64,000 bases of DNA, taken from the IMG/VR virus record IMGVR_UViG_3300034101_002201, positions 1 through 64,000 of that record; one strand, 5' to 3'. This DNA is from a virus. The position numbers were made by a program, and so were the translations under genes. This document shows positions 1 to 64,000 of this stretch, one piece after another. Below the pieces are notes generated by a model that had not been told where the DNA came from, did not search any database, and worked only from the letters and a program-made list of their open reading frames with translations. Positions within the stretch are counted from its first letter, which is position 1; each line of letters starts with the position of its first letter.

Positions 1-2
1 CC

Positions 3-74
3 TTATTGGAAACTGCTGTTAATCTTTTGAGACAGTGTGTTGTTGATGACAATAAGATTGTTCCTCAAGAATGA
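3..74 (+). CDS. C-terminal end of an upstream gene (partial)
   Basis: An open frame enters from the left edge and runs 23 codons to a TGA at 72-74, ending in ...DDNKIVPQE. The start lies outside the window. There is too little sequence to name a family. It is followed by about 260 bases without a protein-coding frame, so it is probably the last gene of an operon. Confidence 0.45.
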   Translation, partial: LLETAVNLLRQCVVDDNKIVPQE

Positions 75-141
75 ACTATTTTCCTAGCTTATAAAATAAG
101 AAAATAATCCTACACCTGTAGAAAAATTCGTGTGTCTAAAA

Positions 142-335
142 AAGTTGAGGGCTATAATATTTTAGATGCGGTGGGAATCTGCCGCTTAAACATCTTTCGA
201 TGTTACTACGAAGCCTGAGTTAGCTGCGGTGGAACCGTGGGGAACGCGAATCAATAAGATGGTAAAATTGTCAAAGGTCAGCCCTTGGATCAGACCAAAA
301 GGCGAACTCTTTATTCAATTATAATTGTTGAATAT
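142..335 (+). ncRNA. Candidate structured non-coding RNA (unrecognised)
   Basis: This stretch holds no credible ORF but is richer in G+C than its surroundings and contains several complementary segments. 145-153 can pair with 280-288 (nine pairs including G-U). GCGG at 166-169 can pair with CCGC at 181-184, and AACATC/GATGTT around 188-203 forms a perfect hairpin with a short TTTC loop. CGGT/ACCG around 224-234 and GGTC/GACC at about 277-295 add further stems. It ends directly before a strong terminator, as a free-standing RNA gene would. A TATAAT-like hexamer at 153-158 could be its promoter, but it then falls inside the proposed closing stem, so either the start or the fold is wrong. I could not match it to RNase P, 6S, SRP RNA, a group I intron or a known riboswitch. 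Confidence 0.35.
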
Positions 336-385
336 GGTAGGGCGGGATAATTTAACCATTAGCCCGCCTTACCTATTCTTTTGTT
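336..385 (+). terminator. Intrinsic terminator
   Basis: An 11-bp stem (336-346 with 363-373, one G-U pair, mostly G-C) is followed by a T-rich run. It ends transcription of the candidate RNA or upstream operon and isolates the small gene at 410. Confidence 0.8.
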
Positions 386-409
386 TTAATTTCTAATTAA
401 GGAGAATTT

Positions 410-622
410 ATGAAGAATCTAATTTGTGCGGTTGCAATTGTTCTTGGGTCTGCTACACTTGCTAGTGCAGATTGTTGCATTGGGTCATGTTCGACTAGTC
501 CAGTTAGGAAGGCTGGATCAACAGTTGTAAACGTAACAAAGCGTGTTGTAACAGCCCCATTTCGCATCGTAAAGAAGGCTAGGCAGAGTCGCCAGTTCGG
601 CAGCGGTAGTTGCTGTAACTGA
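410..622 (+). CDS. Small exported cysteine-rich protein
   Basis: 70 residues. Residues 1-20 form a typical Sec signal peptide (Lys near the start, hydrophobic core, ...LASA cleavage site). The mature part begins with a DCCIGSC cysteine cluster, then a basic stretch rich in Val/Lys/Arg, and ends in CC. A good AAGGAG site sits about 7 bases upstream of the ATG. It is flanked by a terminator on the left and an inverted repeat on the right, so it is probably a single-gene unit. Function unknown. The layout (signal peptide, Cys cluster, basic tail) suggests a small disulfide-bonded periplasmic or envelope protein. Confidence 0.75.
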   Translation: MKNLICAVAIVLGSATLASADCCIGSCSTSPVRKAGSTVVNVTKRVVTAPFRIVKKARQSRQFGSGSCCN

Positions 623-629
623 ATTTAGT

Positions 630-673
630 GAGATTGCCTAGTCAATGAAGTTTAGTAGTTGACTAGGTATCTC
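630..673. repeat. Inverted repeat / possible terminator hairpin
   Basis: 630-645 is nearly the reverse complement of 659-673 (14 to 15 pairs, one mismatch/bulge), with a 13-base loop. It lies just after the stop codon of the small exported protein. No clear T-run follows, so it may be a weak terminator, an RNA-stabilising hairpin or a protein-binding palindrome. Confidence 0.5.
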
Positions 674-676
674 ATT

Positions 677-865
677 ATGACACTGTTTCGCACTATAGTG
701 CTTGAATACGACTTAATAGAAATTCATTACAACAAACGTTTAAAAAATAAACCTTACCTTGTTAGAGTTTTCAGTTATAACAATAGTGATCCTCACGAAC
801 TGAGAATAGATAGTAGTGAACTTAAAGACCTATATAAAATATTGAAACAACACAAGTTTTTATGA
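677..865 (+). CDS. Hypothetical protein
   Basis: 62 residues from the ATG at 677. An in-frame TTG at 659 would extend it, but that start would lie inside the inverted repeat, so the ATG is preferred. The protein is basic, with an Asn/Lys/Arg-rich middle and a C-terminal LYKILKQHKF helix. It overlaps the next gene by four bases, the first link in a chain of coupled small genes. No family recognised. Confidence 0.5.
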   Translation: MTLFRTIVLEYDLIEIHYNKRLKNKPYLVRVFSYNNSDPHELRIDSSELKDLYKILKQHKFL

Positions 866-1026
866 AAAACTTAGACTTGACAGATGCTGAGATAGATGTT
901 ATACTTGAGTCAATTGATGACAGTATGGATAAAATATATGGTGGTCCAGAAGGTCTTTCCGAATGCATGAAGATCGAACTGGAAATTATGAACAATCTAA
1001 AACGAAAACTTGAAAAACTGCTATGA
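862..1026 (+). CDS. Small acidic hypothetical protein
   Basis: 54 residues, beginning MKNLDLTDAEID. The ATG overlaps the previous stop, and its own stop is in an ATGATAA overlap with the next gene, so both ends fit translational coupling. Acidic N-terminal half, then a helix rich in Lys/Leu/Glu. The pattern of a conserved LT-x-EID start and a predicted helical body is common in small phage proteins, but no function is known. Confidence 0.6.
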   Translation: MKNLDLTDAEIDVILESIDDSMDKIYGGPEGLSECMKIELEIMNNLKRKLEKLL

Positions 1027-1439
1027 TAAAACACTACCCAATTACAAATACTAAAAAGGTTGAAGAACTTTATTCTGAGAAAGATGGAGTAAAAGTATCT
1101 CATGTTTGTACCACAGAGTTTGGCAATGGAAACATTTGTGATATTTTTTATAGAGCTACTCCACACCCAGAATTTGGCAATAGATATTTTGCAGTCTTCT
1201 TTAAGGGAGATGAATCTTACATTGGCAATGCAGATCAAGTTGAGAATTTAACATTTGGAACTGTAGAAAATGATGAGGGCGATGTAGAATATAGCAGAAG
1301 CCGTCATGATTATAAGTCATTCAAGAATGGCAACATGATTGACGGTGGAAGAGATTATATACGATCTAGTGGTTCAGTAGTTGTTTATCAAATAAAAGAT
1401 GGAGAGTGGATACACTCAGGTGTTTCTAATGACTTTTAA
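1023..1439 (+). CDS. Hypothetical protein
   Basis: 138 residues. A mixed alpha/beta protein with many Gly, Asn and aromatic residues in its middle (GNRYFAVFFKGDE-like strands). There is no signal peptide or membrane segment. It is coupled to the upstream gene by an ATGA overlap. A minus-strand frame over the same bases is judged a shadow because the + frame has the coupled start. Not recognised. Confidence 0.6.
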   Translation: MIKHYPITNTKKVEELYSEKDGVKVSHVCTTEFGNGNICDIFYRATPHPEFGNRYFAVFFKGDESYIGNADQVENLTFGTVENDEGDVEYSRSRHDYKSFKNGNMIDGGRDYIRSSGSVVVYQIKDGEWIHSGVSNDF

Positions 1440-1629
1440 TGAATGGCTTAATGAATCTGAGGGATTCTCTTTACGAATGGAAAGAGCTTACGATGATCTT
1501 GTAAAATGCCCCAAAGACACTGTGGATAACTGGTTACAAATAAAAGATTGGCTAAAAGCAGCATATGATGAAGGATACCATCAAGGTATTAATATAAATG
1601 AATCAGAAACAAAAAGACATAATACTTGA
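1429..1629 (+). CDS. Small phage protein, MTFNEWLNE type
   Basis: 66 residues from ATG 1429. A farther upstream ATG at 1399 would add ten residues but deepen the overlap, so 1429 is chosen. It starts MTFNEWLNE and contains WLQIKDWLKAAYDEGYHQG. I have a general impression that such short, helical, Trp-containing proteins are frequent in large phages; the role is unknown. Overlaps the preceding gene by 11 bases. Confidence 0.55.
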   Translation: MTFNEWLNESEGFSLRMERAYDDLVKCPKDTVDNWLQIKDWLKAAYDEGYHQGININESETKRHNT

Positions 1630-1780
1630 GATTATCAAGTTATGTAATGAAAAAGTTCAAGATCAAAAAGATCACGAATCTTCTGCTGGATATGGCGAAG
1701 ATTATACTGATGGTAGAATTGTCGGCGGTGCTGCGTTAGCCCGACGAATATTGGAGATACTAAAAGAGTTTCAACTTTAA
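1598..1780 (+). CDS. Hypothetical protein
   Basis: 60 residues, largely helical, with a Gly-rich turn (SAGYGEDYTDGRIVGGAALA) between two amphipathic helices. Overlaps the previous gene by 32 bases and abuts the next without a gap. Family not recognised. Confidence 0.5.
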   Translation: MNQKQKDIILEIIKLCNEKVQDQKDHESSAGYGEDYTDGRIVGGAALARRILEILKEFQL

Positions 1781-2062
1781 ATGAAAACCTATAAGAAAAA
1801 AACAGTTAAAGTTCTTGATAAGATTCATTGTGATTGCTGTGGAGAAAATTGCTCCAAAGACATAGACCATGAATATGCTGAACTAAGTGCTACTTGGGGC
1901 TATTGTTCCAATCAAGATGGTACTCAATATGATATTCAAATTTGTGAAAATTGTTTTAATGAATTATTAAATTACATTAAAGACAAAAGACGAAAAGTTT
2001 TGGGGCCATTTGATTACCCATACGATCATGATCCTTTAAATGGAAAGAGATATTTCACATGA
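1781..2062 (+). CDS. Zinc-ribbon-like small protein
   Basis: 93 residues. Two cysteine pairs, CDCCGENC near residues 18-24 and ICENC around 56-60, are spaced as a zinc ribbon. Between them is an acidic ATWGYCSNQDGTQYD segment and after them a basic stretch and a Pro/Asp/Tyr-rich tail. Known small phage zinc-ribbon proteins are nucleic-acid or protein-binding accessories, but no specific role can be assigned. Confidence 0.6.
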   Translation: MKTYKKKTVKVLDKIHCDCCGENCSKDIDHEYAELSATWGYCSNQDGTQYDIQICENCFNELLNYIKDKRRKVLGPFDYPYDHDPLNGKRYFT

Positions 2063-2307
2063 ATGATTTTTCTTACATAACCGCACTAACAATCTTTGTT
2101 ACTTATGTTGCAATTGATATGTTATACGCTTGGTATATTATGAGTGTTAACAAAAAGCGGGCCTTTACAGCAGCAGTTTTGACTAGTATAATCTACAGTC
2201 TACTGGCGTTTGGCGTGGTATCATATAGTAAGAACATTTACTACTTAATTCCACTAGCGTCTGGGGCGTTTCTCGGCACATATTTAATGGTTAAATTTAA
2301 GGAATAA
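2059..2307 (+). CDS. Small integral membrane protein
   Basis: 82 residues with three hydrophobic segments (about residues 7-27, 36-56 and 60-77) and a basic loop NKKRA after the first. ATGA overlap with the zinc-ribbon gene. No catalytic residues are apparent. It could be a small inner-membrane protein altering the host envelope; it lacks the lysis context expected for a holin. Confidence 0.6.
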   Translation: MNDFSYITALTIFVTYVAIDMLYAWYIMSVNKKRAFTAAVLTSIIYSLLAFGVVSYSKNIYYLIPLASGAFLGTYLMVKFKE

Positions 2308-2308
2308 T

Positions 2309-2536
2309 ATGAAAGCTACATTTAATTTTGATTTAGACGATCCAGATGATAAGACTCAATATGACATAATGAATCAAGCAATTCGTATGCAAAGAGTATT
2401 ATGGGATTTAAGCGAAGCATTACGCACATGGGAAAAATATGGTGATCCATTTACAGATGCCCGTGATGCTGTAGTAAAAATAAGAGAAGAGTTTTACAGA
2501 ACACTTAACAATTATGAAGTGAATATTGATCTATAA
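2309..2536 (+). CDS. Hypothetical protein
   Basis: 75 residues, starting MKATFNFDLDDPDDKTQYDIMNQA and mostly helical with an acidic N-terminus. This N-terminal pattern (MKATFxFDLDDPDD) is, as far as I recall, recurrent in phage genomes, where it has no assigned function. SD AAGGAA upstream; its stop overlaps the next ATG (TAATG). Confidence 0.6.
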   Translation: MKATFNFDLDDPDDKTQYDIMNQAIRMQRVLWDLSEALRTWEKYGDPFTDARDAVVKIREEFYRTLNNYEVNIDL

Positions 2537-3267
2537 TGTTTAAAATTATAAAACAATCCCGAATTAATTACTGGAGTTGCTCACATTTCGCTGACCTTAT
2601 TAGGGGAAACACTAAGCCATTAGCATTAGGTTTAGATGAATGGGAAACTTGGAGACAAGAATCTAAAACAAAACGCCCTTTACGACATTGGATTGCTGAA
2701 GAAGTTCTAAACTTTTTACAGGATATTGTGCATTTTCCTATGGATATTTACTATACCATAGAAGTTTATGTTCGTAACAGATATATTGACAAACTTCATT
2801 ATTTACGAACAGGATTAAAACCGGGGAAGTATTATGATCTTGACTATCGTATTCTTCATGGTCTTTTTAATGAGTTAGTTCTTTTTGTTGAGAGTGATCA
2901 GGCTCATTTGATGAAAGCATATCCAGAGCGTAACTATAAGTTTGTTAACGGAAGATGCAAACAAGCAGGATTAGACTATTTAAATTGGGCCTGTGACCTT
3001 AAACTTAATGAAGATAATGGTTTTAATCCAGATGATGAAGATTACAATGAGGCAACAGCACAAGCAATAGCCTCTCAAAAGATTTTGGAACTTTACAATT
3101 GGTGGCTAGATAGAGATTATAGGGTTAATCCATATGATCTATTCACCAAAGAAAAAGACGGAAAGTATTACTATCGTAAGATTGATGAGATGGAACATAA
3201 GTATGACGAAGAAGATACTGAAAAGCTTATTGAACTAATTAAAATAAGGAGTTCGCTGTGGACTTAA
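2536..3267 (+). CDS. Conserved phage protein of unknown function
   Basis: 243 residues, rich in Trp, Tyr and charged residues. The N-terminus reads IKQSRINYWSCSHFADLIRG...KPLALGLDEWETW, a pattern I associate with conserved proteins of large phages. A long helical middle and a Tyr/Lys/Glu-rich C-terminus follow. No known catalytic motif or membrane segment. It overlaps both neighbours, indicating one operon. Confidence 0.6.
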   Translation: MFKIIKQSRINYWSCSHFADLIRGNTKPLALGLDEWETWRQESKTKRPLRHWIAEEVLNFLQDIVHFPMDIYYTIEVYVRNRYIDKLHYLRTGLKPGKYYDLDYRILHGLFNELVLFVESDQAHLMKAYPERNYKFVNGRCKQAGLDYLNWACDLKLNEDNGFNPDDEDYNEATAQAIASQKILELYNWWLDRDYRVNPYDLFTKEKDGKYYYRKIDEMEHKYDEEDTEKLIELIKIRSSLWT

Positions 3268-3620
3268 ACGAGACACTAAAAAAAGAGTTTGATAAGCCAG
3301 ATTTAGAATATGATCTCATTAATAATGAACGAATAGTAACCAAATGTATTAATAGCCAAGTCTATTGCACAGATCTATACGGGGCTTTGTGTAATAATAG
3401 ATTCTTTTATGGCGATAAAGAGTGGACTTGCTCATGGAGAATGTCTGGTGGTATAGTAGCTGATATAATCAATAGTGGAGAATACATGGATTGGTATTGT
3501 TCTGGCAACGAAGGGGTTGTTACTGACGAAATTAAATTAGATTTAATGATGATGGGATGGACTGTTAAACCTTATGAGCCAAGATTACAACCGGCAATTT
3601 ATAGGAATGAGTGGAAATAA
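3258..3620 (+). CDS. Hypothetical protein
   Basis: 120 residues from a GTG start at 3258 preceded by an AAGGAG site inside the upstream gene. Mixed alpha/beta, with several Trp and Cys residues (EWTCSWRMSGG, MDWYCSGNEG). The repeated W-x-C-S pattern hints at a compact beta fold with possibly paired cysteines. Not recognised. Confidence 0.6.
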   Translation: MDLNETLKKEFDKPDLEYDLINNERIVTKCINSQVYCTDLYGALCNNRFFYGDKEWTCSWRMSGGIVADIINSGEYMDWYCSGNEGVVTDEIKLDLMMMGWTVKPYEPRLQPAIYRNEWK

Positions 3621-3787
3621 TGGATAATCTGACAACTGAACAAAAGTTTGCTATCTTTTGGTGTTTCAATAATGCTATGAAATATATGGAAATTGATGAA
3701 TATGATTCTGACAAAGAAATAGTTGTAAACGGAATCAATATTAACAAAACTATTGCAGAATTACTAAAGGACAGGTTATTTGTATGA
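3620..3787 (+). CDS. Small hypothetical protein
   Basis: 55 residues, start MDNLTTEQKFAIFWCFNNAMKY. The ATG overlaps the previous TAA (TAATG) and the stop overlaps the next ATG (ATGA), which supports expression. An antisense frame here is a shadow. Helical, acidic; function unknown. Confidence 0.55.
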   Translation: MDNLTTEQKFAIFWCFNNAMKYMEIDEYDSDKEIVVNGININKTIAELLKDRLFV

Positions 3788-3927
3788 ATATTGATATTAA
3801 TAAAAATGAAGCTTGGAAGATTATAGACGCTATACAAGCATATAAGAAAGACTATGCATTAACAGCACCGGTTATTAAAACTATAGAGAATATCACAAAA
3901 AAGCTAAAGGCAATAACCAATGAGTAA
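3784..3927 (+). CDS. Small hypothetical protein
   Basis: 47 residues, start MNIDINKNEAWKIIDAIQAYKK. Coupled to both neighbours by short overlaps. Predicted as two helices with a basic C-terminus. No family recognised. Confidence 0.5.
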   Translation: MNIDINKNEAWKIIDAIQAYKKDYALTAPVIKTIENITKKLKAITNE

Positions 3928-4117
3928 AAGAGAACAACAACTAAATGAGTATATGAAAGAAAAGTACGAAAACAATATAGGTATACAAGATACTAAGAAA
4001 CGAATAGATTTCATAAACGAACAAATTCAATACTTAGAAAATGAAAGATTCTATCTAATATCTAAACTATTTAATGAGCAAAGCAAAAAATTTGTTATGG
4101 AGAACCATGAAGATTAA
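3920..4117 (+). CDS. Small coiled-coil protein
   Basis: 65 residues, almost entirely charged helix with heptad-like spacing of Ile/Leu (residues 20-55). Likely forms a coiled-coil dimer. Overlaps the previous gene by 8 and the next by 11 bases. Function unknown. Confidence 0.5.
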   Translation: MSKREQQLNEYMKEKYENNIGIQDTKKRIDFINEQIQYLENERFYLISKLFNEQSKKFVMENHED

Positions 4118-4319
4118 TAACAAGACTCATATAACTATGAGCGATGAAGATGTTAAGGATGCTATTATAAAGTATCTTTATCAGAATCAAGGAATTAGTG
4201 GTATATTTGACGTTAAATTCAAAATTGTAAATGAACCAATTCCAACCCACAACTATATAGATAGCATAGATCATTGGGTATTTGATGGGGCAGAGATTGA
4301 GGTTAATTTAAATGAATGA
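4107..4319 (+). CDS. Hypothetical protein
   Basis: 70 residues from ATG 4107, chosen over an upstream ATG at 4074 because a GGAG site lies about 7 bases before it. Alpha/beta protein containing MSDEDVKDAIIKYL and a C-terminal strand pair ending AEIEVNLNE. This resembles small phage proteins of unknown role. Confidence 0.55.
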   Translation: MKINNKTHITMSDEDVKDAIIKYLYQNQGISGIFDVKFKIVNEPIPTHNYIDSIDHWVFDGAEIEVNLNE

Positions 4320-4404
4320 AACAACTGCTTGGACAATATTGGGCATAGTATATATTATATGTGCAATAGTCACAGTAATAATCTGTCAAATTGAGAAAAG
4401 ATGA
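4312..4404 (+). CDS. 30-residue single-pass membrane peptide
   Basis: M-N-E-T-T-A-W then about 20 hydrophobic residues (ILGIVYIICAIVTVIIC) then QIEKR. The start overlaps the end of the previous gene by 8 bases and the stop is in an ATGA overlap with the next gene, the same coupling used by neighbours on both sides. It is short enough to be missed by length-filtered gene callers. The topology predicts N-out/C-in; function unknown. Confidence 0.5.
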   Translation: MNETTAWTILGIVYIICAIVTVIICQIEKR

Positions 4405-4586
4405 TTTGCTTTAAAATAAATCCAGAACTTACATGCGAAAAGGTATGTAATGCTCTGAAAAAGATTCTTGATGGCGGTAATCATCATGGGGATACATTCT
4501 TGGTGATTACCATCAAAAAGGTAGAACAAACAAACGACGATTTAATACCCAAGTTAGAATACCAAGCTGGTATTGATTGGTATTGA
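4401..4586 (+). CDS. Hypothetical protein
   Basis: 61 residues with an N-terminal strand-helix (MICFKINPELTCEKVCNALKKIL) and a His-containing GGNHHGDTF turn. Last gene of the small-ORF chain; about 70 bases of leader with a late-promoter-like motif follow it. Not recognised. Confidence 0.5.
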   Translation: MICFKINPELTCEKVCNALKKILDGGNHHGDTFLVITIKKVEQTNDDLIPKLEYQAGIDWY

Positions 4587-4606
4587 CAATAATGATTGAT
4601 TAAAAA

Positions 4607-4616
4607 GTGTATATAT
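4607..4616 (+). promoter_or_regulatory. Late-promoter-like motif GTGTATATAT
   Basis: One of six occurrences of GTGTATAWAA-like sequence found in intergenic positions in this window. It lies 41 bases upstream of the ATG of the exported thioredoxin-like protein. A TTGACA at 4583-4588 is nearby, but its spacing to this element (18 to 19 bases) is not ideal for sigma70. Confidence 0.45.
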
Positions 4617-4657
4617 TCAAGGTAGAATATATTATTTACCAACTGGAGGGTTATAGC

Positions 4658-4999
4658 ATGAGAAATACACTAGTATCTGTCCTTTTAATTTCGTGTTTAA
4701 TATCTATCGCTTCGGCATTTGCTCTTGATAACAGTGCCGAAAAAACGCTAATAATATTTTCAGCTGATTGGTGCAAATACTGCCAAGTGGCGAAGAATGA
4801 TATGAAAAATGACCCACAATTATCAGAGATTGTGAAAAATTATACTATCGTAGACGTAGATTTTGATGTTGACAAAGACATCGTTGAAGGCTACAATATA
4901 AAGACGATCCCTGCCTTTGTGGTTTTTGAAAATGGCAAAGAAAAGGGAAGAAAGATTGGCTATAATGGACCAAGTAGTTTAATAAACTTTTTAAAATAA
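4658..4999 (+). CDS. Exported thioredoxin-fold protein
   Basis: 113 residues from ATG 4658, preceded by a GGAGGG site. Residues 1-22 form a signal peptide. The mature domain carries the redox motif WCKYC, followed by a typical thioredoxin order: VDVDFD strand, GYNIKTIPAFVVFENGKE (cis-Pro region TIPAF) and a C-terminal GYNGPSSLINFLK helix. It should act in the periplasm or outer compartment as a disulfide oxidoreductase. The stop codon ends one base before the tmRNA begins, so the two may share a transcript. The partner substrate is unknown; the phage encodes other exported proteins with cysteines. Confidence 0.85.
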   Translation: MRNTLVSVLLISCLISIASAFALDNSAEKTLIIFSADWCKYCQVAKNDMKNDPQLSEIVKNYTIVDVDFDVDKDIVEGYNIKTIPAFVVFENGKEKGRKIGYNGPSSLINFLK

Positions 5000-5350
5000 G
5001 GGGGCGTAAAGGTATCGACAGGTAAAAAAATATATAAATGGCATCCACTGGTTGACCGACCGGCCAGTATAAAAGTCGGTTAAAAATGTTAGTTGGCGAA
5101 ACTCGTTTCGCTCTCGCTGCCTGACCTAGTTAGGCAAGAGTGCGGTGGCATGAACCGTATTGTCCAATCATGCTGACTCCGATAATCGGATATGGTATCC
5201 TCACCAAACATAAATGGGGATGATGATTGTACTCAATCTGACACAGATAATTCTGTTAGTTTTGTTAGCTGTACGATAACAACTAACTAAGGATGTAGAT
5301 GTTTATATTGACATTTATTCTGGACGGCAGTTCGACTCTGCCCGCTTCCA
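5000..5350 (+). ncRNA. ssrA: Transfer-messenger RNA (tmRNA)
   Basis: Acts in trans-translation: rescues stalled ribosomes and appends a degradation tag. The 5' end GGGGGCG (5000-5006) pairs with CGCUUCC (5343-5349), including a G3-U70 wobble, the alanine-identity element. The conserved GGTATCGACAGG block follows. A T-arm GGCAG-TTCGACT-CTGCC precedes the acceptor strand; the final CCA seems to be added after transcription. Upstream of the tag frame, ACTGG (5047-5051)/CCAGT (5064-5068) and ACCGAC (5055-5060)/GTCGGT (5075-5080) form an H-type pseudoknot, as expected for PK1. The resume codon is GGC at 5095 after TAGTT, and the frame reads GETRFALAA then TGA (5122-5124), ending in the protease-recognised ALAA. 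351 bases, a normal length. Confidence 0.93.
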
Positions 5351-5394
5351 ATTAACAATGACAATAATAATTGTATTTTATGAAAGGTTGAATA

Positions 5395-5679
5395 ATGAAC
5401 GTTAAACAATTGCAAGATAGCGGATACAAGGTAAAAGTTTTTCACAATCGCCTTTATAATGGATATCACGCTTGGCAAAATGGGAAAAGAGTTTATGGCT
5501 ATACCGATGGAATCATTGGACCAGACTCTAAGGGTGGTTCTACTGAAGTGATTATTGAATCTCCAAGCGGTGAACGTTTTCATGGTATTGCAATTTGTAG
5601 CAAAAAAGAAAACTACAATAAAAGAATGGGAATAAGAATAGCTTTAGGGAGGGCTTTGTATGGGAACAAATCAGCTTGA
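5395..5679 (+). CDS. Hypothetical protein
   Basis: 94 residues, SD GAAAGG. Contains GYKVKVFHNR, HAWQNGKRVYGYTDG and ESPSGERFHGIAICSKKENYNKRMGIRIALGRAL. The SGE...G.A.CS..D.Y....G..IA.GRAL arrangement recalls small phage proteins with a one-domain alpha/beta fold; function unknown. First gene after the tmRNA; overlaps the HNH gene by 20 bases. Confidence 0.6.
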   Translation: MNVKQLQDSGYKVKVFHNRLYNGYHAWQNGKRVYGYTDGIIGPDSKGGSTEVIIESPSGERFHGIAICSKKENYNKRMGIRIALGRALYGNKSA

Positions 5680-6217
5680 ATTTAATTTTGAGATAGATAA
5701 TGAAACTACCGAAGAATTGAAGACAGTTGTATTGAATGGTGTTGCAATAAAAGAATATAGTATATCTAAATCTGGTAAAATATATTCGCACATAAAAAGA
5801 CAAATCAGTAAAAACGGATTTCATGCAATATATGATCCATCTCATAAGAAAAAACTCAAAACATATTCAAATCATAATGGATATGAAATGACAAGTATCA
5901 GTTTTGATATAGGTACTTTTGAATATGAATATCGGCAGAAAGAAAGCAGTAAAACAAAACAAGAAACTAAATGCAGAATCCACAAACTTGTTATTGATAG
6001 CTGGATGCCTTTTGATGAATATTTACCACAAGAAATAGATTCAAATGATTACAAAAATACTCCAGAATCAATAAGAAAAATCTTAAAAGAATTGTTTATT
6101 GTAAATCATATAGATCATGATAAATCTAACAATAATCTTGAAAATTTGGAAAGAGTTACGCACAAGCAAAATAGTAGAGCAGCACTAAAACATTATGGAT
6201 CAATAGATGAAGATTGA
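5660..6217 (+). CDS. HNH homing-type endonuclease (NUMOD4-like)
   Basis: 185 residues. Residues 25-60 resemble a NUMOD4 DNA-binding module (IKEYSISKSGKIYSH). Further on, CRIHKLVIDSWMP and FIVNHIDHDKSNNNLENLERVTHKQNSR form a classic HNH core: the VNHID histidine, the N of NNLENL and the VTH histidine. Such proteins nick or cut DNA and spread themselves between phages. It is free-standing, not inside an intron that I can see. Confidence 0.85.
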   Translation: MGTNQLEFNFEIDNETTEELKTVVLNGVAIKEYSISKSGKIYSHIKRQISKNGFHAIYDPSHKKKLKTYSNHNGYEMTSISFDIGTFEYEYRQKESSKTKQETKCRIHKLVIDSWMPFDEYLPQEIDSNDYKNTPESIRKILKELFIVNHIDHDKSNNNLENLERVTHKQNSRAALKHYGSIDED

Positions 6218-6410
6218 TATAAATGACTTCCCAGTAGATACTGATGACTATATAAATAGACTATTGAGGGAGATAGAATCCCTTAAAAATACAGTAGAAT
6301 CATTAAAACTGGAAGTAAAAACCCAAAGAAAAGAAATAGCCCTACTTAGAGAAGAAAGAAAAGCCATTTTAGACAACGATAAACCCCCCGGTTTGTGTAT
6401 AAAATGGTAG
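6207..6410 (+). CDS. Coiled-coil protein
   Basis: 67 residues; residues 15-55 are a charged helix with heptad-spaced Leu/Val/Ile (RLLREIESLKNTVESLKLEV). Probably a coiled-coil oligomer. Overlaps the endonuclease gene by 11 bases. A late-promoter-like motif lies within its last codons. Confidence 0.5.
   Translation: MKIDINDFPVDTDDYINRLLREIESLKNTVESLKLEVKTQRKEIALLREERKAILDNDKPPGLCIKW
6395..6404 (+). promoter_or_regulatory. Late-promoter-like motif GTGTATAAAA
   Basis: Matches the GTGTATAWAA consensus and lies 42 bases upstream of the small membrane protein at 6446, about the same distance as the other copies. The Ig-like structural protein gene follows downstream. Confidence 0.45.
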
Positions 6411-6445
6411 CCTACCTAAAATATCCCACCTTAAGGAGTTTATTC

Positions 6446-6616
6446 ATGAAATATACATTTGTAGCATTATTACTTTCAATATTAGTATCATCTTTATCGG
6501 TAAATTTACTATATATTGACATACTTAATGAAATTAATCAGAGCCACAGTGTAAATGATCACAAGATGAGTATAATAATGGAAAAGGTAGATGAGCTAAC
6601 ATACAAAGCAGAGTAG
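6446..6616 (+). CDS. Small exported or membrane-anchored protein
   Basis: 56 residues from ATG 6446 with a strong TTAAGGAG site; an upstream in-frame start at 6395 lacks a site. Residues 4-24 are hydrophobic (signal anchor or signal peptide), followed by a short charged helical tail. Function unknown. Confidence 0.6.
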   Translation: MKYTFVALLLSILVSSLSVNLLYIDILNEINQSHSVNDHKMSIIMEKVDELTYKAE

Positions 6617-6743
6617 ATTTATGTTTTTATGGCTAAATGACAGACTATTTAATAAATATCTAAAAGTTTTGCGAAAGATGGATATGCGTAGTATCTATCC
6701 TATAGCATTTAAGTGTGATTTTTTATACAGAGGGGAATTTTCT

Positions 6744-7037
6744 ATGGCACTAATTTATAATGTAACCGCTGGCCCAGTTGTTGATAGTGACGTTGCAGAG
6801 CGTAGACTTTCAGTGACTGTTAATGGTGAAGTTCGTTCAACATCACCTTTCCCAGCAAATACCACCAGTTTCGGTGAGCTATCATTCTCAGATAATGATA
6901 GTGTTGTTTTAACTCTAGTAGACGTTGACGATGCTGGTAATGTAAGTTCGCCAGCCACCGTGGAGTTTACTGCGGTTGATACTGTACCTCCCGTAGCACC
7001 GGGTGAATTTGGCGTAGCTTTTGTTCGTGAAGAGTGA
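6744..7037 (+). CDS. Small Ig-like structural protein
   Basis: 97 residues from ATG 6744 (SD AGGGG). The frame is open upstream to 6621, but the ribosome site and protein-like composition begin at 6744. Beta-rich, Val/Thr/Ser/Asp-rich sequence with VNGEVRST, SFGELSFSDNDSVVLTLVDVDDAGN and FTAVDTVPPVAP resembles one Ig-like/FN3-like domain. Followed at once by a strong terminator, suggesting high late expression, as for a head decoration or tail protein. Confidence 0.6.
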   Translation: MALIYNVTAGPVVDSDVAERRLSVTVNGEVRSTSPFPANTTSFGELSFSDNDSVVLTLVDVDDAGNVSSPATVEFTAVDTVPPVAPGEFGVAFVREE

Positions 7038-7066
7038 ACAATAGTTACCTAATAAGTAATGAATTA

Positions 7067-7096
7067 GGGGGTGGCGAAAGCTGCCCCCTTTTTATT
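7067..7096 (+). terminator. Intrinsic terminator
   Basis: Nine-pair stem GGGGGTGGC / GCTGCCCCC closed by a GAAA tetraloop, then TTTTTATTT. Terminates the Ig-like structural gene. Confidence 0.9.
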
Positions 7097-7098
7097 TA

Positions 7099-7108
7099 GT
7101 GTATATGT
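7099..7108 (+). promoter_or_regulatory. Late-promoter-like motif GTGTATATGT
   Basis: Lies directly after the terminator and 31 bases upstream of the HNH gene start at 7139. It is one of the weaker matches to the GTGTATAWAA consensus. Confidence 0.35.
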
Positions 7109-7138
7109 ATAAGGGTTTTTTAATCTTATGGGAAAATT

Positions 7139-7501
7139 ATGTTTAATTGGTTAAGAGATAAAATATCTGACTGTTCTAGATCGCCAAAGTGGTCTAGCGT
7201 CAGGAAGGAACATTTAAAACATCAATCAATTTGTCAGGCGTGTAGGAGAAAAAACGATCTACAAGTTCATCACATAATACCATATCATTTAGATCCAAGT
7301 AATGAATTAAATCCAGATAATTTAATCACATTATGCTCTGATTGTCATCTATTATTGGGCCACTTGATGGACTATAAAAGTTGGAATGTAAATGTAGTCA
7401 CTGATTGTGAACAAATATCACTCAAAATCAAGAATAGGCCATACAATGAACAAACTTATCAACAGCCTCCTAGTTGGATTTCTTATTGGTTTAATATCTA
7501 A
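7139..7501 (+). CDS. HNH endonuclease
   Basis: 120 residues. CQACRRKNDLQVHHIIPYHLDP followed by NPDNLITLCSDCHLLLGH is a complete HNH/zinc core: two CxxC pairs, the HH of the first strand, the N and the final H. It would cut or nick double-stranded DNA. The C-terminal 50 residues are without motif. It overlaps the protease gene by 56 bases. Could be a homing enzyme or a DNA-processing nuclease. Confidence 0.85.
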   Translation: MFNWLRDKISDCSRSPKWSSVRKEHLKHQSICQACRRKNDLQVHHIIPYHLDPSNELNPDNLITLCSDCHLLLGHLMDYKSWNVNVVTDCEQISLKIKNRPYNEQTYQQPPSWISYWFNI

Positions 7502-8228
7502 TATATATGCTGGCACAATAGACCCTAATACTCCAGATGAAAAATATATTGAATACGGCAAAAAATTTGATTGCGTATTAGAGATAATGGGTTCTTATGA
7601 TAGCGAAGAGGGATTATTTTCAGCCTCTGCTGTTGCTATAGATTCTCGCTGGGTATTAACAGCGGCACATGTTGTGAAAGATTCTAAGTTTGCTTTTTTA
7701 CACAGCGAAAAGAAAAAACAGATCATAGTTATAGATGAAATTATATGCCATGAAGATTTTGAAAAGAGGCAATTTGGATTTGCAGATATAGCACTATGCC
7801 ACACAACCTCAGATATAGACCTTGAGTTTTATCCACAACTATACGAAGAATCAAACGAAGTTGATAAAATATGTGCTATTGCTGGCTATGGTAAAACTGG
7901 CACTTTTATAACTGGAATACAGGATGGACACAAGAAAAAAAGGGGAGGATCAAACAAAATAGACAAAATAGAAAATGATCTTTTGATTTGCAGTCCTTCT
8001 ATATCAAATAGAACAGAGCTTGAATTCTTAATAGGTAGCGGGGATAGTGGTGGCGGTTTATTTATAGATGGCAAGTTGGCTGGCATAAATTCTTGCGTCA
8101 CAACACTTGACAAAAAGCCAAACTCGACGTATAATGATGAAGGTGGTCACACTAGAGTCAGCAAATTTTTAGGTTGGATCAATCAGCATATACAAAAAAA
8201 GAGAGCAGGACAAAGCCTGCTCCCTTAA
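7446..8228 (+). CDS. Secreted trypsin-like serine protease (S1 family)
   Basis: 260 residues from ATG 7446. Residues 1-22 are a signal peptide. Catalytic triad: His75 in TAAHVV, Asp114 in DIALC, Ser201 in GSGDSGGGLF, in the order and context of chymotrypsin-family proteases. Two further cysteines (near residues 36 and 100) and C-terminal SCV could form disulfides outside the cytoplasm. Length is standard for a single S1 domain. It should act in the periplasm or be released. Possible roles are degradation of host envelope or competitor proteins, or virion maturation. The minus-strand terminator for the next gene lies within its last codons. Confidence 0.9.
   Translation: MNKLINSLLVGFLIGLISNIYAGTIDPNTPDEKYIEYGKKFDCVLEIMGSYDSEEGLFSASAVAIDSRWVLTAAHVVKDSKFAFLHSEKKKQIIVIDEIICHEDFEKRQFGFADIALCHTTSDIDLEFYPQLYEESNEVDKICAIAGYGKTGTFITGIQDGHKKKRGGSNKIDKIENDLLICSPSISNRTELEFLIGSGDSGGGLFIDGKLAGINSCVTTLDKKPNSTYNDEGGHTRVSKFLGWINQHIQKKRAGQSLLP
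8193..8222 (-). terminator. Intrinsic terminator for the minus-strand gene
   Basis: Read on the minus strand, GAGCAGG (8222-8216) pairs with CCTGCTC (8209-8203) and is followed by TCTCTTTTTTT. It ends the minus-strand gene at 8254-8583 and overlaps the 3' end of the protease gene. Confidence 0.75.
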
Positions 8229-8253
8229 GTCTATACTTGTAACCTATATTAAA

Positions 8254-8583
8254 TTATTCAGATTGTACGTCGTATACTGTATTTTTTGCATTTAGATCGA
8301 ATGATACATTATATGTTTTCTGTACTGTGGTATCACCGGTGCTAGAAGTAGCTCTTGTAATTCTATATCTTGTTGGTCTATCATCAGAAGGTAATACTAA
8401 AATTCCAGATGCAACTTTGTCTACGACAGAATATAGAAATTCACCAACTTCTCCACTGTTAGAAGCAGAAAAACTTTCTAAATTTGCATATGGAATAAAT
8501 ACCCCTCCAGAACCACCAAGAGTTGTATATGTAAAATTAGGAAAAAATCTGGTTGGAAATCCAGACGCAGCTGCAAAAGCCAT
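8254..8583 (-). CDS. Small structural-type protein (isolated minus-strand gene)
   Basis: 109 residues, start MAFAAASGFPTRFFPN with a good AAGGAG site on the minus strand. Gly/Ser/Thr/Ala-rich, beta-like, no membrane segment. Composition and the MA- start match the other structural proteins in the window. It is chosen over a + frame on the same bases because it alone has a ribosome site, its own late-promoter-like motif and its own terminator. Likely a virion decoration protein; not recognised at family level. Confidence 0.7.
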   Translation of the reverse strand: MAFAAASGFPTRFFPNFTYTTLGGSGGVFIPYANLESFSASNSGEVGEFLYSVVDKVASGILVLPSDDRPTRYRITRATSSTGDTTVQKTYNVSFDLNAKNTVYDVQSE

Positions 8584-8625
8584 AATATATCTCCTTATAA
8601 GGGACTAATTAACGAGTACTCAGAT

Positions 8626-8635
8626 TTATATACAC
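8626..8635 (-). promoter_or_regulatory. Late-promoter-like motif GTGTATATAA (minus strand)
   Basis: On the minus strand the context reads TTTTTGTGTATATAAATC and the motif lies 43 bases upstream of the start codon at 8583. This copy is informative because it drives a single isolated gene in the opposite direction to all neighbours. Confidence 0.55.
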
Positions 8636-8651
8636 AAAAATAGGAAGCAAT

Positions 8652-9002
8652 ATGAATTTTAAAGAAGCATTGAGACTAAACATTGGCGATAGAATTTATG
8701 CTCATTCTGGAGAAATATTGATAATATCTGGATGGCATCAAAATTTTGAAAATCCCTGCATAAATGATGATTTATATTTTCATTGTGTTGACACTGCGTT
8801 AAATTCAGTACAATATAGATATGACGAACTTTGTGGCCCAGAATTATGCGATGAGGACAAGATGTTTGCAGAATGGTACTCAAATGAATGTCCAAAAAAT
8901 GACCATATAATCCAATACTTAAAATCTGCTTTTATGAGAGGATTTCAGTGTGGATATTCACATAAAAAGCTTGTATCTTGCGAAGATCAACTACAAAAAT
9001 AA
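8652..9002 (+). CDS. Hypothetical protein
   Basis: 116 residues, SD TAGGAAG. N-terminal MNFKEALRLNIGDRIYAHSGEILIISGW suggests a small SH3-like beta barrel. The C-terminal half is helical with several cysteines (CGPELC, NECPKN, QCGY, SCED). Not recognised. Confidence 0.55.
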   Translation: MNFKEALRLNIGDRIYAHSGEILIISGWHQNFENPCINDDLYFHCVDTALNSVQYRYDELCGPELCDEDKMFAEWYSNECPKNDHIIQYLKSAFMRGFQCGYSHKKLVSCEDQLQK

Positions 9003-9003
9003 T

Positions 9004-9243
9004 ATGTTTAAAATCATAGAAGTTAAGAGTTGGGCAAAACGCTGGGGATATTCTATCATTAAAGAGAAAGATGATAGTATAAATGGAGCAAGTTATTATT
9101 GGTGCAAAGATTCTGATACAAATGCCACGGGAGTTGCTCTAAGTGTCAGCAAAGTTGCCATGGCAATATACAACCATATGACAGAAAATAAATGGGTTGA
9201 TCATCAAAAACAATATGGAGAAATCATAGATGAGCCAAGTTAA
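9004..9243 (+). CDS. Hypothetical protein
   Basis: 79 residues from ATG 9004, placed one base after the previous stop. MFKIIEVKSWAKRWGYSIIKEKDD...YYWCKDSD...SVSKVAMAIYNHMTENKW is alpha/beta. Ends 14 bases inside thyX, so it is co-translated with it. Function unknown. Confidence 0.55.
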   Translation: MFKIIEVKSWAKRWGYSIIKEKDDSINGASYYWCKDSDTNATGVALSVSKVAMAIYNHMTENKWVDHQKQYGEIIDEPS

Positions 9244-9880
9244 ACTAATTAATGTTACTCCAGATGCTGAAAAAAATATAGCATATTGTGCTAGAGTAAG
9301 CAATCCAAATAATCAAGAAAATGAAAATTATGCCAAACTTTTAAAGTATTGCATAGACCACCAACATTGGAGTGTATTTGAGCATGGTTTTATGACTCTA
9401 GAAATAAATACAACTAGAGGTCTTGCCGCTCAGATTCTAAGGCATAGAAGTTTTACTTTTCAAGAATTTTCACAAAGATATGCCGACACAACCCTTTTAG
9501 GTGAAGACATTCCTGCATTTGAACTACGTCGCCAAGATAACAAAAATAGGCAAAACAGCATAGATGATATCGATCAAGAAGTAATCGTTAAGTGGAATAC
9601 TCAAATTAGAGAACATTTTGCTAAGGCTAAATCTTTATATGACGGTATGATAAAAGATGGTATAGCAAAAGAGTGTGCCAGATTTGTGTTACCTTTAGCT
9701 ACTACGACTAGAATATATATGAGTGGCAGTATAAGATCGTGGGTACACTATATTGATCTACGATCTTCTAATGGTACTCAAAAAGAGCATATGATAATAG
9801 CAAATGATTGTAAAAAAATTTTTAGTCAACAATTTCCATTAATTAGCGAGGCTTTAGGCTGGAATGAAACTCAAACTTGA
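9230..9880 (+). CDS. thyX: Flavin-dependent thymidylate synthase
   Basis: Converts dUMP to dTMP using methylene-THF with FAD and NADPH. 216 residues, a normal ThyX length. The signature RHR-x7-S is at residues 71-81 (RHRSFTFQEFSQRY). An upstream HQHWSVFEHG segment and downstream SGSIRSWVHYIDLRSSNGTQKEH match substrate and FAD-binding regions of the family. It supplies dTMP from the dUMP produced by the phage's dCMP deaminase and dUTPase. Confidence 0.95.
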   Translation: MSQVKLINVTPDAEKNIAYCARVSNPNNQENENYAKLLKYCIDHQHWSVFEHGFMTLEINTTRGLAAQILRHRSFTFQEFSQRYADTTLLGEDIPAFELRRQDNKNRQNSIDDIDQEVIVKWNTQIREHFAKAKSLYDGMIKDGIAKECARFVLPLATTTRIYMSGSIRSWVHYIDLRSSNGTQKEHMIIANDCKKIFSQQFPLISEALGWNETQT

Positions 9881-10166
9881 AATGTCAGAGAGCGATATTG
9901 TTCGTGCCATGCGTGATAATAAATACTCACCATTAGAACTATTAGCATCACGATTTTTTAAGGAAGATGTAAAAAACGTTGAAGTCACAAATGATTCAAT
10001 TATATTATGGGATGATTCTATTAATGACTATAATTCATATCGATATTGTACAGAAGATATAGAAACAATAGTTTCTTTCATTGATGAATGGGCAGATTAT
10101 ATTGATGGTCATTTAGTAGACTTTGCAGTAGAACCAATATCTTTTTGTGTAGAAGAGAACCCTTGA
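9864..10166 (+). CDS. Hypothetical protein
   Basis: 100 residues, acidic, overlaps thyX by 17 bases. LELLASRFFKEDVKNVEVTNDSIILWDDS suggests a small alpha/beta domain. Last gene before the rIIA promoter. Not recognised. Confidence 0.55.
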   Translation: MKLKLEMSESDIVRAMRDNKYSPLELLASRFFKEDVKNVEVTNDSIILWDDSINDYNSYRYCTEDIETIVSFIDEWADYIDGHLVDFAVEPISFCVEENP

Positions 10167-10185
10167 AAAAAATTAATGTAGCCGC

Positions 10186-10213
10186 TTGACAGTGCCGATA
10201 ACTCTGGTATACT
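10186..10213 (+). promoter_or_regulatory. Strong sigma70-type promoter
   Basis: TTGACA (10186-10191), 16-base spacer, TATACT (10208-10213). It is the best match to the bacterial housekeeping consensus in the window and lies 46 bases upstream of rIIA, so rIIA/rIIB are probably transcribed early by host RNA polymerase. Confidence 0.8.
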
Positions 10214-10259
10214 CAAAGCACACACAGCACTTAAGCACTTTTTTAGGAGATTAGCAATT

Positions 10260-12392
10260 ATGAAACTTCACGCTAGTACGAACGTTATTGAGAAGTCCGG
10301 TCAGTTTGAAGAGTCCAAGTTCAGCATTGAAGCATCGTCTAAGGCATTCTTTATTCTTTCTGACGGTCTTTATTCTAACAAGATTCTCGCAGTTGTTCGT
10401 GAACTCTCTACTAATGCCTACGATTCTCACGTTGAGGCTGGCAAGGCAAACGTACCCTTTGACGTTCATATTCCCACTGCTATCTCGCCCGTATTCTCTA
10501 TCCGTGACTACGGCACTAGCATGGATCATGAAAACTGTATGCAACTCTATACTACGTATTTCCGTAGTACCCGAAACAATAGCAATGATGCCGTTGGTTG
10601 TCTTGGTCTGGGCAGCAAGGCTCCCTTTGCATATTCCGATAGTTTTACCGTTGAAGCTTATCTTGATGGTACTCGTAGGCTTTATACTGCCTATAAGGAC
10701 GAGAGTGGCAATCCTGTCTTCTCTTTGATGGATGAGTCTGATACCAGCGAACAGAATGGTATCAAAGTTTCTATCAATGTGAATGATCATGATATCAACC
10801 GATTTCAGCATGAATCGCACCATGTTTATGAACACTTCAATGTAAAGCCAAACTTTGTGGCTTATAAGCCCTCATTCCGTAGCATTGATAAGGTTCTGGC
10901 TGGAACCAACTGGTACTTTGATGACAATGCTAGAGAGAATGTTATTGTTATGGGTCAAATCTCATATCCAATTGACGTTAACCAGCTTACTGCTAATGGT
11001 GACAAGTCTTTTCAGCGTCATCGTGAATTCATTGAGTATTCCAACGGATTGAGAATCTTCGTGAACATTGGAGATGTTGACATTACTCCTAGTCGTGAGT
11101 CTCTTTCCTATAGTCGAGACACTAAGAAGAACATTCTTAGCATGATTGACAATATCATTAACGAGATTGCTGTTAAGATTGAAGAGCAAATTGCTAGCCA
11201 ACCTTCTTTGTTCAAGGCTCGTATGAAATATGTTCAGATTAGCAATCAGTGTTCTTCTATCAATACTGCTGTTCAGTCTCTTCAAAAGTCTATCACTTGG
11301 AATGACATGAAGCTTTTCGATAGTGTTGCTGGAGAATATATTAACGCTAAAGACAGTGGTATTAACTTGATGGAAAAGTCTCAGTATCGTTCTAAGGTCG
11401 ATATTAAGTACGGTGTTGAGCGTATTGTATTTAACACGCACACTAAGTTTTTTATTGATAACCTTACTAGGGGTGGAGTTAGCCGAATTCGTCAGTATAT
11501 GAAGGAGAACGGCGGCTCTCAGGCTTATTATGTCTATAAGCTTAAGGAAAGCGAGACTATTGACAACTGCCGCTTGTATGGTATCATGGGTGATGCCGAT
11601 CAGACAGATGTTGTCTTGACCTCAACTCTTGACAAGGTTAATTACAATCGTTCTAGTTATGGGTTCACAAACTCTGGTCCTGTTGTACAGGCACGGGTTT
11701 TCAATGAAGAAACTGGTCGATTTGAGGATTGCAACATGAGCGTAAAGTATGAGAATGCTCACTATTTCACAGAGTCTAAGGGTTCTGTTGAAATTGATTC
11801 TCACGAAGTTGATGTCAGTTTTCTTGAAAACGTACTTGAATATGTTTGCAAGAATCACTCTGAAATGGTTGAAGATGCTACGTTTTATATTGTGAAGCCT
11901 TCTGTTGTAAAGAATAGGAAGCTTGATGAGCGTGGTAACTGGACCCGTGGTGTTAACGTACTTGAAAAAGTTTTTGATCATGCCACAAAGACCAACAAGC
12001 AAAATATTATTAATGTTAATCGTAGGGTTCCACTTTCAAATGAGCGATATGATCGATGGAAGGATATCATTACGATGACTTCTAACAGTGAAGTCAAGAG
12101 CATCATTAATGAATACAACGAATATTGCTCCAGCATTAATAACATTGCAACAGAAATGAACATGATTTACAGCATGTCAAAAATGTTGCCCAATGTTGAA
12201 AAGGTTAGTTTTAGCGATGTAAAACTTGATGATAATAAGTTCGCCAGCAAGTTTGATAAGGAAATGAAGAAGTATCCTATGCTCAGACTGCTTTCGATTC
12301 CTTGGAATGACACTGATAGGAAGCTTGTTGCTGACTATATCGATACTGTTGAATCGGGTCTGAAGGCCCAAACTGTTCTTAACTCACTGTGA
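10260..12392 (+). CDS. rIIA: rIIA-like protein (GHKL ATPase)
   Basis: 710 residues, close to the size of T4 RIIA. The GHKL ATP-binding fold is visible: N-box RELSTNAYDSH (residues 47-57), G1-like IRDYGTSMDH (81-90) and G2 lid GCLGLGSKAPF (113-123). In T4, RIIA and RIIB are membrane-associated and counteract prophage exclusion systems and influence lysis timing. Strong promoter and AGGAG site upstream; codon choice is visibly more G/C-tolerant (CGT, CTC, GGC) than in neighbouring genes, consistent with high expression. Several long antisense frames here are shadows. Confidence 0.88.
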   Translation: MKLHASTNVIEKSGQFEESKFSIEASSKAFFILSDGLYSNKILAVVRELSTNAYDSHVEAGKANVPFDVHIPTAISPVFSIRDYGTSMDHENCMQLYTTYFRSTRNNSNDAVGCLGLGSKAPFAYSDSFTVEAYLDGTRRLYTAYKDESGNPVFSLMDESDTSEQNGIKVSINVNDHDINRFQHESHHVYEHFNVKPNFVAYKPSFRSIDKVLAGTNWYFDDNARENVIVMGQISYPIDVNQLTANGDKSFQRHREFIEYSNGLRIFVNIGDVDITPSRESLSYSRDTKKNILSMIDNIINEIAVKIEEQIASQPSLFKARMKYVQISNQCSSINTAVQSLQKSITWNDMKLFDSVAGEYINAKDSGINLMEKSQYRSKVDIKYGVERIVFNTHTKFFIDNLTRGGVSRIRQYMKENGGSQAYYVYKLKESETIDNCRLYGIMGDADQTDVVLTSTLDKVNYNRSSYGFTNSGPVVQARVFNEETGRFEDCNMSVKYENAHYFTESKGSVEIDSHEVDVSFLENVLEYVCKNHSEMVEDATFYIVKPSVVKNRKLDERGNWTRGVNVLEKVFDHATKTNKQNIINVNRRVPLSNERYDRWKDIITMTSNSEVKSIINEYNEYCSSINNIATEMNMIYSMSKMLPNVEKVSFSDVKLDDNKFASKFDKEMKKYPMLRLLSIPWNDTDRKLVADYIDTVESGLKAQTVLNSL

Positions 12393-12395
12393 CGC

Positions 12396-12401
12396 TATAA
12401 T
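12396..12401 (+). promoter_or_regulatory. TATAAT -10 element before rIIB
   Basis: GCTATAATAAG directly between rIIA and rIIB. No good -35 is visible; it may be an activator-dependent (middle-type) promoter. Similar GCTATAATA elements occur near 153, 15054 and 42166. Confidence 0.4.
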
Positions 12402-12420
12402 AAGTTTAAGGAGACACAAA

Positions 12421-13290
12421 ATGAAATACATTATTGCAAATGACGGTACTGTTACTGCGGTTGTTAGTGGTCAGGCATATTGCTTTGGCAAGTCGCACCC
12501 TAACTATAATAAGTTGATCAATCATCTTAAGAATAACAATGTCGAACACTTTGAGGCTTCTTACGATATTATTTCGCATGTTAATGCTTACTGCGATGGA
12601 TATGTAAATTGCCAAGATGGTGGCTTGAGTTGGGATGGAATTAAGATGCCCGATATGTTTACTGGAACAATCCTTGATATGATTAAGCAGGGTTTCCCTT
12701 TTGAGCCTATGTTGAACTTCCTTGATAATCTTAGCCAGAATCCATCTGACCATGCTGTTATTGAGTTGTTCGACTTTATGGAAAACAAGAACATGCCCAT
12801 TACTTATGATGGTTGTTTCTTGTCCTATAAGGCTGTACGCGAAGATTACAAGGATATTTATTCTGGTACTTTTGATAATCGTGTTGGTTCTATTTGCGAA
12901 GTCCAGCGTAGTAAGGTAGACAGCAATCGTGACAACGGCTGTGGTAAGGGTCTACACGTTGGTGCTATTGATTATGCTAAGAGTTATGGTGGCATTGATA
13001 TTGATAATGATAATGACGGTGGCGGCAATCGTCTAATGATTTGCAAGGTTAATCCACGCGATGTTGTTAGCGTACCAAATGATTCTAAGTTTCAAAAGCT
13101 TCGCACTTGTCGATATGAAGTTGTATCTGAATTTGATAGTATTTTTGATAAGGTTGTTCATATGACCGGCGATGATATTGAACATGTTAATCGTAAGAAG
13201 CGTAACCGGGATTGGGTTGTTGAGGTTACGGCAAAGATGGATAGACTTAATAGAGTTCTTTCAAAGCGTAGGCAGGCTGTTAGTGTTTGA
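12421..13290 (+). CDS. rIIB: rIIB-like protein
   Basis: 289 residues, near the T4 RIIB length. The middle/C-terminal region carries the family pattern: DGCFLSYKAVREDYKDIYSG (about residues 126-145), FDNRVGSICEVQR, VDSNRDNGCGKGLHVGA and NPRDVVSVPNDSKFQKLRTCRYEV. Works with RIIA, whose gene is immediately upstream; SD AAGGAG. Followed by a strong terminator, so rIIA-rIIB form a two-gene unit. Confidence 0.88.
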   Translation: MKYIIANDGTVTAVVSGQAYCFGKSHPNYNKLINHLKNNNVEHFEASYDIISHVNAYCDGYVNCQDGGLSWDGIKMPDMFTGTILDMIKQGFPFEPMLNFLDNLSQNPSDHAVIELFDFMENKNMPITYDGCFLSYKAVREDYKDIYSGTFDNRVGSICEVQRSKVDSNRDNGCGKGLHVGAIDYAKSYGGIDIDNDNDGGGNRLMICKVNPRDVVSVPNDSKFQKLRTCRYEVVSEFDSIFDKVVHMTGDDIEHVNRKKRNRDWVVEVTAKMDRLNRVLSKRRQAVSV

Positions 13291-13303
13291 TTGTGTGTCA
13301 AAG

Positions 13304-13340
13304 CCGATGGGGGAAGAAATTCCCCTGTCGGTTTTTTCTT
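13304..13340 (+). terminator. Intrinsic terminator
   Basis: Long stem CCGATGGGGGAA / TTCCCCTGTCGG with a GAAA loop, then TTTTTTCTTT. Ends the rIIA-rIIB transcript. No promoter is visible before guaC, so guaC may rely on read-through. Confidence 0.9.
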
Positions 13341-13351
13341 TGGAGTAACTA

Positions 13352-14395
13352 ATGAATATTAATAACGATACAAAACTTGATTTCGATGATGTCCTACTCG
13401 TTCCACAGAGATCCAGAGCCGCCTCACGGTCCTTGGTTGATGTAAATAGAACATTTAAATTTTTCCATTCATCTTTGGAGTGGAGTGGCGTTCCAATAAT
13501 GGCAGCAAATATGGATACCACCGGCACATTTGAAATGGCAGAATCTCTCTCAAAGAAAAAGTGCATCACATGCCTACACAAACATCATAATGTAGAAGAT
13601 TATATAGAAAATCTCCAAGATTTAAATACATTTTGGTACAGCATGGGAATCAGCGATGAAGAAGTTAGCAAACTAAGGAAAATAGTTGATAGAATAGAAG
13701 ATATACCAAATATCTGTATTGATGTTGCTAATGGATATACCGATAAGTTTGTAGACCATTGTGCAAAAATAAGGGAGAAGTTTGGAACTAGGCCCGTTAT
13801 AATGGCTGGCAATGTATGTACCCCAGAAATGGTTCATGAATTAATTCTTCATGGTGGCGTTGATATCGTGAAGGTTGGAATTGGGCCGGGATCAGCATGT
13901 ACCACAAGATTGAAAGCTGGAGTTGGATATCCTCAACTTTCTGCTATAGATGAATGCTCCCATGCCGCTCATGGATTAAAAGCAAAGCATAAGCACTTGG
14001 GATTAATTTGTGCAGATGGCGGTTGTAGGACTCCAGCAGACGTTGTAAAAGCATTTGCTGCCGGTGCAGACTTTGTGATGCTTGGAGGAATGATTGCTGG
14101 CACAGAAGAGTGTAGTGGAGAATGGAGTCATATAAACGGTAGCAGGGTTCTTACATTCTATGGAATGAGTTCCCACGCAGCACAGGAAAAATATGGTGGA
14201 ATTAAAAATTATAGGGCCAGTGAAGGTCGAGTAAAAACGGTAGAATATAAGGGCGAGGTATCAGATGTTATTGACGATATATTGGGTGGCATAAGAAGTG
14301 CCTGTGCATATGTTGGGGCAGACAGTATAAAAGACTTACCAAAATGTGCAGAGTTTGTTAAAGTCAATAGAGTACACTTTGATAAAACCGTATGA
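13352..14395 (+). CDS. guaC: GMP reductase
   Basis: Reductively deaminates GMP to IMP with NADPH. 347 residues, the length of bacterial GuaC, and lacking the CBS domains of IMP dehydrogenase. LDFDDVLLVPQRS opens the barrel; catalytic Cys183 lies in GPGSACTTR; CADGGCRTPADVVKAFAAGADFVMLGGMIAG and FYGMSSHAA...YRASEGR match the GuaC flavin-less phosphate-binding and active-site regions. Start has a GGAG site. Overlaps the dCMP deaminase gene by ATGA. Rare in phages; see findings on nucleotide balance. Confidence 0.93.
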   Translation: MNINNDTKLDFDDVLLVPQRSRAASRSLVDVNRTFKFFHSSLEWSGVPIMAANMDTTGTFEMAESLSKKKCITCLHKHHNVEDYIENLQDLNTFWYSMGISDEEVSKLRKIVDRIEDIPNICIDVANGYTDKFVDHCAKIREKFGTRPVIMAGNVCTPEMVHELILHGGVDIVKVGIGPGSACTTRLKAGVGYPQLSAIDECSHAAHGLKAKHKHLGLICADGGCRTPADVVKAFAAGADFVMLGGMIAGTEECSGEWSHINGSRVLTFYGMSSHAAQEKYGGIKNYRASEGRVKTVEYKGEVSDVIDDILGGIRSACAYVGADSIKDLPKCAEFVKVNRVHFDKTV

Positions 14396-14832
14396 GTTTG
14401 CAGAATTTTAAATGGGATATAAGATTTTTAGACTTAGCCAAACTAGTCTCTGGTTGGTCTAAAGATCCATCTACAAAAATTGGTGCAGTTATAACAGATG
14501 AGGACAATCGCGTTGTATCTATTGGATATAATGGTTTTCCAAAAAAATTAAATGATGATGAGCGACTATGTGATCGTGAAACAAAGTATAAAATGATTAT
14601 TCACGGCGAGATGAATGCAATACTATTTGCAAATAGATCTCTTAATAATTGTATATTGTATACTTATCCTTTTATGCCGTGTCCAAGATGTACATCTATG
14701 GTAATACAGACTGGAATAAAACGAATAGTATCATATAAAAATACTAATGAGAGATGGGAAGAAGAATTCAAATTATCACTTTCATTGTTTAAAGAAGCAA
14801 ATATAGAATATATGGAATATAATCATGAATAA
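14392..14832 (+). CDS. dCMP deaminase
   Basis: Deaminates dCMP to dUMP, the ThyX substrate. 146 residues. Zinc site: His71 and Glu73 in HGEMNA, and Cys97/Cys100 in PCPRC. N-terminal DLAKLVSGWSKDPSTKIGAVITDED is the usual dCMP deaminase opening. Coupled to guaC through an ATGA overlap. Confidence 0.92.
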   Translation: MSLQNFKWDIRFLDLAKLVSGWSKDPSTKIGAVITDEDNRVVSIGYNGFPKKLNDDERLCDRETKYKMIIHGEMNAILFANRSLNNCILYTYPFMPCPRCTSMVIQTGIKRIVSYKNTNERWEEEFKLSLSLFKEANIEYMEYNHE

Positions 14833-15031
14833 TAGCCGCTCTCTAGCTGAAATATTAGATATAATAGAAGACTGTATGCATTCTAATAAGCTTGAATTTT
14901 TAGCTAAATTAATTCTAAAATTAGAGAGCGAATATATAGAGATAGCTAGAATTACAACAGATGATAATTATGATAGTAAATGGACTCACAAAGAGGTATT
15001 AGATTACATTACTTACGAAAGAACGCCATGA
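14825..15031 (+). CDS. Hypothetical protein
   Basis: 68 residues, helical and acidic, overlapping the deaminase by 8 bases. Contains ILDIIEDCMHSNKLEFLAKLILKLE. Not recognised. Confidence 0.5.
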   Translation: MNNSRSLAEILDIIEDCMHSNKLEFLAKLILKLESEYIEIARITTDDNYDSKWTHKEVLDYITYERTP

Positions 15032-15053
15032 TGTTTTTGGTTATTCATCTGGC

Positions 15054-15059
15054 TATAAT
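15054..15059 (+). promoter_or_regulatory. TATAAT -10 element
   Basis: GGCTATAATATATTAAAG lies 26 bases upstream of the next ATG. The whole leader resembles that at 46744-46790 before the second SSB gene. No standard -35. Confidence 0.45.
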
Positions 15060-15084
15060 ATATTAAAGAAAAGGAGAAAAATCT

Positions 15085-15267
15085 ATGTCAGTTATTGAGA
15101 TGGCAAAAGCACATGTTCAAAATGTCTTACAGAGAACAGAAGAGTTGGCGAAGCAACAAAAATTGCTTCAAAATGAAATAGACCAATTAAAGGTTTATGC
15201 AGATAAGTGTGTAAGTGAAATTCAAGCTTTTGAAAATGAAAATAGCAAAGAAGGAGAAAAAAGATGA
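15085..15267 (+). CDS. Small coiled-coil protein
   Basis: 60 residues; residues 10-50 are an uninterrupted Gln/Lys/Glu/Leu helix with heptad spacing. AAGGAG site upstream. Overlaps the next gene by 4 bases. Function unknown. Confidence 0.55.
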   Translation: MSVIEMAKAHVQNVLQRTEELAKQQKLLQNEIDQLKVYADKCVSEIQAFENENSKEGEKR

Positions 15268-15581
15268 AATATAGTGAATTCCTAAATAAAATTTCTAATA
15301 TAGCCAGTTCTTATCATTGGGATGTTAATGATAATAGACTTATAGCTACCATACAAAGCGGATACTATAAGGGACATACATTGAATCCAATTACTGCACT
15401 GGCTCATAAGTCGGGATTTGGATTTTTTCAAAATAATAGAGAAGATACAGAATTTGCAGCAAGGCTATTAGGTATTCCAAGATCTTTTGCACGAAATGTT
15501 TATAGTGCAACTCTTGCTACATACAATCGTGGCAATACACAGGTTTTACGAGGAAAAATTCGTTCAGCATTGGAGGTATGA
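15264..15581 (+). CDS. Hypothetical protein
   Basis: 105 residues, basic. Includes FLNKISNIASSYHWDVNDNRLIAT, LNPITALAHKSG and AARLLGIPRSFARNVYSATLATYNRG. The last part looks like an HTH-type helical segment. It is immediately upstream of the SSB gene, so a DNA-related role is possible but unproven. Confidence 0.55.
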   Translation: MKYSEFLNKISNIASSYHWDVNDNRLIATIQSGYYKGHTLNPITALAHKSGFGFFQNNREDTEFAARLLGIPRSFARNVYSATLATYNRGNTQVLRGKIRSALEV

Positions 15582-15585
15582 TAGT

Positions 15586-15918
15586 ATGAATATTAATACA
15601 TGGTTAGGGTGCGGCAGATTAACAAAGGATGCCGAAGTTAGTACAACTCAAAAAGGTACTTCAATGGCAAAGTTCCGTATGGCTGTTAATGACCGTCGTA
15701 ATGAAGATACCTTATTTCTAAATATTCTTTGCTTTGGCAAAATGGCCGAAGCACTTAAAGATCATTTGAAAAAGGGAAGACTAGTTGGCGTTCAAGGAAA
15801 GTTAAAGATTGATGATTATCAAGATAAGGATGGCAATCAAAAGAATTCTATCTGCGTCATGGCCGATGAAATTTCTTTAGGGCCGTCTGGAATTGTAGGG
15901 CAAGATTCTAAAGAGTGA
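15586..15918 (+). CDS. ssb: Single-stranded DNA-binding protein (first copy)
   Basis: 110 residues from ATG 15586 (GGAGG site). OB-fold hallmarks: MNINTWLGCGRLTKDAEVSTTQKGTSMAKFRMAVNDRR, LFLNILCFGKMAEALKDHLKKGRLVGVQGKLKIDDYQDKDGN (described by positions 3-92). The C-terminus ends in DSKE rather than the usual DDDIPF. Coats ssDNA at replication forks. A second, divergent SSB is at 46791. Confidence 0.92.
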   Translation: MNINTWLGCGRLTKDAEVSTTQKGTSMAKFRMAVNDRRNEDTLFLNILCFGKMAEALKDHLKKGRLVGVQGKLKIDDYQDKDGNQKNSICVMADEISLGPSGIVGQDSKE

Positions 15919-15943
15919 ATTCTGCCTCTAGTCTAAATGAGAG

Positions 15944-15980
15944 TGGCCCGCTAGCACACGCTACGGGCCATTTTTTTTAA
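15944..15980 (+). terminator. Intrinsic terminator
   Basis: TGGCCCG / CGGGCCA stem extended by TAGC/GCTA with one bulge, then TTTTTTTT. Terminates the ssb transcript just upstream of a new promoter. Confidence 0.9.
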
Positions 15981-15990
15981 TGTTTCGACC

Positions 15991-16018
15991 TTGACTATGA
16001 CGATAATTGTGGTATGAT
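15991..16018 (+). promoter_or_regulatory. Sigma70-type promoter
   Basis: TTGACT (15991-15996), 16-base spacer, TATGAT (16013-16018), located between the ssb terminator and the gene at 16036. Spacing matches the rIIA promoter exactly. Confidence 0.75.
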
Positions 16019-16035
16019 ACACGAAGAGGTTAATT

Positions 16036-16413
16036 ATGAATCCACAACCAGACCCCATTATCGGCAATATCATAGCATTACTGTTTGTTTTGACAACCAT
16101 ATTTTATGCTGTAAAGGCTATTTTTGAGAACCAAACTTTTCAATTAAGTGATAACTTTGTTATTGGATATATTGAAACAGACCCAATAATAATTAATGAA
16201 GTCCACAATGATCACGAAACTCACTCAGCAAAAACAAAACAGTCTATAGATTGGCAAAGTCAGCAATTATATACAGATTGTATAAATGCTTTAGTAGCAC
16301 TTGGAATGAAAAAAAAGGATGCAAAGAACAAAACGATACTTGTATTTTCAACATCGAATCCGCAACCAAAAACTATACAAGAATTTTTGATGATAGCATT
16401 AAAATTACCATGA
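16036..16413 (+). CDS. Membrane-anchored protein with RuvA C-terminal-like domain
   Basis: 125 residues. Residues 8-29 form one membrane segment, a variable linker follows, and residues 80-120 (DCINALVALGMKKKDAKNKTILV...TIQEFLMIAL) resemble the RuvA domain III three-helix bundle, which in RuvA contacts RuvB. An N-terminal membrane anchor on such a domain is unusual. Resolving, recruiting or regulatory roles are all possible. First gene of a transcript from the promoter at 15991. Confidence 0.55.
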   Translation: MNPQPDPIIGNIIALLFVLTTIFYAVKAIFENQTFQLSDNFVIGYIETDPIIINEVHNDHETHSAKTKQSIDWQSQQLYTDCINALVALGMKKKDAKNKTILVFSTSNPQPKTIQEFLMIALKLP

Positions 16414-16817
16414 ATATAATAGATCAATCTTTAGAGATAGCATTAAGTTTATTGCCACAAGCAAAAGAAGACAGACAAACCAAAAATAAATTTTTCCATT
16501 TTGCTTTTGGTTATAAGCGTAATAAACTATTAGCTATTGGTCAAAATAATCCAGAAAAAACCCACACTAAAGCTTTAATGCTTGCAAAAAGATTCAATAC
16601 TAATCTTGAACATCCTCATTTTCATGCAGAAACAGACTTGATATCTAGATTGTGGGGAAAGCATTATATAGACAGTAGTTTAAAAATGGTTATACTGCGA
16701 TTGAATAAACGCGGTGAACTAAGGTTTAGTAAGCCATGTAAGAGATGTAATATGATCATTCAGTCTCTTGGTATAAATAAAATCTGGTGGAGTATAGACA
16801 ATGGATTCAATGAATAA
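16410..16817 (+). CDS. Cytidine/deoxycytidylate deaminase-fold protein
   Basis: 135 residues from ATG 16410 (ATGA overlap). Zinc-site motifs of the cytidine deaminase superfamily: His72-Ala73-Glu74 in FHAETDL and Cys110/Cys113 in PCKRC, with a following GINKIWWS strand. It is diverged from the dCMP deaminase at 14392, so the substrate could be a free nucleotide or a nucleic acid. Neighbouring gene is a deoxyribosyltransferase-like protein, which favours nucleotide metabolism. Confidence 0.75.
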   Translation: MNIIDQSLEIALSLLPQAKEDRQTKNKFFHFAFGYKRNKLLAIGQNNPEKTHTKALMLAKRFNTNLEHPHFHAETDLISRLWGKHYIDSSLKMVILRLNKRGELRFSKPCKRCNMIIQSLGINKIWWSIDNGFNE

Positions 16818-17349
16818 CTTAAAAGGCATGAGAACATATCTGGTTGGTGCTATGGATAGAATCCCAGACGGTGGAGTTACTTGGAGAAGACGTATAACTG
16901 GGATTTTAGAAAAAATGGGAATAATTGTTATTGATCCATGCGACAAGCCAATCTCTGGTGTAGTAGAGAATGAAGAAACTCGACACTGGATAGAATATTA
17001 CAAAGAAACAGAACAATATGATAAAATAAAAGAAAAATTTGCAATCATACGAAGTGCAGATTTAAGGTGCGTCGATGTTTCCGATTTTATAATTGCTCAC
17101 ATAGATTTGAACATACATGCTTGCGGAACCTATGAAGAAATAGTTACTGCGAACAGGCAAAAAAAGCCCGTTCTAGTATGGTGTGAGCAAGGTAAAAAAC
17201 AAGCACCAAATTGGTTATTCTTCATGTTGCCACATGAGCATATTTTTAACTCTCTTGGTGATATAATAAAATATTTAGATTACGTTAATTCAGAAACAGA
17301 AACTACAAAATTAAAAAGATGGGTCTTCTTCAAATATAATAAGGTGTAA
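16801..17349 (+). CDS. Nucleoside 2-deoxyribosyltransferase-like protein
   Basis: 182 residues. MRTYLVGAMDR at residues 10-20 is the typical N-terminal strand-loop; DVSDFIIAHID and CGTYEEIVTANRQKKPVLVW follow, with the Glu of GTYEE at the place of the family's catalytic glutamate. These enzymes cleave or exchange bases on deoxynucleosides or related nucleotides. Overlaps the deaminase by 17 bases, suggesting a linked pathway. Exact substrate not deducible. Confidence 0.75.
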   Translation: MDSMNNLKGMRTYLVGAMDRIPDGGVTWRRRITGILEKMGIIVIDPCDKPISGVVENEETRHWIEYYKETEQYDKIKEKFAIIRSADLRCVDVSDFIIAHIDLNIHACGTYEEIVTANRQKKPVLVWCEQGKKQAPNWLFFMLPHEHIFNSLGDIIKYLDYVNSETETTKLKRWVFFKYNKV

Positions 17350-17350
17350 A

Positions 17351-18418
17351 ATGAATATTAATATAAATGCTCCAATAAATCAACTTGGATATGGTATAAC
17401 TGGACTTAATATAGTAAAAACATTGAATGAACAATGTAACTTGTCTCTGTTTGTAATTGGACAACCACAGGTAACAAACAAAGAAGATGCCGATATTATT
17501 TCTAAATGCATAAAAAATTCTCATTTTTTTGATGTGAAAGCACCATGCATAAAGATATGGCATCAGCACGATATGGCACAGTTTATAGGAAAAGGTAAAA
17601 GAATTGGTTTTCCAATATTTGAATTAGATCAATTTAGCGATTTAGAAAAACATCATCTTAAATCTTTAGACGAAATTTTTGTATGTTCAGAGTGGGCAAA
17701 AAAAATTGTGATTAATAATATTGACTTTTCAAAGAATAACATACATGTAATACCACTAGGTGTTGATACATCAATATTTAAGGACGGGGCGATAGAATCA
17801 AATACCCCTACGAGATTTTTTAATTGTGGAAAATGGGAGCTAAGAAAGGGGCATGATATTATAGTAGATATATTTAACAAAGCTTTTGATCAAGATGATA
17901 ATGTAGAATTGTTCATGATGTGCGACAACCCCTTTTATACAGAAGAAGAACAAAAAGAATGGATGGATCTATATAAAAATTCAAAATTAGGATCTAAAAT
18001 TCATATAATTCCTAGACAAAACACTCAACAAGAAGTGTATAATATTATGAATAAAATGCATTGCGGTATTTTTATGTCTAGGGCGGAAGGGTGGAATTTA
18101 GAATTATTAGAGATGATGGCTTGTGGAAAAATGGTAATAACTACTAATTATTCAGCCCACACAGAGTTCTGCAATGACACTAACTCTCTTTTGGTGCCAA
18201 TAAATGACACAGAAGTTGCCTATGATGGCAAATGGTTTCATGGACAAGGCAAATGGGCAAAAATAGACAATGACGCAAAAGACTGCGCTATCCAGCACAT
18301 GCGAGTTGTTCACAAATTGAATAAAGATAATGCATCCTTGACAAATTATGCCGGAATAGAAACCGCTAAAGAATTTAGTTGGAAAAATTCTGGAAGGAAG
18401 ATGTTAAATGTTATTTGA
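17351..18418 (+). CDS. Glycosyltransferase, GT4-like
   Basis: 355 residues. Two Rossmann-like halves: an N-terminal acceptor half with LGYGITGLNIVKTL, and a C-terminal donor half with FNCGKWELRKGHDIIVDIF and the E-x7-E motif AEGWNLELLEMMACGK. Transfers a sugar from an activated donor. Separate from the main sugar island at 47-57 kb. SD AAGGTG. Confidence 0.88.
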   Translation: MNININAPINQLGYGITGLNIVKTLNEQCNLSLFVIGQPQVTNKEDADIISKCIKNSHFFDVKAPCIKIWHQHDMAQFIGKGKRIGFPIFELDQFSDLEKHHLKSLDEIFVCSEWAKKIVINNIDFSKNNIHVIPLGVDTSIFKDGAIESNTPTRFFNCGKWELRKGHDIIVDIFNKAFDQDDNVELFMMCDNPFYTEEEQKEWMDLYKNSKLGSKIHIIPRQNTQQEVYNIMNKMHCGIFMSRAEGWNLELLEMMACGKMVITTNYSAHTEFCNDTNSLLVPINDTEVAYDGKWFHGQGKWAKIDNDAKDCAIQHMRVVHKLNKDNASLTNYAGIETAKEFSWKNSGRKMLNVI

Positions 18419-18770
18419 TTTTTTTAAAAAGAAAGTAGATAATGAATTAGATAATAATATAATAGCAAAAATTAGTTATATTATTACATCAAATTCTGAT
18501 TCTCCCATAGTAGATGTTGAGCTAGAATCTTACGATAACAATTCTATAAAAGCTCTGTGTAGCATAGTAGACATATTATCAAATGATAAATGCATTACAG
18601 ATACTTGCGAAATAATACAATCAGCCATGATAGAAGATGGCAATTCAGATAATGTAGTTAAATTTTTTAGCTATTTAGATATAAAAACAAAGAATAAGTT
18701 AATAAATATCAAAAAATATGCAGATCTTGATGAACCATGCATCAAGCCATCGGACGCATTTATTAAATAG
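18408..18770 (+). CDS. Hypothetical protein
   Basis: 120 residues, start MLFDFFKKKVDNELDNN, overlapping the glycosyltransferase by 11 bases. Acidic with repeated Asp/Asn/Ser; contains ALCSIVDILSNDKCITDTCEIIQSAM. I cannot place it in a family. Confidence 0.55.
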   Translation: MLFDFFKKKVDNELDNNIIAKISYIITSNSDSPIVDVELESYDNNSIKALCSIVDILSNDKCITDTCEIIQSAMIEDGNSDNVVKFFSYLDIKTKNKLINIKKYADLDEPCIKPSDAFIK

Positions 18771-18780
18771 GAGACATAAA

Positions 18781-19251
18781 ATGTCGAAAATAATAAAAAA
18801 GATAGGATGGCAAAAATACGAAGATTACATTGAGAAACAATTGTCATGCCCAATGTTGCAAAACATTTTGCAAAATATGATTCCAAGTGAAGATGAAGAA
18901 ATATTAGAAGAGGACATTGATGAAGATGATGAATCATATGAAGAAGATAATGAATCATCTAAAAAAAATCCACTATCTTTACTATTTCAAAAAATGTTGC
19001 CATTAACACCACAGGTGATAGACGATGTATCTATGCTTGCAAATTTTGATTGCTGGATGGGGCATACAAATTTTGACATTACCCCAAGAATAAAAGAACA
19101 GTTGAATACAATTCCCGGAATCGAAATATTGAAAATTTTTAGCAGATATAGATTTTTTGTTGGAATTGGTCAGATGTTTGACTTTCAAAATGTACGACAC
19201 GATATTGAAAAAGAATTAATAAAAGGAGAAATTGATGATAGAATTGAATAA
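18781..19251 (+). CDS. Hypothetical protein with acidic linker
   Basis: 156 residues from ATG 18781 (AGGAG site). N-terminal helix pair, then an Asp/Glu-rich linker (residues 38-60), then an alpha/beta C-terminal half (FDCWMGHTNFDITPRIKEQLNTIPGIEIL...RYRFFVGIG). The C-terminal layout is known to me from uncharacterised phage proteins. Overlaps the sigma-like gene by 17 bases. Confidence 0.6.
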   Translation: MSKIIKKIGWQKYEDYIEKQLSCPMLQNILQNMIPSEDEEILEEDIDEDDESYEEDNESSKKNPLSLLFQKMLPLTPQVIDDVSMLANFDCWMGHTNFDITPRIKEQLNTIPGIEILKIFSRYRFFVGIGQMFDFQNVRHDIEKELIKGEIDDRIE

Positions 19252-19714
19252 TCTAAACGATAAAATTAATGAGGCTCTAAAAGATGAGAACATATTAAAG
19301 ATTATGAACAAAGCATCTAAAAGATTTAAAAATCAGTTGGATTCTGAAATAATCAAAACTTGTCAACTAAATGCCCTATGGAAGACTTTTGTAAATCATG
19401 ATCCATCGAAGGGTGCAAAGTTTACAACTTATCTATATAAAGGAGTTTTCATAGAATGCATGAAAGAAATAAAGTTTTCCAATAAAAATAAATCTTATGG
19501 TAAATTACATAGTAATATATCATCAAAATCTGATTGTTTCTTTAATATAGATTTAATGGATGAATTCAAAAATCAAGAAGATATTGATTTGATACAAGAT
19601 AGAATCAGCAATCTAACAATAGCTGAAATATCGAAAAAACGCGGCAAAAATAGGGAAAGTGTAAGAAGAAAAATACACAAATTAGCGGATAGTATAAAAG
19701 ACAAATTCTGCTAA
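19235..19714 (+). CDS. Small sigma70-family-like factor
   Basis: 159 residues from ATG 19235 (AAGGAG, 7-base spacing); a TTG two codons upstream is less likely. Residues 35-85 resemble sigma region 2 (LNALWKTFVNHDPSKGAKFTTYLYKGVFIECMKEI, i.e. the FDPSKGxKFxTY pattern). The C-terminal 40 residues look like region 4 HTH (LTIAEISKKRGKNRESVRRKI). Regions 1 and 3 are lacking, as in small phage late sigma factors such as T4 gp55. It is placed directly before a structural gene led by a late-promoter-like motif. Confidence 0.7.
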   Translation: MIELNNLNDKINEALKDENILKIMNKASKRFKNQLDSEIIKTCQLNALWKTFVNHDPSKGAKFTTYLYKGVFIECMKEIKFSNKNKSYGKLHSNISSKSDCFFNIDLMDEFKNQEDIDLIQDRISNLTIAEISKKRGKNRESVRRKIHKLADSIKDKFC

Positions 19715-19716
19715 AT

Positions 19717-19726
19717 GTGTATATAA
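19717..19726 (+). promoter_or_regulatory. Late-promoter-like motif GTGTATATAA
   Basis: Perfect match to the best consensus, 72 bases upstream of the start of the abundant-looking structural protein gene at 19798 and just after the sigma-like gene. An AAGGAG site precedes the ATG. Confidence 0.5.
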
Positions 19727-19797
19727 GTTTAGGAATTGGACTTTAAAGGATGTGGATATATTTTGCAATCTTAATTTAACTACTAAAGGAGAATAAT

Positions 19798-20418
19798 ATG
19801 GCATCCACATCAGCAAAACAAGCCGGTGGAAGTTCTAATAACGATGGCGGTACAGTACTTCAAGGCGGTGATGTTACTGAAAATCTAACCGATTTATCAC
19901 TTATATCCAATTCAGAAGACAAACCAACCTATGGTTCTGTAGTTGTTCAAGATACCCAATCTTCTCCAGCTACATACAGTGATCCTCATGGTGTAACCAA
20001 AGCAAAGAGTGCTGGAACATTCGCCTACACTCCACCTGCTGGTAGTGACTTTTTATTAATGGCCGCTGGCGATACAAATGCTGGAAAAATAAATGGTACA
20101 GCTTCAACGCTGTTATCAATTCCCGGCGGTGTTGCTGGTGCTGTTATCAATAAAAATCTAAAGACTACTCAGGCTGGTACATATGCTACTAGAGCATTCA
20201 ATGTTCTTGCTACTCCATCTAGCGGTAATTTCCCCGGCCTAACCAGAGGTACTGGTGCTGGCACAGAAGTTACATACCGTGCAACAAGCGGTAATTATCC
20301 AGCCATAGACGATGCTGCTACAACAAGCAGAGCAGTTCCCGGTGAATTAACCTATAGATTTGGATCACCATTACCAACACGCAATGTTGCCTACAAGGCT
20401 AAAGATAGTAACGAATAA
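19798..20418 (+). CDS. Probable virion structural protein
   Basis: 206 residues, Gly/Ser/Thr/Ala-rich with few charges and no Cys: MASTSAKQAGGSSNNDGG at the start, then beta-like repeats with FAYTPPAGSDF, GVAGAVINKNL, YRATSGNYPAIDD. Own late motif, strong SD and terminator point to high late expression, as for a head or tail decoration protein. Family not recognised. Confidence 0.65.
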   Translation: MASTSAKQAGGSSNNDGGTVLQGGDVTENLTDLSLISNSEDKPTYGSVVVQDTQSSPATYSDPHGVTKAKSAGTFAYTPPAGSDFLLMAAGDTNAGKINGTASTLLSIPGGVAGAVINKNLKTTQAGTYATRAFNVLATPSSGNFPGLTRGTGAGTEVTYRATSGNYPAIDDAATTSRAVPGELTYRFGSPLPTRNVAYKAKDSNE

Positions 20419-20436
20419 TTATTGTCATTCGTTTTT
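20411..20436 (+). terminator. Probable terminator
   Basis: ACGAAT (20411-20416) pairs with ATTCGT (20426-20431), followed by TTTTAT. A second hairpin, AAGTGCCTT/AAGGCACTT at 20443-20472, follows it. Together they likely terminate or attenuate transcription from the structural gene. Confidence 0.5.
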
Positions 20437-20500
20437 ATGGATAAGTGCCTTTTGAGAAATCTTAAGGCACTTTACCACTTCTTTAAAATTAGAGGTAACA

Positions 20501-21094
20501 ATGCTAGATATAAAAGATCCACAAAATATACCATTATTATGCAGCATTCTTGGTGCATTAGGAACTTTTTTTAGTCTGGCTTGGGTAAAGTTAATAAAGC
20601 CAACTCTAAGGTTTGTCAAAGGTCAGGAAGAAATAACAAAATCAATAGAGACTATTAGAAAAGAACTAACAACAAATGGTGGTAATAGTCTAAAAGACAC
20701 AGTAATAGATTTGCGTTCTACTATTAACAGAATGGAAAAACGTCAAAAAATAATAGAACAGCGAACCAAAGCTGCATTACATTACAATGATGTTGCACTA
20801 TTTGAAATAGATGATAGTGGAAGACTAACATGGACTAACAACAATTTTTATGAATTAACACAAGACATAGTTAGCAGTGTAGAAGGCTATGATTGGTTAA
20901 ATTATATACAAGAAGATCAAAGAGAAGAACTATTTGATGAACTAAAATCCTGTTTAGAGATGAACAGAAAATTAGCCAAAACAGTACAAACAGTAGATGG
21001 AAAAATGGTAAAATTAATCGGATTTCCATATAGGATAAACGAAAAAGAACATGGAGGATTTTTAGTCAGTATTTCAACACTCAAGGAGATATAA
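20501..21094 (+). CDS. Membrane-anchored PAS-domain protein
   Basis: 197 residues. Residues 9-28 are a single membrane segment, residues 40-95 a coiled coil (SIETIRKEL...STINRMEKRQKII), and residues 100-197 fit a PAS fold (VALFEIDDSGRLTWTNNNFYELT...YDWLNYIQEDQREELFDEL...GFLVSIS). PAS domains sense small ligands, redox or membrane state, usually upstream of an effector; none is attached here. It sits directly upstream of a holin-like gene, so it may sense state or timing for lysis. That link is inference. Confidence 0.75.
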   Translation: MLDIKDPQNIPLLCSILGALGTFFSLAWVKLIKPTLRFVKGQEEITKSIETIRKELTTNGGNSLKDTVIDLRSTINRMEKRQKIIEQRTKAALHYNDVALFEIDDSGRLTWTNNNFYELTQDIVSSVEGYDWLNYIQEDQREELFDELKSCLEMNRKLAKTVQTVDGKMVKLIGFPYRINEKEHGGFLVSISTLKEI

Positions 21095-21096
21095 CA

Positions 21097-21318
21097 ATGT
21101 CAGAAGTAAAATATGGTTCTGGTCCCTTTTCTTTAAATAGCACCGATTTAATCTCAGTTGGTAAAAATGCTCTATTGGTAGGTTTAGCAGCAGTTTTAAC
21201 ATACATTGGTGAAAACTTAGCCAAGGTTGATCTTGGCAACATGTCAGCACTAATTGTTCCAGTGGTAGCGGTTGTAATTAATACCGTTGTCAAATGGGCA
21301 AAGGATAACTCAAAGTAA
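21097..21318 (+). CDS. Holin-like small membrane protein
   Basis: 73 residues with two hydrophobic segments (about 24-43 and 50-66) separated by a short NLAKVDLGN turn, and a basic C-terminus VVKWAKDNSK, the layout of class II holins. Neighbours on either side are a PAS membrane protein and a cysteine protease. Holin function is inferred from topology and context only. Confidence 0.55.
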   Translation: MSEVKYGSGPFSLNSTDLISVGKNALLVGLAAVLTYIGENLAKVDLGNMSALIVPVVAVVINTVVKWAKDNSK

Positions 21319-21319
21319 T

Positions 21320-22237
21320 ATGTTCAAAACACCAAAAGATTTACTAAAAGCCTACAAAGAAGGCTTCGTGGGATCATATTGTGATCCAAAAGAGTTAGAC
21401 GCTCTTCTTGGAAAGTTACCACACCCATTGTTTGGTGCGGCAGCTTATGATTTGATTGGTAGTGGCAAGGGTAAATTAGCCCTACCATTCAAGAATTTAC
21501 TTAAGTTTGATCCATCTTTTGGTCCTTCTGAAAGGCAAATCCAAGGAGATTGTGTTTCACATGCTACCCGAAATAGCGTAGATATCACAAGAAGCTGTGA
21601 AATCATAGGTGGGCAAAGAGAAGACTTTGTTGCCCGTGGTGCCACGGAAGGCATCTACGGCTCCCGTGGTCATGGTGGAGAAGGAATGACCTGTGCGGGT
21701 GCTGCAAAATTCGTCAATGAAACTGGAGGAATATTACTTCGTCAAAAGTATGGAGACTATGATTTATCAGAATATAGTGGGGTTGGTGGAAAGTGGGGCA
21801 GAAGCGGAGTACCAAAAGAGCTGGTACAGTCTGCAAAGAAACATCAAGTAAAAACTATAAGTCTTATAAATACAATCGATCAAGCTAGGGACGCATTAGC
21901 TAATGGTTATTCTATAAGCGTATGTTCTATGTTTGGATTTAGTTCTAGACGAGATAAAAATGGAATTGCTTCTAGATCTGGATCATGGGCGCACGCGATG
22001 GCTTGGATCGGAATGGATGATACTCATGAAATATATAATGAAACATTATTTTTAGTCCAAAACTCTTGGGGGGTTTGGAACAATGGTGAGAAACGACTAG
22101 ATCAACCTGACGGTAGCTTTTGGATCAGAGAAAGAGATGCGGCAGAAATGTTAGCCGCCAATGGATCTTGGGTATTTAGTGATGTAGATGGTTTTCCTCC
22201 AAGAAAAGTAACTTGGACTCTGAAAGATCAATTTTAA
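21320..22237 (+). CDS. Papain-like cysteine protease (C1 family)
   Basis: 305 residues from ATG 21320. The papain order is present: Gln75 and Cys78 in QGDCVSHA, His225 in SWAHAMAWIG, Asn248 in QNSWGVWN. GSRGHGGEGMTCAGAAKFV corresponds to the family's mid region. No signal peptide. It could cleave virion or host proteins, or peptide crosslinks during lysis together with the preceding holin-like protein. No separate endolysin was seen nearby. Confidence 0.85.
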   Translation: MFKTPKDLLKAYKEGFVGSYCDPKELDALLGKLPHPLFGAAAYDLIGSGKGKLALPFKNLLKFDPSFGPSERQIQGDCVSHATRNSVDITRSCEIIGGQREDFVARGATEGIYGSRGHGGEGMTCAGAAKFVNETGGILLRQKYGDYDLSEYSGVGGKWGRSGVPKELVQSAKKHQVKTISLINTIDQARDALANGYSISVCSMFGFSSRRDKNGIASRSGSWAHAMAWIGMDDTHEIYNETLFLVQNSWGVWNNGEKRLDQPDGSFWIRERDAAEMLAANGSWVFSDVDGFPPRKVTWTLKDQF

Positions 22238-22255
22238 CAAATAGGGGGCAACAAG

Positions 22256-22489
22256 ATGCCAGTATCAACAACAGACGTAGTTACAAACGTAGTCAGCGGT
22301 TTAGAAACAATCAAAAATGGCTCTGCTGTAGTTTACTGTTGGAGAGGCGTCCCAATTAGCGGTAGTGGTAACTACCAAGCTTTAGTCAGTAACTTTGAAT
22401 ATGATAAAACCTATTCTTATACTGCTAATGAAAGTAGACTTACTAACAGATTTGACGATGTAGCATATTACTTTGACAAAAACGCATAA
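22256..22489 (+). CDS. Small structural-type protein
   Basis: 77 residues with a GGGGG ribosome site. Beta-rich and Ser/Tyr/Val-rich (AVVYCWRGVPISGSGNYQALVSNFEYDKTYSY). It is immediately upstream of the fibre-like gene and may be part of the same virion structure. Not recognised. Confidence 0.55.
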   Translation: MPVSTTDVVTNVVSGLETIKNGSAVVYCWRGVPISGSGNYQALVSNFEYDKTYSYTANESRLTNRFDDVAYYFDKNA

Positions 22490-22494
22490 TAAAT

Positions 22495-24795
22495 ATGTCT
22501 AATATAAGAATAACAGAATTGCCAGAATCTGTTTCTGCTAGCGGTAACGATTTATTTGTTATCGTAAGTAGTGGCAATCCAGATACAACTAAAAAAATCA
22601 CTGTAGATAATTTAAAAAAACAGTTGCTATCAGTCAATAATGTTACTCAATTATCATCAGAAAGTTATTACGCCGCATCTGGATATGAATCCAATACATT
22701 ATATTTACTTACGGGTGAATATGATGATATAAAAATCGGATCTCCATTCAATCAAGCAAACTATTCACTTTTTGAAGACAATAATAATATATACTTATCT
22801 GAAAATACACAAAGTGATGTAGAAATATATCTCACATTGAGCGCAGCTGCCAAGACATCTCTCACTACATTGCCTAGAAATTTTGCTTACAGTACAGATC
22901 TTCCTTATGGGAATTTACATCTATTTTATAAGGCTTATGGAACTAATAGCTCACCGGAGGATTATGGAATAATTGGCACAAATGCACAAAAAGATGCATT
23001 ATTTAATAATTTAATAGCTTCTGGGAATGTGCCGATTGGTGGCAGTCTTAATTCACGCGCAGAACCATTGACTATTGTAAATTCAACTCAATATAAATAT
23101 ACAGGAAATTGGTCACAAGCAGATCTGAAATTTAAAATAAACAAGAAAGAATTTGGACCATATAACGTACAAGTCAGACTAAAGGGCTATAGTACTTTTA
23201 TGCCATATAGTTTCAAACCGAGTCTAAAAATTAGACCAAATAGAACTTTGTCCACAGCGGAAAGAGCAGAAATTGTTAAACAATGGAATGGCATTGAATC
23301 CTTTACTTTAAATAATCAATGGAGTAGTTCTGTTTCTGAAGTAGCACAATATAAGGTATTCAAAAGATTCGATTGCCAATGTCCTAGATCAGCTTATGCA
23401 AAATTATTTATTAAAGATCCATCCAAAAAAATTATTTCTATAAGTAGTAATACATTTACAACTAATTTACCTCACTATTTAGATAATAATGAATCAATTA
23501 AATTAGATATAGATCAATATTCAAATGAAAAATTCTATATTATTAATAGAACAGAAAAAACATTTCAACTGTCGAGAAACGGAAGTGACATAGCAATATT
23601 TTCAGACTCTACCGGTTCTCAAATAGAATATTTTGTAAACTTTGGTTTATATACTAATATAGAAGATCTTGGAAAGATACAATTTGATAGAATGTTCGGC
23701 CCCAACAATACTAAGAATGTATATGAAGTAGATCCCGTAGTTTCAAGTTCAGATTATATCTCCATGGGAAGACCAAGAGAGCTAGATGGTAATAGTTCAT
23801 TATATTCTTTACAATATGCCAGCGGGGTTTCATTTGATAGAAATGATATAAATAATTTCATATCTAAAGTATCAGACACTTCTTCAAATGCAATAACTTG
23901 GTACAATAATCTATTGACTTGCGTAAATTTGCAACAAGTATTAAGATTTTTTGCGTTGGAGTCATTCGTTTCTCAAACTGATGGGCTAGCTGCAAATAAT
24001 AATAATGGATTTTATCATTTTGATAGAAACGGAAAATTGAGTGCAATACCTTGGAGTATGGATTCTGCTGATTTTGGTGGATCATTCGGAATATCAAACA
24101 GTTATTTTTTTAACAGACTAATAACTAATCAATATACAAGAAATGCATATGTATACGAATTACAAACTCTAAGCGGTTCGTATATAGACTTTTACAATAA
24201 TGAATTTAAATCTTCTTTACTTAATACAGTAAAATATTATGATAAGTATCTTGAAGACGGACAAATCAGAATAAATGGATTGCCAACAAATACTTTAACC
24301 GATTCAATAAATACCATAACTGGTAATAGTAATGCAATTTTAAATAAGTTAAATAGCTTTTTAGATAAGCCAATACCACCAGTACTTTCTATTACACAAA
24401 ATGCTAATATTCTAACATTGAATATTTCTCCAGTAACAAAAAATGTAGACAATGATACTATATCTGTTAGCAACTATACATTAGAATATTCATATAGCCC
24501 AAAGGATGGATACTGGTTAAGCGATTTACTATGGTCTACAATAAAAAATAATGCTCAAGCAAATGTTTCAGAAACCATCAATTTAAGTCAATCTACCTAT
24601 AATCAAGGTCCAATAAGATTTAGAGTCAAAGCTACTGAAGGATTGTACTCAGAAGAAAGCAATTTTTATCAATACATACCACCAACAACAACCACCACTA
24701 CTTCTACTACAACCACATCAACGACATCTACTACAACATCTACAACAACTTCGACAACATCTACTACAACATCAACAACAACACCCGCACCATGA
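22495..24795 (+). CDS. Fibre-like protein with CotH-kinase-like domain and Thr/Ser stalk
   Basis: 766 residues. Residues 1-60 resemble a virion attachment module (MSNIRITELPESVSASGNDLFVIVSSGN), common at the N-terminus of phage tail proteins. Residues about 190-560 fit a CotH-type atypical kinase: VRLKGYST, FGLYTNIEDLGKIQFDRMFG, YEVDP, LRFFALESFVSQTDG...NNNNGFYHF with Asp496, and IPWSMDSADFGG. In CotH the second motif is WDxD; here the first Asp is replaced by Ser521 and Asp523 is kept, so catalysis is uncertain. An FN3-like segment (640-725) and a Thr/Ser tail follow. In bacteria CotH phosphorylates secreted proteins. Presence in a probable tail protein is unusual. Confidence 0.7.
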   Translation: MSNIRITELPESVSASGNDLFVIVSSGNPDTTKKITVDNLKKQLLSVNNVTQLSSESYYAASGYESNTLYLLTGEYDDIKIGSPFNQANYSLFEDNNNIYLSENTQSDVEIYLTLSAAAKTSLTTLPRNFAYSTDLPYGNLHLFYKAYGTNSSPEDYGIIGTNAQKDALFNNLIASGNVPIGGSLNSRAEPLTIVNSTQYKYTGNWSQADLKFKINKKEFGPYNVQVRLKGYSTFMPYSFKPSLKIRPNRTLSTAERAEIVKQWNGIESFTLNNQWSSSVSEVAQYKVFKRFDCQCPRSAYAKLFIKDPSKKIISISSNTFTTNLPHYLDNNESIKLDIDQYSNEKFYIINRTEKTFQLSRNGSDIAIFSDSTGSQIEYFVNFGLYTNIEDLGKIQFDRMFGPNNTKNVYEVDPVVSSSDYISMGRPRELDGNSSLYSLQYASGVSFDRNDINNFISKVSDTSSNAITWYNNLLTCVNLQQVLRFFALESFVSQTDGLAANNNNGFYHFDRNGKLSAIPWSMDSADFGGSFGISNSYFFNRLITNQYTRNAYVYELQTLSGSYIDFYNNEFKSSLLNTVKYYDKYLEDGQIRINGLPTNTLTDSINTITGNSNAILNKLNSFLDKPIPPVLSITQNANILTLNISPVTKNVDNDTISVSNYTLEYSYSPKDGYWLSDLLWSTIKNNAQANVSETINLSQSTYNQGPIRFRVKATEGLYSEESNFYQYIPPTTTTTTSTTTTSTTSTTTSTTTSTTSTTTSTTTPAP
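24682..24788 (+). repeat. Threonine/serine-coding low-complexity repeat
   Basis: About 107 bases of ACA/ACT/TCA/TCT codons encoding TTTTTTSTTTTSTTSTTTS-type sequence at the C-terminus of the CotH-like protein. Imperfect short units (ACATCTACTACAAC-like) recur. Such tracts expand and contract by slippage and form extended or glycosylated stalks. Confidence 0.85.
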
Positions 24796-25109
24796 ATAAC
24801 ATGAACAAATATATTATTATCTTTTTGGGTTTATTGATCTTTGGATGCTCAAACAACGTGTTTTGCGTTAATCCAGAAGATATAACTAATATGTACTCCT
24901 CTTATGTAACGGAGTGGCAAGAGCAGTGCAAAACTGCATTCAACAATGCAGAAAAAGAAGTATTTAAATCTGATCCATCTCCAAAACCGGTGGTGGACAC
25001 AGATCCAGATCCAGCAAAATGCGTATGCAAAGGAACTGGAATAATTGTACAGGGCGATGGTCATAAGACTGTTTGCCCATATCATTCAAAGACCACTAAC
25101 CCGAGGTAA
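24792..25109 (+). CDS. Lipoprotein with zinc-ribbon-like motif
   Basis: 105 residues. Signal sequence with lipobox LLIFGC, so the mature N-terminal Cys is probably lipidated. The C-terminus reads CVCKGTGIIVQGDGHKTVCPYH, a small Cys/His ribbon. Overlaps the fibre gene by 4 bases. Placed after holin-like and protease genes; it could be an outer-membrane spanin-like component, but the ribbon does not fit a usual spanin. Confidence 0.65.
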   Translation: MNNMNKYIIIFLGLLIFGCSNNVFCVNPEDITNMYSSYVTEWQEQCKTAFNNAEKEVFKSDPSPKPVVDTDPDPAKCVCKGTGIIVQGDGHKTVCPYHSKTTNPR

Positions 25110-25111
25110 CA

Positions 25112-25405
25112 ATGTATACTAATTTAAGTATTTGGTTTTTAGTAGTAGGCGTGTTAATATTAGCATCTAATTTGATCGACTTTCCGTATTTAGTATCAAA
25201 ATTATTTACTAACTCAAAAACAAAAGTAGACACTGTAGCAACTATCAAAAAGGAAGAAGGATTTCTAGAAATAGTAAGTCTTTGGTATCAACTTAAAAGC
25301 AAGTGCGATCAATATGATTTGAAAGTAGCGTCTGATAAACTTGATGAAGTATTTCCATTATTGAATAAGGTCATAGAAGAGGATACAAATGCAAAAGTTT
25401 CTTAA
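25112..25405 (+). CDS. Single-pass membrane protein
   Basis: 97 residues. N-terminal hydrophobic segment (6-30) followed by a soluble helical domain with SLWYQLKSKCDQYDLKVASDKLDEVFPLLNK. Two bases after the lipoprotein stop. Function unknown; could pair with its neighbour. Confidence 0.55.
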   Translation: MYTNLSIWFLVVGVLILASNLIDFPYLVSKLFTNSKTKVDTVATIKKEEGFLEIVSLWYQLKSKCDQYDLKVASDKLDEVFPLLNKVIEEDTNAKVS

Positions 25406-25859
25406 CATCAAAAATATAATTGCATTAATTTTGATAGGTATTGGTTTAACATTACAATTAGCACCACTAATTCCTAATATCAAACCAAAACCAGATGTTG
25501 CTATATTAAATATAGACAAGCCAAGTGATAGGGTTCTAGCATTAGTACAATCAACATCTGATTTAATTACAGATCCAACAGATAGAGCAAAAGTTGCCAT
25601 ATATAGCCAGGAATTTGCTAACAGAGTCAAAAGTTATGATGCTCAACTTCAACAGGTGAACGACGTTCTTTCTTTATCAGCAAAAGAATTTTTTAATGGA
25701 TCAATTAATGATAAATATATAGGTTTAGATGATGGTATAATCAATTTGATAACATCTTCAGTTGGTGGTGATGATAATCATAAACTAACAGATTCAGAAA
25801 AAGCTGAATTATCAGAAGTCTTTATGGGTCTAGCTTGGGCCTTAATACAAAGAAAGTAA
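25389..25859 (+). CDS. Membrane-anchored hypothetical protein
   Basis: 156 residues. One hydrophobic segment at residues 9-29, then a Pro/Lys linker and a helical domain (SDRVLALVQSTSDLITDPTDRAKVAIYSQEFANRVKSY). Overlaps the preceding gene by 17 bases. I cannot name a family. Confidence 0.55.
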   Translation: MQKFLNIKNIIALILIGIGLTLQLAPLIPNIKPKPDVAILNIDKPSDRVLALVQSTSDLITDPTDRAKVAIYSQEFANRVKSYDAQLQQVNDVLSLSAKEFFNGSINDKYIGLDDGIINLITSSVGGDDNHKLTDSEKAELSEVFMGLAWALIQRK

Positions 25860-25862
25860 AGT

Positions 25863-26501
25863 ATGGCTATACCAATTTCTCAAATTAAACAAATTGTTGA
25901 TTTTATATTTTCAAAAAATGGCTATGATATTAAAAATATCAATATAAGTTTTCCACAACCTTTAGATATAAAAATTGTAAAAGATACATCAGAAAATATT
26001 ATATTGTCTTTCACAGAATCTCTTCCAAAAGTTACATGGAAAAAATTTATCAAGTTAAGTGCATATGTACAGGGCTTGACTTTGGGGAAGGATGGTGGTA
26101 CACTAAAGCTAAAGTACCTACCGGATATACAGTTTACATATGATGAAAATTCTGAATCTCTTTTTGGAAATCATTTCGATACAAGCGACATAGAAGCTCA
26201 AATAGATACTGAATATCAAGATGAAGAAAGAAACTTTTTAGCCAAAAAGTGTTTGCAGTATGGCAGCGAATGGGCTACAATAGCTAGCCAAGGCGGAACA
26301 GACTTTTCAGCCTGTGACAAATATACAAGAAGACAATTAAAAAGAGATTGCAAAGATTTTGTTACATCAAATTTGAAAGAAGATGAAGAAATACGCCACG
26401 GATCTGTAATACTGACATTTTTGCTTTTATATGTAGTATTGCCGGTTATATTAAAGTTTATACTTGAAAGATTATTCAGAAAACTTTTTAATGAATATTG
26501 A
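25863..26501 (+). CDS. Tail-anchored membrane protein
   Basis: 212 residues. A beta-rich N-terminal domain (residues 20-90), a charged middle with four cysteines, and a single hydrophobic segment near the C-terminus (184-203) followed by basic residues. Probably C-tail-anchored. Last of a group of four membrane-associated proteins after the fibre gene. Not recognised. Confidence 0.6.
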   Translation: MAIPISQIKQIVDFIFSKNGYDIKNINISFPQPLDIKIVKDTSENIILSFTESLPKVTWKKFIKLSAYVQGLTLGKDGGTLKLKYLPDIQFTYDENSESLFGNHFDTSDIEAQIDTEYQDEERNFLAKKCLQYGSEWATIASQGGTDFSACDKYTRRQLKRDCKDFVTSNLKEDEEIRHGSVILTFLLLYVVLPVILKFILERLFRKLFNEY

Positions 26502-26503
26502 CA

Positions 26504-26698
26504 ATGAAATGGAAGCTATTTTCAGAAGAAAAACCAGAGCAATATACCAGAATTATTATACATAGACTTATTGGTAAGTATTCCTATGTTGATGTTGTAA
26601 ATTATTTTGAAGAACCAGAAAATAAAATGGTTCCACTCAATAATCTAATAGGAATAACACATTGGATGCCTTTACCAGATGCTCCTAAGATTGATTAA
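26504..26698 (+). CDS. DUF551-like small protein
   Basis: 64 residues from ATG 26504. MKWKLFSEEKPEQYTRIIIH at the start and ITHWMPLPDAPK at the end match the two ends of the phage DUF551 family. Function of the family is unknown. Precedes the ribonucleotide reductase operon. Confidence 0.75.
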   Translation: MKWKLFSEEKPEQYTRIIIHRLIGKYSYVDVVNYFEEPENKMVPLNNLIGITHWMPLPDAPKID

Positions 26699-26712
26699 AG
26701 AAAGAGGGGATT

Positions 26713-28941
26713 ATGCGGGTTCAAAAAAGGAATGGTAGTTTTGAAATCTATACAGTTGAGAAAATTCACAAGGTAGTAGAATGGGCGATTAAGGACATTG
26801 CCAATGTTTCTTGGTCAGATATAGAGATGAATGCAAAACTCTCTTTGAAGGATGGAATAACCACAGAAGAGATCCATCAAATCTTAATTAAGTCCGCAAA
26901 TGATCTAACTTCACCAAGCAAACCAAATTATCAATATGTCGCATCTAGACTTTTGAATATGTCTCTTAGAAAAGATCTATGGGAAAAATATGATTCTCCA
27001 CCCAGCCTGTTATCTCATATCAAGCACAATGTAGAAGCTGGCGTATATGACGATGCTTTGCTAGAGAAATGGAGCGAAGAAGAAATAAATAAGATTGAAA
27101 AGTTTGTTGATCATGACAGGGATTACTTTTATACATACGCTGGATTACAGCAGATGATAGACAAATATCTTATTAAGAATAGATCTACTGGTCAAATGTA
27201 TGAAACACCACAATTTGCTTATGTAGCTATTGCTATGTCTCTATTTCATACATTGGAAGAAGTAGAAGAAGCATATGAATGTTTTTCTACATTTAAGATC
27301 AACCTTCCAACACCTATTATGGCTGGAGTAAGAACTAAAATTAAACAGTTCGCTAGTTGTGTTTTGGTAGATGTTGAAGATGATCTAGATTCTATATTCT
27401 CAAGTATTCACGCTATCGGAAAATATACAGCAAGAAGGGCTGGCATTGGTCTAAATATTGGTCGTATTCGCCCTATAAACTCTAGTATTAGGGGCGGTGA
27501 AGTAATCCATACTGGTCTTATCCCATACTTAAAGATTTTTGAGTCAACCGTTAAGGCTACAAGTCAAAATGGTATTCGTGGAGGTTCTGCCACAGTTCAT
27601 ATTCCATTCTGGCATTATGAAATTGAAGATGTAATGACACTAAAGAATAATGCTGGAACTGACGATAATAGAGTAAGAAAGTTAGATTATTCAGTTCAAT
27701 TTAATAAATTGTTCTATGAACGTTTAATAAAGAATGAGGATATTACATTAATGAGTCCTCATGAAACTGGTGGTCTTTATAGCTCTATGAATAATAACGA
27801 AGACTTTAAAAAACTATATGAAAAATATGAAAACTCTCGCCACGTAAAGATGAAAAAGAAAATTAACGCAAGAAAGCTTGCTGAAATCTTTACCAAAGAA
27901 AGATTAGAAACTGGTCGTATTTATGTAATGAATATTGATAATGCTAATGAGCATGGGTCATGGGACGCACCAGTTTACATGAGCAATCTTTGCCAAGAAA
28001 TTCTTCACCCGACTAAACCAATATCATCCATAGATGATAAAGAGGGCGAGATTGGTATTTGTATTCTATCAGCATTAAATCTACTTGAAATAGAAGATGA
28101 AAAAGATCTACAAAAAGCCTGTTCGATTGCTGTGAAATCATTAGAATCTATTATAGACTATCAAGATTATCCAGTTGAGGCTGGAAAAAACTTCACTAAA
28201 AATAGAAGATCTCTTGGTATTGGTATAACAAATTTTGCCGCATTCTTAGCAAAGAACAAGTTGAAGTATGAGGATAAAGAGACTCTTAAATTAGTTCATA
28301 AAACTATGGAACAAATTCAATGGCACTTGCTTAATGAGTCATGCAAGCTATCAGAAAGGCTTGGTCCATGTTCTAAATTCGATGAGACTAAATACTCTAG
28401 AGGACTATTACCTATAGATTGGTACAAAAAAACAGTTGACGAACTAGTTTCTCCAGAGTATACTATGGATTGGGAAGGTCTACGGTCTAGAATTGCTAAG
28501 TTTGGACTAAGACACTCTACCCTCACCGCAATCATGCCCTGTGAGTCCTCTAGCGTCATCCAGAACAGCACAAATGGAATTGAGCCTGTACGTAGTCTAA
28601 TGTCTTATAAAAAGGCTAAGAACGGCATTCTCAAGCAATTGGTGCCAAATTATGCCTCTCGTAAAAACTATTACACTTTAGCGTGGGAAATGCCAGATAA
28701 TAAAGCAATACTGAATATTTGTGCAGTATTACAGAAATTTGTTGATATGAGCATAAGTGTAAATTTGTATTATAATTACGCTCATTATCCTGATGGTAAT
28801 ATTCCTTTGAGTATTTTAATCAAAGACCAAATACAGGGGTATAAATATGGTGTAAAGAACTTTTATTATTGCAACACACCGGACGGTGACGGTAATACTG
28901 AAAAATCATCTGGCTGTGAATCGGGGTCTTGCTCAATATGA
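26713..28941 (+). CDS. nrdA: Ribonucleotide reductase class Ia, large subunit
   Basis: 742 residues, closely following E. coli NrdA. An ATP-cone-type N-terminus (VQKRNGSFEIYTVEKIHKVVEWA) is present. FASCVLVDVEDDLDSI holds the first active-site Cys; MSNLCQEI at 423-430 gives the N-x-C-x-E radical site; ICILSALNL holds the second Cys; FYYCNT the Tyr-Tyr radical path; and Cys735/Cys740 in CESGSC are the C-terminal redox shuttle. Reduces NDPs to dNDPs. ATGA overlap with nrdB. SD GAGGGG. Confidence 0.97.
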   Translation: MRVQKRNGSFEIYTVEKIHKVVEWAIKDIANVSWSDIEMNAKLSLKDGITTEEIHQILIKSANDLTSPSKPNYQYVASRLLNMSLRKDLWEKYDSPPSLLSHIKHNVEAGVYDDALLEKWSEEEINKIEKFVDHDRDYFYTYAGLQQMIDKYLIKNRSTGQMYETPQFAYVAIAMSLFHTLEEVEEAYECFSTFKINLPTPIMAGVRTKIKQFASCVLVDVEDDLDSIFSSIHAIGKYTARRAGIGLNIGRIRPINSSIRGGEVIHTGLIPYLKIFESTVKATSQNGIRGGSATVHIPFWHYEIEDVMTLKNNAGTDDNRVRKLDYSVQFNKLFYERLIKNEDITLMSPHETGGLYSSMNNNEDFKKLYEKYENSRHVKMKKKINARKLAEIFTKERLETGRIYVMNIDNANEHGSWDAPVYMSNLCQEILHPTKPISSIDDKEGEIGICILSALNLLEIEDEKDLQKACSIAVKSLESIIDYQDYPVEAGKNFTKNRRSLGIGITNFAAFLAKNKLKYEDKETLKLVHKTMEQIQWHLLNESCKLSERLGPCSKFDETKYSRGLLPIDWYKKTVDELVSPEYTMDWEGLRSRIAKFGLRHSTLTAIMPCESSSVIQNSTNGIEPVRSLMSYKKAKNGILKQLVPNYASRKNYYTLAWEMPDNKAILNICAVLQKFVDMSISVNLYYNYAHYPDGNIPLSILIKDQIQGYKYGVKNFYYCNTPDGDGNTEKSSGCESGSCSI

Positions 28942-30017
28942 AAACAATACTAAATAAACATAACGTTGATTATCTTGCTCAACCGCTTTTTCTAGGCGAA
29001 GATCTTTCTCTACAGAGATATGACAAGTTCAAATATCCTATATTTTTTGATCTTTATAAGAAACAGATTGAGTTCTTCTGGAGGCCCGAAGAAATAGAGC
29101 TAAAGAAGGATAGAAACGATTTCAAGAATGACGATATAATGTCAGAGAATGAGCGTTTCATCTTTACTTCTAATCTTAAGTATCAAACCATGATGGATAG
29201 TGTTATCTGTCGCGGTGTGCCAACTCTTACACAATATGTTTCTAATCCAGAATTAGAAGCCTGTATGAATGTTTGGCAATTTTTCGAACAAATTCATAGT
29301 TACAGCTATACATATATTATTAAGAACGTATATAATAATCCTAGCGAAATATTAGATAGCTGTTTAACAGACAAAGAAATTCTTAAACGAGCTAATGTAG
29401 CAATCAAAGAATATAACGCTTTACGAGAAGTAGGTCATTCCGGCAAAGTTAAAGATATAAAAAAGCAGATTTACCTAACTCTCATTAGCGTTAACATACT
29501 TGAAGCGGTTAGATTTTATGTTTCATTTATCTCTGCATTCGCGTTTGCAGAAAATAAGAAAATGATTGGGAATGCAGACATTATTAAACTAATAAAACGC
29601 GATGAGGCATTACATCTTTATAATACTCAAGAAATTATCAAGATTCTTCACAATGTTCCAGAAGAGGGATTTGTAAAGATAGCAGAAGAATGCCAAGAAG
29701 AAGCTGTAGCAATGTTTGAATCCGCAGCAAATGAAGAAAAGGCGTGGTCAGAATATCTATTTAAAGATGGATCAATCATTGGTTTGAATGAAAAAGTTAT
29801 GGCTGAATATATTGATTGGCTATGTATGACCAGAAGAAAGAATATAGGACTACCATACGATAAGGGTTGTAGAAACCCAATATCTGGATGGACTGACCCT
29901 TGGATGAATAGTGAGTCTGTACAAGTTGCACCGCAGGAACACGAAATTACTTCATATAAAATTGGTGCTAGTAAGAATGACTTAGAGGATGTTGACTTGG
30001 GAGGATTTGATCTATGA
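28938..30017 (+). CDS. nrdB: Ribonucleotide reductase class Ia, small subunit
   Basis: 359 residues from ATG 28938 (ATGA overlap with nrdA). FFWRPEEIELKKDRNDF and NLKYQTMMDSVI match NrdB. Metal ligands Asp87, Glu117 and His120 are in place and the radical tyrosine is Tyr124 in SYSYTYIIKN. The C-terminal acidic peptide ending GGFDL would dock to NrdA. It generates the tyrosyl radical for the large subunit. Confidence 0.97.
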   Translation: MKTILNKHNVDYLAQPLFLGEDLSLQRYDKFKYPIFFDLYKKQIEFFWRPEEIELKKDRNDFKNDDIMSENERFIFTSNLKYQTMMDSVICRGVPTLTQYVSNPELEACMNVWQFFEQIHSYSYTYIIKNVYNNPSEILDSCLTDKEILKRANVAIKEYNALREVGHSGKVKDIKKQIYLTLISVNILEAVRFYVSFISAFAFAENKKMIGNADIIKLIKRDEALHLYNTQEIIKILHNVPEEGFVKIAEECQEEAVAMFESAANEEKAWSEYLFKDGSIIGLNEKVMAEYIDWLCMTRRKNIGLPYDKGCRNPISGWTDPWMNSESVQVAPQEHEITSYKIGASKNDLEDVDLGGFDL

Positions 30018-30433
30018 TTTCTGTTCAGTTAATTAATAAACACGCCAAAGTTCCAACAAAGGCTAATTTGAATGACGCTGGATTTGATTTATATTCAACT
30101 CTTGATACCGTCATATCACCAAAACAACGTAAGACTGTCAGAACGGGGATAGCAATACAAATGCCAGACCATTTAGCCGGTTTAATTTGGCCTAGATCGG
30201 GCCTATCAGTTAAACACGGAATCGATGTTTTAGCAGGAGTGGTGGATAGTGGATATAGAGGAGAAATAATGGTATGTTTATATAATACCTCCGATGAGAT
30301 TGTTAGTATAAACACCGGGGATAGAATCGCTCAGATTATATTCCAAGAGGTTCCTCGCGTCACTATGGAGGTCCATGATACGTTAGGTTCCTCGCAACGA
30401 GGAGAAAACGGCTTTGGCAGCAGCGGCAAATAA
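30014..30433 (+). CDS. dut: dUTPase
   Basis: 139 residues. All trimeric dUTPase motifs are visible: DAGFDLYS, PRSGLSVKHG, GVVDSGYRGEI, RIAQIIF and the C-terminal RGENGFGSSGK. Hydrolyses dUTP to dUMP and PPi, preventing uracil incorporation and feeding ThyX. Overlaps nrdB by 4 bases. Confidence 0.96.
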   Translation: MISVQLINKHAKVPTKANLNDAGFDLYSTLDTVISPKQRKTVRTGIAIQMPDHLAGLIWPRSGLSVKHGIDVLAGVVDSGYRGEIMVCLYNTSDEIVSINTGDRIAQIIFQEVPRVTMEVHDTLGSSQRGENGFGSSGK

Positions 30434-31094
30434 CAATCCGAGAAAAAATAAAAAATCTAAACAAGAACCTAAACAAAATGTATTAGTAGCAAAAACAGAA
30501 AATCAAAAAGACTATATTAGATCAATTATTGAAAATGATATAATATTTTGCACAGGACCGTCTGGTACTGGCAAGTCTTTCATTGCCGCTGGCGTTGCAG
30601 CTGAACATTTAATCAAAGATAAAATTGATACTATTATCGTAACACGACCATTAGTTTGCACCGGAAAAGATATTGGTTCTTTACCGGGAGAACTAAATGA
30701 AAAGATAAAACCATATTTACAACCAATGGAAGAGAATCTCAAATATTTTCTTGGCAGAGATAAATTTGGTCTTTATTATAATACTAGAAGAATCAGATTC
30801 GAACCACTAGAAACTATGAGAGGATCTACATTCCATAACGCATATATGATTTTAGATGAGGCACAAAACTGTACATTAGAACAGATTAAAATGTTCATTA
30901 CAAGAATGGGTGAAAAATCTAAAGTCATGATAAACGGTGATACTAAGCAAACTGATTTATATCGTGGTAATGGATTAACGGAGTGTATTCATAAGTTATC
31001 TGGTATAAGTGGTATAGGTATTTGCGGTTTAGATTACCAAGATATACAAAGAAATGGAATATTAGGAGCGGTTTTGTACGCTTTAGAATCTTGA
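30414..31094 (+). CDS. phoH: PhoH-like ATPase
   Basis: 226 residues from a TTG start at 30414 that has a GAGGAG site about 10 bases upstream; no ATG is available nearby. Walker A GPSGTGKS at 48-55, VTRPLVCTGKDIGSLPGEL, and Walker B YMILDEAQNCT are characteristic of PhoH. A P-loop nucleotide hydrolase widespread in phages; possibly RNA-related, role unresolved. Overlaps dut by 20 bases. Confidence 0.93.
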   Translation: MAAAANNNPRKNKKSKQEPKQNVLVAKTENQKDYIRSIIENDIIFCTGPSGTGKSFIAAGVAAEHLIKDKIDTIIVTRPLVCTGKDIGSLPGELNEKIKPYLQPMEENLKYFLGRDKFGLYYNTRRIRFEPLETMRGSTFHNAYMILDEAQNCTLEQIKMFITRMGEKSKVMINGDTKQTDLYRGNGLTECIHKLSGISGIGICGLDYQDIQRNGILGAVLYALES

Positions 31095-31101
31095 GGAAAT
31101 T

Positions 31102-31452
31102 ATGCTATATGATTATATATGTGAGAACTGCGAACATGACATGAAAGACGTTTATCAGTCTATTAAAGATGATTCCTTAGTTACATGTCCAAGTTGTGGA
31201 AAAGATAGCTTACGGAGAGTAATATATGGTGGCATAGCTTCTTTTATGAAAGAACCAAAAACTATCGGCAGTTTAGCAGATAGAAATTGGTCTAAAAAAG
31301 GACATTATGAGAAATCGGAAATAGAGGCTAAGTCAAAGAAATCAATAGACAAGACTTCACACTTTTCTTCTTTTGGTTCTGCATCAAAAAAAGATATTAA
31401 TAAAATGACAGAAGAACAAAAAACTAAATACATTATGACAGGTGAAAAATGA
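31102..31452 (+). CDS. FmdB-type zinc-ribbon protein
   Basis: 116 residues. N-terminal MLYDYICENCEHDMKDVYQSI...VTCPSCGKDSLRRVI is the FmdB/PF09723-like zinc ribbon: CENC and CPSC. The C-terminus is Lys/Ser-rich and probably disordered. FmdB-like proteins are suspected regulators; the phage copy may bind nucleic acid. SD GAGGA. Confidence 0.8.
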   Translation: MLYDYICENCEHDMKDVYQSIKDDSLVTCPSCGKDSLRRVIYGGIASFMKEPKTIGSLADRNWSKKGHYEKSEIEAKSKKSIDKTSHFSSFGSASKKDINKMTEEQKTKYIMTGEK

Positions 31453-31787
31453 AATTCGTTAATTCGTCGCAAGAACTTCAAAATGCTAATACCGATACTA
31501 ATAAAGTATTAGAAATATCCTATAATAAAGTTGGCAAAGCAATCTCTGATGAGAGCGAATTTATTTTCGCAAAATCTGTCTCTTCTGATAGCAATGTTAA
31601 ATATGCTATTCTAGTACATAACAATCAGCCATACGATCCATATGGAGTAGATAGCCATAGGCAATCTAGCCTATCTCTAAAGATTAAACAAGTAAACAAA
31701 GATACATTCAATAATTATATCTCATATCTAAGAACAAAAAATTCTTTATATATGACAAGATCTCAAAGGAGTTTCATAAATGGCTAA
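31449..31787 (+). CDS. Hypothetical protein
   Basis: 112 residues, ATGA overlap with the FmdB gene. Contains FAKSVSSDSNVKYAILVHNNQPYDPYGVDSHRQ. Alpha/beta, no membrane segment. Not recognised. Confidence 0.55.
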   Translation: MKFVNSSQELQNANTDTNKVLEISYNKVGKAISDESEFIFAKSVSSDSNVKYAILVHNNQPYDPYGVDSHRQSSLSLKIKQVNKDTFNNYISYLRTKNSLYMTRSQRSFING

Positions 31788-32082
31788 AACTGGCCCATTA
31801 GGAAAAGCAGAATCTTTTTATGTTGAAGAAAAATATAAGTGTGGTAATACAATTGATCAAATAGCTATTGATCTTGACAGGGCAGTTAGTACTATAGAAA
31901 AATATCTACAAAAGCATAAAATTAAGCCCAAGAATAGCAAAACTATTATAGAAGAACAATTTGTTTATCAAAAGGGATCTACTATAATGACAGAGAACGC
32001 TTCCGCAATGATAGAGCAGAGTAAAAAACCAATTAAACAAAATAGTAACACATGTATAACCAAGATAAAAAATCATGAATAA
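31780..32082 (+). CDS. Small HTH-like protein
   Basis: 100 residues. Residues 8-45 (GKAESFYVEEKYKCGNTIDQIAIDLDRAVSTIEKYLQKHK) read as a helix-turn-helix of resolvase/sigma-region-4 type; the rest is Ser/Asn/Gln-rich. May be a transcriptional accessory factor. Inference from pattern only. Confidence 0.5.
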   Translation: MAKTGPLGKAESFYVEEKYKCGNTIDQIAIDLDRAVSTIEKYLQKHKIKPKNSKTIIEEQFVYQKGSTIMTENASAMIEQSKKPIKQNSNTCITKIKNHE

Positions 32083-32518
32083 TTTTATTAACACTCACGA
32101 AGAATGGCTAGAGCATTTTAGGCACGATATATATAAAATTTGGATTAGGGCAACCCTATCAAATGGGAAAGAATATTATTTACCAGAACATTCAGATTGG
32201 ATGAGATTAAAACCAATCTGTGAAGAAAACAAGCTAAACGTAGAAAAAGTTGGTATACAATACAAAACCCATTTTGTAGAAGTCGATACTACAAATACAG
32301 ATGGTGTTTATATAGTCCAATCTATTTTAGCAACATTTGGATCTCAAGCTAGACAAACTATTACTATAGGCAAAGTATATGGTAATAATGTAAAAAAAGA
32401 TATCTGGATTACACCAGAGTTATTAAAAGAATTTGAAGAAGAATCTAATATTGAATCATGTTTTGAACAAGCAATAATATACAATTATGACAAAAAAGAG
32501 CAAGCCAGAACTATTTAA
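32075..32518 (+). CDS. Hypothetical protein
   Basis: 147 residues. Starts MNNFINTHEEWLEHFRHDIYKIWIRATLSNGKEYYLP; then alpha/beta elements with GVYIVQSILATFGSQARQTITIGKVYG. No motifs known to me. Overlaps both neighbours. Confidence 0.55.
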   Translation: MNNFINTHEEWLEHFRHDIYKIWIRATLSNGKEYYLPEHSDWMRLKPICEENKLNVEKVGIQYKTHFVEVDTTNTDGVYIVQSILATFGSQARQTITIGKVYGNNVKKDIWITPELLKEFEEESNIESCFEQAIIYNYDKKEQARTI

Positions 32519-33002
32519 CCAGCAATATCAAAAAGAATGGTCAGAAACTCACAAATACAAGCACATTCATACTGGTGAATATTGCACATTTGAAGCGTAT
32601 GTTGCCGAATATATAGTTTTGAGAAGATCAGAGAAATTGAATCTTGGCAAACCTTCATATAAATTTTGGACCAAGGGGGATCCTCTCCACTGGTTATGGA
32701 AAAAACAACATGGTGCCGCTGTTCAACTCAAAAAGAAATATAGTGAAGAAGCTATATTACAAGCTATAAAATCAAAAGACTTTGATAAACTATTGGTACT
32801 TGGGATACAAAATGGTCGTGGATATAAAATTAATCCAGAAGCCGAAAAAGTAGTTGCAAAATATCAAAATAAGATTGAAGAAGAACAAAATAAACCTAAA
32901 GTCAATCTTGAAGTCAAAGAAGAAAATACGCCGCTTGAAACTAGATCGTCTAGTGGCTATAATACAAAAAGGACAACTTTGAACCAATTGAGGAATTTAT
33001 GA
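32487..33002 (+). CDS. Hypothetical protein in recombination operon
   Basis: 171 residues. The first 80 residues are Trp/Tyr/His-rich and basic (YQKEWSETHKYKHIHTGEYCTFEAYVAEYIVLRR, KFWTKGDPLHWLWKKQH), then a charged helical tail. The stop overlaps the RecA-like start. A DNA-related role is plausible from context but no motif proves it. Confidence 0.55.
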   Translation: MTKKSKPELFNQQYQKEWSETHKYKHIHTGEYCTFEAYVAEYIVLRRSEKLNLGKPSYKFWTKGDPLHWLWKKQHGAAVQLKKKYSEEAILQAIKSKDFDKLLVLGIQNGRGYKINPEAEKVVAKYQNKIEEEQNKPKVNLEVKEENTPLETRSSSGYNTKRTTLNQLRNL

Positions 33003-34105
33003 GCAAAACCAAGAAGATAACGGGCAAGTTTGCAGAAGATTCGGTCAGCAATTCCATAGTAAGCAAATATGGAGATGTTGTTAGGAGTGGAACAGAAGTT
33101 CTTCAGAATATAAATAGTCTTGGTGTTATAGGCATATCTCCAGCCCTTGATATTGCTTTGGGTGGCGGATTAAGAGAGGGGTCTGTTGTAGTAATGACAG
33201 GAGATCCAAAGAGCGGAAAGACCACCACAGCCTTGCACTTTGCCGCCAAATGTCAAAAGCTTAGTAAGAGAATCATTTATATAAATACAGAAGGCAGACT
33301 ATCTAAGCAGAACTTTGATGGTATAAAAGGTCTAGAACCAGATAATATCATAATTATAGAATCAACAGACGAGAGGGTTCTATCAGCAGAAGACTTCCTA
33401 AATATTATTGAGTTTTATATTAACAATGATCCCGGTTGTCTAATCATCACTGACTCATTATCTAATATGGTTCCAGCGTGTGAATTAGAGGGAGAAGTGA
33501 GAACTGGGGTAAGAAATGCTTTGCCTAGATTACTCTCAATGTTTTTCAAACGTATTAGTGGTACGCTTATGAAGAATAAGACTATACTAATTTGTATTAC
33601 TCACAACATTGCTAATACTGGCGGATCTCCATATGCACCACAAAAGATGGCAGACTGTGGAAACATGTTACAATATCAAGCCGGTACAAATATGGTAATT
33701 ACTCATCGCGGAAAATGGCAAGTACCAAAGGATACCGGTGTTCATGTTGGTCAAATAGCCAACTGGGTAATAAAAACATCAACTGCTGGCGGTAGGCCAA
33801 ATAGCACAGCAGAAAGTTGGATCAAGTATGGGGTTGGTGTTGACGAAGTACAAGAAGTTGTTCAGATTGCTTGCGAATTTAGACTTATAAAAGCTTCTGG
33901 AGCTTGGTATACTATACAGTGTGCCGTAGATGATCCCACTGACCCAATCATTAGCAAAACTTTACAAGATAATAATATTGGCAATACTTCAGAAGAGATA
34001 GAAAGATTTTTTAAGTTTCAAGGCGTAAATAATGTTTCTGAGTTTTTGAATAATAATCCATCTATTGCTGAATTCATCTATAGTAAAATTAAGGAGTTGC
34101 ATTGA
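32999..34105 (+). CDS. RecA/UvsX-type recombinase
   Basis: 368 residues. Walker A GDPKSGKTT at 68-76, Walker B LIITDSLSNMVP, and ICITHNIANT in the place of the RecA L2/Q region. SPALDIALGGGLREGSVVVMTG is the usual RecA-core entry. Catalyses strand exchange; used for recombination-dependent replication and repair. Lacks the long acidic RecA C-terminus. Next genes encode a nuclease, a helical protein and a zinc protein that may be recombination accessories. Confidence 0.92.
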   Translation: MSKTKKITGKFAEDSVSNSIVSKYGDVVRSGTEVLQNINSLGVIGISPALDIALGGGLREGSVVVMTGDPKSGKTTTALHFAAKCQKLSKRIIYINTEGRLSKQNFDGIKGLEPDNIIIIESTDERVLSAEDFLNIIEFYINNDPGCLIITDSLSNMVPACELEGEVRTGVRNALPRLLSMFFKRISGTLMKNKTILICITHNIANTGGSPYAPQKMADCGNMLQYQAGTNMVITHRGKWQVPKDTGVHVGQIANWVIKTSTAGGRPNSTAESWIKYGVGVDEVQEVVQIACEFRLIKASGAWYTIQCAVDDPTDPIISKTLQDNNIGNTSEEIERFFKFQGVNNVSEFLNNNPSIAEFIYSKIKELH

Positions 34106-34524
34106 AAGTATCCGGCATAAATGGAAAAGAATATGTATGGAATTTAACTGGATACGATGTCTTTAATGACGATGCTCGTAAAAGATCTAAATACCATATA
34201 CGTGCTAGAAATATCTTAAAAGAGATATACAATAGCTATAGAATATTAGAAGAAGTAAAGCTGCCGGGAAGCACAGCACTACACAGAAAATCTGTTCTGT
34301 ACCTTGACTTTTACATTCCTTCTATTAAACTGGGGGTTGAGGTTCATGGAGAGCAGCATTATGAATATAATCCATTTTTTCATAAGAGCAAAGCAGACTT
34401 CATAAAAGGTCAGGTGCGTGACGATGATAAGATAAGTTGGTGTGAGTTGAATGGAATTGAGTTAATAACCCTAAAATATTCAGAAAGTGATGATGAGTGG
34501 CGAAAAAGAATTAAAGGCATCTGA
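34102..34524 (+). CDS. PD-(D/E)XK / Vsr-like endonuclease
   Basis: 140 residues from a TTG start overlapping the recombinase stop. YLDFYIPSIKLGVEVHGEQHYE carries an Asp...Glu-x-His-Gly...His pattern typical of DUF559/Vsr-like (EDxHD) nucleases, followed by WCELNGIELITLKYSE. Given its position it may process recombination or mismatch structures, or be a descendant of a homing enzyme. Confidence 0.75.
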   Translation: MKVSGINGKEYVWNLTGYDVFNDDARKRSKYHIRARNILKEIYNSYRILEEVKLPGSTALHRKSVLYLDFYIPSIKLGVEVHGEQHYEYNPFFHKSKADFIKGQVRDDDKISWCELNGIELITLKYSESDDEWRKRIKGI

Positions 34525-34969
34525 CAAGTTAGCAGAATATATAGCATCAATTAATGATTATATAAATCTAACTAATACCAAGTTTTCATCTTTTAGAGAA
34601 GAGTACTTAGTTGTTGCAGATATGTCCTCTGAACAACTGAGGAAACTTACACAAGTAGAACTCTTTGATGCCGCGTATCTTCTATATGGATATGCAACAT
34701 ATATTCAAGATGAAATAAGTAAAAACAAAGTTGCATTAAACTGGTGCAATGATCAAATGGAAAAACTGATTGTTAAAAATAGTCAAGAATTTGGTCAATA
34801 TACCAAACATGAATCTAAGAAACATATACTAGCAAATACAAATTCTTATGCAGCTTCTCTAGAAAATATGAGAGAAGTAGCAGAAGCTAGATTGCAATCG
34901 CTAGATGGTAAAGTGTTTGAATTAAAAAGAAAAGCAGATATACTACTTGAGAAAGGTAAACGATCATGA
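34487..34969 (+). CDS. Helical protein, possible UvsY-like mediator
   Basis: 160 residues; alternate ATG starts at 34490/34493. Almost all helical; the central region LFDAAYLLYGYATYIQDEISKNKVALNWCNDQMEKLI is followed by HESKKHILANTNSYAASLENMREVAEARLQSLDGKVFELKRKADILLEKGKR. The layout (paired helices, Lys cluster, C-terminal helix) and position after the RecA-like gene recall UvsY, the T4 mediator that loads UvsX. Sequence identity is not obvious, so this is a hypothesis. Confidence 0.45.
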   Translation: MMMSGEKELKASDKLAEYIASINDYINLTNTKFSSFREEYLVVADMSSEQLRKLTQVELFDAAYLLYGYATYIQDEISKNKVALNWCNDQMEKLIVKNSQEFGQYTKHESKKHILANTNSYAASLENMREVAEARLQSLDGKVFELKRKADILLEKGKRS

Positions 34970-35385
34970 GTATGAATGATTTCATAAACATGCTTAACGA
35001 TGAGCAAAAACAAGCCCTATTAAAAGCACTTGTTGGAGATAGTCCCACCGTTGCAAGCGTTCCAGTAGAAGTAAAAAAAGAAAGTATCAAGCAAATACAG
35101 TCTTCAACGCCAACTGCCAGCGTCAAAGAAGATTTTACAATGTACAGGCAGGACGATAATTCCAATGTAAGGAGAAAGGAACCAGTGAGAGCTAGAAAGA
35201 ATGAATGGCAAGATACAGGAGAATCTCGGGACATAGAAACTCCACAATTTGAACGTACTCCACGTAAGCGTCAACCATATAAAAAGATAGAAGTTGAATG
35301 CCACGCTTGTGGGAAAACCTTCAAAGAAGACCCTAAGTGTATTCATGGCGACTATTATAGATGTAATAGGTGTACTGGTAAATAA
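34966..35385 (+). CDS. Zinc-ribbon protein
   Basis: 139 residues. N-terminal helix (MSMNDFINMLNDEQKQALLKALVGD), a long charged, Arg/Lys-rich linker, and a C-terminal Cys cluster: CHACGKTF...CIHGDYYRCNRCTGK. Ends one base before the helicase start. Probably binds DNA/RNA within the replication operon; unknown precisely. Confidence 0.6.
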   Translation: MSMNDFINMLNDEQKQALLKALVGDSPTVASVPVEVKKESIKQIQSSTPTASVKEDFTMYRQDDNSNVRRKEPVRARKNEWQDTGESRDIETPQFERTPRKRQPYKKIEVECHACGKTFKEDPKCIHGDYYRCNRCTGK

Positions 35386-35386
35386 C

Positions 35387-36853
35387 ATGGAAGTCAAACT
35401 AACTGATATTGGATCAGAAAGAGCCGTTTTAGCTGGACTATTGCAGCATGGCATAGATGGATATGTAGCTATATCTGATGTAGTGAGTCAAGATACATTC
35501 GGGCATTTGAACAATCAAATATTGTTTAAGTGCATTGAAAAGGTTATTCTCAACGACCAGAAAGTAGATATACCATCAATACTGTCCGCAGCAGATCAGT
35601 TAAATCTTTCTGAAAGCATAAATACAGATCAAGAGTTGAAGTACATAAAGTCTTTAATGGACTTCCCGATCAATAAAGATAATGTTTTTAGCTTTGCCAT
35701 ACAGATGAAGAAGTTTGAGTTTGCACGTAAGATAAAAGGTCTTACCGCAAAAATCCATAAAGATGTAGATAATGTTACTGGTGCTGAGTCTATAAATGAG
35801 ATTATACAAATACTTGAGAATCCAGTTACTGACTTCTTGAGAGAAGATGATAGCGGGGATCTTCCAGAAAAGATTGGCAAGGATGCTAAAGATTACATAC
35901 AGTTTCTGGAAGATAATAAGTGTGACATTATAGGCATTCCAACTGGCTTCAATAAGTATGATGAAGCAATTGGTGGTGGATTACGAAGGAAGTGTGTTGA
36001 TTTAATATCAGCACGACCAAAGGTTGGAAAAAGCGTATTCGCTGATAATGTAGCATTAAATGTATCTTCTGGTGGCGTTCCAGTATTGATGCTAGATACG
36101 GAAATGAGCAAGGAAGATCACTTAAATAGGTTATTAGCAAACATCAGTGGAGTACCGATCAACGAAGTAGCTACTGGTAAATTTACAGAAGACGAAGAAA
36201 AACGAAACAGGGTAATGGAAGCAATTGAAAAGATTGAGTCTATACCTTATAGTTATGTTAGCGTGGCTGGAAAACCATTTGAGCAAATACTTAACCTAAT
36301 TAAGCGATGGGTTATGCAAGAGGTCAAAATGGGGGACAATGGCAAGACAAATAACTGTTTGATTATATATGATTACCTTAAGTTGATGTCATCTACTTCT
36401 ATTACTAATAATATACAAGAATACCAAGCACTTGGTTTTCAAATTACGTCGCTACATAATCTTTGCGTCAAGCTTGACATACCATGCTTGTCCTTTGTAC
36501 AATTGAACCGTGACGGCATAACAAAAGAAAGCACAGACGCTGTTTCTGGATCAGATAGATTGATTTGGCTATGTACGTCATTTAGCATATTCAAAATCAA
36601 GTCTCCAGAAGAACTAGCAGAAGATGGACCAAATGCTGGAAATAGAAAGCTTGTGCCAATTGTTTCAAGGCATGGTGGAGGTTTGGATGATGGTGATTAT
36701 ATTAACATGGTAATGCAGGGATCTCATGCCAAGTTAAGAGAATTGAAAACACGCAATGAATTTAAGAATCAGCCAATTGGAGATACTGGTATGGTGAATC
36801 AAAATACATTAGATAAGCTAAAAATTAATGGACTTGCAGAAGATCAAGAATAG
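35387..36853 (+). CDS. dnaB: Replicative DNA helicase (DnaB/gp41 type)
   Basis: 488 residues from ATG 35387; an upstream extension to 35294 lies in the zinc-ribbon gene and is rejected. N-terminal domain to about residue 155 (DIGSERAVLAGLLQH), then TGFNKYDEAIGGGLRRKCVDLISARPKVGKS with Walker A at 209-216, LMLDTEMSK, NNCLIIYDYLKLM as Walker B, and SFVQLNRDGI...SGSDRL sensor. Unwinds DNA 5' to 3' as a hexamer ahead of the polymerase. Overlaps the primase by 26 bases. Confidence 0.93.
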   Translation: MEVKLTDIGSERAVLAGLLQHGIDGYVAISDVVSQDTFGHLNNQILFKCIEKVILNDQKVDIPSILSAADQLNLSESINTDQELKYIKSLMDFPINKDNVFSFAIQMKKFEFARKIKGLTAKIHKDVDNVTGAESINEIIQILENPVTDFLREDDSGDLPEKIGKDAKDYIQFLEDNKCDIIGIPTGFNKYDEAIGGGLRRKCVDLISARPKVGKSVFADNVALNVSSGGVPVLMLDTEMSKEDHLNRLLANISGVPINEVATGKFTEDEEKRNRVMEAIEKIESIPYSYVSVAGKPFEQILNLIKRWVMQEVKMGDNGKTNNCLIIYDYLKLMSSTSITNNIQEYQALGFQITSLHNLCVKLDIPCLSFVQLNRDGITKESTDAVSGSDRLIWLCTSFSIFKIKSPEELAEDGPNAGNRKLVPIVSRHGGGLDDGDYINMVMQGSHAKLRELKTRNEFKNQPIGDTGMVNQNTLDKLKINGLAEDQE

Positions 36854-37868
36854 TCTTAACGAGCAGTCAGAAGAAGTATTCTCAAAACTAGGTATGAAAT
36901 ACGAAGTTTTAGGGGATAACATCTATTGTAATTGTCCTGTTCATGAAGGCAGCGACAACCCAAGAGCATTTTCATTCTCTAAAGATAAAGGTATATGGAA
37001 ATGTTGGACTAGAGATTGTCAGCAACAATATAGGAATGACATATTTGGAGTTATAAGAGGATCACTTTCAAAGGAGAGCGGAATAGAGGCTGAATTTTCT
37101 GATGCTCTAAAGTGGGCGTGTAATTTTCTAGGCATCAAAAAGGGCAGAAGTTCATCTCAAAAACCAACTGTAAAAGAACCAGTAAAAGAAGATGACTTCA
37201 GTAAACTAGTAAATACAATAAACTCTAGTATCAAGTTAGATGATAACTATCCAGCAATTGAAATAGAAGAATGTGTAAAAACGCCATCACAATATTTCAT
37301 ATCAAGGGGATTCAAGCCAGAAACTTTAATACATTTTGGCGTTGGAGATTGTTATGATCGTGGATCAAAATTACATGAAAGATCTATTATACCTATACAT
37401 AATGATTCTGGTGACAAAGTAATAGCTTGTATCGCAAGATCTATAAAAGACTATAGAAGTCCAAAATTTCTTCTAGATCCAAAGGGATTTGACAAGAGAT
37501 ATTTTTTTTATAACTATCATCGTGCCATAGAGGGTGTGAAACAAACATCATCATTATTTCTAGTAGAAGGACAAGGCGATGTTTGGAGATTATATGAAGC
37601 TGGTATTACTCAATCAATGAGTATTTTTGGTAGGAGTCTTAGTAAAGAACAAGAACTAAAACTGTCTAAAATGCCTCTAACGCATATAATAGTCTTACTA
37701 GACAACGATCAAGCCGGTCGAGAGGCAAAGGTTCAACTCCAGAGACAATTGGGTAGAATGTATAAGTTATCTTTCCCCAAGATACCAACCAAAGACGTTG
37801 GCGAGATGAGAGTCGAACAAGTAAAAAATATTATCATACCACAGGTTAGAGGAATAATAAATGGTTAA
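36828..37868 (+). CDS. dnaG: DNA primase (DnaG type)
   Basis: 346 residues. N-terminal zinc-binding region CNCPVHEGSDN...WKCWTRDC (about residues 34-65), a linker, and a TOPRIM catalytic core: LFLVEGQGDVWRLYEAG with the acidic Glu, and IIVLLDNDQAGREAK with the DxD. Synthesises RNA primers with the DnaB-like helicase. Lacks a helicase-binding C-terminal domain of full DnaG. Start overlaps the helicase end. Confidence 0.92.
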   Translation: MDLQKIKNSLNEQSEEVFSKLGMKYEVLGDNIYCNCPVHEGSDNPRAFSFSKDKGIWKCWTRDCQQQYRNDIFGVIRGSLSKESGIEAEFSDALKWACNFLGIKKGRSSSQKPTVKEPVKEDDFSKLVNTINSSIKLDDNYPAIEIEECVKTPSQYFISRGFKPETLIHFGVGDCYDRGSKLHERSIIPIHNDSGDKVIACIARSIKDYRSPKFLLDPKGFDKRYFFYNYHRAIEGVKQTSSLFLVEGQGDVWRLYEAGITQSMSIFGRSLSKEQELKLSKMPLTHIIVLLDNDQAGREAKVQLQRQLGRMYKLSFPKIPTKDVGEMRVEQVKNIIIPQVRGIING

Positions 37869-38601
37869 AATTATTGGTATTTCTGGTAGAAAACAATCTG
37901 GAAAAAATACTGTAGCAAATTACATTAATGGTCAGGTTTTAAAAGAAAGATCTATGATAAATGACTTTGCTATTGGCAATGATGGAAATTTACTAATAAA
38001 TACTCAGGATATAACTGGAACAAGTGGATATGGAATTTTTGACGTTACCAGAAAAGACAATGTTTTTATTGACTATGCTGAAAGAGAATTATGGCCTTAT
38101 ATAAAAGTATATCATTTTGCCGACTACCTAAAAGATATGTGCGTTAATTTATTTGGACTCAATTCTAAGAATGTATATGGCAATGATGATCAAAAGAATG
38201 AATTTACGCCATTCTTATGGGAAGATATGCCAACAGAAACAAATAAAATTGGATATATGACCCACAGGGAGTTTTTAGAGTACTTTGGGACTAAAATAAT
38301 AAGAAGAGTAAAATCAGACGCTTGGGTATATGCAACAATCAACAAAATACTAAATGAAGGTTCTCAGTTGGCTATTGTTCCAGATGTTAGATTTCCAAAC
38401 GAAGTCAAGGCTATTAAAGACAATGGTGGAATTGTTATAAGATTAAGTAGAAATATATTCAATAGCGATTCTGAATCGGAGTCATCGTTAGATAGTGATA
38501 AATTTGATTGGCACAATTTTGATCACGTTGTTGATAATCACAATATGACACTAGAAGTTCTATGCGATGAACTTAAAAACAATACTTTTTGGAGAATTTA
38601 A
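37861..38601 (+). CDS. Deoxynucleoside monophosphate kinase-like protein
   Basis: 246 residues. P-loop GRKQSGKNT at 9-17; VYHFADYLKDMCVNLFGL, MTHREFLEYFGTKIIRR and AIVPDVRFPNEVKAIKDNGGIVIRL follow, an arrangement like T4 gp1 dNMP kinase. It would phosphorylate dNMPs to dNDPs, linking ThyX/dCMP deaminase products to dNTPs. Overlaps the primase by 8 bases. Confidence 0.8.
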   Translation: MVKIIGISGRKQSGKNTVANYINGQVLKERSMINDFAIGNDGNLLINTQDITGTSGYGIFDVTRKDNVFIDYAERELWPYIKVYHFADYLKDMCVNLFGLNSKNVYGNDDQKNEFTPFLWEDMPTETNKIGYMTHREFLEYFGTKIIRRVKSDAWVYATINKILNEGSQLAIVPDVRFPNEVKAIKDNGGIVIRLSRNIFNSDSESESSLDSDKFDWHNFDHVVDNHNMTLEVLCDELKNNTFWRI

Positions 38602-39621
38602 ATGTTAGTAACCTATATACGATCTTCTAGTTATAATAATTATGCGTACTGTCAGATGCAGTACTTTATAACATATGTGCTGGGACATCAACCCGACAGT
38701 GGGAAAAAAGCTGAACTAGGGACAATAGTTCATAAGGTTATGGAAGCATTAGCCCAACTTAAAAAGTACCAACAAGATAATCCTAAGAAAGCAACATTAA
38801 CAATAGAAGACGATGCCTTAAAAACAGTATCTGTCAAAAAAAATGATTTTCTTAAAAGCTCTACTGTGGAAAATTTGCTATCCAGAAGTTTTGATTTTTA
38901 TACTGGTGGATCTAAGCACACTTTTACTAAAAGCGATAAAGATTTGTGCTTAAAGCTTGTTTGGGATACATTAAAATATAACGACGGGCAGTTTGATCCT
39001 AGGCTTAGAAAGATAGTTGCAGCAGAACCTCATTTTGATATACCGATTGATGAAGATTGGGCTTTTTACGAATACGAAGTAAATGGTCAAAAGGTGAAGG
39101 GGCAATTAGCAATTAAGGGTACAATTGACTTAGTAACAGAAACAGAAGAAGGTATTATTGAAGTAATTGATTGGAAGACAGGTCGTAGGCTGGATTGGGC
39201 TACGGGTGAGGAAAAAACATATGGAAAATTATGTTCAGACCCTCAGTTATTGCTATATAATTATGCAATTTCTAAGCTTTTCCCACAATATAAGCAGTCA
39301 ATAATGAGCATCTTTTTTATTAAGGATGGTGGTCCATTTTCCATGTGTTTTGACAAAGCTGATGAAAAAAGATTTTTGGAGATGCTAAAGGAAAGATTCC
39401 TAGACATTAAAAATAATGAAAAACCACAGCCAATTTCACCAAATAGAGAAAATTGGAAATGTACCAAATTGTGCCATTATTGCAAAAATAACTGGCCGGG
39501 AACAGAAACCAACATGTGTATATATATAGAGAATAGCATCAAAACCAAAGGTATGGAAACTACAATTGATAACTGTACAAAAGAAGGATTTCAGATAGGG
39601 TTTTATTCAGCACCCGGATAA
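38602..39621 (+). CDS. RecB/Cas4-like PD-(D/E)XK exonuclease with Cys cluster
   Basis: 339 residues. N-terminal SYNNYAYCQMQYFITYVLG and LGTIVHKVMEALAQL, then nuclease core IKGTIDLVTETEEGIIEVIDWKTGR (D...E-x-K), QLLLYNYAI, and a C-terminal CTKLCHYCKNNW...C. The four cysteines resemble the iron-sulfur cluster of AddB/Cas4-type nucleases. Degrades or resects DNA ends. Adjacent to replication genes. Confidence 0.88.
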   Translation: MLVTYIRSSSYNNYAYCQMQYFITYVLGHQPDSGKKAELGTIVHKVMEALAQLKKYQQDNPKKATLTIEDDALKTVSVKKNDFLKSSTVENLLSRSFDFYTGGSKHTFTKSDKDLCLKLVWDTLKYNDGQFDPRLRKIVAAEPHFDIPIDEDWAFYEYEVNGQKVKGQLAIKGTIDLVTETEEGIIEVIDWKTGRRLDWATGEEKTYGKLCSDPQLLLYNYAISKLFPQYKQSIMSIFFIKDGGPFSMCFDKADEKRFLEMLKERFLDIKNNEKPQPISPNRENWKCTKLCHYCKNNWPGTETNMCIYIENSIKTKGMETTIDNCTKEGFQIGFYSAPG

Positions 39622-39630
39622 AGGAAAAAT

Positions 39631-40488
39631 ATGAGTAAATTGCTAAGTATAGGAATGTCAACTTATGATGATTTTGATGGCGTTTATTTTAGCGTACAAG
39701 CATTGAGATCATATCATAAAATTTTAAATGACATTGATTATGAAATAATAATAATAGACAATAATCCAGACAGCGAACACGGTAAGATGGTAAAGGGTTT
39801 GATAGGCTGGGTTGGCAATAATGGAAAATATATTCCATTTAAAGATAAACAAAGCACTTCCGTAAGAAATGAAATATTCAAAAATTCATCTGGCAAATAC
39901 ACAATTTCTATCGACTGTCACGTTTTAATAGAAAATGGTGGATTAGAATCATTATTAACTTACTACATGCAAAATCCAGACTGCAAAGACATAATTCAAG
40001 GCCCAATGCTATATGATAATTTAAAACAATACTCTACACACTTTTCTCCAGAATGGAGAGGACATATGTATGGTATTTGGGGGACAAATGAGGATGGATA
40101 TAATTCTGGTAAACCTTTTGAAATACCAATGATGGGATTGGGATTATTTTCATGCGAAACAAAAAATTGGCGTGGATTTAGTGAACATTTTAAGGGTTTT
40201 GGTGGCGAAGAAGGATATATACACGAAAAGTTTAGACTTAATGGCGGCAAAGCAATGTGCATACCACAACTAAAATGGATACATCGTTTTGGTAGGCCAT
40301 TTGGAGTCAAGTATCCGTTAATCTTAGAAGATAGAATATGGAATTATTTTGTGGGGTGGATAGAATTAACCAAAGATCCGAATCATCCCATGGTAACTGG
40401 TGCTTATAATCACTTCAAAAATTCTATACCTGCGGGTAGTATAGACAATATTTTATCTAATGCTAAAAAACTTATTTTAGGAGAATAA
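39631..40488 (+). CDS. Glycosyltransferase family 2-like
   Basis: 285 residues. GT-A fold start LLSIGMSTYDDFDGVYFSVQAL, YEIIIIDNNPDS, RNEIFKNSSGKYTISIDCHVLI (a DxH in place of DxD) and a galactosyltransferase-like C-terminal region GFGGEEGYIHEKF. Lies between the exonuclease and a head-assembly-like gene, away from the main sugar island. SD AAAGGA. Confidence 0.8.
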   Translation: MSKLLSIGMSTYDDFDGVYFSVQALRSYHKILNDIDYEIIIIDNNPDSEHGKMVKGLIGWVGNNGKYIPFKDKQSTSVRNEIFKNSSGKYTISIDCHVLIENGGLESLLTYYMQNPDCKDIIQGPMLYDNLKQYSTHFSPEWRGHMYGIWGTNEDGYNSGKPFEIPMMGLGLFSCETKNWRGFSEHFKGFGGEEGYIHEKFRLNGGKAMCIPQLKWIHRFGRPFGVKYPLILEDRIWNYFVGWIELTKDPNHPMVTGAYNHFKNSIPAGSIDNILSNAKKLILGE

Positions 40489-40489
40489 T

Positions 40490-41497
40490 ATGCCAATTCC
40501 ACAACGTAGTAAAGATGAAAATAAAGATAAATTTGTTTCTAGATGTATGGGAAATGAAACGATGAAAAAAGAATATCCAGATTCTCAACAGAGAGTTGCA
40601 ATATGTATAGATCAAGCAACATCTGACTGCGGATGCGTTGAGGCCGCAGACTTTAAATTACAAATGGAAGCATATGGATATGAAGAAGAATTAACAGAAG
40701 AAAATCTACACATACCATTAGAAGCAGAATATGAAGACTTTGGCGAAGAAACAGAAGAATATGACATAGCAGCAGAAAAACCGGGATTATGGGAAAATAT
40801 AAGAAAGAAAAAAGATAGAATGGGTAAGAAATACAAACCCGCCAAACCCGGAGATCCAGATCGTCCAGATCCAAAGTCATGGAAAAAGGCACAATCAGAC
40901 GGTGGTGACGAGATGGCTTTAGAACAAATACAGAAGATGCATGATCAATTGATGGAAATAGTAACCAAATTAAAAGTCATGTCACTACCAGTAGAGTTCC
41001 AAGATTGGACTAAGGATATGATTTCTAAGGCAGAGATTTATATACAGAATGTATATGACTTTGTTAAGTATTATGAGCCGGGAAAATATGAAGATGAATA
41101 TGTAGAAGATCCATCAGAAGTCAAGACAGAAGAACCAGAAATGGAAGAAGGTTCATATGAATATCAAGATCCGCAAACTGGCGAGGTATATACTTACAAA
41201 CGACGAGGATATTATGAAAAAAATGGTAGAACACTTTTATATTTAGGAGAAGCAAGCGAATATCAAGGCAGAAAAGTTACTCTGAATAAACCATTCAGAA
41301 CTTCTAATGGTCCTAAAAAGTTTGCAGTATATGTCAAAAATGAGAGTGGAAATGTCGTGATTGTTAGATTTGGCGATCCAAATATGACAATAAAGAAAAA
41401 CATTCCAGAAAGACGTAAGAGTTTTAGAGCCAGACACAATTGTGACAATCCGGGTCCAAAATGGAAGGCCCGATATTGGGCTTGTAAGAGTTGGTAA
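40490..41497 (+). CDS. Probable head-assembly / scaffold-type protein
   Basis: 335 residues in modules. Residues 1-45 (MPIPQRSKDENKDKFVSRCMGNETM...SQQRVAICI) are a recurrent phage N-terminal module (K-D-x-F-x-x-R-C-M ... P-D-x-x-Q-R-x-A-I-C). The middle is highly acidic. The last 45 residues (DPNMTIKKNIPERRKSFRARHNC...PKWKARYWACKSW) are a second recurrent module often found on phage scaffold/protease-region proteins. Function inferred from these recollections. Confidence 0.55.
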   Translation: MPIPQRSKDENKDKFVSRCMGNETMKKEYPDSQQRVAICIDQATSDCGCVEAADFKLQMEAYGYEEELTEENLHIPLEAEYEDFGEETEEYDIAAEKPGLWENIRKKKDRMGKKYKPAKPGDPDRPDPKSWKKAQSDGGDEMALEQIQKMHDQLMEIVTKLKVMSLPVEFQDWTKDMISKAEIYIQNVYDFVKYYEPGKYEDEYVEDPSEVKTEEPEMEEGSYEYQDPQTGEVYTYKRRGYYEKNGRTLLYLGEASEYQGRKVTLNKPFRTSNGPKKFAVYVKNESGNVVIVRFGDPNMTIKKNIPERRKSFRARHNCDNPGPKWKARYWACKSW

Positions 41498-41515
41498 TAG
41501 ACAACGGGGGTTCTA

Positions 41516-42163
41516 GTGTTAGATAGCATAAAAGACATAGATCATATACTTCAAAGTAAAAAAATAAATGACCTCAAATATACAGAAAATCCTAAAAAAT
41601 TTAATGTAAAATATGGTTTAACATGGAAGGATATACTAGAACCCCCACCGTCAAACGATAGCTTAATAGTTGCAGATGAATTAAATTATCTGTCTAGATT
41701 AACACCTAATCTTTCAAACTCTCAAATAGATTTGATAAAAATTGTCGATGATGACCCAAAACACTTATTTAATCAAACATTGTATAAACGTGGTTTAGAA
41801 TTTCCAGAGGATATATTCAACAAATATTACAACATTATAGATGATTATATCTTAGCAGTTAAATATCATTTTAACAGGGTAAAACCAGAATATTTAGGAA
41901 ATATACTGGGAAAAAAAATAAACGTTATCGAATCCAAAACCACAAAAACGCCATCATATCCATCTGGACACACTTGTTATGCCGTGTTAGCATCGATTTT
42001 ATGTTCTAGATTGTATCCAGCTTTAATAAATGAATTCAGAGAAAATGTTAAAATAACTGCATACTGTAGAGAAATGCAGGGTGTACATTATCCATCGGAT
42101 AATAAAGCCTCTATTATTTTTACAGAGTCCATTTTTGATCAGTTGCATAAGATACTTGGTTAG
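41516..42163 (+). CDS. PAP2-superfamily phosphatase
   Basis: 215 residues from a GTG start (GGGGG site). PAP2 motifs: KYHFNRVKPE (motif 1), PSYPSGHT (motif 2, phosphate loop with His), and REMQGVHYPSD (motif 3, nucleophile-region His). No membrane segments, so it is a soluble acid-phosphatase-like enzyme; substrate unknown (sugar-phosphate, nucleotide or lipid-phosphate). Confidence 0.85.
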   Translation: MLDSIKDIDHILQSKKINDLKYTENPKKFNVKYGLTWKDILEPPPSNDSLIVADELNYLSRLTPNLSNSQIDLIKIVDDDPKHLFNQTLYKRGLEFPEDIFNKYYNIIDDYILAVKYHFNRVKPEYLGNILGKKINVIESKTTKTPSYPSGHTCYAVLASILCSRLYPALINEFRENVKITAYCREMQGVHYPSDNKASIIFTESIFDQLHKILG

Positions 42164-42171
42164 GCTATAAT
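42143..42171 (+). promoter_or_regulatory. Candidate promoter for the polymerase operon
   Basis: TTGCAT (42143-42148), 17-base spacer, TATAAT (42166-42171) in the GGCTATAATA context. The -35 matches poorly, so an activator may be needed. It lies 35 bases upstream of the GTG start of the polymerase N-part, with a TAGGAG ribosome site in between. Confidence 0.5.
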
Positions 42172-42206
42172 AAGCTTGACCATCGCTACTTGCTTAGGAG
42201 ATTGCT

Positions 42207-43838
42207 GTGAATTGGTTCCCATTGAAGAATTTTACTCATTATAGTTTGCTAAAAGGTTATTCGAAGCCAGAGGAACTGTCAAAAAAATGCAAGGATAATG
42301 GATATCCAGCATGTGGCATTTGTGATTATAAGACATTATCTGGTGCGGTTGCTTTTTATAAAGCCTGCAAAAAACATGGCATAAAGCCCATCATTGGATG
42401 TTCATTTGATTTTGCTACACTTTTTGCCAAGAATAAAGATGGATGGTACGAGTTGATTGAGATGGTTTCGTCATTAGATGAAAATGGTAAGTTGCCAGAA
42501 CAATATGAAAATATAGATATTAGTAAAAATCTGATTAGTATCTATAATGCTCCTACTGAGTCAATGCCTATTAGTTATTACACTAATAGAGAAGACGCAA
42601 AACTTCACAGAGTATTATTATGTTCTGATATGAAGACTACGCTACCAAAAATAAAGAAAAGCATTAGGCCAGACAACAATGGTGGTATCAATGTAGACTC
42701 AAAATATCCACAAGAGCATATGGATAAATTAGTGTATTTCATGCAAGACTCTTTTTATGTCAAAGATAAGGATGAATCCAAGAGTCTAGATACGTCTAAA
42801 CTAAAAGAGATTTATGACCAGTGCGAAGACTATAATATTCTCAGCAAACCAATGTTGCCTAAATTTGAATGTCCAAAAGGGGCATCAGAAGAAGATTATC
42901 TCAAAGAACTATGTCGTATTGGCTGGAAGAATATATTAATAGATCAAAACAAAGTATCAAACGAAGAAGATAAGCAGAAGTATTTGAGTAGATTCAAGGA
43001 AGAGTTTGACGTTATTAAAGATGCTAATCTATTCGGATATTTTCTTATTGTGCGTGATATTATCAAACACGTTAATGATATGGGTTGGCTATCTGGCCCC
43101 GGTAGAGGATCTGCCGCAGGTTGTTTAATCTCATACTTAATTGGTATCACAAAGATTGATCCAATAGAGTTTGACCTTCTATTTGCAAGATTTTATAATG
43201 CTGGACGAAATAGTGCTGATCATATATCTCTACCAGATATTGATATAGATGTTCCCGGTACTAAACGTGATGAAATTATTGCATATCTAAAAGATAAGTA
43301 TGGTAGCAGTCGAGTTAGCCAAATGTTAACATTCGGCAGACTTCAAGGAAAGAGTGCTATTAAGGAAGTTTTGCGTGTTAATGAGGCTTGCTCATTCTCT
43401 GAAATGAATGCTATAAGTAACTGCATACCAGATGAAGCAAGAATCTCAGACCAATTAGCAGAAATGGATGATGAAGATCGATCTATTATTAAGTGGGCTT
43501 TAATCAATAACTCTGATGATTTAAAAGATTTCTGTAGAATATCAGAAGATGGAAAACTTGAGGGAGAGTATGCTGCGTATTTTGAGCAAGCTATTCAGAT
43601 AGAAGGAACTTTCAAAACTCAAGGAAAACATGCGGCTGGTGTTGTGATTTCAGCAGAACCTTTACAAAAAGTATGCCCAATGGTAAAACAAAAAGGATCA
43701 TCAGAAAAGGTGGCTGGACTTGAAATGGCAGACTTAGAGGCACTGGGTCATGTAAAGTTTGACGTTCTAGGAATCAATTTGCTAGATAAAATCATGAAAA
43801 TTCAAGATATAATAAAAGGGGAAACATGTTATTCTTAG
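42207..43838 (+). CDS. DNA polymerase III alpha, N-terminal part (split gene)
   Basis: 543 residues from a GTG start. Residues 1-110 are a PHP domain in which the first His-rich metal motif is eroded (NFTHYSLLKGY instead of HxHSxYS). The polymerase palm follows: PGRGSAAGCLISYLIG, PDIDIDVPG with catalytic Asp344 and Asp346, and KFDVLGINLL with third catalytic Asp519. The protein stops after IQDIIKGETCYS, exactly in the linker before the fingers domain. All three catalytic aspartates are here. The C-part is 1.3 kb downstream. Confidence 0.9.
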   Translation: MNWFPLKNFTHYSLLKGYSKPEELSKKCKDNGYPACGICDYKTLSGAVAFYKACKKHGIKPIIGCSFDFATLFAKNKDGWYELIEMVSSLDENGKLPEQYENIDISKNLISIYNAPTESMPISYYTNREDAKLHRVLLCSDMKTTLPKIKKSIRPDNNGGINVDSKYPQEHMDKLVYFMQDSFYVKDKDESKSLDTSKLKEIYDQCEDYNILSKPMLPKFECPKGASEEDYLKELCRIGWKNILIDQNKVSNEEDKQKYLSRFKEEFDVIKDANLFGYFLIVRDIIKHVNDMGWLSGPGRGSAAGCLISYLIGITKIDPIEFDLLFARFYNAGRNSADHISLPDIDIDVPGTKRDEIIAYLKDKYGSSRVSQMLTFGRLQGKSAIKEVLRVNEACSFSEMNAISNCIPDEARISDQLAEMDDEDRSIIKWALINNSDDLKDFCRISEDGKLEGEYAAYFEQAIQIEGTFKTQGKHAAGVVISAEPLQKVCPMVKQKGSSEKVAGLEMADLEALGHVKFDVLGINLLDKIMKIQDIIKGETCYS

Positions 43839-44500
43839 AAGATGTAAAAAAGAATTTTCCAAATTTGAAAAATATTTTTGAAGTTGGAGCGCATCGTGGT
43901 GGTGATATATTTGATATAATTTCTATTTGGCCAGACGCTAATATATATGCCTTTGAAGCAGATCCTACTAACTTTTCAATACTGAACAACAAGTTTGCTG
44001 AACGTGATAAAGTTCATACATATCATATGGCAGTAACAGATACTAGCGGATCTGTAACTTTCAATAGATATTATCCACTTGACACTATAAATGATGAAGA
44101 TACTTTTGTAGGACAAAATTGCCAAAATACTGGGCAAGGTTCTATTTTAAAACCCGGTAAAGGGATGAAAGAAATTTTCAAAGTCAATAATGTTTATCAG
44201 ACCTTTGATGTAGAGTCTATAAGCCTTTATGATTTTTGTAATAGATTCAATGTTGATTCAATAGATGCAATCTTTATGGATGTACAAGGTGCAGAATATA
44301 ATGTATTTATTGGTTGTGAGAGTATGATTGATACATTGCAGGCGACTATCTTCGAATGGTCTAAAAACTACATAATGTATGAAGGAGAGACATCATTCGA
44401 TGATATAGCTAATTTTTTAAATAAGAACGGGTTAACTGAAACCAGTCGAGAATATCAGTTTTTTGAAATATCTGGAGACTCACTATTTGTGAGAAAATAA
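43826..44500 (+). CDS. FkbM-family methyltransferase inserted between polymerase halves
   Basis: 224 residues. FEVGAHRGGDIFDIIS is the SAM-binding loop; IYAFEADPTNF, AVTDTSGSVTFN, VESISLYDFCNRF and AIFMDVQGAEYNVFIG follow, the FkbM order. Methylates hydroxyls of sugars or small metabolites. It overlaps the polymerase N-part by 13 bases with its own AAGGGG site. A second FkbM gene is at 55503 in the sugar island. Confidence 0.88.
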   Translation: MLFLEDVKKNFPNLKNIFEVGAHRGGDIFDIISIWPDANIYAFEADPTNFSILNNKFAERDKVHTYHMAVTDTSGSVTFNRYYPLDTINDEDTFVGQNCQNTGQGSILKPGKGMKEIFKVNNVYQTFDVESISLYDFCNRFNVDSIDAIFMDVQGAEYNVFIGCESMIDTLQATIFEWSKNYIMYEGETSFDDIANFLNKNGLTETSREYQFFEISGDSLFVRK

Positions 44501-45180
44501 TGGCTAATAGGGACTATATTATATTTGACTTTGAAACAGGATCACGCAATCCACATCGCACTCAGCCAACACAAATTGCTGCTATTGCTTTAGATGGAAG
44601 AACATTACAGATGAAGGGGCAATTCAATAGTGAAATTAAGCCTATTTTTGATGATGAAAAGGCTATAGCGGCTGGTTTTGATCCCATACAAGATGAAGCT
44701 TTAAAGATAACAAAGAAAACAAGAGAACAGTTAGAATTAGCACCATCTTTAAAAGCAGTATGGACTAAGTTTACAAAGTTCGTTGATCAGTACAATTGGA
44801 AGGGTGAAGCATTTTTTAATCCTATTCCAGTTGGTTTTAACATCATTGGCTTTGATATGCACATTATAAATAGACTGTGTAAAGAATTTGGACCTTGGGA
44901 CAAGGAGAGAGAGCAGCAAAAACTATTTAGTAGAGTCTATAAAATAGATATCATGGATAGTGTATTTGCTTGGACTGAAAGCGATCCAAGTGTTAGATCT
45001 ATAAGTATGGATTCACTACGCGAGAGAATGGGGTTAAGCTTTGATAATGCTCACGATGCTTTACAGGACGTTAAGGATGAGGCAAATATATTCATTAAAA
45101 TTATGAAAACTCATCGTGCGGTATATCAAAATATGAACTTTGACAAGGCATTTGCTGACGGAAATTTGTATGTTAAATGA
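44500..45180 (+). CDS. DnaQ-like 3'-5' proofreading exonuclease
   Basis: 226 residues. DEDD-h motifs: FDFETGS (Asp, Glu), VGFNIIGFDMHII (Asp) and NAHDALQDVKDEA (His, Asp). Equivalent of the epsilon subunit, removing misincorporated nucleotides. TAATG overlap with the methyltransferase; 11-base overlap with the polymerase C-part, so expression is tied to the polymerase. Confidence 0.92.
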   Translation: MANRDYIIFDFETGSRNPHRTQPTQIAAIALDGRTLQMKGQFNSEIKPIFDDEKAIAAGFDPIQDEALKITKKTREQLELAPSLKAVWTKFTKFVDQYNWKGEAFFNPIPVGFNIIGFDMHIINRLCKEFGPWDKEREQQKLFSRVYKIDIMDSVFAWTESDPSVRSISMDSLRERMGLSFDNAHDALQDVKDEANIFIKIMKTHRAVYQNMNFDKAFADGNLYVK

Positions 45181-46741
45181 TTTAGATTATAATGATAAAG
45201 CAACTTGGCAACTGTTTGCAGAAGGCAAGACTAAGGGGATCTTTCAATTAGAAAGTAACCTTGGAAAATCATGGTCCAAAAAGTTAGCACCGACCAATAT
45301 AGAAGAATTATCAGCACTAATTGCTATTATTAGGCCGGGAACCTTAAAAGCAATTGTTGATGGTAAAAGTATGACACAGCATTACATTGACCGTAAGCAC
45401 GGTAGAGAAGAAGTAACATATCTTCACCCCGCATTAGAAGAGATTTTAAAGCCAACATATGGTGTTCTTGTATATCAAGAGCAGTCCATGCGTATAGCTG
45501 AGAAAATAGCTGGCTTCAATTTACAGGAGGCAGACGTTCTTCGTAAGGCCATTGGAAAGAAAAAAGCTGACCTCATGAATGAAGTCAAAAAATCATTCAT
45601 AGCCGGTGCAGAACGTGTTGGAATCGTAGGCAAGGAGAACGCTGAAGAAATCTTTGGATGGATTGAGAAATCATCAAGATATGCATTCAATAAATCTCAC
45701 AGTGTTTCATACGCTGTATGTTCTTATTGGAGTGCATATTTTAAGGCTCATAATACCAAGGAATTCTTTTTGTCTTACCTGTTCTACGCGAATGAAAAGC
45801 AAGACCCTCATCAAGAAGTTTATGAATTAATATCTGAGGCCAAACTATTTGATATTGAGACAAGAACTCCAAGTTTGATCAACTTTGAAAGAAAGTTCAA
45901 CATTAAGCGTGGTAAGATATACTTTGGTATTAAAGATATCAAGTCATTAACTGGTGCGACGGGAGACAAGTTAATAGAGACTATAAATGAAGCTGAGAAG
46001 ACTTTGAGTAAGACGGTAAAAGAATTTACTTGGCTTGAAATCCTACTTTTCATAGGATCAAATATTAGTTCTACTGCATTCAAAGCTTTAGCTTCAATAG
46101 GATTTTTTAGAAATTTCAAGGGTAATGTTACTAGGAACAAAGCCCTTTATGATTATGAAATTTACAGAACTCTCACCAAAGCAGAACAGACTTGGATATT
46201 AAATCATTATGATGATAAAAAATGGGATTCTTTCGTAGATTGCTTGAGAGATTTAGCACCGACCAAAAAAGAGGGCGGTGGAACTAGCAAAGCTGACAGG
46301 AAGCAGGCTATAGAAAATGAGATACAACTATTAGTAAGTCCACCATATGATCTAGAAGATGATCCAACTTGGATTATAGATCAAGAGGTTAAATTTCTCG
46401 GATGTCCAGTTACAATGACAAAAGTAGAAACATCTGACACTTCTGCTGCTAACACAACTTGTAAAGAAATAATAAATGGTAAAAAGGGAAAAGATATGTG
46501 CATAGTAGCTAATATCCAAAGATTATCAGATTATACCATTAATAAGGGTGAATCTAAAGGTCAGGTGATGTCATTTTTAACTATAGAAGATGACACCTGT
46601 ATTCTAGATAGCGTGATAGCATTTCCAAAAGTAAGAGAAAAATACAAATATATAATGTATGAAGGCAACAATTTAATATTCTGCGGATCAGTTAGTGATA
46701 AAGATGGTTCTTTTATAATTGAAAAAATACATGAAGTGTAG
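45170..46741 (+). CDS. DNA polymerase III alpha, C-terminal part (split gene)
   Basis: 523 residues from ATG 45170. Begins MLNDLDYNDKATWQLFAEG and continues TKGIFQLES, IIRPGTLKAI, YIDRKHGREEVTYLHP, PTYGVLVYQEQSMRIAEKIAGF, DVLRKAIGKKK and YAFNKSHSVSYA, the fingers and thumb-connecting region of DnaE. A tandem HhH-like region and an OB-fold (SLLDSVIAFPKVREKY-like) follow. No catalytic aspartates are in this half. Together with the N-part it equals one full alpha subunit. Confidence 0.92.
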   Translation: MLNDLDYNDKATWQLFAEGKTKGIFQLESNLGKSWSKKLAPTNIEELSALIAIIRPGTLKAIVDGKSMTQHYIDRKHGREEVTYLHPALEEILKPTYGVLVYQEQSMRIAEKIAGFNLQEADVLRKAIGKKKADLMNEVKKSFIAGAERVGIVGKENAEEIFGWIEKSSRYAFNKSHSVSYAVCSYWSAYFKAHNTKEFFLSYLFYANEKQDPHQEVYELISEAKLFDIETRTPSLINFERKFNIKRGKIYFGIKDIKSLTGATGDKLIETINEAEKTLSKTVKEFTWLEILLFIGSNISSTAFKALASIGFFRNFKGNVTRNKALYDYEIYRTLTKAEQTWILNHYDDKKWDSFVDCLRDLAPTKKEGGGTSKADRKQAIENEIQLLVSPPYDLEDDPTWIIDQEVKFLGCPVTMTKVETSDTSAANTTCKEIINGKKGKDMCIVANIQRLSDYTINKGESKGQVMSFLTIEDDTCILDSVIAFPKVREKYKYIMYEGNNLIFCGSVSDKDGSFIIEKIHEV

Positions 46742-46790
46742 AGTGTTTTATTGGTTTGTTGTTGCTAATATATTAAGATAGGAGAAAAAA

Positions 46791-47102
46791 ATGAATATGT
46801 GTTCCTTTACGGGATATTTGGTGGAAAATCCAAGAATCTCAATGGTTGGCGATGTTGTTTTAGCTGAATTTTTAATGGTAATCTATACCTATCGGAAAAC
46901 AAAAACCGGGGAAAAAAACAGAATACCAACTTATATAAATTGCGAGGCATGGCATACAGGTGCTGAAACACTAGAAAAATATGCCATTAAAGGAACTAAA
47001 TTAGTGGTTCATGCTTCTGCTAAAAATGTATCTAAAGAAACAAGCGATATAGTTTTTAGAATTAATGAGTTCGATTTTTGTCATAAGGACTTTGAAGACT
47101 AA
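46791..47102 (+). CDS. ssb: Single-stranded DNA-binding protein (second copy)
   Basis: 103 residues. OB-fold SSB pattern: SFTGYLVENPRISMVGDVVLAEFLMVIYTYRK, IPTYINCEAWHTGAETLEKYAIKGTKLVVHASAK. Diverged from the copy at 15586; no acidic C-terminal tip beyond DFED. Leader resembles that at 15032-15084. Sits with the polymerase operon, so it could be the replisome copy. Confidence 0.85.
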   Translation: MNMCSFTGYLVENPRISMVGDVVLAEFLMVIYTYRKTKTGEKNRIPTYINCEAWHTGAETLEKYAIKGTKLVVHASAKNVSKETSDIVFRINEFDFCHKDFED

Positions 47103-48772
47103 TGAGAAAACCAAGAATTTTATTTTGTAGCGAAGCCACCTTTTTAAATACTGGATACGCAACATATACTAGAGAAATATTAAACTATTTATATAGTACA
47201 GGCAAGTACGATTTAGCAGAAATGTCCTGCTACGGTGAGCGAAATGATCCAAGAGCTAAAGATATACCTTGGAAATTTTATGGAGTTGTTCCAGACGCTA
47301 GTTGTTCAGAAGAAGAAAAAGCTCAATATGCACAAAATGCAACTGCACAGTTTGGAGAGTTTATATTTGAAAATGTCTGTTTAGATTTCTTGCCAGATAT
47401 CGTATGTGATATCAGAGATTTTTGGATGTTAGATTTCGCAGAGAGATCTCCATATAGGAAATATTTTAAGTGGTGCATTATGCCCACAGTAGACGCAAGA
47501 CCTCAAGCTAGACAGTGGGTATCAACATATGCTTCCGCTGACGCATGTTTGACATATTCTGAATGGGCTGGCGAAGTATTAAAACAACAATCTGGTAGTA
47601 AAATTAATTACATTGGCATTTCTCCACCGTCAGCACATCATGCCTATCAACCAATAGCAGACAAGCAAAACTTAAGACTTGCTTATGGAATAGATCCAAA
47701 CGCAAAAATTATAGGTACTGTTATGCGTAATCAAAGACGCAAGCTTTATCCAGATTTGTTTCAAGCATTCCGCACGATGTTAGACAGTATAGAAGATAGT
47801 TCTAATTACTATTTATATTGTCATACTAGTTATCCAGATCTTGGATGGGATATTCCAGAATTATTACAACAATATCAACTATCATCTAAAGTATATTTTA
47901 CATATATATGCCCACAAACAAATAAGCCGTTTGCGTCCTTGTTCAAAGGTGCCATAATCCAATCTCCATTCACTGGTCAGTTTGGTGCTTCATTATCAAA
48001 TGTAAAAAATGGTGTTGAATACGAACAATTATCAGAGATTATAAATCTGTTTGATCTATATGTACAATACGCAAACTGCGAAGGATTTGGTTTACCTCAA
48101 GTCGAAGCCGCAGCGTGTGGTATACCAATTATGGCTACAGATTATTCAGCTATGGAAAGCGTAGTAAGAAATCTAAACGGAACACCATTAACGCCAAAGG
48201 CTTTGTATAAAGAGTTAGAAACTGGATGTTTACGTGCAGTACCAGATAACCAATTGGCCGCACAAAAATTTAAAGAATTTTTCGAAAAACCAGCTAGTAT
48301 AAGAAATAAAATGGGTTTTGAGACTAGGCAGTTATTTTTACAACATTATCAATGGGATAAGAGCGGAAAAGCTTGGGAAAATTATTTTGATAGTGTTGAA
48401 ATTTCTGATACGTTTGATAATTGGAGAGGACCGGTTCAGATCAGACAACCACAACCTAAACCAACCAATTTGCCAGAAAACATTACGCATCAAGATATTG
48501 CTAAGTGGTTAATTTTAAATGTTCTGTGCGACTCAAGCAAAATTAATACATATTTTGAATCTAGACTAGTAAGAGATTTACTATATAGAAGTTCAACATC
48601 TGTAACGGGTGGTATGTACTTTAATGAAAGTTCTGCGTCTTTTGACTCTAGAACAGTTCGTAATCCATTTGATTTTGATACTGCTTATGACCACATGGTA
48701 TCACTATGTACTAGACGTAATTTTTGGGAAAATCAAAGACTAGAAATGCTAAAACGTAGAGGAATGATATGA
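47102..48772 (+). CDS. Glycosyltransferase, GT4-like, with C-terminal extension
   Basis: 556 residues. GT-B fold: N-terminal ILFCSEATFLNTGYATYTREIL, donor half IIGTVMRNQRRKLYPDLFQAF and the E-x7-E motif CEGFGLPQVEAAACG (Glu327 and Glu335). About 110 extra residues at the C-terminus, rich in aromatic and Arg residues, may bind the acceptor. First gene of the sugar island; TAATG overlap with the second SSB. Confidence 0.88.
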   Translation: MRKPRILFCSEATFLNTGYATYTREILNYLYSTGKYDLAEMSCYGERNDPRAKDIPWKFYGVVPDASCSEEEKAQYAQNATAQFGEFIFENVCLDFLPDIVCDIRDFWMLDFAERSPYRKYFKWCIMPTVDARPQARQWVSTYASADACLTYSEWAGEVLKQQSGSKINYIGISPPSAHHAYQPIADKQNLRLAYGIDPNAKIIGTVMRNQRRKLYPDLFQAFRTMLDSIEDSSNYYLYCHTSYPDLGWDIPELLQQYQLSSKVYFTYICPQTNKPFASLFKGAIIQSPFTGQFGASLSNVKNGVEYEQLSEIINLFDLYVQYANCEGFGLPQVEAAACGIPIMATDYSAMESVVRNLNGTPLTPKALYKELETGCLRAVPDNQLAAQKFKEFFEKPASIRNKMGFETRQLFLQHYQWDKSGKAWENYFDSVEISDTFDNWRGPVQIRQPQPKPTNLPENITHQDIAKWLILNVLCDSSKINTYFESRLVRDLLYRSSTSVTGGMYFNESSASFDSRTVRNPFDFDTAYDHMVSLCTRRNFWENQRLEMLKRRGMI

Positions 48773-49881
48773 AAGTATTGTATATAGGACATTACAAAGA
48801 AAATAGCGGTTGGTCTAAAGCTGCGATAGATCTTATATTATCTATTGATAGTGTTGGTATAGATATAACTTGTAGGAGTATAAAACTAACTGACAACGAA
48901 TTCACATTAAACAATAGGATATTAGAACTTGAATCTAAGCCTATAAATAATATTGATTTTTGCATACAGCACGTATTGCCTCATCATTTGGTTGGAAGTT
49001 CAAAATTTAAACGAAATATATCATATTATGTTTCTGAGTCTGATACATTGAGATATAACAATTGGCATTCCAATCTCAATTTAATGGATGAAATATGGGT
49101 TCCAAACCATACACAGCTTGAAAATATGAAAACTGATGGATTTAATAATATATCATATGTTCCTCATGCATTTGATTTATCTAAATACAACAAAAACACA
49201 GAAACAAAGATAGATTTTAGTGGAATAAATGACACATTTAAATTTTATTATATTGCAGATTTAAACGATAGAAAAAATATAGAATCTGTTATAAGATGCT
49301 TCCATAGCGAATTCCATAAATACGAGCCTGTGTCGTTGATACTAAAAATTAAAAAATTTGGAGTTAGCGGACGAGACTTGCAAAAATACATGAATGAATT
49401 GTGTAAAAGCATAAAAACTAATTTAAGAATATATCCCAAAATAGAGGATTATCATGAAGAATTAGTTATACCAGAAGACTTAAAAGATTCTGATGTGGAC
49501 GCTTTGCATAGGTCTTGCGATTGTTTGATAAACACTACTCATGGTGAGGGTTGGTCTATACCATCTTTTGATGCTATGTGTTTTGGTAAAACGCCAATAT
49601 GTGGAAATGAGGGCGGTCCAAAAGAATATATACGAGATATAAATGGCGGAACTCTAATAAATGGAGTACACGGCATTTGTGAACATTCAGATCCGGCGTT
49701 TCCAAATATTTTTACAGGTAGAGAAACTTGGTTTGTACCAGACGAAAAAGAAATTAAGTCTGCTATGAGATTTTACTATAATAATCGAGATACAATAGAC
49801 AGATCGCGTGGATTGAGAGATGCGGAAGCATTTTCATATACAAGCGTCGGTAACAGAATAAAGGAAATTCTAAATGTATAA
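48769..49881 (+). CDS. Glycosyltransferase, GT4-like
   Basis: 370 residues. VLYIGHYKENSGWSKAAIDLI at the start, FYYIADLNDRKNIESVIRCF donor start, and HGEGWSIPSFDAMCFGKTPI at the E-x7-E position (second Glu is Asp). ATGA overlap with the preceding gene. Confidence 0.85.
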   Translation: MKVLYIGHYKENSGWSKAAIDLILSIDSVGIDITCRSIKLTDNEFTLNNRILELESKPINNIDFCIQHVLPHHLVGSSKFKRNISYYVSESDTLRYNNWHSNLNLMDEIWVPNHTQLENMKTDGFNNISYVPHAFDLSKYNKNTETKIDFSGINDTFKFYYIADLNDRKNIESVIRCFHSEFHKYEPVSLILKIKKFGVSGRDLQKYMNELCKSIKTNLRIYPKIEDYHEELVIPEDLKDSDVDALHRSCDCLINTTHGEGWSIPSFDAMCFGKTPICGNEGGPKEYIRDINGGTLINGVHGICEHSDPAFPNIFTGRETWFVPDEKEIKSAMRFYYNNRDTIDRSRGLRDAEAFSYTSVGNRIKEILNV

Positions 49882-50866
49882 TAATACTGTAGAAAGAATT
49901 GTTGACATTGCCAATTCAAATAAACCAATGAGATATAATATTCTTACATTTCCAACCCATGAAAGATATGAAACTCAACTGTGTAAAACTGGGCATGAAT
50001 TTTATTCTTTTACCTCTGATAGATTTAAGAGATGGAACACATCGCAGGTAGAAGTTCCTAGTAATTATCATATTTTACCCGATAATCAAGTATGTGGATA
50101 TTTGAAGTATGATTTTATCTTAGTTCAGAGTAAATTTTGGCAGTTTCAAGTTGCTCAACAAATTAATCAACAGCTAAGTATACCAATTATATGTTTAGAG
50201 CATACTCTACCAACCCCTCAAACAATGACATTTGATCAAATAAATTCAATGAGGCAGATGTCTGGCGATGTAAATATTTTTATATCTGATTTTTCTAAGA
50301 AAGCATGGAATATAAATGGGGCAGTAATACATCATGGCGTTGATACCAATGTATTCTGTAAGCAAAATATAGATAAAAAATTAGAAATATTAACGGTAGC
50401 AAATGACTTTATAAATCGTGATTATTGTTTAAATTATAGCGGATGGAAGAGAGTAACAAACGGATTAGATGTAAATATTATTGGTGACACAAAGGGGTTA
50501 TCATCACCGGCAAAATCTATTGATGAACTAGTTAATGCATATAATACTTGTTCAATATATTTTAATAGCTCTACGTTAAGTCCAATACCTATGTCTTTGT
50601 TAGAAGCTATGTCTTGCGGATGTCCAGTAGTATCAACGGCGACATGCATGATACCAGAGATAATAAAAAATGGTGAAAATGGATTTATATCTAACAATGA
50701 AGAAGAGTTAAGGTCATATATAGACTATTTATTGAACAATCCAGAGGAGCGAGAAAAGCTAGGAAATAATGCTAGACAGACCGTGATTGATAAATTTTCT
50801 GAATATGAATTCATTCAAAAATGGAACGAATTATTCGATAAAGTATATGAGGAAACAACAAAATGA
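49874..50866 (+). CDS. Glycosyltransferase, GT4-like
   Basis: 330 residues. RYNILTFPTHERYETQL at the start, EHTLPTPQTM, VIHHGVDTNVF, then TLSPIPMSLLEAMSCGCPVVSTATCMIPEIIKNGENG. The first Glu of E-x7-E is replaced (SPIP), the second retained. A typical C-terminal helix ends the domain. Confidence 0.85.
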   Translation: MYNNTVERIVDIANSNKPMRYNILTFPTHERYETQLCKTGHEFYSFTSDRFKRWNTSQVEVPSNYHILPDNQVCGYLKYDFILVQSKFWQFQVAQQINQQLSIPIICLEHTLPTPQTMTFDQINSMRQMSGDVNIFISDFSKKAWNINGAVIHHGVDTNVFCKQNIDKKLEILTVANDFINRDYCLNYSGWKRVTNGLDVNIIGDTKGLSSPAKSIDELVNAYNTCSIYFNSSTLSPIPMSLLEAMSCGCPVVSTATCMIPEIIKNGENGFISNNEEELRSYIDYLLNNPEEREKLGNNARQTVIDKFSEYEFIQKWNELFDKVYEETTK

Positions 50867-51279
50867 AAATACAAATTTTGACAGATATAAAAGACTCTAT
50901 TGATGGTTTCAATCCTGTTTTTTTAAATGAGAATGGTTTATCTGCTAATATAGCAGAAAATTCTGCAACAGAAATTATTATGAATGGAACAGTTGAACTA
51001 GTTCCATATGAAAAACTAGATAATATTTTACTAGATCTTAAAAAGCTAGTAAGAAAAGGTGGAAAAATAGTAATGAATGGGGTAGATGCTAGTTGTGTGT
51101 CCAGAGATTTTGTGACCGGTATCATAGATATAAAAACATATAATGATGTGATTTTTTCTAGAATGTCAGTACATGACTCCAAACAATTGGGCAATAAATT
51201 AAAATCTCTAGGATTTGTAATTGACAAAATCTTGCTAAGAGGATCAATATATGAGCTACATGCTTCCAGACCCCAGTAA
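50863..51279 (+). CDS. Methyltransferase-like fragment or small enzyme
   Basis: 138 residues. LVPYEKLDNILLDLKKLVRKGGKIVMNGVDASCVSRDFVTG and KLKSLGFVIDKILLRGSIYELHASR resemble the C-terminal half of SAM methyltransferases (LKPGGxLxI... then a final beta strand). The SAM-binding GxGxG is absent, so it may be a degenerate or partner subunit. Confidence 0.5.
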   Translation: MKIQILTDIKDSIDGFNPVFLNENGLSANIAENSATEIIMNGTVELVPYEKLDNILLDLKKLVRKGGKIVMNGVDASCVSRDFVTGIIDIKTYNDVIFSRMSVHDSKQLGNKLKSLGFVIDKILLRGSIYELHASRPQ

Positions 51280-51994
51280 ACAGACAAGCTGTAAAAGTTG
51301 TTCTTTTGCTGTTTATGAGGAAAAGACACAAACCGATTGCTTACATAATAGAATATCTAAATTCAAAGAAGATGTTATAGCCGCCTATGATGATGATAAG
51401 GAATTCTTTGTTATAAATAGAAAATGCAATTTCTACAGACATAAAGATTGGAACGATGGAAAGCCAGAGATAGACAAAGCTGTTAAAGAATCTTCTATAA
51501 GTTTTGATTTATTAATCGATTGTGATAACATAACTGAGTCATATATAACTAAAATAATTTCTCAGTTAAAATGTTTGAATTATCCCATAAATAGACTAAA
51601 AATAGTCTTATATCATTCCCATCTTTTAGAACAAAATAAAAGAACTTTGATATCTCAGATTTATCAAAATTTTCCACAAATAACAGCGTCGATGTTTTTT
51701 GACAAAAAGCTGTTTTTATATGAATTTCTAATGAGAACTAAAAATAGATTTCATATATTAATTGATGCAAATAATATAGATCAGATAAGTTCAGCAATTT
51801 ATGAGATCAATAATGCAATAAATACAGAGCTTTTAAGATGCACTGTCTTCAAGTTCAAAGATTCTTGTGCCATATTAAATTCACTTTATAAGATGGTATC
51901 ATTTTATATAGAAAGCGGTGAATACGTCGATATAGTAGAAAAAGTTGTTGACGAATCCAAACAGCAAGGATTATATATTGAGAAGGATACATGA
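51251..51994 (+). CDS. Glycosyltransferase-like protein with Cys cluster
   Basis: 247 residues. N-terminal Cys cluster CKSCSFA...TDCLHNRI...RKCNFYR (about residues 14-62), looking like a zinc or Fe-S site. A GT-A-like region follows (ISFDLLIDCDNITESYITKIISQLKCLNYPINRLKIVLYH), without a clear DxD. Overlaps the previous gene by 29 bases. Confidence 0.5.
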   Translation: MSYMLPDPSKQTSCKSCSFAVYEEKTQTDCLHNRISKFKEDVIAAYDDDKEFFVINRKCNFYRHKDWNDGKPEIDKAVKESSISFDLLIDCDNITESYITKIISQLKCLNYPINRLKIVLYHSHLLEQNKRTLISQIYQNFPQITASMFFDKKLFLYEFLMRTKNRFHILIDANNIDQISSAIYEINNAINTELLRCTVFKFKDSCAILNSLYKMVSFYIESGEYVDIVEKVVDESKQQGLYIEKDT

Positions 51995-52728
51995 AAAAGA
52001 AAATAAAACAAAATATTCAAACTAATGAAGAATTAATTAGTATAGTTTTGTTATGCGATTTACCGGGATATAGAATGAAGTCATATGGTCCAACATCTTT
52101 AATAAGTATTCATAACAAAAAACTAATTGATTTTCAGATAGATGCTATCAAAAAAACTTTTGACAAATTTGAAATAATAATTTGTGTAGGGTTTGAAGCT
52201 GAAAAAATATGCAAATATATAAGACAAAAATACAACAATATGAGCATAAGAATAGTAGAGAATCAAAGCTTTAATTCTTCTAATTCTTACGAATCTACTA
52301 GATTATCTATCAATAACACCATGAACAAAAAAGTTTTAATATGCAATGGCGAATTATTGATAAATAAAAAAACTCTTAAATTATTAGATCTCAATAGAAC
52401 GTGTGTTCTTATTGAAAAGAGTACCTCAGAGAATCTAGACATTGGTTTAAATATGAACAGCAATAAAGAGGCACAGCACTTCTCGTTTGGTGCTTATCAA
52501 ACTTGGTCAGAAATGGTATATCTTTGTGGGAATGATGTCGTAGAGCATATAAGAAAAGTTCTTAGTCATCCAGATAGCAAAAAAAAGTTTATATTTGAGG
52601 CTCTTAATGAGTTAATTAGATCCAATTTTACTATTTTATGTATAGATAATAAGTTTCCTGTTCAAAAAATCAATAATATAAAAACCTATCACAATATAAG
52701 GGATAATAATGAGATTTTTAGTATTTGA
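51991..52728 (+). CDS. Nucleotidyltransferase-like protein (degenerate)
   Basis: 245 residues. The order matches a GT-A-type NTP transferase: LLCDLPGYRMKSYGPTSLISIHNKKLIDFQIDAIKK, EIIICVGFEAEKICKYI, IVENQSFNSSNSYESTRLSI, KKVLICNGELLINKKTL. The usual glycine-rich L-A-G-G-x-G and Lys are altered (LCDLPGYRM; PT in place of PK). The NSYESTRL segment recalls LicC-like cytidylyltransferases. It may activate or sense a sugar/alcohol phosphate, or be non-catalytic. Confidence 0.55.
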   Translation: MKKKIKQNIQTNEELISIVLLCDLPGYRMKSYGPTSLISIHNKKLIDFQIDAIKKTFDKFEIIICVGFEAEKICKYIRQKYNNMSIRIVENQSFNSSNSYESTRLSINNTMNKKVLICNGELLINKKTLKLLDLNRTCVLIEKSTSENLDIGLNMNSNKEAQHFSFGAYQTWSEMVYLCGNDVVEHIRKVLSHPDSKKKFIFEALNELIRSNFTILCIDNKFPVQKINNIKTYHNIRDNNEIFSI

Positions 52729-53524
52729 TTACTCTTCGTATTGGTCTACTGAACCACACTATTTCAACGCCGCATTAAGAAATATCGGCGTAGAATCAAA
52801 TATGTGGAATACTAATCTTAGTGTATATGATAATTTTGATACATATAAACCAGACGTATTTATTGGTCATGCTCTAAATCTGCCAAGAGATTTCATTCAA
52901 TATTTAAAAGACAGTAACAACCAAGAAATTAAAGTGTTATTGAACATTAATGACATAAATGCTAATAATATTGGGCTATTAGCTGAAAGGTTAAATGAAA
53001 ATAATATTAAATTTGTATTTTTTGGTACACGCGAGACTAGTACCAGTGATATAAAATTTATCAAGATAATGCCATCGGCTGATGTATTTATACCAATTGC
53101 CAAAAAGAAGTTTGAGATTGATAAAGCTATATTCGTATCTCAAGAAGATCAAATTCCAGAATATGATGGCGTATACCATATTCTAACTAATAACCAAGCA
53201 ATAAAAGATAAAGTAGATATTTTCTTGCCTGTCTTAGAACTTAACAAACTTTTTGTCAACTACAAAGAAATTGTTTTTAAAGATGCGTCTTTCTTAGAAT
53301 CTCAGATAGTTTTTGATGCAATAAAAAATGGTAATAAAATCGTATTTGATTTTAAGAATAATAGCTATACTGACAAAATTACAGAAATTTTTAAAGGCGA
53401 AAAATTTAGTAGTTCGGTCAAAAATAGACACACATGTTTCCATAGATTAAAAACATTATTGTCTCAAATTTCACCACCAGAAGAAATACTTAGTAGACTA
53501 AACGATAGGATCAACTCGTTATGA
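52709..53524 (+). CDS. Hypothetical GT-B-like protein of the sugar island
   Basis: 271 residues. FDYSSYWSTEPHYFNAALRNIGVESNMWN, YKPDVFIGHALNLPRD and LLNINDINANNIGLLAERLNENNIKFVFF read like the acceptor half of a glycosyltransferase, but no donor-binding motif is seen. It may be a truncated glycosyltransferase or partner. Confidence 0.5.
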   Translation: MRFLVFDYSSYWSTEPHYFNAALRNIGVESNMWNTNLSVYDNFDTYKPDVFIGHALNLPRDFIQYLKDSNNQEIKVLLNINDINANNIGLLAERLNENNIKFVFFGTRETSTSDIKFIKIMPSADVFIPIAKKKFEIDKAIFVSQEDQIPEYDGVYHILTNNQAIKDKVDIFLPVLELNKLFVNYKEIVFKDASFLESQIVFDAIKNGNKIVFDFKNNSYTDKITEIFKGEKFSSSVKNRHTCFHRLKTLLSQISPPEEILSRLNDRINSL

Positions 53525-54231
53525 AATTTTTACTACAATTTCCAACGCTTGGAAGACCAGAAAAATTTAGTTTTTGCTTAAAGAAGTACCTTGAGCTTTT
53601 TAGCAAAGAAAATGAATTACATTTTAATATTAATTGTGATAGCTCAGATGTTACAATGAATAATGACATAACGGTAAATACAATTAAGTATATTCTGGAT
53701 AGATATGAGAATGTTAACTACAATATAAATTTTGATGATAATACCACCAAGATCAGTGCTATAAATGATCATATTGATGATAAAGATTTTGATATAGTAA
53801 TTTGCGTGTCTGATGACATGATACCCATCAAGAGTGGATGGGACAAAATTATATCCTCAAGTATGGAAAAACACTTTCCAGATACATATGGGTGTTTACA
53901 CTTTAACGACGGCTTACAGGGAAATAATCTAATAACTTTATCCATACTTGGCAAAAAATTGTATGATTTTTTTGGATATATTTATCATCCAGATTATAAA
54001 AGTTTATATTGTGATAATGAATTCACGAATCAAGTATATTCTATGAATAAAGTAGCATATATTAATGAAATAGTTATTATGCATGAACATTATTCAAAAA
54101 ATGGCAGCATGAATCATAACGACTATGATTATGCCGCACAAAAGACCCTATCATTTGCTGGAAGAGATGCTTATGTATTCCAACAAAGAGCCGCCCTTAA
54201 CTATCCCAAGCAAAGAATTACTAATGACTAA
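53521..54231 (+). CDS. Glycosyltransferase family 2-like
   Basis: 236 residues. MKFLLQFPTLGRPEKFSFCLKKYL at the start, INCDSSDVTMNN, DFDIVICVSDDMIPIKSGWDKII with a DD motif in the DxD position, and MHEHYSKNGSMNHNDYDY at the base site. Adds sugars by an inverting GT-A mechanism. Overlaps the next gene by 5 bases. Confidence 0.8.
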   Translation: MKFLLQFPTLGRPEKFSFCLKKYLELFSKENELHFNINCDSSDVTMNNDITVNTIKYILDRYENVNYNINFDDNTTKISAINDHIDDKDFDIVICVSDDMIPIKSGWDKIISSSMEKHFPDTYGCLHFNDGLQGNNLITLSILGKKLYDFFGYIYHPDYKSLYCDNEFTNQVYSMNKVAYINEIVIMHEHYSKNGSMNHNDYDYAAQKTLSFAGRDAYVFQQRAALNYPKQRITND

Positions 54232-54859
54232 TAAGATTATATGCTTTTCACTTTGGGGTGATAATCCAAAGTATACAATGGGAGCTATAAAAAATGCCAG
54301 ATTAGCACAGGAAATTTATGAGGGCTGGAAATGCAGATTTTATATTGGAAATGACGTATCAAACAAAATTATAGATCAATTAGATTCTCTGAATTGCGAA
54401 TTGGTACATAAAGATGATACCGGATGGAATGGCATGTTTTGGAGATTTTTAGGTGCAGATTCTGAAAATATATTTCTATCCAGAGATACTGATAGTAGAT
54501 TAAATACTAGAGAAAAAGCAGCAGTTGATGAGTGGTTAAAAACCGATAAAGATTTTCATATTATGCGAGATCACCCTTATCATCAAACGGAAATATTAGG
54601 AGGAATGTGGGGTTGTAGGAATGGAATTCTAAAAGGCATAACTGAAATGATAGACACGTATGATAAAAAAGAATACGATAATGCATATCAAGTAGATCAA
54701 AATTTTTTGAGACAGGTAATTTATCCTATGATAAAGTACAATAGTACTGTGCATGATGAATTTTTTGAACGTATACCGTTTCCATCAAATGCTACTCAAC
54801 GAGCTAGATCTTATTTTGTAGGACAGGTGTATGATGAAAATGATATTCCTCAATTTTAA
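54227..54859 (+). CDS. GT-A-type glycosyltransferase
   Basis: 210 residues from ATG 54227. ICFSLWGDNPKYTMGAIKNARLAQEIYEGWKCRFYIGNDV, LSRDTDSRLN with DxD at residues 88-90, and RDHPYHQTEILGGMWG. Fits capsule/LPS type transferases that use a nucleotide sugar and a metal. An earlier ATG at 54125 is inside the preceding gene and is rejected. Confidence 0.8.
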   Translation, partial: TNKIICFSLWGDNPKYTMGAIKNARLAQEIYEGWKCRFYIGNDVSNKIIDQLDSLNCELVHKDDTGWNGMFWRFLGADSENIFLSRDTDSRLNTREKAAVDEWLKTDKDFHIMRDHPYHQTEILGGMWGCRNGILKGITEMIDTYDKKEYDNAYQVDQNFLRQVIYPMIKYNSTVHDEFFERIPFPSNATQRARSYFVGQVYDENDIPQF

Positions 54860-54870
54860 AAGGATGCAAG

Positions 54871-55500
54871 ATGAATAAATTAACAGAACTTGGAGTTAGA
54901 TACGGAACTGATAAGGTGGATGGAAATCATACATTTGCTGGAGAGTGCTATACGGATGTTTATCATAGATATTTGAATCACTTGCGTGACCAAAAATTTA
55001 ATTTCTTAGAAATAGGAATAAGAGATGGTTGTTCTCTTAAAATGTGGTCAGAATATTTTCCAAAGGCTTCTATTATAGGATTAGATATTAATCCGACATG
55101 TAAACAATATGAGGGTGGAAATGTTCATGTAGAAATTGGATCTCAAAGCGATCCAGAGTTTTTACAAACATTAATTGATAAATACAAAACTTTTAATGTT
55201 ATACTTGACGATGGAAGTCATATAAATACATTAACATTAAAGTCATTTGAAATTTTAAATGATTATGCTACTGATTTCTACATCATAGAAGACTTAAGAA
55301 ATTCATATGAAAATCTTACCAATGATATCGCCGGGTGGCCGGGAATGCATTTGAACAAAGATCTAAATCCAAGAAATGATATAACAAGAACTCAGTTCAA
55401 TGATACGTTTTTAGATTTGATCAAAACAATGGATTACAGAAGTGGCAAGTATAAATCTATTAATTTTCACGCTCAGATACTTGTATTGGAGAAAATATAA
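54871..55500 (+). CDS. SAM-dependent methyltransferase
   Basis: 209 residues with an AGGATG site. LTELGVRYGTDK and YTDVYHRYLNHL at the start, FLEIGIRDGCSLKMWSEYFPKASIIGLDINPTC as the SAM-binding part, VILDDGSHINTLTLKSF and IEDLRNSY. This order is that of antibiotic/sugar O-methyltransferases (CmcI/macrocin-type). Would methylate sugar hydroxyls made by neighbours. Confidence 0.85.
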   Translation: MNKLTELGVRYGTDKVDGNHTFAGECYTDVYHRYLNHLRDQKFNFLEIGIRDGCSLKMWSEYFPKASIIGLDINPTCKQYEGGNVHVEIGSQSDPEFLQTLIDKYKTFNVILDDGSHINTLTLKSFEILNDYATDFYIIEDLRNSYENLTNDIAGWPGMHLNKDLNPRNDITRTQFNDTFLDLIKTMDYRSGKYKSINFHAQILVLEKI

Positions 55501-55502
55501 TC

Positions 55503-56120
55503 ATGTTTTATTCTCAGTATGGAGAAGAAAAGATATTATCACAATTCTTTGGTGATAAAAACAACGGATTCCTAGTAGACATAGGGGCAATGGACGGAGT
55601 AACATATTCTAATTCAAGATATTTAATAGAACATAAGTCGTGGTCTGGCATACTAGTAGAACCACACCCTCTGTACTATAAAAATTTATCAGATTTGTAC
55701 AAAGACAATGATAAAATTAGTATACTGAATGTTGGATGTTTTAATGTTGAAAAAGAAGTCGATTTTTACATTTACTCTACAGGCATTGATTCGTCTGTAT
55801 CAACCATGTCTGATGTCTTTAAGAAAAGAGTCATAGACCATCATGGGGATAAATTTAGAGAAACAATAACCGTAAAAACGCAAACATTAAATAATATCAT
55901 TTCTAACAATGTCGTAGATTTTCTTTCTATAGACGCAGAAGGTGTAGATATGGAAGTTTTAGCATCAAATGATTGGACAAAGAATAGGCCAAGATTAGTT
56001 TGCGTAGAACACAGTATGGATATTAATGTACTATTAAATTTTATGATGCACATAGAATACTCTGTATACTCTAAAACTGATGGAAATACATTTTTTATTA
56101 GTTCAGAGGAAAATATATGA
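55503..56120 (+). CDS. FkbM-family methyltransferase
   Basis: 205 residues. MFYSQYGEEKILSQFFGDKNNGFLVDIGAMDGVTYSNSRYL at the start, GILVEPHPLYYKNLS, TLNNIISNNVVDFLSIDAEGVDMEVLAS. The typical FkbM domain with its SAM pocket GAMDG. Second FkbM of the window. Confidence 0.9.
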   Translation: MFYSQYGEEKILSQFFGDKNNGFLVDIGAMDGVTYSNSRYLIEHKSWSGILVEPHPLYYKNLSDLYKDNDKISILNVGCFNVEKEVDFYIYSTGIDSSVSTMSDVFKKRVIDHHGDKFRETITVKTQTLNNIISNNVVDFLSIDAEGVDMEVLASNDWTKNRPRLVCVEHSMDINVLLNFMMHIEYSVYSKTDGNTFFISSEENI

Positions 56121-56947
56121 AAACATTGCTGATACAAGAAGCCGGTAGACACAAAGTAAATAGCAACTTTAGAGAGTGTTTATCTTTACAGAGAGCTATG
56201 CAAGATCAAAATCATGACGCAGAAGTATGGGGGCTTGGTCATGATAACTACACTAAAACGCCAGATTGGGATTCTTATGACTTGATTATTAATTTAGAGA
56301 ATCACGATGAAACTAACTGGATTCCAGATTTATCTAAAGCAAAGACTAAAAAATTTATTTGGTCTATTGATGCACATTGTAAAGGTATTCAGAGCTATAT
56401 GAAAACATTTTATGATGGGAAATATGATCTAATATTGCAATCTACTCCAGAGTTTTTGAATGAACATAGCGTATGGTTTCCAAATTGTTATGATGATGAT
56501 TTGATAATGCCTCTTGGTATAGAAAAAAGACACGATGTAGGTTTTTGCGGTATGATAAATAATAGAGGCGGATTAATAGATATTCTAAGTTCATTTTTTG
56601 CTTTTAGATTAGATGAAAAAGTATTAGGACAAAATATGGTTCATTCTATCAATTCATACAAAGTCCACTTTAATGCTAATATTTCTATTGATATCAACTA
56701 TAGAAATTTTGAAACGATTGGATGCGGAACTTGTTTGTTGACAAATTATAACCAATATTATGATAAATTAGGATTCATAGATGGAGTGAACTGTCTAATC
56801 TATAAAGATGTAAATGAGATGATAGAGAAAATAAAAATGGCATTAAATAATGATAATCTAAGATATAATATAGAGCAGGGCGGTTTAGAACTAGCAAAAC
56901 AGCATACATACAAAAAAAGAATAAAGATTATAGAGGAGCTTTTATGA
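56117..56947 (+). CDS. CgeB-like glycosyltransferase
   Basis: 276 residues. HNLxx-type N-half with WDSYDLIINLENHDETNWIPDL, KKFIWSIDAHCKGIQSY, WFPNCYDDDLI, VGFCGMINNRGGLIDIL and the C-terminal YRNFETIGCGTCLLTNYN...DGVNCLIYKDVNEMIEKI. This matches the CgeB/glycosyl-transferase-1-2 family, known from spore-coat and polysaccharide genes. Confidence 0.85.
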   Translation: MKTLLIQEAGRHKVNSNFRECLSLQRAMQDQNHDAEVWGLGHDNYTKTPDWDSYDLIINLENHDETNWIPDLSKAKTKKFIWSIDAHCKGIQSYMKTFYDGKYDLILQSTPEFLNEHSVWFPNCYDDDLIMPLGIEKRHDVGFCGMINNRGGLIDILSSFFAFRLDEKVLGQNMVHSINSYKVHFNANISIDINYRNFETIGCGTCLLTNYNQYYDKLGFIDGVNCLIYKDVNEMIEKIKMALNNDNLRYNIEQGGLELAKQHTYKKRIKIIEELL

Positions 56948-57432
56948 ATTTAGGAATATATATTGATACTATGCTTGACACAAGTAAGCTTGAGAAAATA
57001 AATAATTTTATAGATTTTGCTATAGAAGATAGGCTTTTTGATGATATAAGTATCTTTTATGATAACATAGGGCATAATCCATTCAACACAAAATGTGGAA
57101 TGTTCAATTCAACAGAATTGTGGAGTTTCAATGGAACTCTAATAGTTATGTCTCTAGAGTCTCTAAAGACCACATTGAATATTGTTAATAACATTAACGT
57201 AATATATTACTATAATTGGGATCAAAATATTAACATTTTAGATCTAGTCATTAATTCTAGCAGAATTAAAAATATAATATGTAGGACTGAAAAAGATCAA
57301 AAGGAAATATTTAGATTAACTGGTAAGAAACCAATCGGCATATCAGACAACTTCCAAGATATACTAGAAATACTATTAAGGTGTAAAGATGAATACAAAT
57401 CAAATAATAATGATGTATACAAAGCAGCATAA
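56944..57432 (+). CDS. Hypothetical protein at the end of the sugar island
   Basis: 162 residues, ATGA overlap. Starts MNLGIYIDTMLDTSKLEKINNFIDFAIEDRLFDDISIFYDNI; then SLESLKTTLNIVNNINVIYYYNW and IICRTEKDQKEIFRLTGKKPIGISD. Reads like a reduced glycosyltransferase acceptor half (the C-terminal IICRTEKDQKEI resembles a VCxSxxxxxxL region). Unknown. Confidence 0.5.
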   Translation: MNLGIYIDTMLDTSKLEKINNFIDFAIEDRLFDDISIFYDNIGHNPFNTKCGMFNSTELWSFNGTLIVMSLESLKTTLNIVNNINVIYYYNWDQNINILDLVINSSRIKNIICRTEKDQKEIFRLTGKKPIGISDNFQDILEILLRCKDEYKSNNNDVYKAA

Positions 57433-58156
57433 AAGTACTTACGAAATTGCTGAGACATTTAATACTTATCCAAATAGGATTCGAAGAATCCTAATAAAGA
57501 GCGGTGTATCATTAAAAACTAAAAGCGAAGCTCAAAAAAATGCTATAGATAATGGCACTGCTATACATCCAACTAGTGGAAAAAATAGAACAAAAGAAGA
57601 AAAATTAAAGATTAGTTTTGGACTTAAAAAATACTGGGAAGAAATGTCAGAAGAGATGTATGAGTCTAGAGTTGATCAATCTAAAAAAAGGTGGGAAAAA
57701 TTGTCTGAAGTTGAAAAAGATAGAATGATGAGTGCTGCTATCAAAAGCATACAAGTGGCTGGTAAAGAAGGGTCTAAACTAGAAAAATTTCTATATGAAG
57801 AAATAACCAAGGCCGGTTATTCTGTTCAGTACCATAAAAAGCATCTGATACAAAATCACAACATGGAACTGGATATGTACATACCATCACTCAAGGCTAT
57901 AATAGAGGTAGACGGCCCATCTCATTTCTTGCCAATATGGGGTGAAGAAAAGTTACAAAAACAAATAAAAGCTGATACACAAAAAAGTGGGCTTTTACTC
58001 AGCAAGGGAATGGTCATCATACGAATAAAAAACTTATCTGACTCAGTATGTTTGGCCGATAAAGAAAAGTTGAGACTTGACATTGTGAATTGCTTGGGTA
58101 CAATAGAAAAGTCGTTTCCCAAAAAAGCAGAAAGGTACATAGAGATTGAAATATGA
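57389..58156 (+). CDS. Homing-type endonuclease with HTH and NUMOD3-like repeats
   Basis: 255 residues; the true start may be 57410. N-terminal HTH (KQHKSTYEIAETFNTYPNRIRRILIKSG), then NUMOD3-like SGKNRTKEEKLKISFGLKKYWEEMS, and a C-terminal nuclease core MELDMYIPSLKAIIEVDGPSHFLPIWGEEKLQKQIKADTQKSGLLLSKGMVIIRI of PD-(D/E)XK/EDxHD type. Related in design to I-Bth0305I. It lies exactly between the sugar island and the Rad52-like gene, so it may have mobilised itself or DNA nearby. Confidence 0.75.
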   Translation: MNTNQIIMMYTKQHKSTYEIAETFNTYPNRIRRILIKSGVSLKTKSEAQKNAIDNGTAIHPTSGKNRTKEEKLKISFGLKKYWEEMSEEMYESRVDQSKKRWEKLSEVEKDRMMSAAIKSIQVAGKEGSKLEKFLYEEITKAGYSVQYHKKHLIQNHNMELDMYIPSLKAIIEVDGPSHFLPIWGEEKLQKQIKADTQKSGLLLSKGMVIIRIKNLSDSVCLADKEKLRLDIVNCLGTIEKSFPKKAERYIEIEI

Positions 58157-58908
58157 GTGATATTGAAACTATTTTTGATAAAGTTGAATTAGCTTCACCG
58201 AGTAATACCGATACATCAGTAAAAAATGTTGTGATGAACAATGCCCCATCTATGCTTAGTACAGAATGGCATGACTATGCTATGACATTATTCCATGAAA
58301 CGGAAATGGTTGATGGTCATCCTCTAGTTGCTGGATTAAGGCGTGTAGCAGAAATAGTACTGGGGCCAATTATGTTTAGTGGCCCAACTCAGGTATTTCC
58401 AGTTCAAAGAGAAGATCATCACGGTAGAGCAACAGTAGTATTTACAGTTCAATTTGATAATGGTATGAAGTATTCAGAAGTGGCAGATTCTTGGGAAGGG
58501 AATACTGATGATATGTTCTGTGCCTTTGCGGTGGCTATTGCTAGCACCAGAGCAGAAGCAAGAGCTTTACGTAAGGCACTAAAGATTAAGGGTGTTGCTG
58601 CCGAAGAATTAACTAAGAAGGATACAGCAAAGATCGTCAGAGATATTTCTAATACTAAGAATGCTAGTGAGGGTGAGTATGACGATCAGAGTAGAATGAG
58701 TGATGCACAATACAACTTTATTGATGTAAAGTGTAAGCAACTTAACATCGATGGAGAGAAGCTATTCGCATCGTTTAAGGTGGATAGCGGAAAGAAGGTT
58801 TCTAAGAAGATCGCTAGTGATATCATAGATTCACTAAACGATTACCAGCGTGATAAGAGTTCAATTCCACAAGATATAATAGGCTATCAACAGGAGTGGC
58901 GTAAATGA
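58153..58908 (+). CDS. Rad52-superfamily-like single-strand annealing protein
   Basis: 251 residues. The stretch AFAVAIASTRAEARALRKALKIKG at residues 125-147 has the A-x-x-x-TRA-x-x-RALR pattern of Rad52/Rad22 and Sak-type annealases; FTVQFDNGMKYSEVADSWEGNTDD precedes it. The C-terminal part (SDAQYNFIDVKCKQLNIDGEKLF) looks like an RecT/ERF-associated helical region. Anneals ssDNA independent of RecA. Codon use is less A-rich than the upstream island. ATGA overlap. Confidence 0.7.
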   Translation: MSDIETIFDKVELASPSNTDTSVKNVVMNNAPSMLSTEWHDYAMTLFHETEMVDGHPLVAGLRRVAEIVLGPIMFSGPTQVFPVQREDHHGRATVVFTVQFDNGMKYSEVADSWEGNTDDMFCAFAVAIASTRAEARALRKALKIKGVAAEELTKKDTAKIVRDISNTKNASEGEYDDQSRMSDAQYNFIDVKCKQLNIDGEKLFASFKVDSGKKVSKKIASDIIDSLNDYQRDKSSIPQDIIGYQQEWRK

Positions 58909-59240
58909 AGATTACATATACTACAAAGAACGGGCGATTACAGGCAGAACTAGAAGGTGAATCACAGAAGGACTTATTTAATGAACTAAGTAAGTTCCAA
59001 GAAGTGTTTGAAGAAACCACATGCGGAAAGTGTGGCTCTGATGATATTCGATTCGTGGTGCGTACAGTTGATGACAATCAGTATTATGAACTACGATGCA
59101 TGAAGTGCGGTGCTAGGCTAGCATTTGGTGTTAATAAGAAGGGTGGCGGGTTATTTCCCAAGCGTAAGGATGCAGAAGGAAATTGGCTACCAGACAGTGG
59201 ATGGGTTAAGTGGAATCCAAAGACGGAGAAGGCAGAATGA
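58905..59240 (+). CDS. Zinc-ribbon protein partnered with annealase
   Basis: 111 residues. MKITYTTKNGRLQAELEGESQKDLFNELSKFQEVFEETTCGKCGSDDIRFVVRTVDDNQYYELRCMKCGARLAFG: a beta N-terminus and a zinc ribbon CGKCG...CMKCG. In many phages a similar protein accompanies an annealase. Overlaps the annealase by 4 bases. Confidence 0.7.
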   Translation: MKITYTTKNGRLQAELEGESQKDLFNELSKFQEVFEETTCGKCGSDDIRFVVRTVDDNQYYELRCMKCGARLAFGVNKKGGGLFPKRKDAEGNWLPDSGWVKWNPKTEKAE

Positions 59241-59518
59241 GATGTTTAGCAATACTATTTATGCTGATAGGGATATCAAATGAGGGATTTGCTAATTATC
59301 CAGTTTACATTGTACCACAATCGGTTCCTATTGTTCAGCAACCGGTGGTTGTCCAAACTATGGTGTACCAAGCACCGCAGTTAATCGTTACGGTTCCTGT
59401 GCCAGTAGTAGTGTATCCTCAACCAATTATTGATCAAAGAATTTATTGGGGGTATCCTTACTATACAACAACACCTATGCCGGTCGAAAGACACAGACAT
59501 AGGTGCTGGAATTACTGA
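59237..59518 (+). CDS. Small exported Val/Pro/Gln-rich protein
   Basis: 93 residues from ATG 59237 (ATGA overlap). Signal peptide of about 19 residues, then a low-complexity region alternating V/P/Q/Y (QPVVVQTMVYQAPQLIVTVPVPVVVYPQP) and a C-terminal Tyr/His/Arg-rich end with one Cys. Presumably exported to the host envelope; function unknown. Followed by a strong terminator. Confidence 0.65.
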   Translation: MRCLAILFMLIGISNEGFANYPVYIVPQSVPIVQQPVVVQTMVYQAPQLIVTVPVPVVVYPQPIIDQRIYWGYPYYTTTPMPVERHRHRCWNY

Positions 59519-59526
59519 TGATTTGG

Positions 59527-59550
59527 GGGGCGGGAAACCGCCCCTTTTTT
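59527..59550 (+). terminator. Intrinsic terminator at the strand switch
   Basis: GGGGCGG / CCGCCCC stem (59527-59533 with 59538-59544) with a GAAA loop, then TTTTTT. It ends the long + strand transcription and lies next to the convergent 3' end of the minus-strand structural genes. Confidence 0.92.
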
Positions 59551-60266
59551 CATAGATACTCTAATGTAAAATATAGTCCATAGTTTTGTTTGGCACCGGG
59601 AGTATCTGGTTCCGAACTAATAGCTAAATACCAATCATGTCTTAACGCCTCATGGGTATCCCCTTGATTAAATTCCCATTTTAGAATAGACTGATTGCCT
59701 TCACCGGATAATGTATTCTTTCCGCTAACTCCGGGTGATGGAGTAAGTGAAAAATCTGACATAATTTGACCGCCAGTAAATAATCTCCATGAATACTCTG
59801 AATTTGCCCTATGACTTAAACTTCCCGCTGATTGATTTGTAGCCGGATGCCTTGCTTCATAGATCCACGTTGAAACTCCAGAAGCTTGTTTTGATATATC
59901 GTTTCTATCAAACACCCTAAGCTTACAATTCTTAACCGATACTGCCTGTGTGTGTGTAAATCTAATGTTTAGTGGGCATTGATTGTTTGGCAAGTTATTC
60001 AAAGAAAGAGTATTTCCATCCTTGGCTTTTACTTGACCATTTTGAGTAGAATTTCCACTAGTCAACATGGCTGTATTTTGTAATTGCGTACCAACAACAG
60101 TTCCGCTAGAGTTAGTAATCCATGTGGTAGACTGCTGAGATTGTACTGGTACAGAAACTCCGAAACCAGCACCAAAAAACCCTAATCCACTTCCTAATAA
60201 GTGAGGTATTTCTTCCGGTACTCCGTCTACACCAATTACATTCCCATAAAATTTGATTTCAGCCAT
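59550..60266 (-). CDS. Virion structural protein
   Basis: 238 residues, minus strand, with GGGGAGA ribosome site. Starts MAEIKFYGNVIGVDGVPEEIPHLLGSGLGFFGAGFGVSV; beta-rich with many Ser/Thr/Gly/Asn/Gln. Contains RFTHTQAVSVKNCKLRVFDRNDISKQASGVSTWIYEA. I associate this layout with structural proteins of large phages. Own late-promoter-like motif upstream. Confidence 0.65.
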   Translation of the reverse strand: MAEIKFYGNVIGVDGVPEEIPHLLGSGLGFFGAGFGVSVPVQSQQSTTWITNSSGTVVGTQLQNTAMLTSGNSTQNGQVKAKDGNTLSLNNLPNNQCPLNIRFTHTQAVSVKNCKLRVFDRNDISKQASGVSTWIYEARHPATNQSAGSLSHRANSEYSWRLFTGGQIMSDFSLTPSPGVSGKNTLSGEGNQSILKWEFNQGDTHEALRHDWYLAISSEPDTPGAKQNYGLYFTLEYL

Positions 60267-60298
60267 AAAATTCTCCCCTTTTTAGTAGGTTTACAGTA

Positions 60299-60308
60299 TA
60301 TTATACAC
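60299..60308 (-). promoter_or_regulatory. Late-promoter-like motif GTGTATAATA (minus strand)
   Basis: 33 bases upstream of the start codon at 60266, read on the minus strand as GGTGTATAATATAC. It lies in the short gap between two minus-strand structural genes, which suggests a separate transcript for the downstream gene. Confidence 0.5.
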
Positions 60309-60313
60309 CTTTT

Positions 60314-63300
60314 TTAGTTAGCACTAATTTCTAGATTTAAATATTGGACATATGGATCGAATGGTAAATATGTTCCCCCATTACCGTTTTCTGTTGAGCA
60401 AAGTATGTCATTTACGAAGAATAGAAAAATATCATATTTTCCACCGCCAATATCCGTATTTGCTGATATATTATTAGATAACGCTACAGAGGTGGTTTTA
60501 CTAGTTCTTACATAGCCATCCCCGTCGCCGTTACCATTATTGTCTTTTACTGATAAAAGCTGCTGTTTGTATAAAACTGGTTCTTCATCTTTCTTGACTT
60601 TTTCTCTAATTTTTAATGACTTTAAATATATCTCAGCTGCTATTACTCCGTCTGTTCTGCTAATAGATCCTTTTAATCCTTTTGGAAAGTTTGAAAATGG
60701 ATTTGATGGAAATTCTCCAGCTTCTTTTAGTTTTAATTTAGTAATTTCGCCATTTGAGCCAATAGTTTCCACTTCATATATAACCTGACCAGCGAAAGTA
60801 ACTGTATCGCCTACAGCATATCCGCCACCGGCTTTTTCTATATTTATATCCGCCCCTTCATATCCACCAAGATATCTTTGTATATATGTGAATCCGCCTC
60901 CGGTCAATAGCATATTTCTTCTAATTGGATTTTTTACATATTCTACTTTGGTTGTAGGAGTTACAACTATACCCACCGATAGACTTGGTTGTGAAAAATC
61001 TAATTTGCTACTGTTTGAATTAAAATGCAATGGCGTGAAGTATCTTCCATCATATATAGTATTTGGACAATGATCATATACTTTCGCCCATAATCCAACA
61101 GTACCAAATGAATCATATCTATTATCATCTCCGCTACTTCCCCACTGTACATTTTCTAATGTTTTACTCGTACCGCCAGTATCAGTACTCCAACTCATTC
61201 CGCCTATAATAGTTATATCAGGACCATTATTACCACCCCCGCTAACTACTCCGTATCCATTATAACCATAGTGGTTATTTGTTATTAATGATAATTGACC
61301 ACCATTTGGCAAACTAATAGTTTGTTTTGCTGCTAATATTCCAACGACATTAGATCGTTCGTCTGTAAAATCGGGATCAATCCATTTTGGAAAAATACCC
61401 GGCCCATCATCTGGCTTATCTTTTCTTGCTGGTTCAACAATAGATCCAGTTTTATAATCAATTAGATATCTGTTAAAACCAATTCTAGAAGTGATATTAA
61501 CTCCATTTTCACTGTATAGAGTTTTTTGCTCTTGAACATTAATTCTTTTCCATAAATTACCTAAAAATAAATGTCGCTCATTGTTGCCAAATGGATAATA
61601 TAAAGTATTTGCCAAATCAGCAAAATTGCCATTTACACTTTCAGTTTCACCCCTATCGTTTACTTTAGTTCCAAGAGATTGAAAAGAACATAATGCTAAA
61701 TTGAGTGATAATGCAGTAAATTGAATTTTATTTGGGTTTACTGGTGTCAAATTGAACAAATCTTTACCACTAGAATCTTGTATCCATTCCCCCTTTTGAC
61801 CCGGTGAAGATTTTAAATAATCAATCATTGCGCCAGCATAGTTAATATCTTTAGAATAATCTATTTGCCACAACTTTGGCATATAAAGTGAAGGATTACC
61901 AGATGCATTCAATGCTATTTGTGCTGGCAAATGGAATAAATTAGAATCAAATACTTGAAATAGCGATACTCCTTCAGCGAGAGGGTCTGAAGCCTGACCT
62001 TCAGCAGTAAAATCTAATTTATCTCCACCAGTATATATAAAACTATTTGGTATTTTACCAGCAGATGTGTATGTATCAACATAGTTTTTTAATCTACCAA
62101 CACTGCTAGATGTATAACCATCCGAATAGTATATTCCCCAACTATTTCTACTATTAACAGAAAAATGATCATTAAATTCTGGCTCATCATAGGGAATTTG
62201 AGAATAATTAGTTTGTGTTAAAACTGAGTACGGTTTTTGTGCATGATTTGTATTATTGCCGCCAATAGACGTAGGAATAACATCAGCATCATAAACCGGT
62301 AAATATCCAGTACTGGGTAAAAAAGAAATATTCTTTTGAAAATTAGACACTTTATTAAAATCTGTGTCTACAACAACTGCGCCATTGTCATCTATTTTTG
62401 CACTCTCTGGATCTATATTTAACATGTTTAATGCGGCTATTTTATTTAAATCATTAGCTCCAGAAGCCGCGCTAGTCAAAGCGATTTGAGTTGCAAAATA
62501 TGGATTGACTGTTCCAGATAATGCTCTATAAAATTTATGTCTAACGCTTTCAGCATAATTTACAAGAGGCAAAGTAATTGGTCCAAAATCAACTTGTGTT
62601 TGATCTGTACTATCTCTAAAAAATGAATTTGCTTGCACGATATACTTTTGTATGTCTGATAGTTTAGACTCAAATTTTTTAGTAACAGTTTTTGGTAAAC
62701 CGAACCCCATAGGAATCCAATCTGTGCCAATTAAACTGCATATTACTATTTCTCCTTTAGTATATGATCTTGGGGTTCGATTAGTTACTATTATTTTTTC
62801 TACTTTTGCTTTCTCTCCACACCCAATGATATTTGGTCCAAATAAATTTGGATTACTATCTTCAACGCTAAAAGGTATCCCACTTCCCCTCTTGCATTCT
62901 CCTAAAAATAATGCTCCTGTATAATATTGCGAAGCATCATCTATATTAGATGGCAGATCTTTCAAAGATACACCATCTATATCACTGATAAGTCTAACTA
63001 ACATTTGTTGAGTACCAGCCTCCCACTGACCCAAAGCGTCGTTCCAAGCTGTTCTAAGCTTACCGGCAACTGTATTTGCTGGATTTTTCGCACCACCTTC
63101 TGCCGGTAATGCATATTGGCCGGTTCCTAATTTTTTAGATTCTGAATAACTAAATGGCAATCCGGCAGCGGTTCTAGGAACATCTGCTATATTAAAAGAT
63201 GCACCATTATGTGCCACTCCTCGACTTGTATTTACTTTAGCACCAGCATTAAAATACAATCTTATAGATGTATTTCTGTTACAATCTAGAACAGAATAGT

Positions 63301-63781
63301 CTATATCAAATGTTATACAACCAGAGGAACTTGTCTGTATTTGGGACCACAAAAAGTTGACCGCGAATACTACTTCCGAAGATAATCCGTGTGGAAGACC
63401 TTTTTGTATTTTATCAAATCTTTCTTGAAATTCTTTTATATCGCTGGCAGCAGAACCGCTAGGAGTATACCATAAATTTGATTCACCTCCACCAGATGTG
63501 CTTTTAAGATAATAATCTTTTGCAACATTGTCATAAGCCATGATTTGCAAATCTTCACCATCGCCCAGCAATTTATCTTTTGGAACATCTCCATCAAAGT
63601 ATTCTGTTATATCTTTTGACAAGATTTTTTCACCAGTTTTACTTTTTTCTATACCGAAGTTTTCTATACTATTTCTAGTATAAGAAGCCAAACCAATATT
63701 TTGTAATACAGCATCATCAACTATGTAAGAATGGTAGTTTTGTACTGCCCCTCGTCCAGATCTAGCAAAAAAATTGCTCAT
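60314..63781 (-). CDS. Large virion structural protein
   Basis: 1155 residues, minus strand, start MSNFFARSGRGAVQNYHSYIVDD with a weak AAAGGAC site. Beta-rich, many Gly/Ser/Asn/Asp, repeated short Tyr/Phe/Pro motifs, no Cys-rich or membrane region, no enzyme motif. It contains a GYAVGDTVTFAG...YEVETIGSNGEITKLKLKEAGEF segment near residues 985-1040, a pattern seen in phage tail/fibre domains. Likely a tail, neck or fibre component; cannot be named. Coding only begins at the 63781 end. Confidence 0.65.
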   Translation of the reverse strand: MSNFFARSGRGAVQNYHSYIVDDAVLQNIGLASYTRNSIENFGIEKSKTGEKILSKDITEYFDGDVPKDKLLGDGEDLQIMAYDNVAKDYYLKSTSGGGESNLWYTPSGSAASDIKEFQERFDKIQKGLPHGLSSEVVFAVNFLWSQIQTSSSGCITFDIDYSVLDCNRNTSIRLYFNAGAKVNTSRGVAHNGASFNIADVPRTAAGLPFSYSESKKLGTGQYALPAEGGAKNPANTVAGKLRTAWNDALGQWEAGTQQMLVRLISDIDGVSLKDLPSNIDDASQYYTGALFLGECKRGSGIPFSVEDSNPNLFGPNIIGCGEKAKVEKIIVTNRTPRSYTKGEIVICSLIGTDWIPMGFGLPKTVTKKFESKLSDIQKYIVQANSFFRDSTDQTQVDFGPITLPLVNYAESVRHKFYRALSGTVNPYFATQIALTSAASGANDLNKIAALNMLNIDPESAKIDDNGAVVVDTDFNKVSNFQKNISFLPSTGYLPVYDADVIPTSIGGNNTNHAQKPYSVLTQTNYSQIPYDEPEFNDHFSVNSRNSWGIYYSDGYTSSSVGRLKNYVDTYTSAGKIPNSFIYTGGDKLDFTAEGQASDPLAEGVSLFQVFDSNLFHLPAQIALNASGNPSLYMPKLWQIDYSKDINYAGAMIDYLKSSPGQKGEWIQDSSGKDLFNLTPVNPNKIQFTALSLNLALCSFQSLGTKVNDRGETESVNGNFADLANTLYYPFGNNERHLFLGNLWKRINVQEQKTLYSENGVNITSRIGFNRYLIDYKTGSIVEPARKDKPDDGPGIFPKWIDPDFTDERSNVVGILAAKQTISLPNGGQLSLITNNHYGYNGYGVVSGGGNNGPDITIIGGMSWSTDTGGTSKTLENVQWGSSGDDNRYDSFGTVGLWAKVYDHCPNTIYDGRYFTPLHFNSNSSKLDFSQPSLSVGIVVTPTTKVEYVKNPIRRNMLLTGGGFTYIQRYLGGYEGADINIEKAGGGYAVGDTVTFAGQVIYEVETIGSNGEITKLKLKEAGEFPSNPFSNFPKGLKGSISRTDGVIAAEIYLKSLKIREKVKKDEEPVLYKQQLLSVKDNNGNGDGDGYVRTSKTTSVALSNNISANTDIGGGKYDIFLFFVNDILCSTENGNGGTYLPFDPYVQYLNLEISAN

Positions 63782-63795
63782 TTTATGTCCTTTTT

Positions 63796-63999
63796 TTATG
63801 CTGGCGGTGTAAATTCATCATCATTAATCGTAAAATTTTCGTCTTCACAAAGTCTATTTATTGCTCTAAAATCAATAGTTCTATGATTATGTGCTATATT
63901 CGAATGAAATGGTTCGTTAGAAAATGGAACATATAAATCTGATAGTCTTGAAGCACCTGTATTATACATAGCTTGTTCTCTTTGAATATTGCTATCAAA
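63796..63999 (-). CDS. C-terminal part of a structural gene (partial)
   Basis: 67 codons run in from the right edge on the minus strand to TAA at 63798-63796, ending ...FTINDDEFTPPA. An internal YNTGASRLSDLYVPFSNEPFHSNIAHNHRTIDFRAINRL stretch is typical of small head-tail/neck proteins in composition. Its start lies outside the window. It reads into the 1155-residue gene's operon. Confidence 0.6.
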   Translation of the reverse strand, partial: FDSNIQREQAMYNTGASRLSDLYVPFSNEPFHSNIAHNHRTIDFRAINRLCEDENFTINDDEFTPPA

Positions 64000-64000
64000 T

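What the first reader, a model, noticed from the sequence alone, without database searches (positions are those of the whole stretch)
19235..19726. Candidate late-promoter motif GTGTATAWAA, shared by structural and exported genes on both strands, beside a small sigma-like gene
Copies are at 4607 (GTGTATATAT), 6395 (GTGTATAAAA), 7099 (GTGTATATGT), 19717 (GTGTATATAA), and on the minus strand at 8626-8635 (GTGTATATAA) and 60299-60308 (GTGTATAATA). They lie 31-72 bases upstream of start codons, in intergenic or gene-end positions, ahead of virion-type or exported genes. Each has an AT-rich core like the T4 late TATAAATA but with a GTG prefix. The sigma-like protein at 19235 has region 2 and region 4-like parts only, as in phage late factors, and the perfect copy follows its gene. 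In an AT-rich genome some matches are expected by chance, for example inside the coding region near 39514.
Basis: partly seen in the sequence, partly recalled or inferred. Interest (0 to 1): 0.72.

Follow-up and report, generated by a model that had tools for sequence, protein, structure and literature searches.

The report
New late promoter class in phages
A seven-letter DNA signal (GTGTATA) sits just ahead of virion, exported and homing-endonuclease genes in this phage and its uncultivated relatives, and almost certainly acts as their late on-switch, read by the host's RNA polymerase carrying a phage-made sigma factor; the sigma gene beside the marked copy is the likeliest reader, but the relatives also encode a second candidate.

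Summary
Counted over the whole window the motif is at chance level. By position, GTGTATA is the most enriched of all 7-mers 22-90 bases upstream of genes in this record (7 of its 15 copies) and, independently, in six relatives. Pooled: 73 of 176 copies against 7.0 expected, and 4 in the opposite orientation. The same script recovers the known late promoters of T4 and phiEco32. Copies are conserved at orthologous genes while flanks drift. Three copies inside coding genes are conserved at codon level. No -35 box is visible; upstream copies favour T then A/G 13-14 bases after the motif's first base, the expected start site. The gene at 19235 encodes a small sigma-70-family protein with regions 2 and 4, downstream of a conserved early-type promoter. 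Best model: sigma-70 makes this sigma early, and it then fires GTGTATA promoters. Complication: near-complete relatives encode a second, region-2-only sigma whose own operon has a GTGTATA promoter, so which sigma reads the motif is open. 'Late' is inferred; no RNA data exist.

The parts
19235..19714 (+). sigmaA: small sigma-70-family protein (159 aa), region 2 plus region-4-like HTH; most likely late sigma factor
   Evidence: PHROG sigma factor E 3e-6; Pfam Sigma70_r4 in 11/14 and Sigma70_r2 in 7/14 family members, below curated cut-offs; family profile hits WhiG over both regions E 5.8e-4; AlphaFold model pLDDT 82; Foldseek top hits are phage sigma factors, E 8.5e-5; 33 viral loci
15991..16018 (+). 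sigma70-like early promoter TTGACTATGACGATAATTGTGGTATGAT ahead of the operon (16036 on) that ends with sigmaA
   Evidence: Found about 3 kb upstream of sigmaA in 8 of 9 genomes
18035..18041 (+). Intragenic GTGTATA inside glycosyltransferase gene 17351-18418, 1.2 kb ahead of sigmaA; candidate internal late promoter
   Evidence: Codons GTG TAT kept in every homologue displayed, although GTG is 8% of Val codons and neighbouring synonymous sites vary
19717..19723 (+). GTGTATA promoter element of gene 19798
   Evidence: Conserved (GTGTATA, some GTGTATT) at this place in the sigmaA loci, including one with 35% identical sigmaA
19724..19797 (+). Conserved leader TAGGAAyyGGACtttAAAGGAtgtGGA..SD, no conserved fold
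19798..20418 (+). Gene served by the 19717 promoter (206 aa, Ala/Gly/Ser/Thr-rich, no family hit)
4607..4613 (+). GTGTATA promoter ahead of exported thioredoxin-like gene 4658
   Evidence: present in 7 of 7 orthologues; PHROG thioredoxin
6395..6401 (+). GTGTATA promoter ahead of small exported/membrane gene 6446
   Evidence: 3 of 3 orthologues
7099..7105 (+). GTGTATA promoter ahead of HNH endonuclease gene 7139, directly after a terminator-like hairpin and T-run
   Evidence: 4 of 5 orthologues; HNH
8629..8635 (-). GTGTATA promoter ahead of minus-strand gene 8254-8583
   Evidence: 4 of 4 orthologues
60302..60308 (-). GTGTATA promoter ahead of gene 59550-60266 at the end of the minus-strand structural region
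   Evidence: 7 of 7 orthologues, and 5 more distant relatives
39516..39522 (+). Coding copy 115 bp ahead of gene 39631; possibly a promoter
   Evidence: kept in 7 of 11 genomes; protein constraint not excluded

Best explanation
GTGTATA is the core (-10-like) element of a phage-specific, -35-less late promoter class. Host RNA polymerase core carrying a phage sigma factor recognises it and starts RNA about 8 bases after the element, at a T then A/G step. The small sigma at 19235 is the likeliest reader: it is made early from a host-sigma70-type operon promoter, then switches on virion, exported and homing-endonuclease genes on both strands. Conserved copies inside coding genes add internal starts, one of them reading into the sigma gene itself (possible positive feedback). 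Shown: the motif, its enrichment, orientation, conservation and the sigma homology. Inferred: promoter activity, start site, late timing and sigma-to-motif pairing.
For: Top upstream 7-mer in 7 of 7 genomes, P 3.6e-6 to 5e-12; 73 of 176 copies upstream against 7.0 expected, opposite orientation 4, sharp peak 30-60 bases before the ATG. Shifted-window controls. The script recovers the T4 and phiEco32 late promoters. 11 orthologue groups carry the motif in at least 4 genomes, against 0.08 by permutation; in such groups flanks are 44-58% identical. Initiator T+R in 68% of upstream against 31% of other copies, P 2.4e-5; no -35 information. Intragenic copies conserved at codon level. Targets include the scaffold-type gene next to the major head protein, a head protein, and tail-region genes. 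SigmaA family; early-type promoter ahead of sigmaA in 8 of 9 genomes.
Against: No transcript data. SigmaA has a region-4-like domain, yet the promoters show no -35 box. Near-complete relatives encode a second sigma (region 2 only) that co-occurs with sigmaA and is better conserved in the wider clade. Genes were called by a simple ORF script. The genomes are related, so counts are not independent. In G005 alone the shifted control is weaker (18 of 400).
Confidence: 0.68

Rival explanations
1. The second, region-2-only sigma ('sigmaB', encoded just upstream of the terminase region in relatives and missing from this truncated contig) is the main reader of GTGTATA and activates its own operon; sigmaA does something else or assists.
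For: SigmaB lacks a region 4 hit, which fits a -35-less element as for phiEco32 gp36. Pfam Sigma70_r2 over the cut-off in 3 genomes. Region 2 nearly invariant over the wider clade, where GTGTATA is also enriched: 43 upstream against 7.0 expected. Its operon has a GTGTATA promoter in 8 of 10 genomes.
Against: If it depended only on GTGTATA it could not start the class; no early-type promoter was found within 4.5 kb upstream in 8 of 9 genomes. G002 carries only a 28% identical sigmaB yet keeps strong GTGTATA enrichment, 14 of 31.
Confidence: 0.22
2. Host sigma70 reads GTGTATA as a -10 box with the help of a phage activator or RNA polymerase modification (T4 middle-type control).
For: Contains TATA; many copies continue as GTGTATAAT, near TATAAT.
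Against: GTG lies directly on TATA, so it does not match the extended -10 TGnTATAAT. No -35 and no second box at fixed spacing. The same genomes have separate sigma70-like promoters with CTTGAC and TATACT/TATAAT boxes.
Confidence: 0.07
3. GTGTATA acts in the RNA (binding or processing site in leaders) rather than as promoter DNA.
For: Position 35-55 bases before the ATG; conserved leader after the 19717 copy.
Against: Intragenic copies 0.2-1.2 kb ahead of the next gene of interest are conserved; some copies follow terminator-like hairpins directly; initiator preference at +13/+14.
Confidence: 0.02
4. Chance in an AT-rich genome.
For: Whole-window counts equal shuffles.
Against: Position-specific, oriented enrichment in seven genomes and orthologous conservation.
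Confidence: 0.01

Closest known systems
phiEco32 gp36 sigma and its middle/late promoters (consensus tAATGTAtA; PMC8948821)
   Same: Phage sigma directs host polymerase; single -10-type element without -35; shared TGTATA core; start 6-8 bases downstream (here predicted about 8); structural targets.
   Different: GTGTATA instead of AATGTATA (AATGTATA is not enriched here); sigmaA has a region-4-like domain that gp36 lacks, and no detectable sequence relation (hhalign 0.1%); unrelated phage; intragenic sites and a second sigma.
T4 late promoters (TATAAATA) with gp55, gp33 and gp45 clamp
   Same: -35-less late core element, small phage sigma with a region 2 part, rIIA/rIIB and RNR genes in the genome.
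   Different: Other consensus (TATAAATA not enriched here); sigmaA carries region 4; no significant profile match to gp55 (hhalign probability 1%); no gp33 or gp45 homologue was identified among the proteins scanned.
Phage 7-11 gp47 sigma (GTAAtg-(16)-aCTA; PMC8948821)
   Same: Phage sigma with a region 4 part driving late genes.
   Different: Bipartite promoter with a -35-like box; here only one element is seen.

Membership tests
phage late promoter class read by a phage sigma (functional class) | shared element at a fixed range upstream of virion genes, in one orientation | tested here: met
phage late promoter class read by a phage sigma (functional class) | transcripts start at the element late in infection | not testable with these tools
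   no RNA data; only an initiator preference
phage late promoter class read by a phage sigma (functional class) | the phage encodes a sigma-70-family protein that reads the element | tested here: inconclusive
   sigma genes present; pairing with the motif not tested
sigma-70 family | regions 2 and 4 recognisable by sequence or fold | tested here: met
   sigmaA: (individual Pfam scores below curated cut-offs)
T4 gp55 late sigma family (PHROG 234) | sequence match to the family | tested here: not met
   T4 gp55 hits phrog_234; sigmaA does not; hhalign probability 1%
T4 late promoter | TATAAATA consensus | tested here: not met
   0 to 4 upstream copies per genome
phiEco32 gp36 promoters | AATGTATA element | tested here: not met
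   0 or 1 upstream copy per genome
phiEco32 gp36 sigma | sequence homology to gp36 | tested here: not met
   hhalign probability 0.1%

The most novel reading that the evidence does not exclude
A two-sigma relay in a wide, uncultivated phage lineage: early promoters make sigmaA; sigmaA fires GTGTATA promoters, including one inside a coding gene that boosts sigmaA itself and one that makes sigmaB; sigmaB then sustains or redirects very late transcription. The promoters embedded in coding genes have frozen otherwise free codons across the lineage.
Probability: 0.3. Interest if true: 0.68.

Novelty: new variant of a known kind. Interest (0 to 1): 0.58.

Why it matters
It gives a sequence-only handle on late gene control in an uncultivated group of large phages. 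No match to sigmaA was found in 50,697 phage records or 84,980 species genomes, and the late core element was not found as a described promoter in the literature searched. It names promoters, start sites and two candidate sigma factors that can be tested in vitro with standard polymerase, and provides a marker for annotating late operons in metagenomic phages, including promoters hidden inside genes.

Tried and rejected
Whole-window motif counts gave no excess; the wrong test for a position-specific element. A random-placement control with overlapping windows was invalid because one copy could be counted several times, and was replaced by shifted windows. Megablast and tblastn against named phages for the late region, sigmaA and sigmaB: no match. 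SigmaA in genome contigs: none, so no host was identified. A tail-fibre-type protein gave no relatives. Consensus folding of the 19717 leader: no structure. Sigma presence/absence across relatives could not separate sigmaA from sigmaB: contigs lacking sigmaA also lack rIIA, NrdA and gene 19798, so they are likely truncated there. Direct profile comparison of sigmaA with sigmaB, and of each with T4 gp55: not significant. Coding copy 52821: not conserved, taken as chance. The set was partly chosen on GTGTAT; the unbiased listing is.

Full report
Setting. The window is bases 1-64,000 of a 96,347-bp virus contig from IMG/VR. The plus strand from 1 to 59.5 kb holds rIIA/rIIB, IMPDH, RNR, PhoH, helicase, primase, DnaE parts, SSB and glycosyltransferases (some named from sequence alone). 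The virion genes lie on the minus strand from 59.5 kb to the end of the contig (tape-measure-type and other giant proteins). No named phage matches the late region at DNA level; the terminase of a relative is about 25% identical to Bacillus and Microcystis phages, and its head protein 23% to Bacillus phage G. This is therefore an uncultivated group.

The motif. Whole-window counts are at chance. Asking instead where the copies lie, GTGTATA is the most enriched of all 7-mers 22-90 bases upstream of genes: 7 of 15 copies, P 3.7e-7. In six relatives of 118-167 kb fetched through the sigma gene, it is again first in each. Pooled, 73 of 176 copies are upstream against 7.0 expected, with 4 in the opposite orientation, and they peak 30-60 bases before the ATG. 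When all upstream windows are shifted together, a 7-mer as extreme appears in 1 of 400 (this record), 0 of 400 (G001) and 18 of 400 (G005) shifts, and GTGTATA itself falls back to 0.4-1.4 copies on average. The same script finds TATAAATA in T4 (10 of 18) and AATGTATA in phiEco32 (5 of 7), the known late elements. Neither of those is enriched here.

Anatomy. In 60 de-duplicated sites there is no -35 information. A T-rich stretch precedes GTGTATA, and T then A/G follow at 13-14 bases after its first base. T+R occurs in 68% of upstream copies against 31% of the others (P 2.4e-5); this is where a start site should be for a -10 element, and phiEco32 gp36 promoters start 6-8 bases after theirs (PMC8948821). 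Some copies directly follow terminator-like hairpins.

Conservation. Eleven orthologue groups carry the motif in at least four genomes, against 0.08 expected by permutation. Flanking 7-base blocks in such groups are only 44-58% identical. More distant relatives keep it ahead of the tail gene, the scaffold-type gene and the 59550 orthologue. Targets include a scaffold-type gene next to the major head protein, a head protein, several tail-region genes, an exported thioredoxin-like protein and several HNH endonucleases.

Copies inside genes. The copy at 18035, inside a glycosyltransferase gene 1.2 kb ahead of the sigma gene, is encoded by GTG TAT in every homologue displayed, although GTG is 8% of Val codons in these genomes and nearby synonymous sites vary (one search repeats this with a set partly chosen on the motif). 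Two further coding copies in the same record, at 90295 (-) ahead of the tape-measure-type gene (11 of 11 genomes) and at 71031 (-) ahead of the next structural gene (9 of 10), behave alike. The copy at 39516 is ambiguous (7 of 11) and 52821 is not conserved. These fit internal promoters.

The sigma gene. 19235-19714 encodes a 159-aa protein. Its family profile matches WhiG across regions 2 and 4 (E 5.8e-4) and mostly other sigma factors in the PDB. Members match Pfam Sigma70_r4 (11 of 14) and r2 (7 of 14), below cut-offs. The model (pLDDT 82) finds phage sigma factors first among viral structures (E 8.5e-5). It occurs in 33 viral loci and the site after it is kept (GTGTATA or GTGTATT), even where the protein is 35% identical. 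About 3 kb upstream lies a sigma70-like promoter in 8 of 9 genomes, so the gene is probably early.

A second sigma. Five of six relatives have a region-2-only sigma gene before the terminase region, over the Pfam cut-off in three; that part of the genome is missing from this contig. Its operon has a GTGTATA promoter in 8 of 10 genomes, and no early-type promoter in 8 of 9. One relative, G002, has a 28% identical version with no GTGTATA ahead of it, yet keeps the GTGTATA set. In the wider clade sigmaB is better conserved than sigmaA, and GTGTATA is enriched there too. I therefore favour sigmaA as the factor that opens the class, since it alone has an early promoter, but the pairing is inference.

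Mechanism. Shown: motif, placement, conservation, initiator preference, two sigma homologues, early-type promoter ahead of sigmaA. Inferred: host polymerase with sigmaA melts the TATA part, reads GTG upstream of it, starts about 8 bases downstream, and makes virion and exported proteins plus sigmaB, with a feedback start at 18035.

Known or new. It works like the phiEco32 gp36 and T4 late systems, but is a member of neither by consensus or sigma homology. A new variant of a known kind, supported from sequence only.

Noticed in passing
window 5000-5353 (+): A phage-borne tmRNA gene (Rfam RF00023, 91.9 bits, tag GETRFALAA); also in four of six relatives with tags GETRFALAA or GETQLALAA.
   Followed up: partly
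window 19724-19797 and relatives: Leader of gene 19798 holds two conserved AGGANNNGGA motifs (TAGGAAyyGGAC, AAAGGAtgtGGA) with no conserved fold; resembles a single-stranded protein-binding site such as a CsrA/RegA-type operator.
   Followed up: partly
upstream of 91149-92180 (-) (record coordinates, beyond the window) and orthologues: A similar TTTAGGA..AAGGA leader followed by conserved CTCCCGCTTGTGAGA ahead of a structural-region gene, without a GTGTATA promoter.
   Followed up: no
window 10186-10213, 15991-16018; relatives: Early promoter class CTTGAC..(G)CCGATA..GTATACT with a conserved spacer element GCCGATA, second most enriched motif family.
   Followed up: partly
upstream of window genes 12421, 15085, 42207, 46791: Possible middle promoters: GTGTTTTT/TTGTTTTTT-type box then GCTATAATA or GCTAATATATTAAGA ahead of replication-type genes.
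   Followed up: no
relatives, e.g. G001 12933, 149163, 165174; G002 92179: Many free-standing HNH-type endonuclease genes carry their own GTGTATA promoter.
   Followed up: partly
window 42207-43838 and 45140-46741: DnaE-type polymerase seems split into two genes with unrelated genes between them.
   Followed up: no
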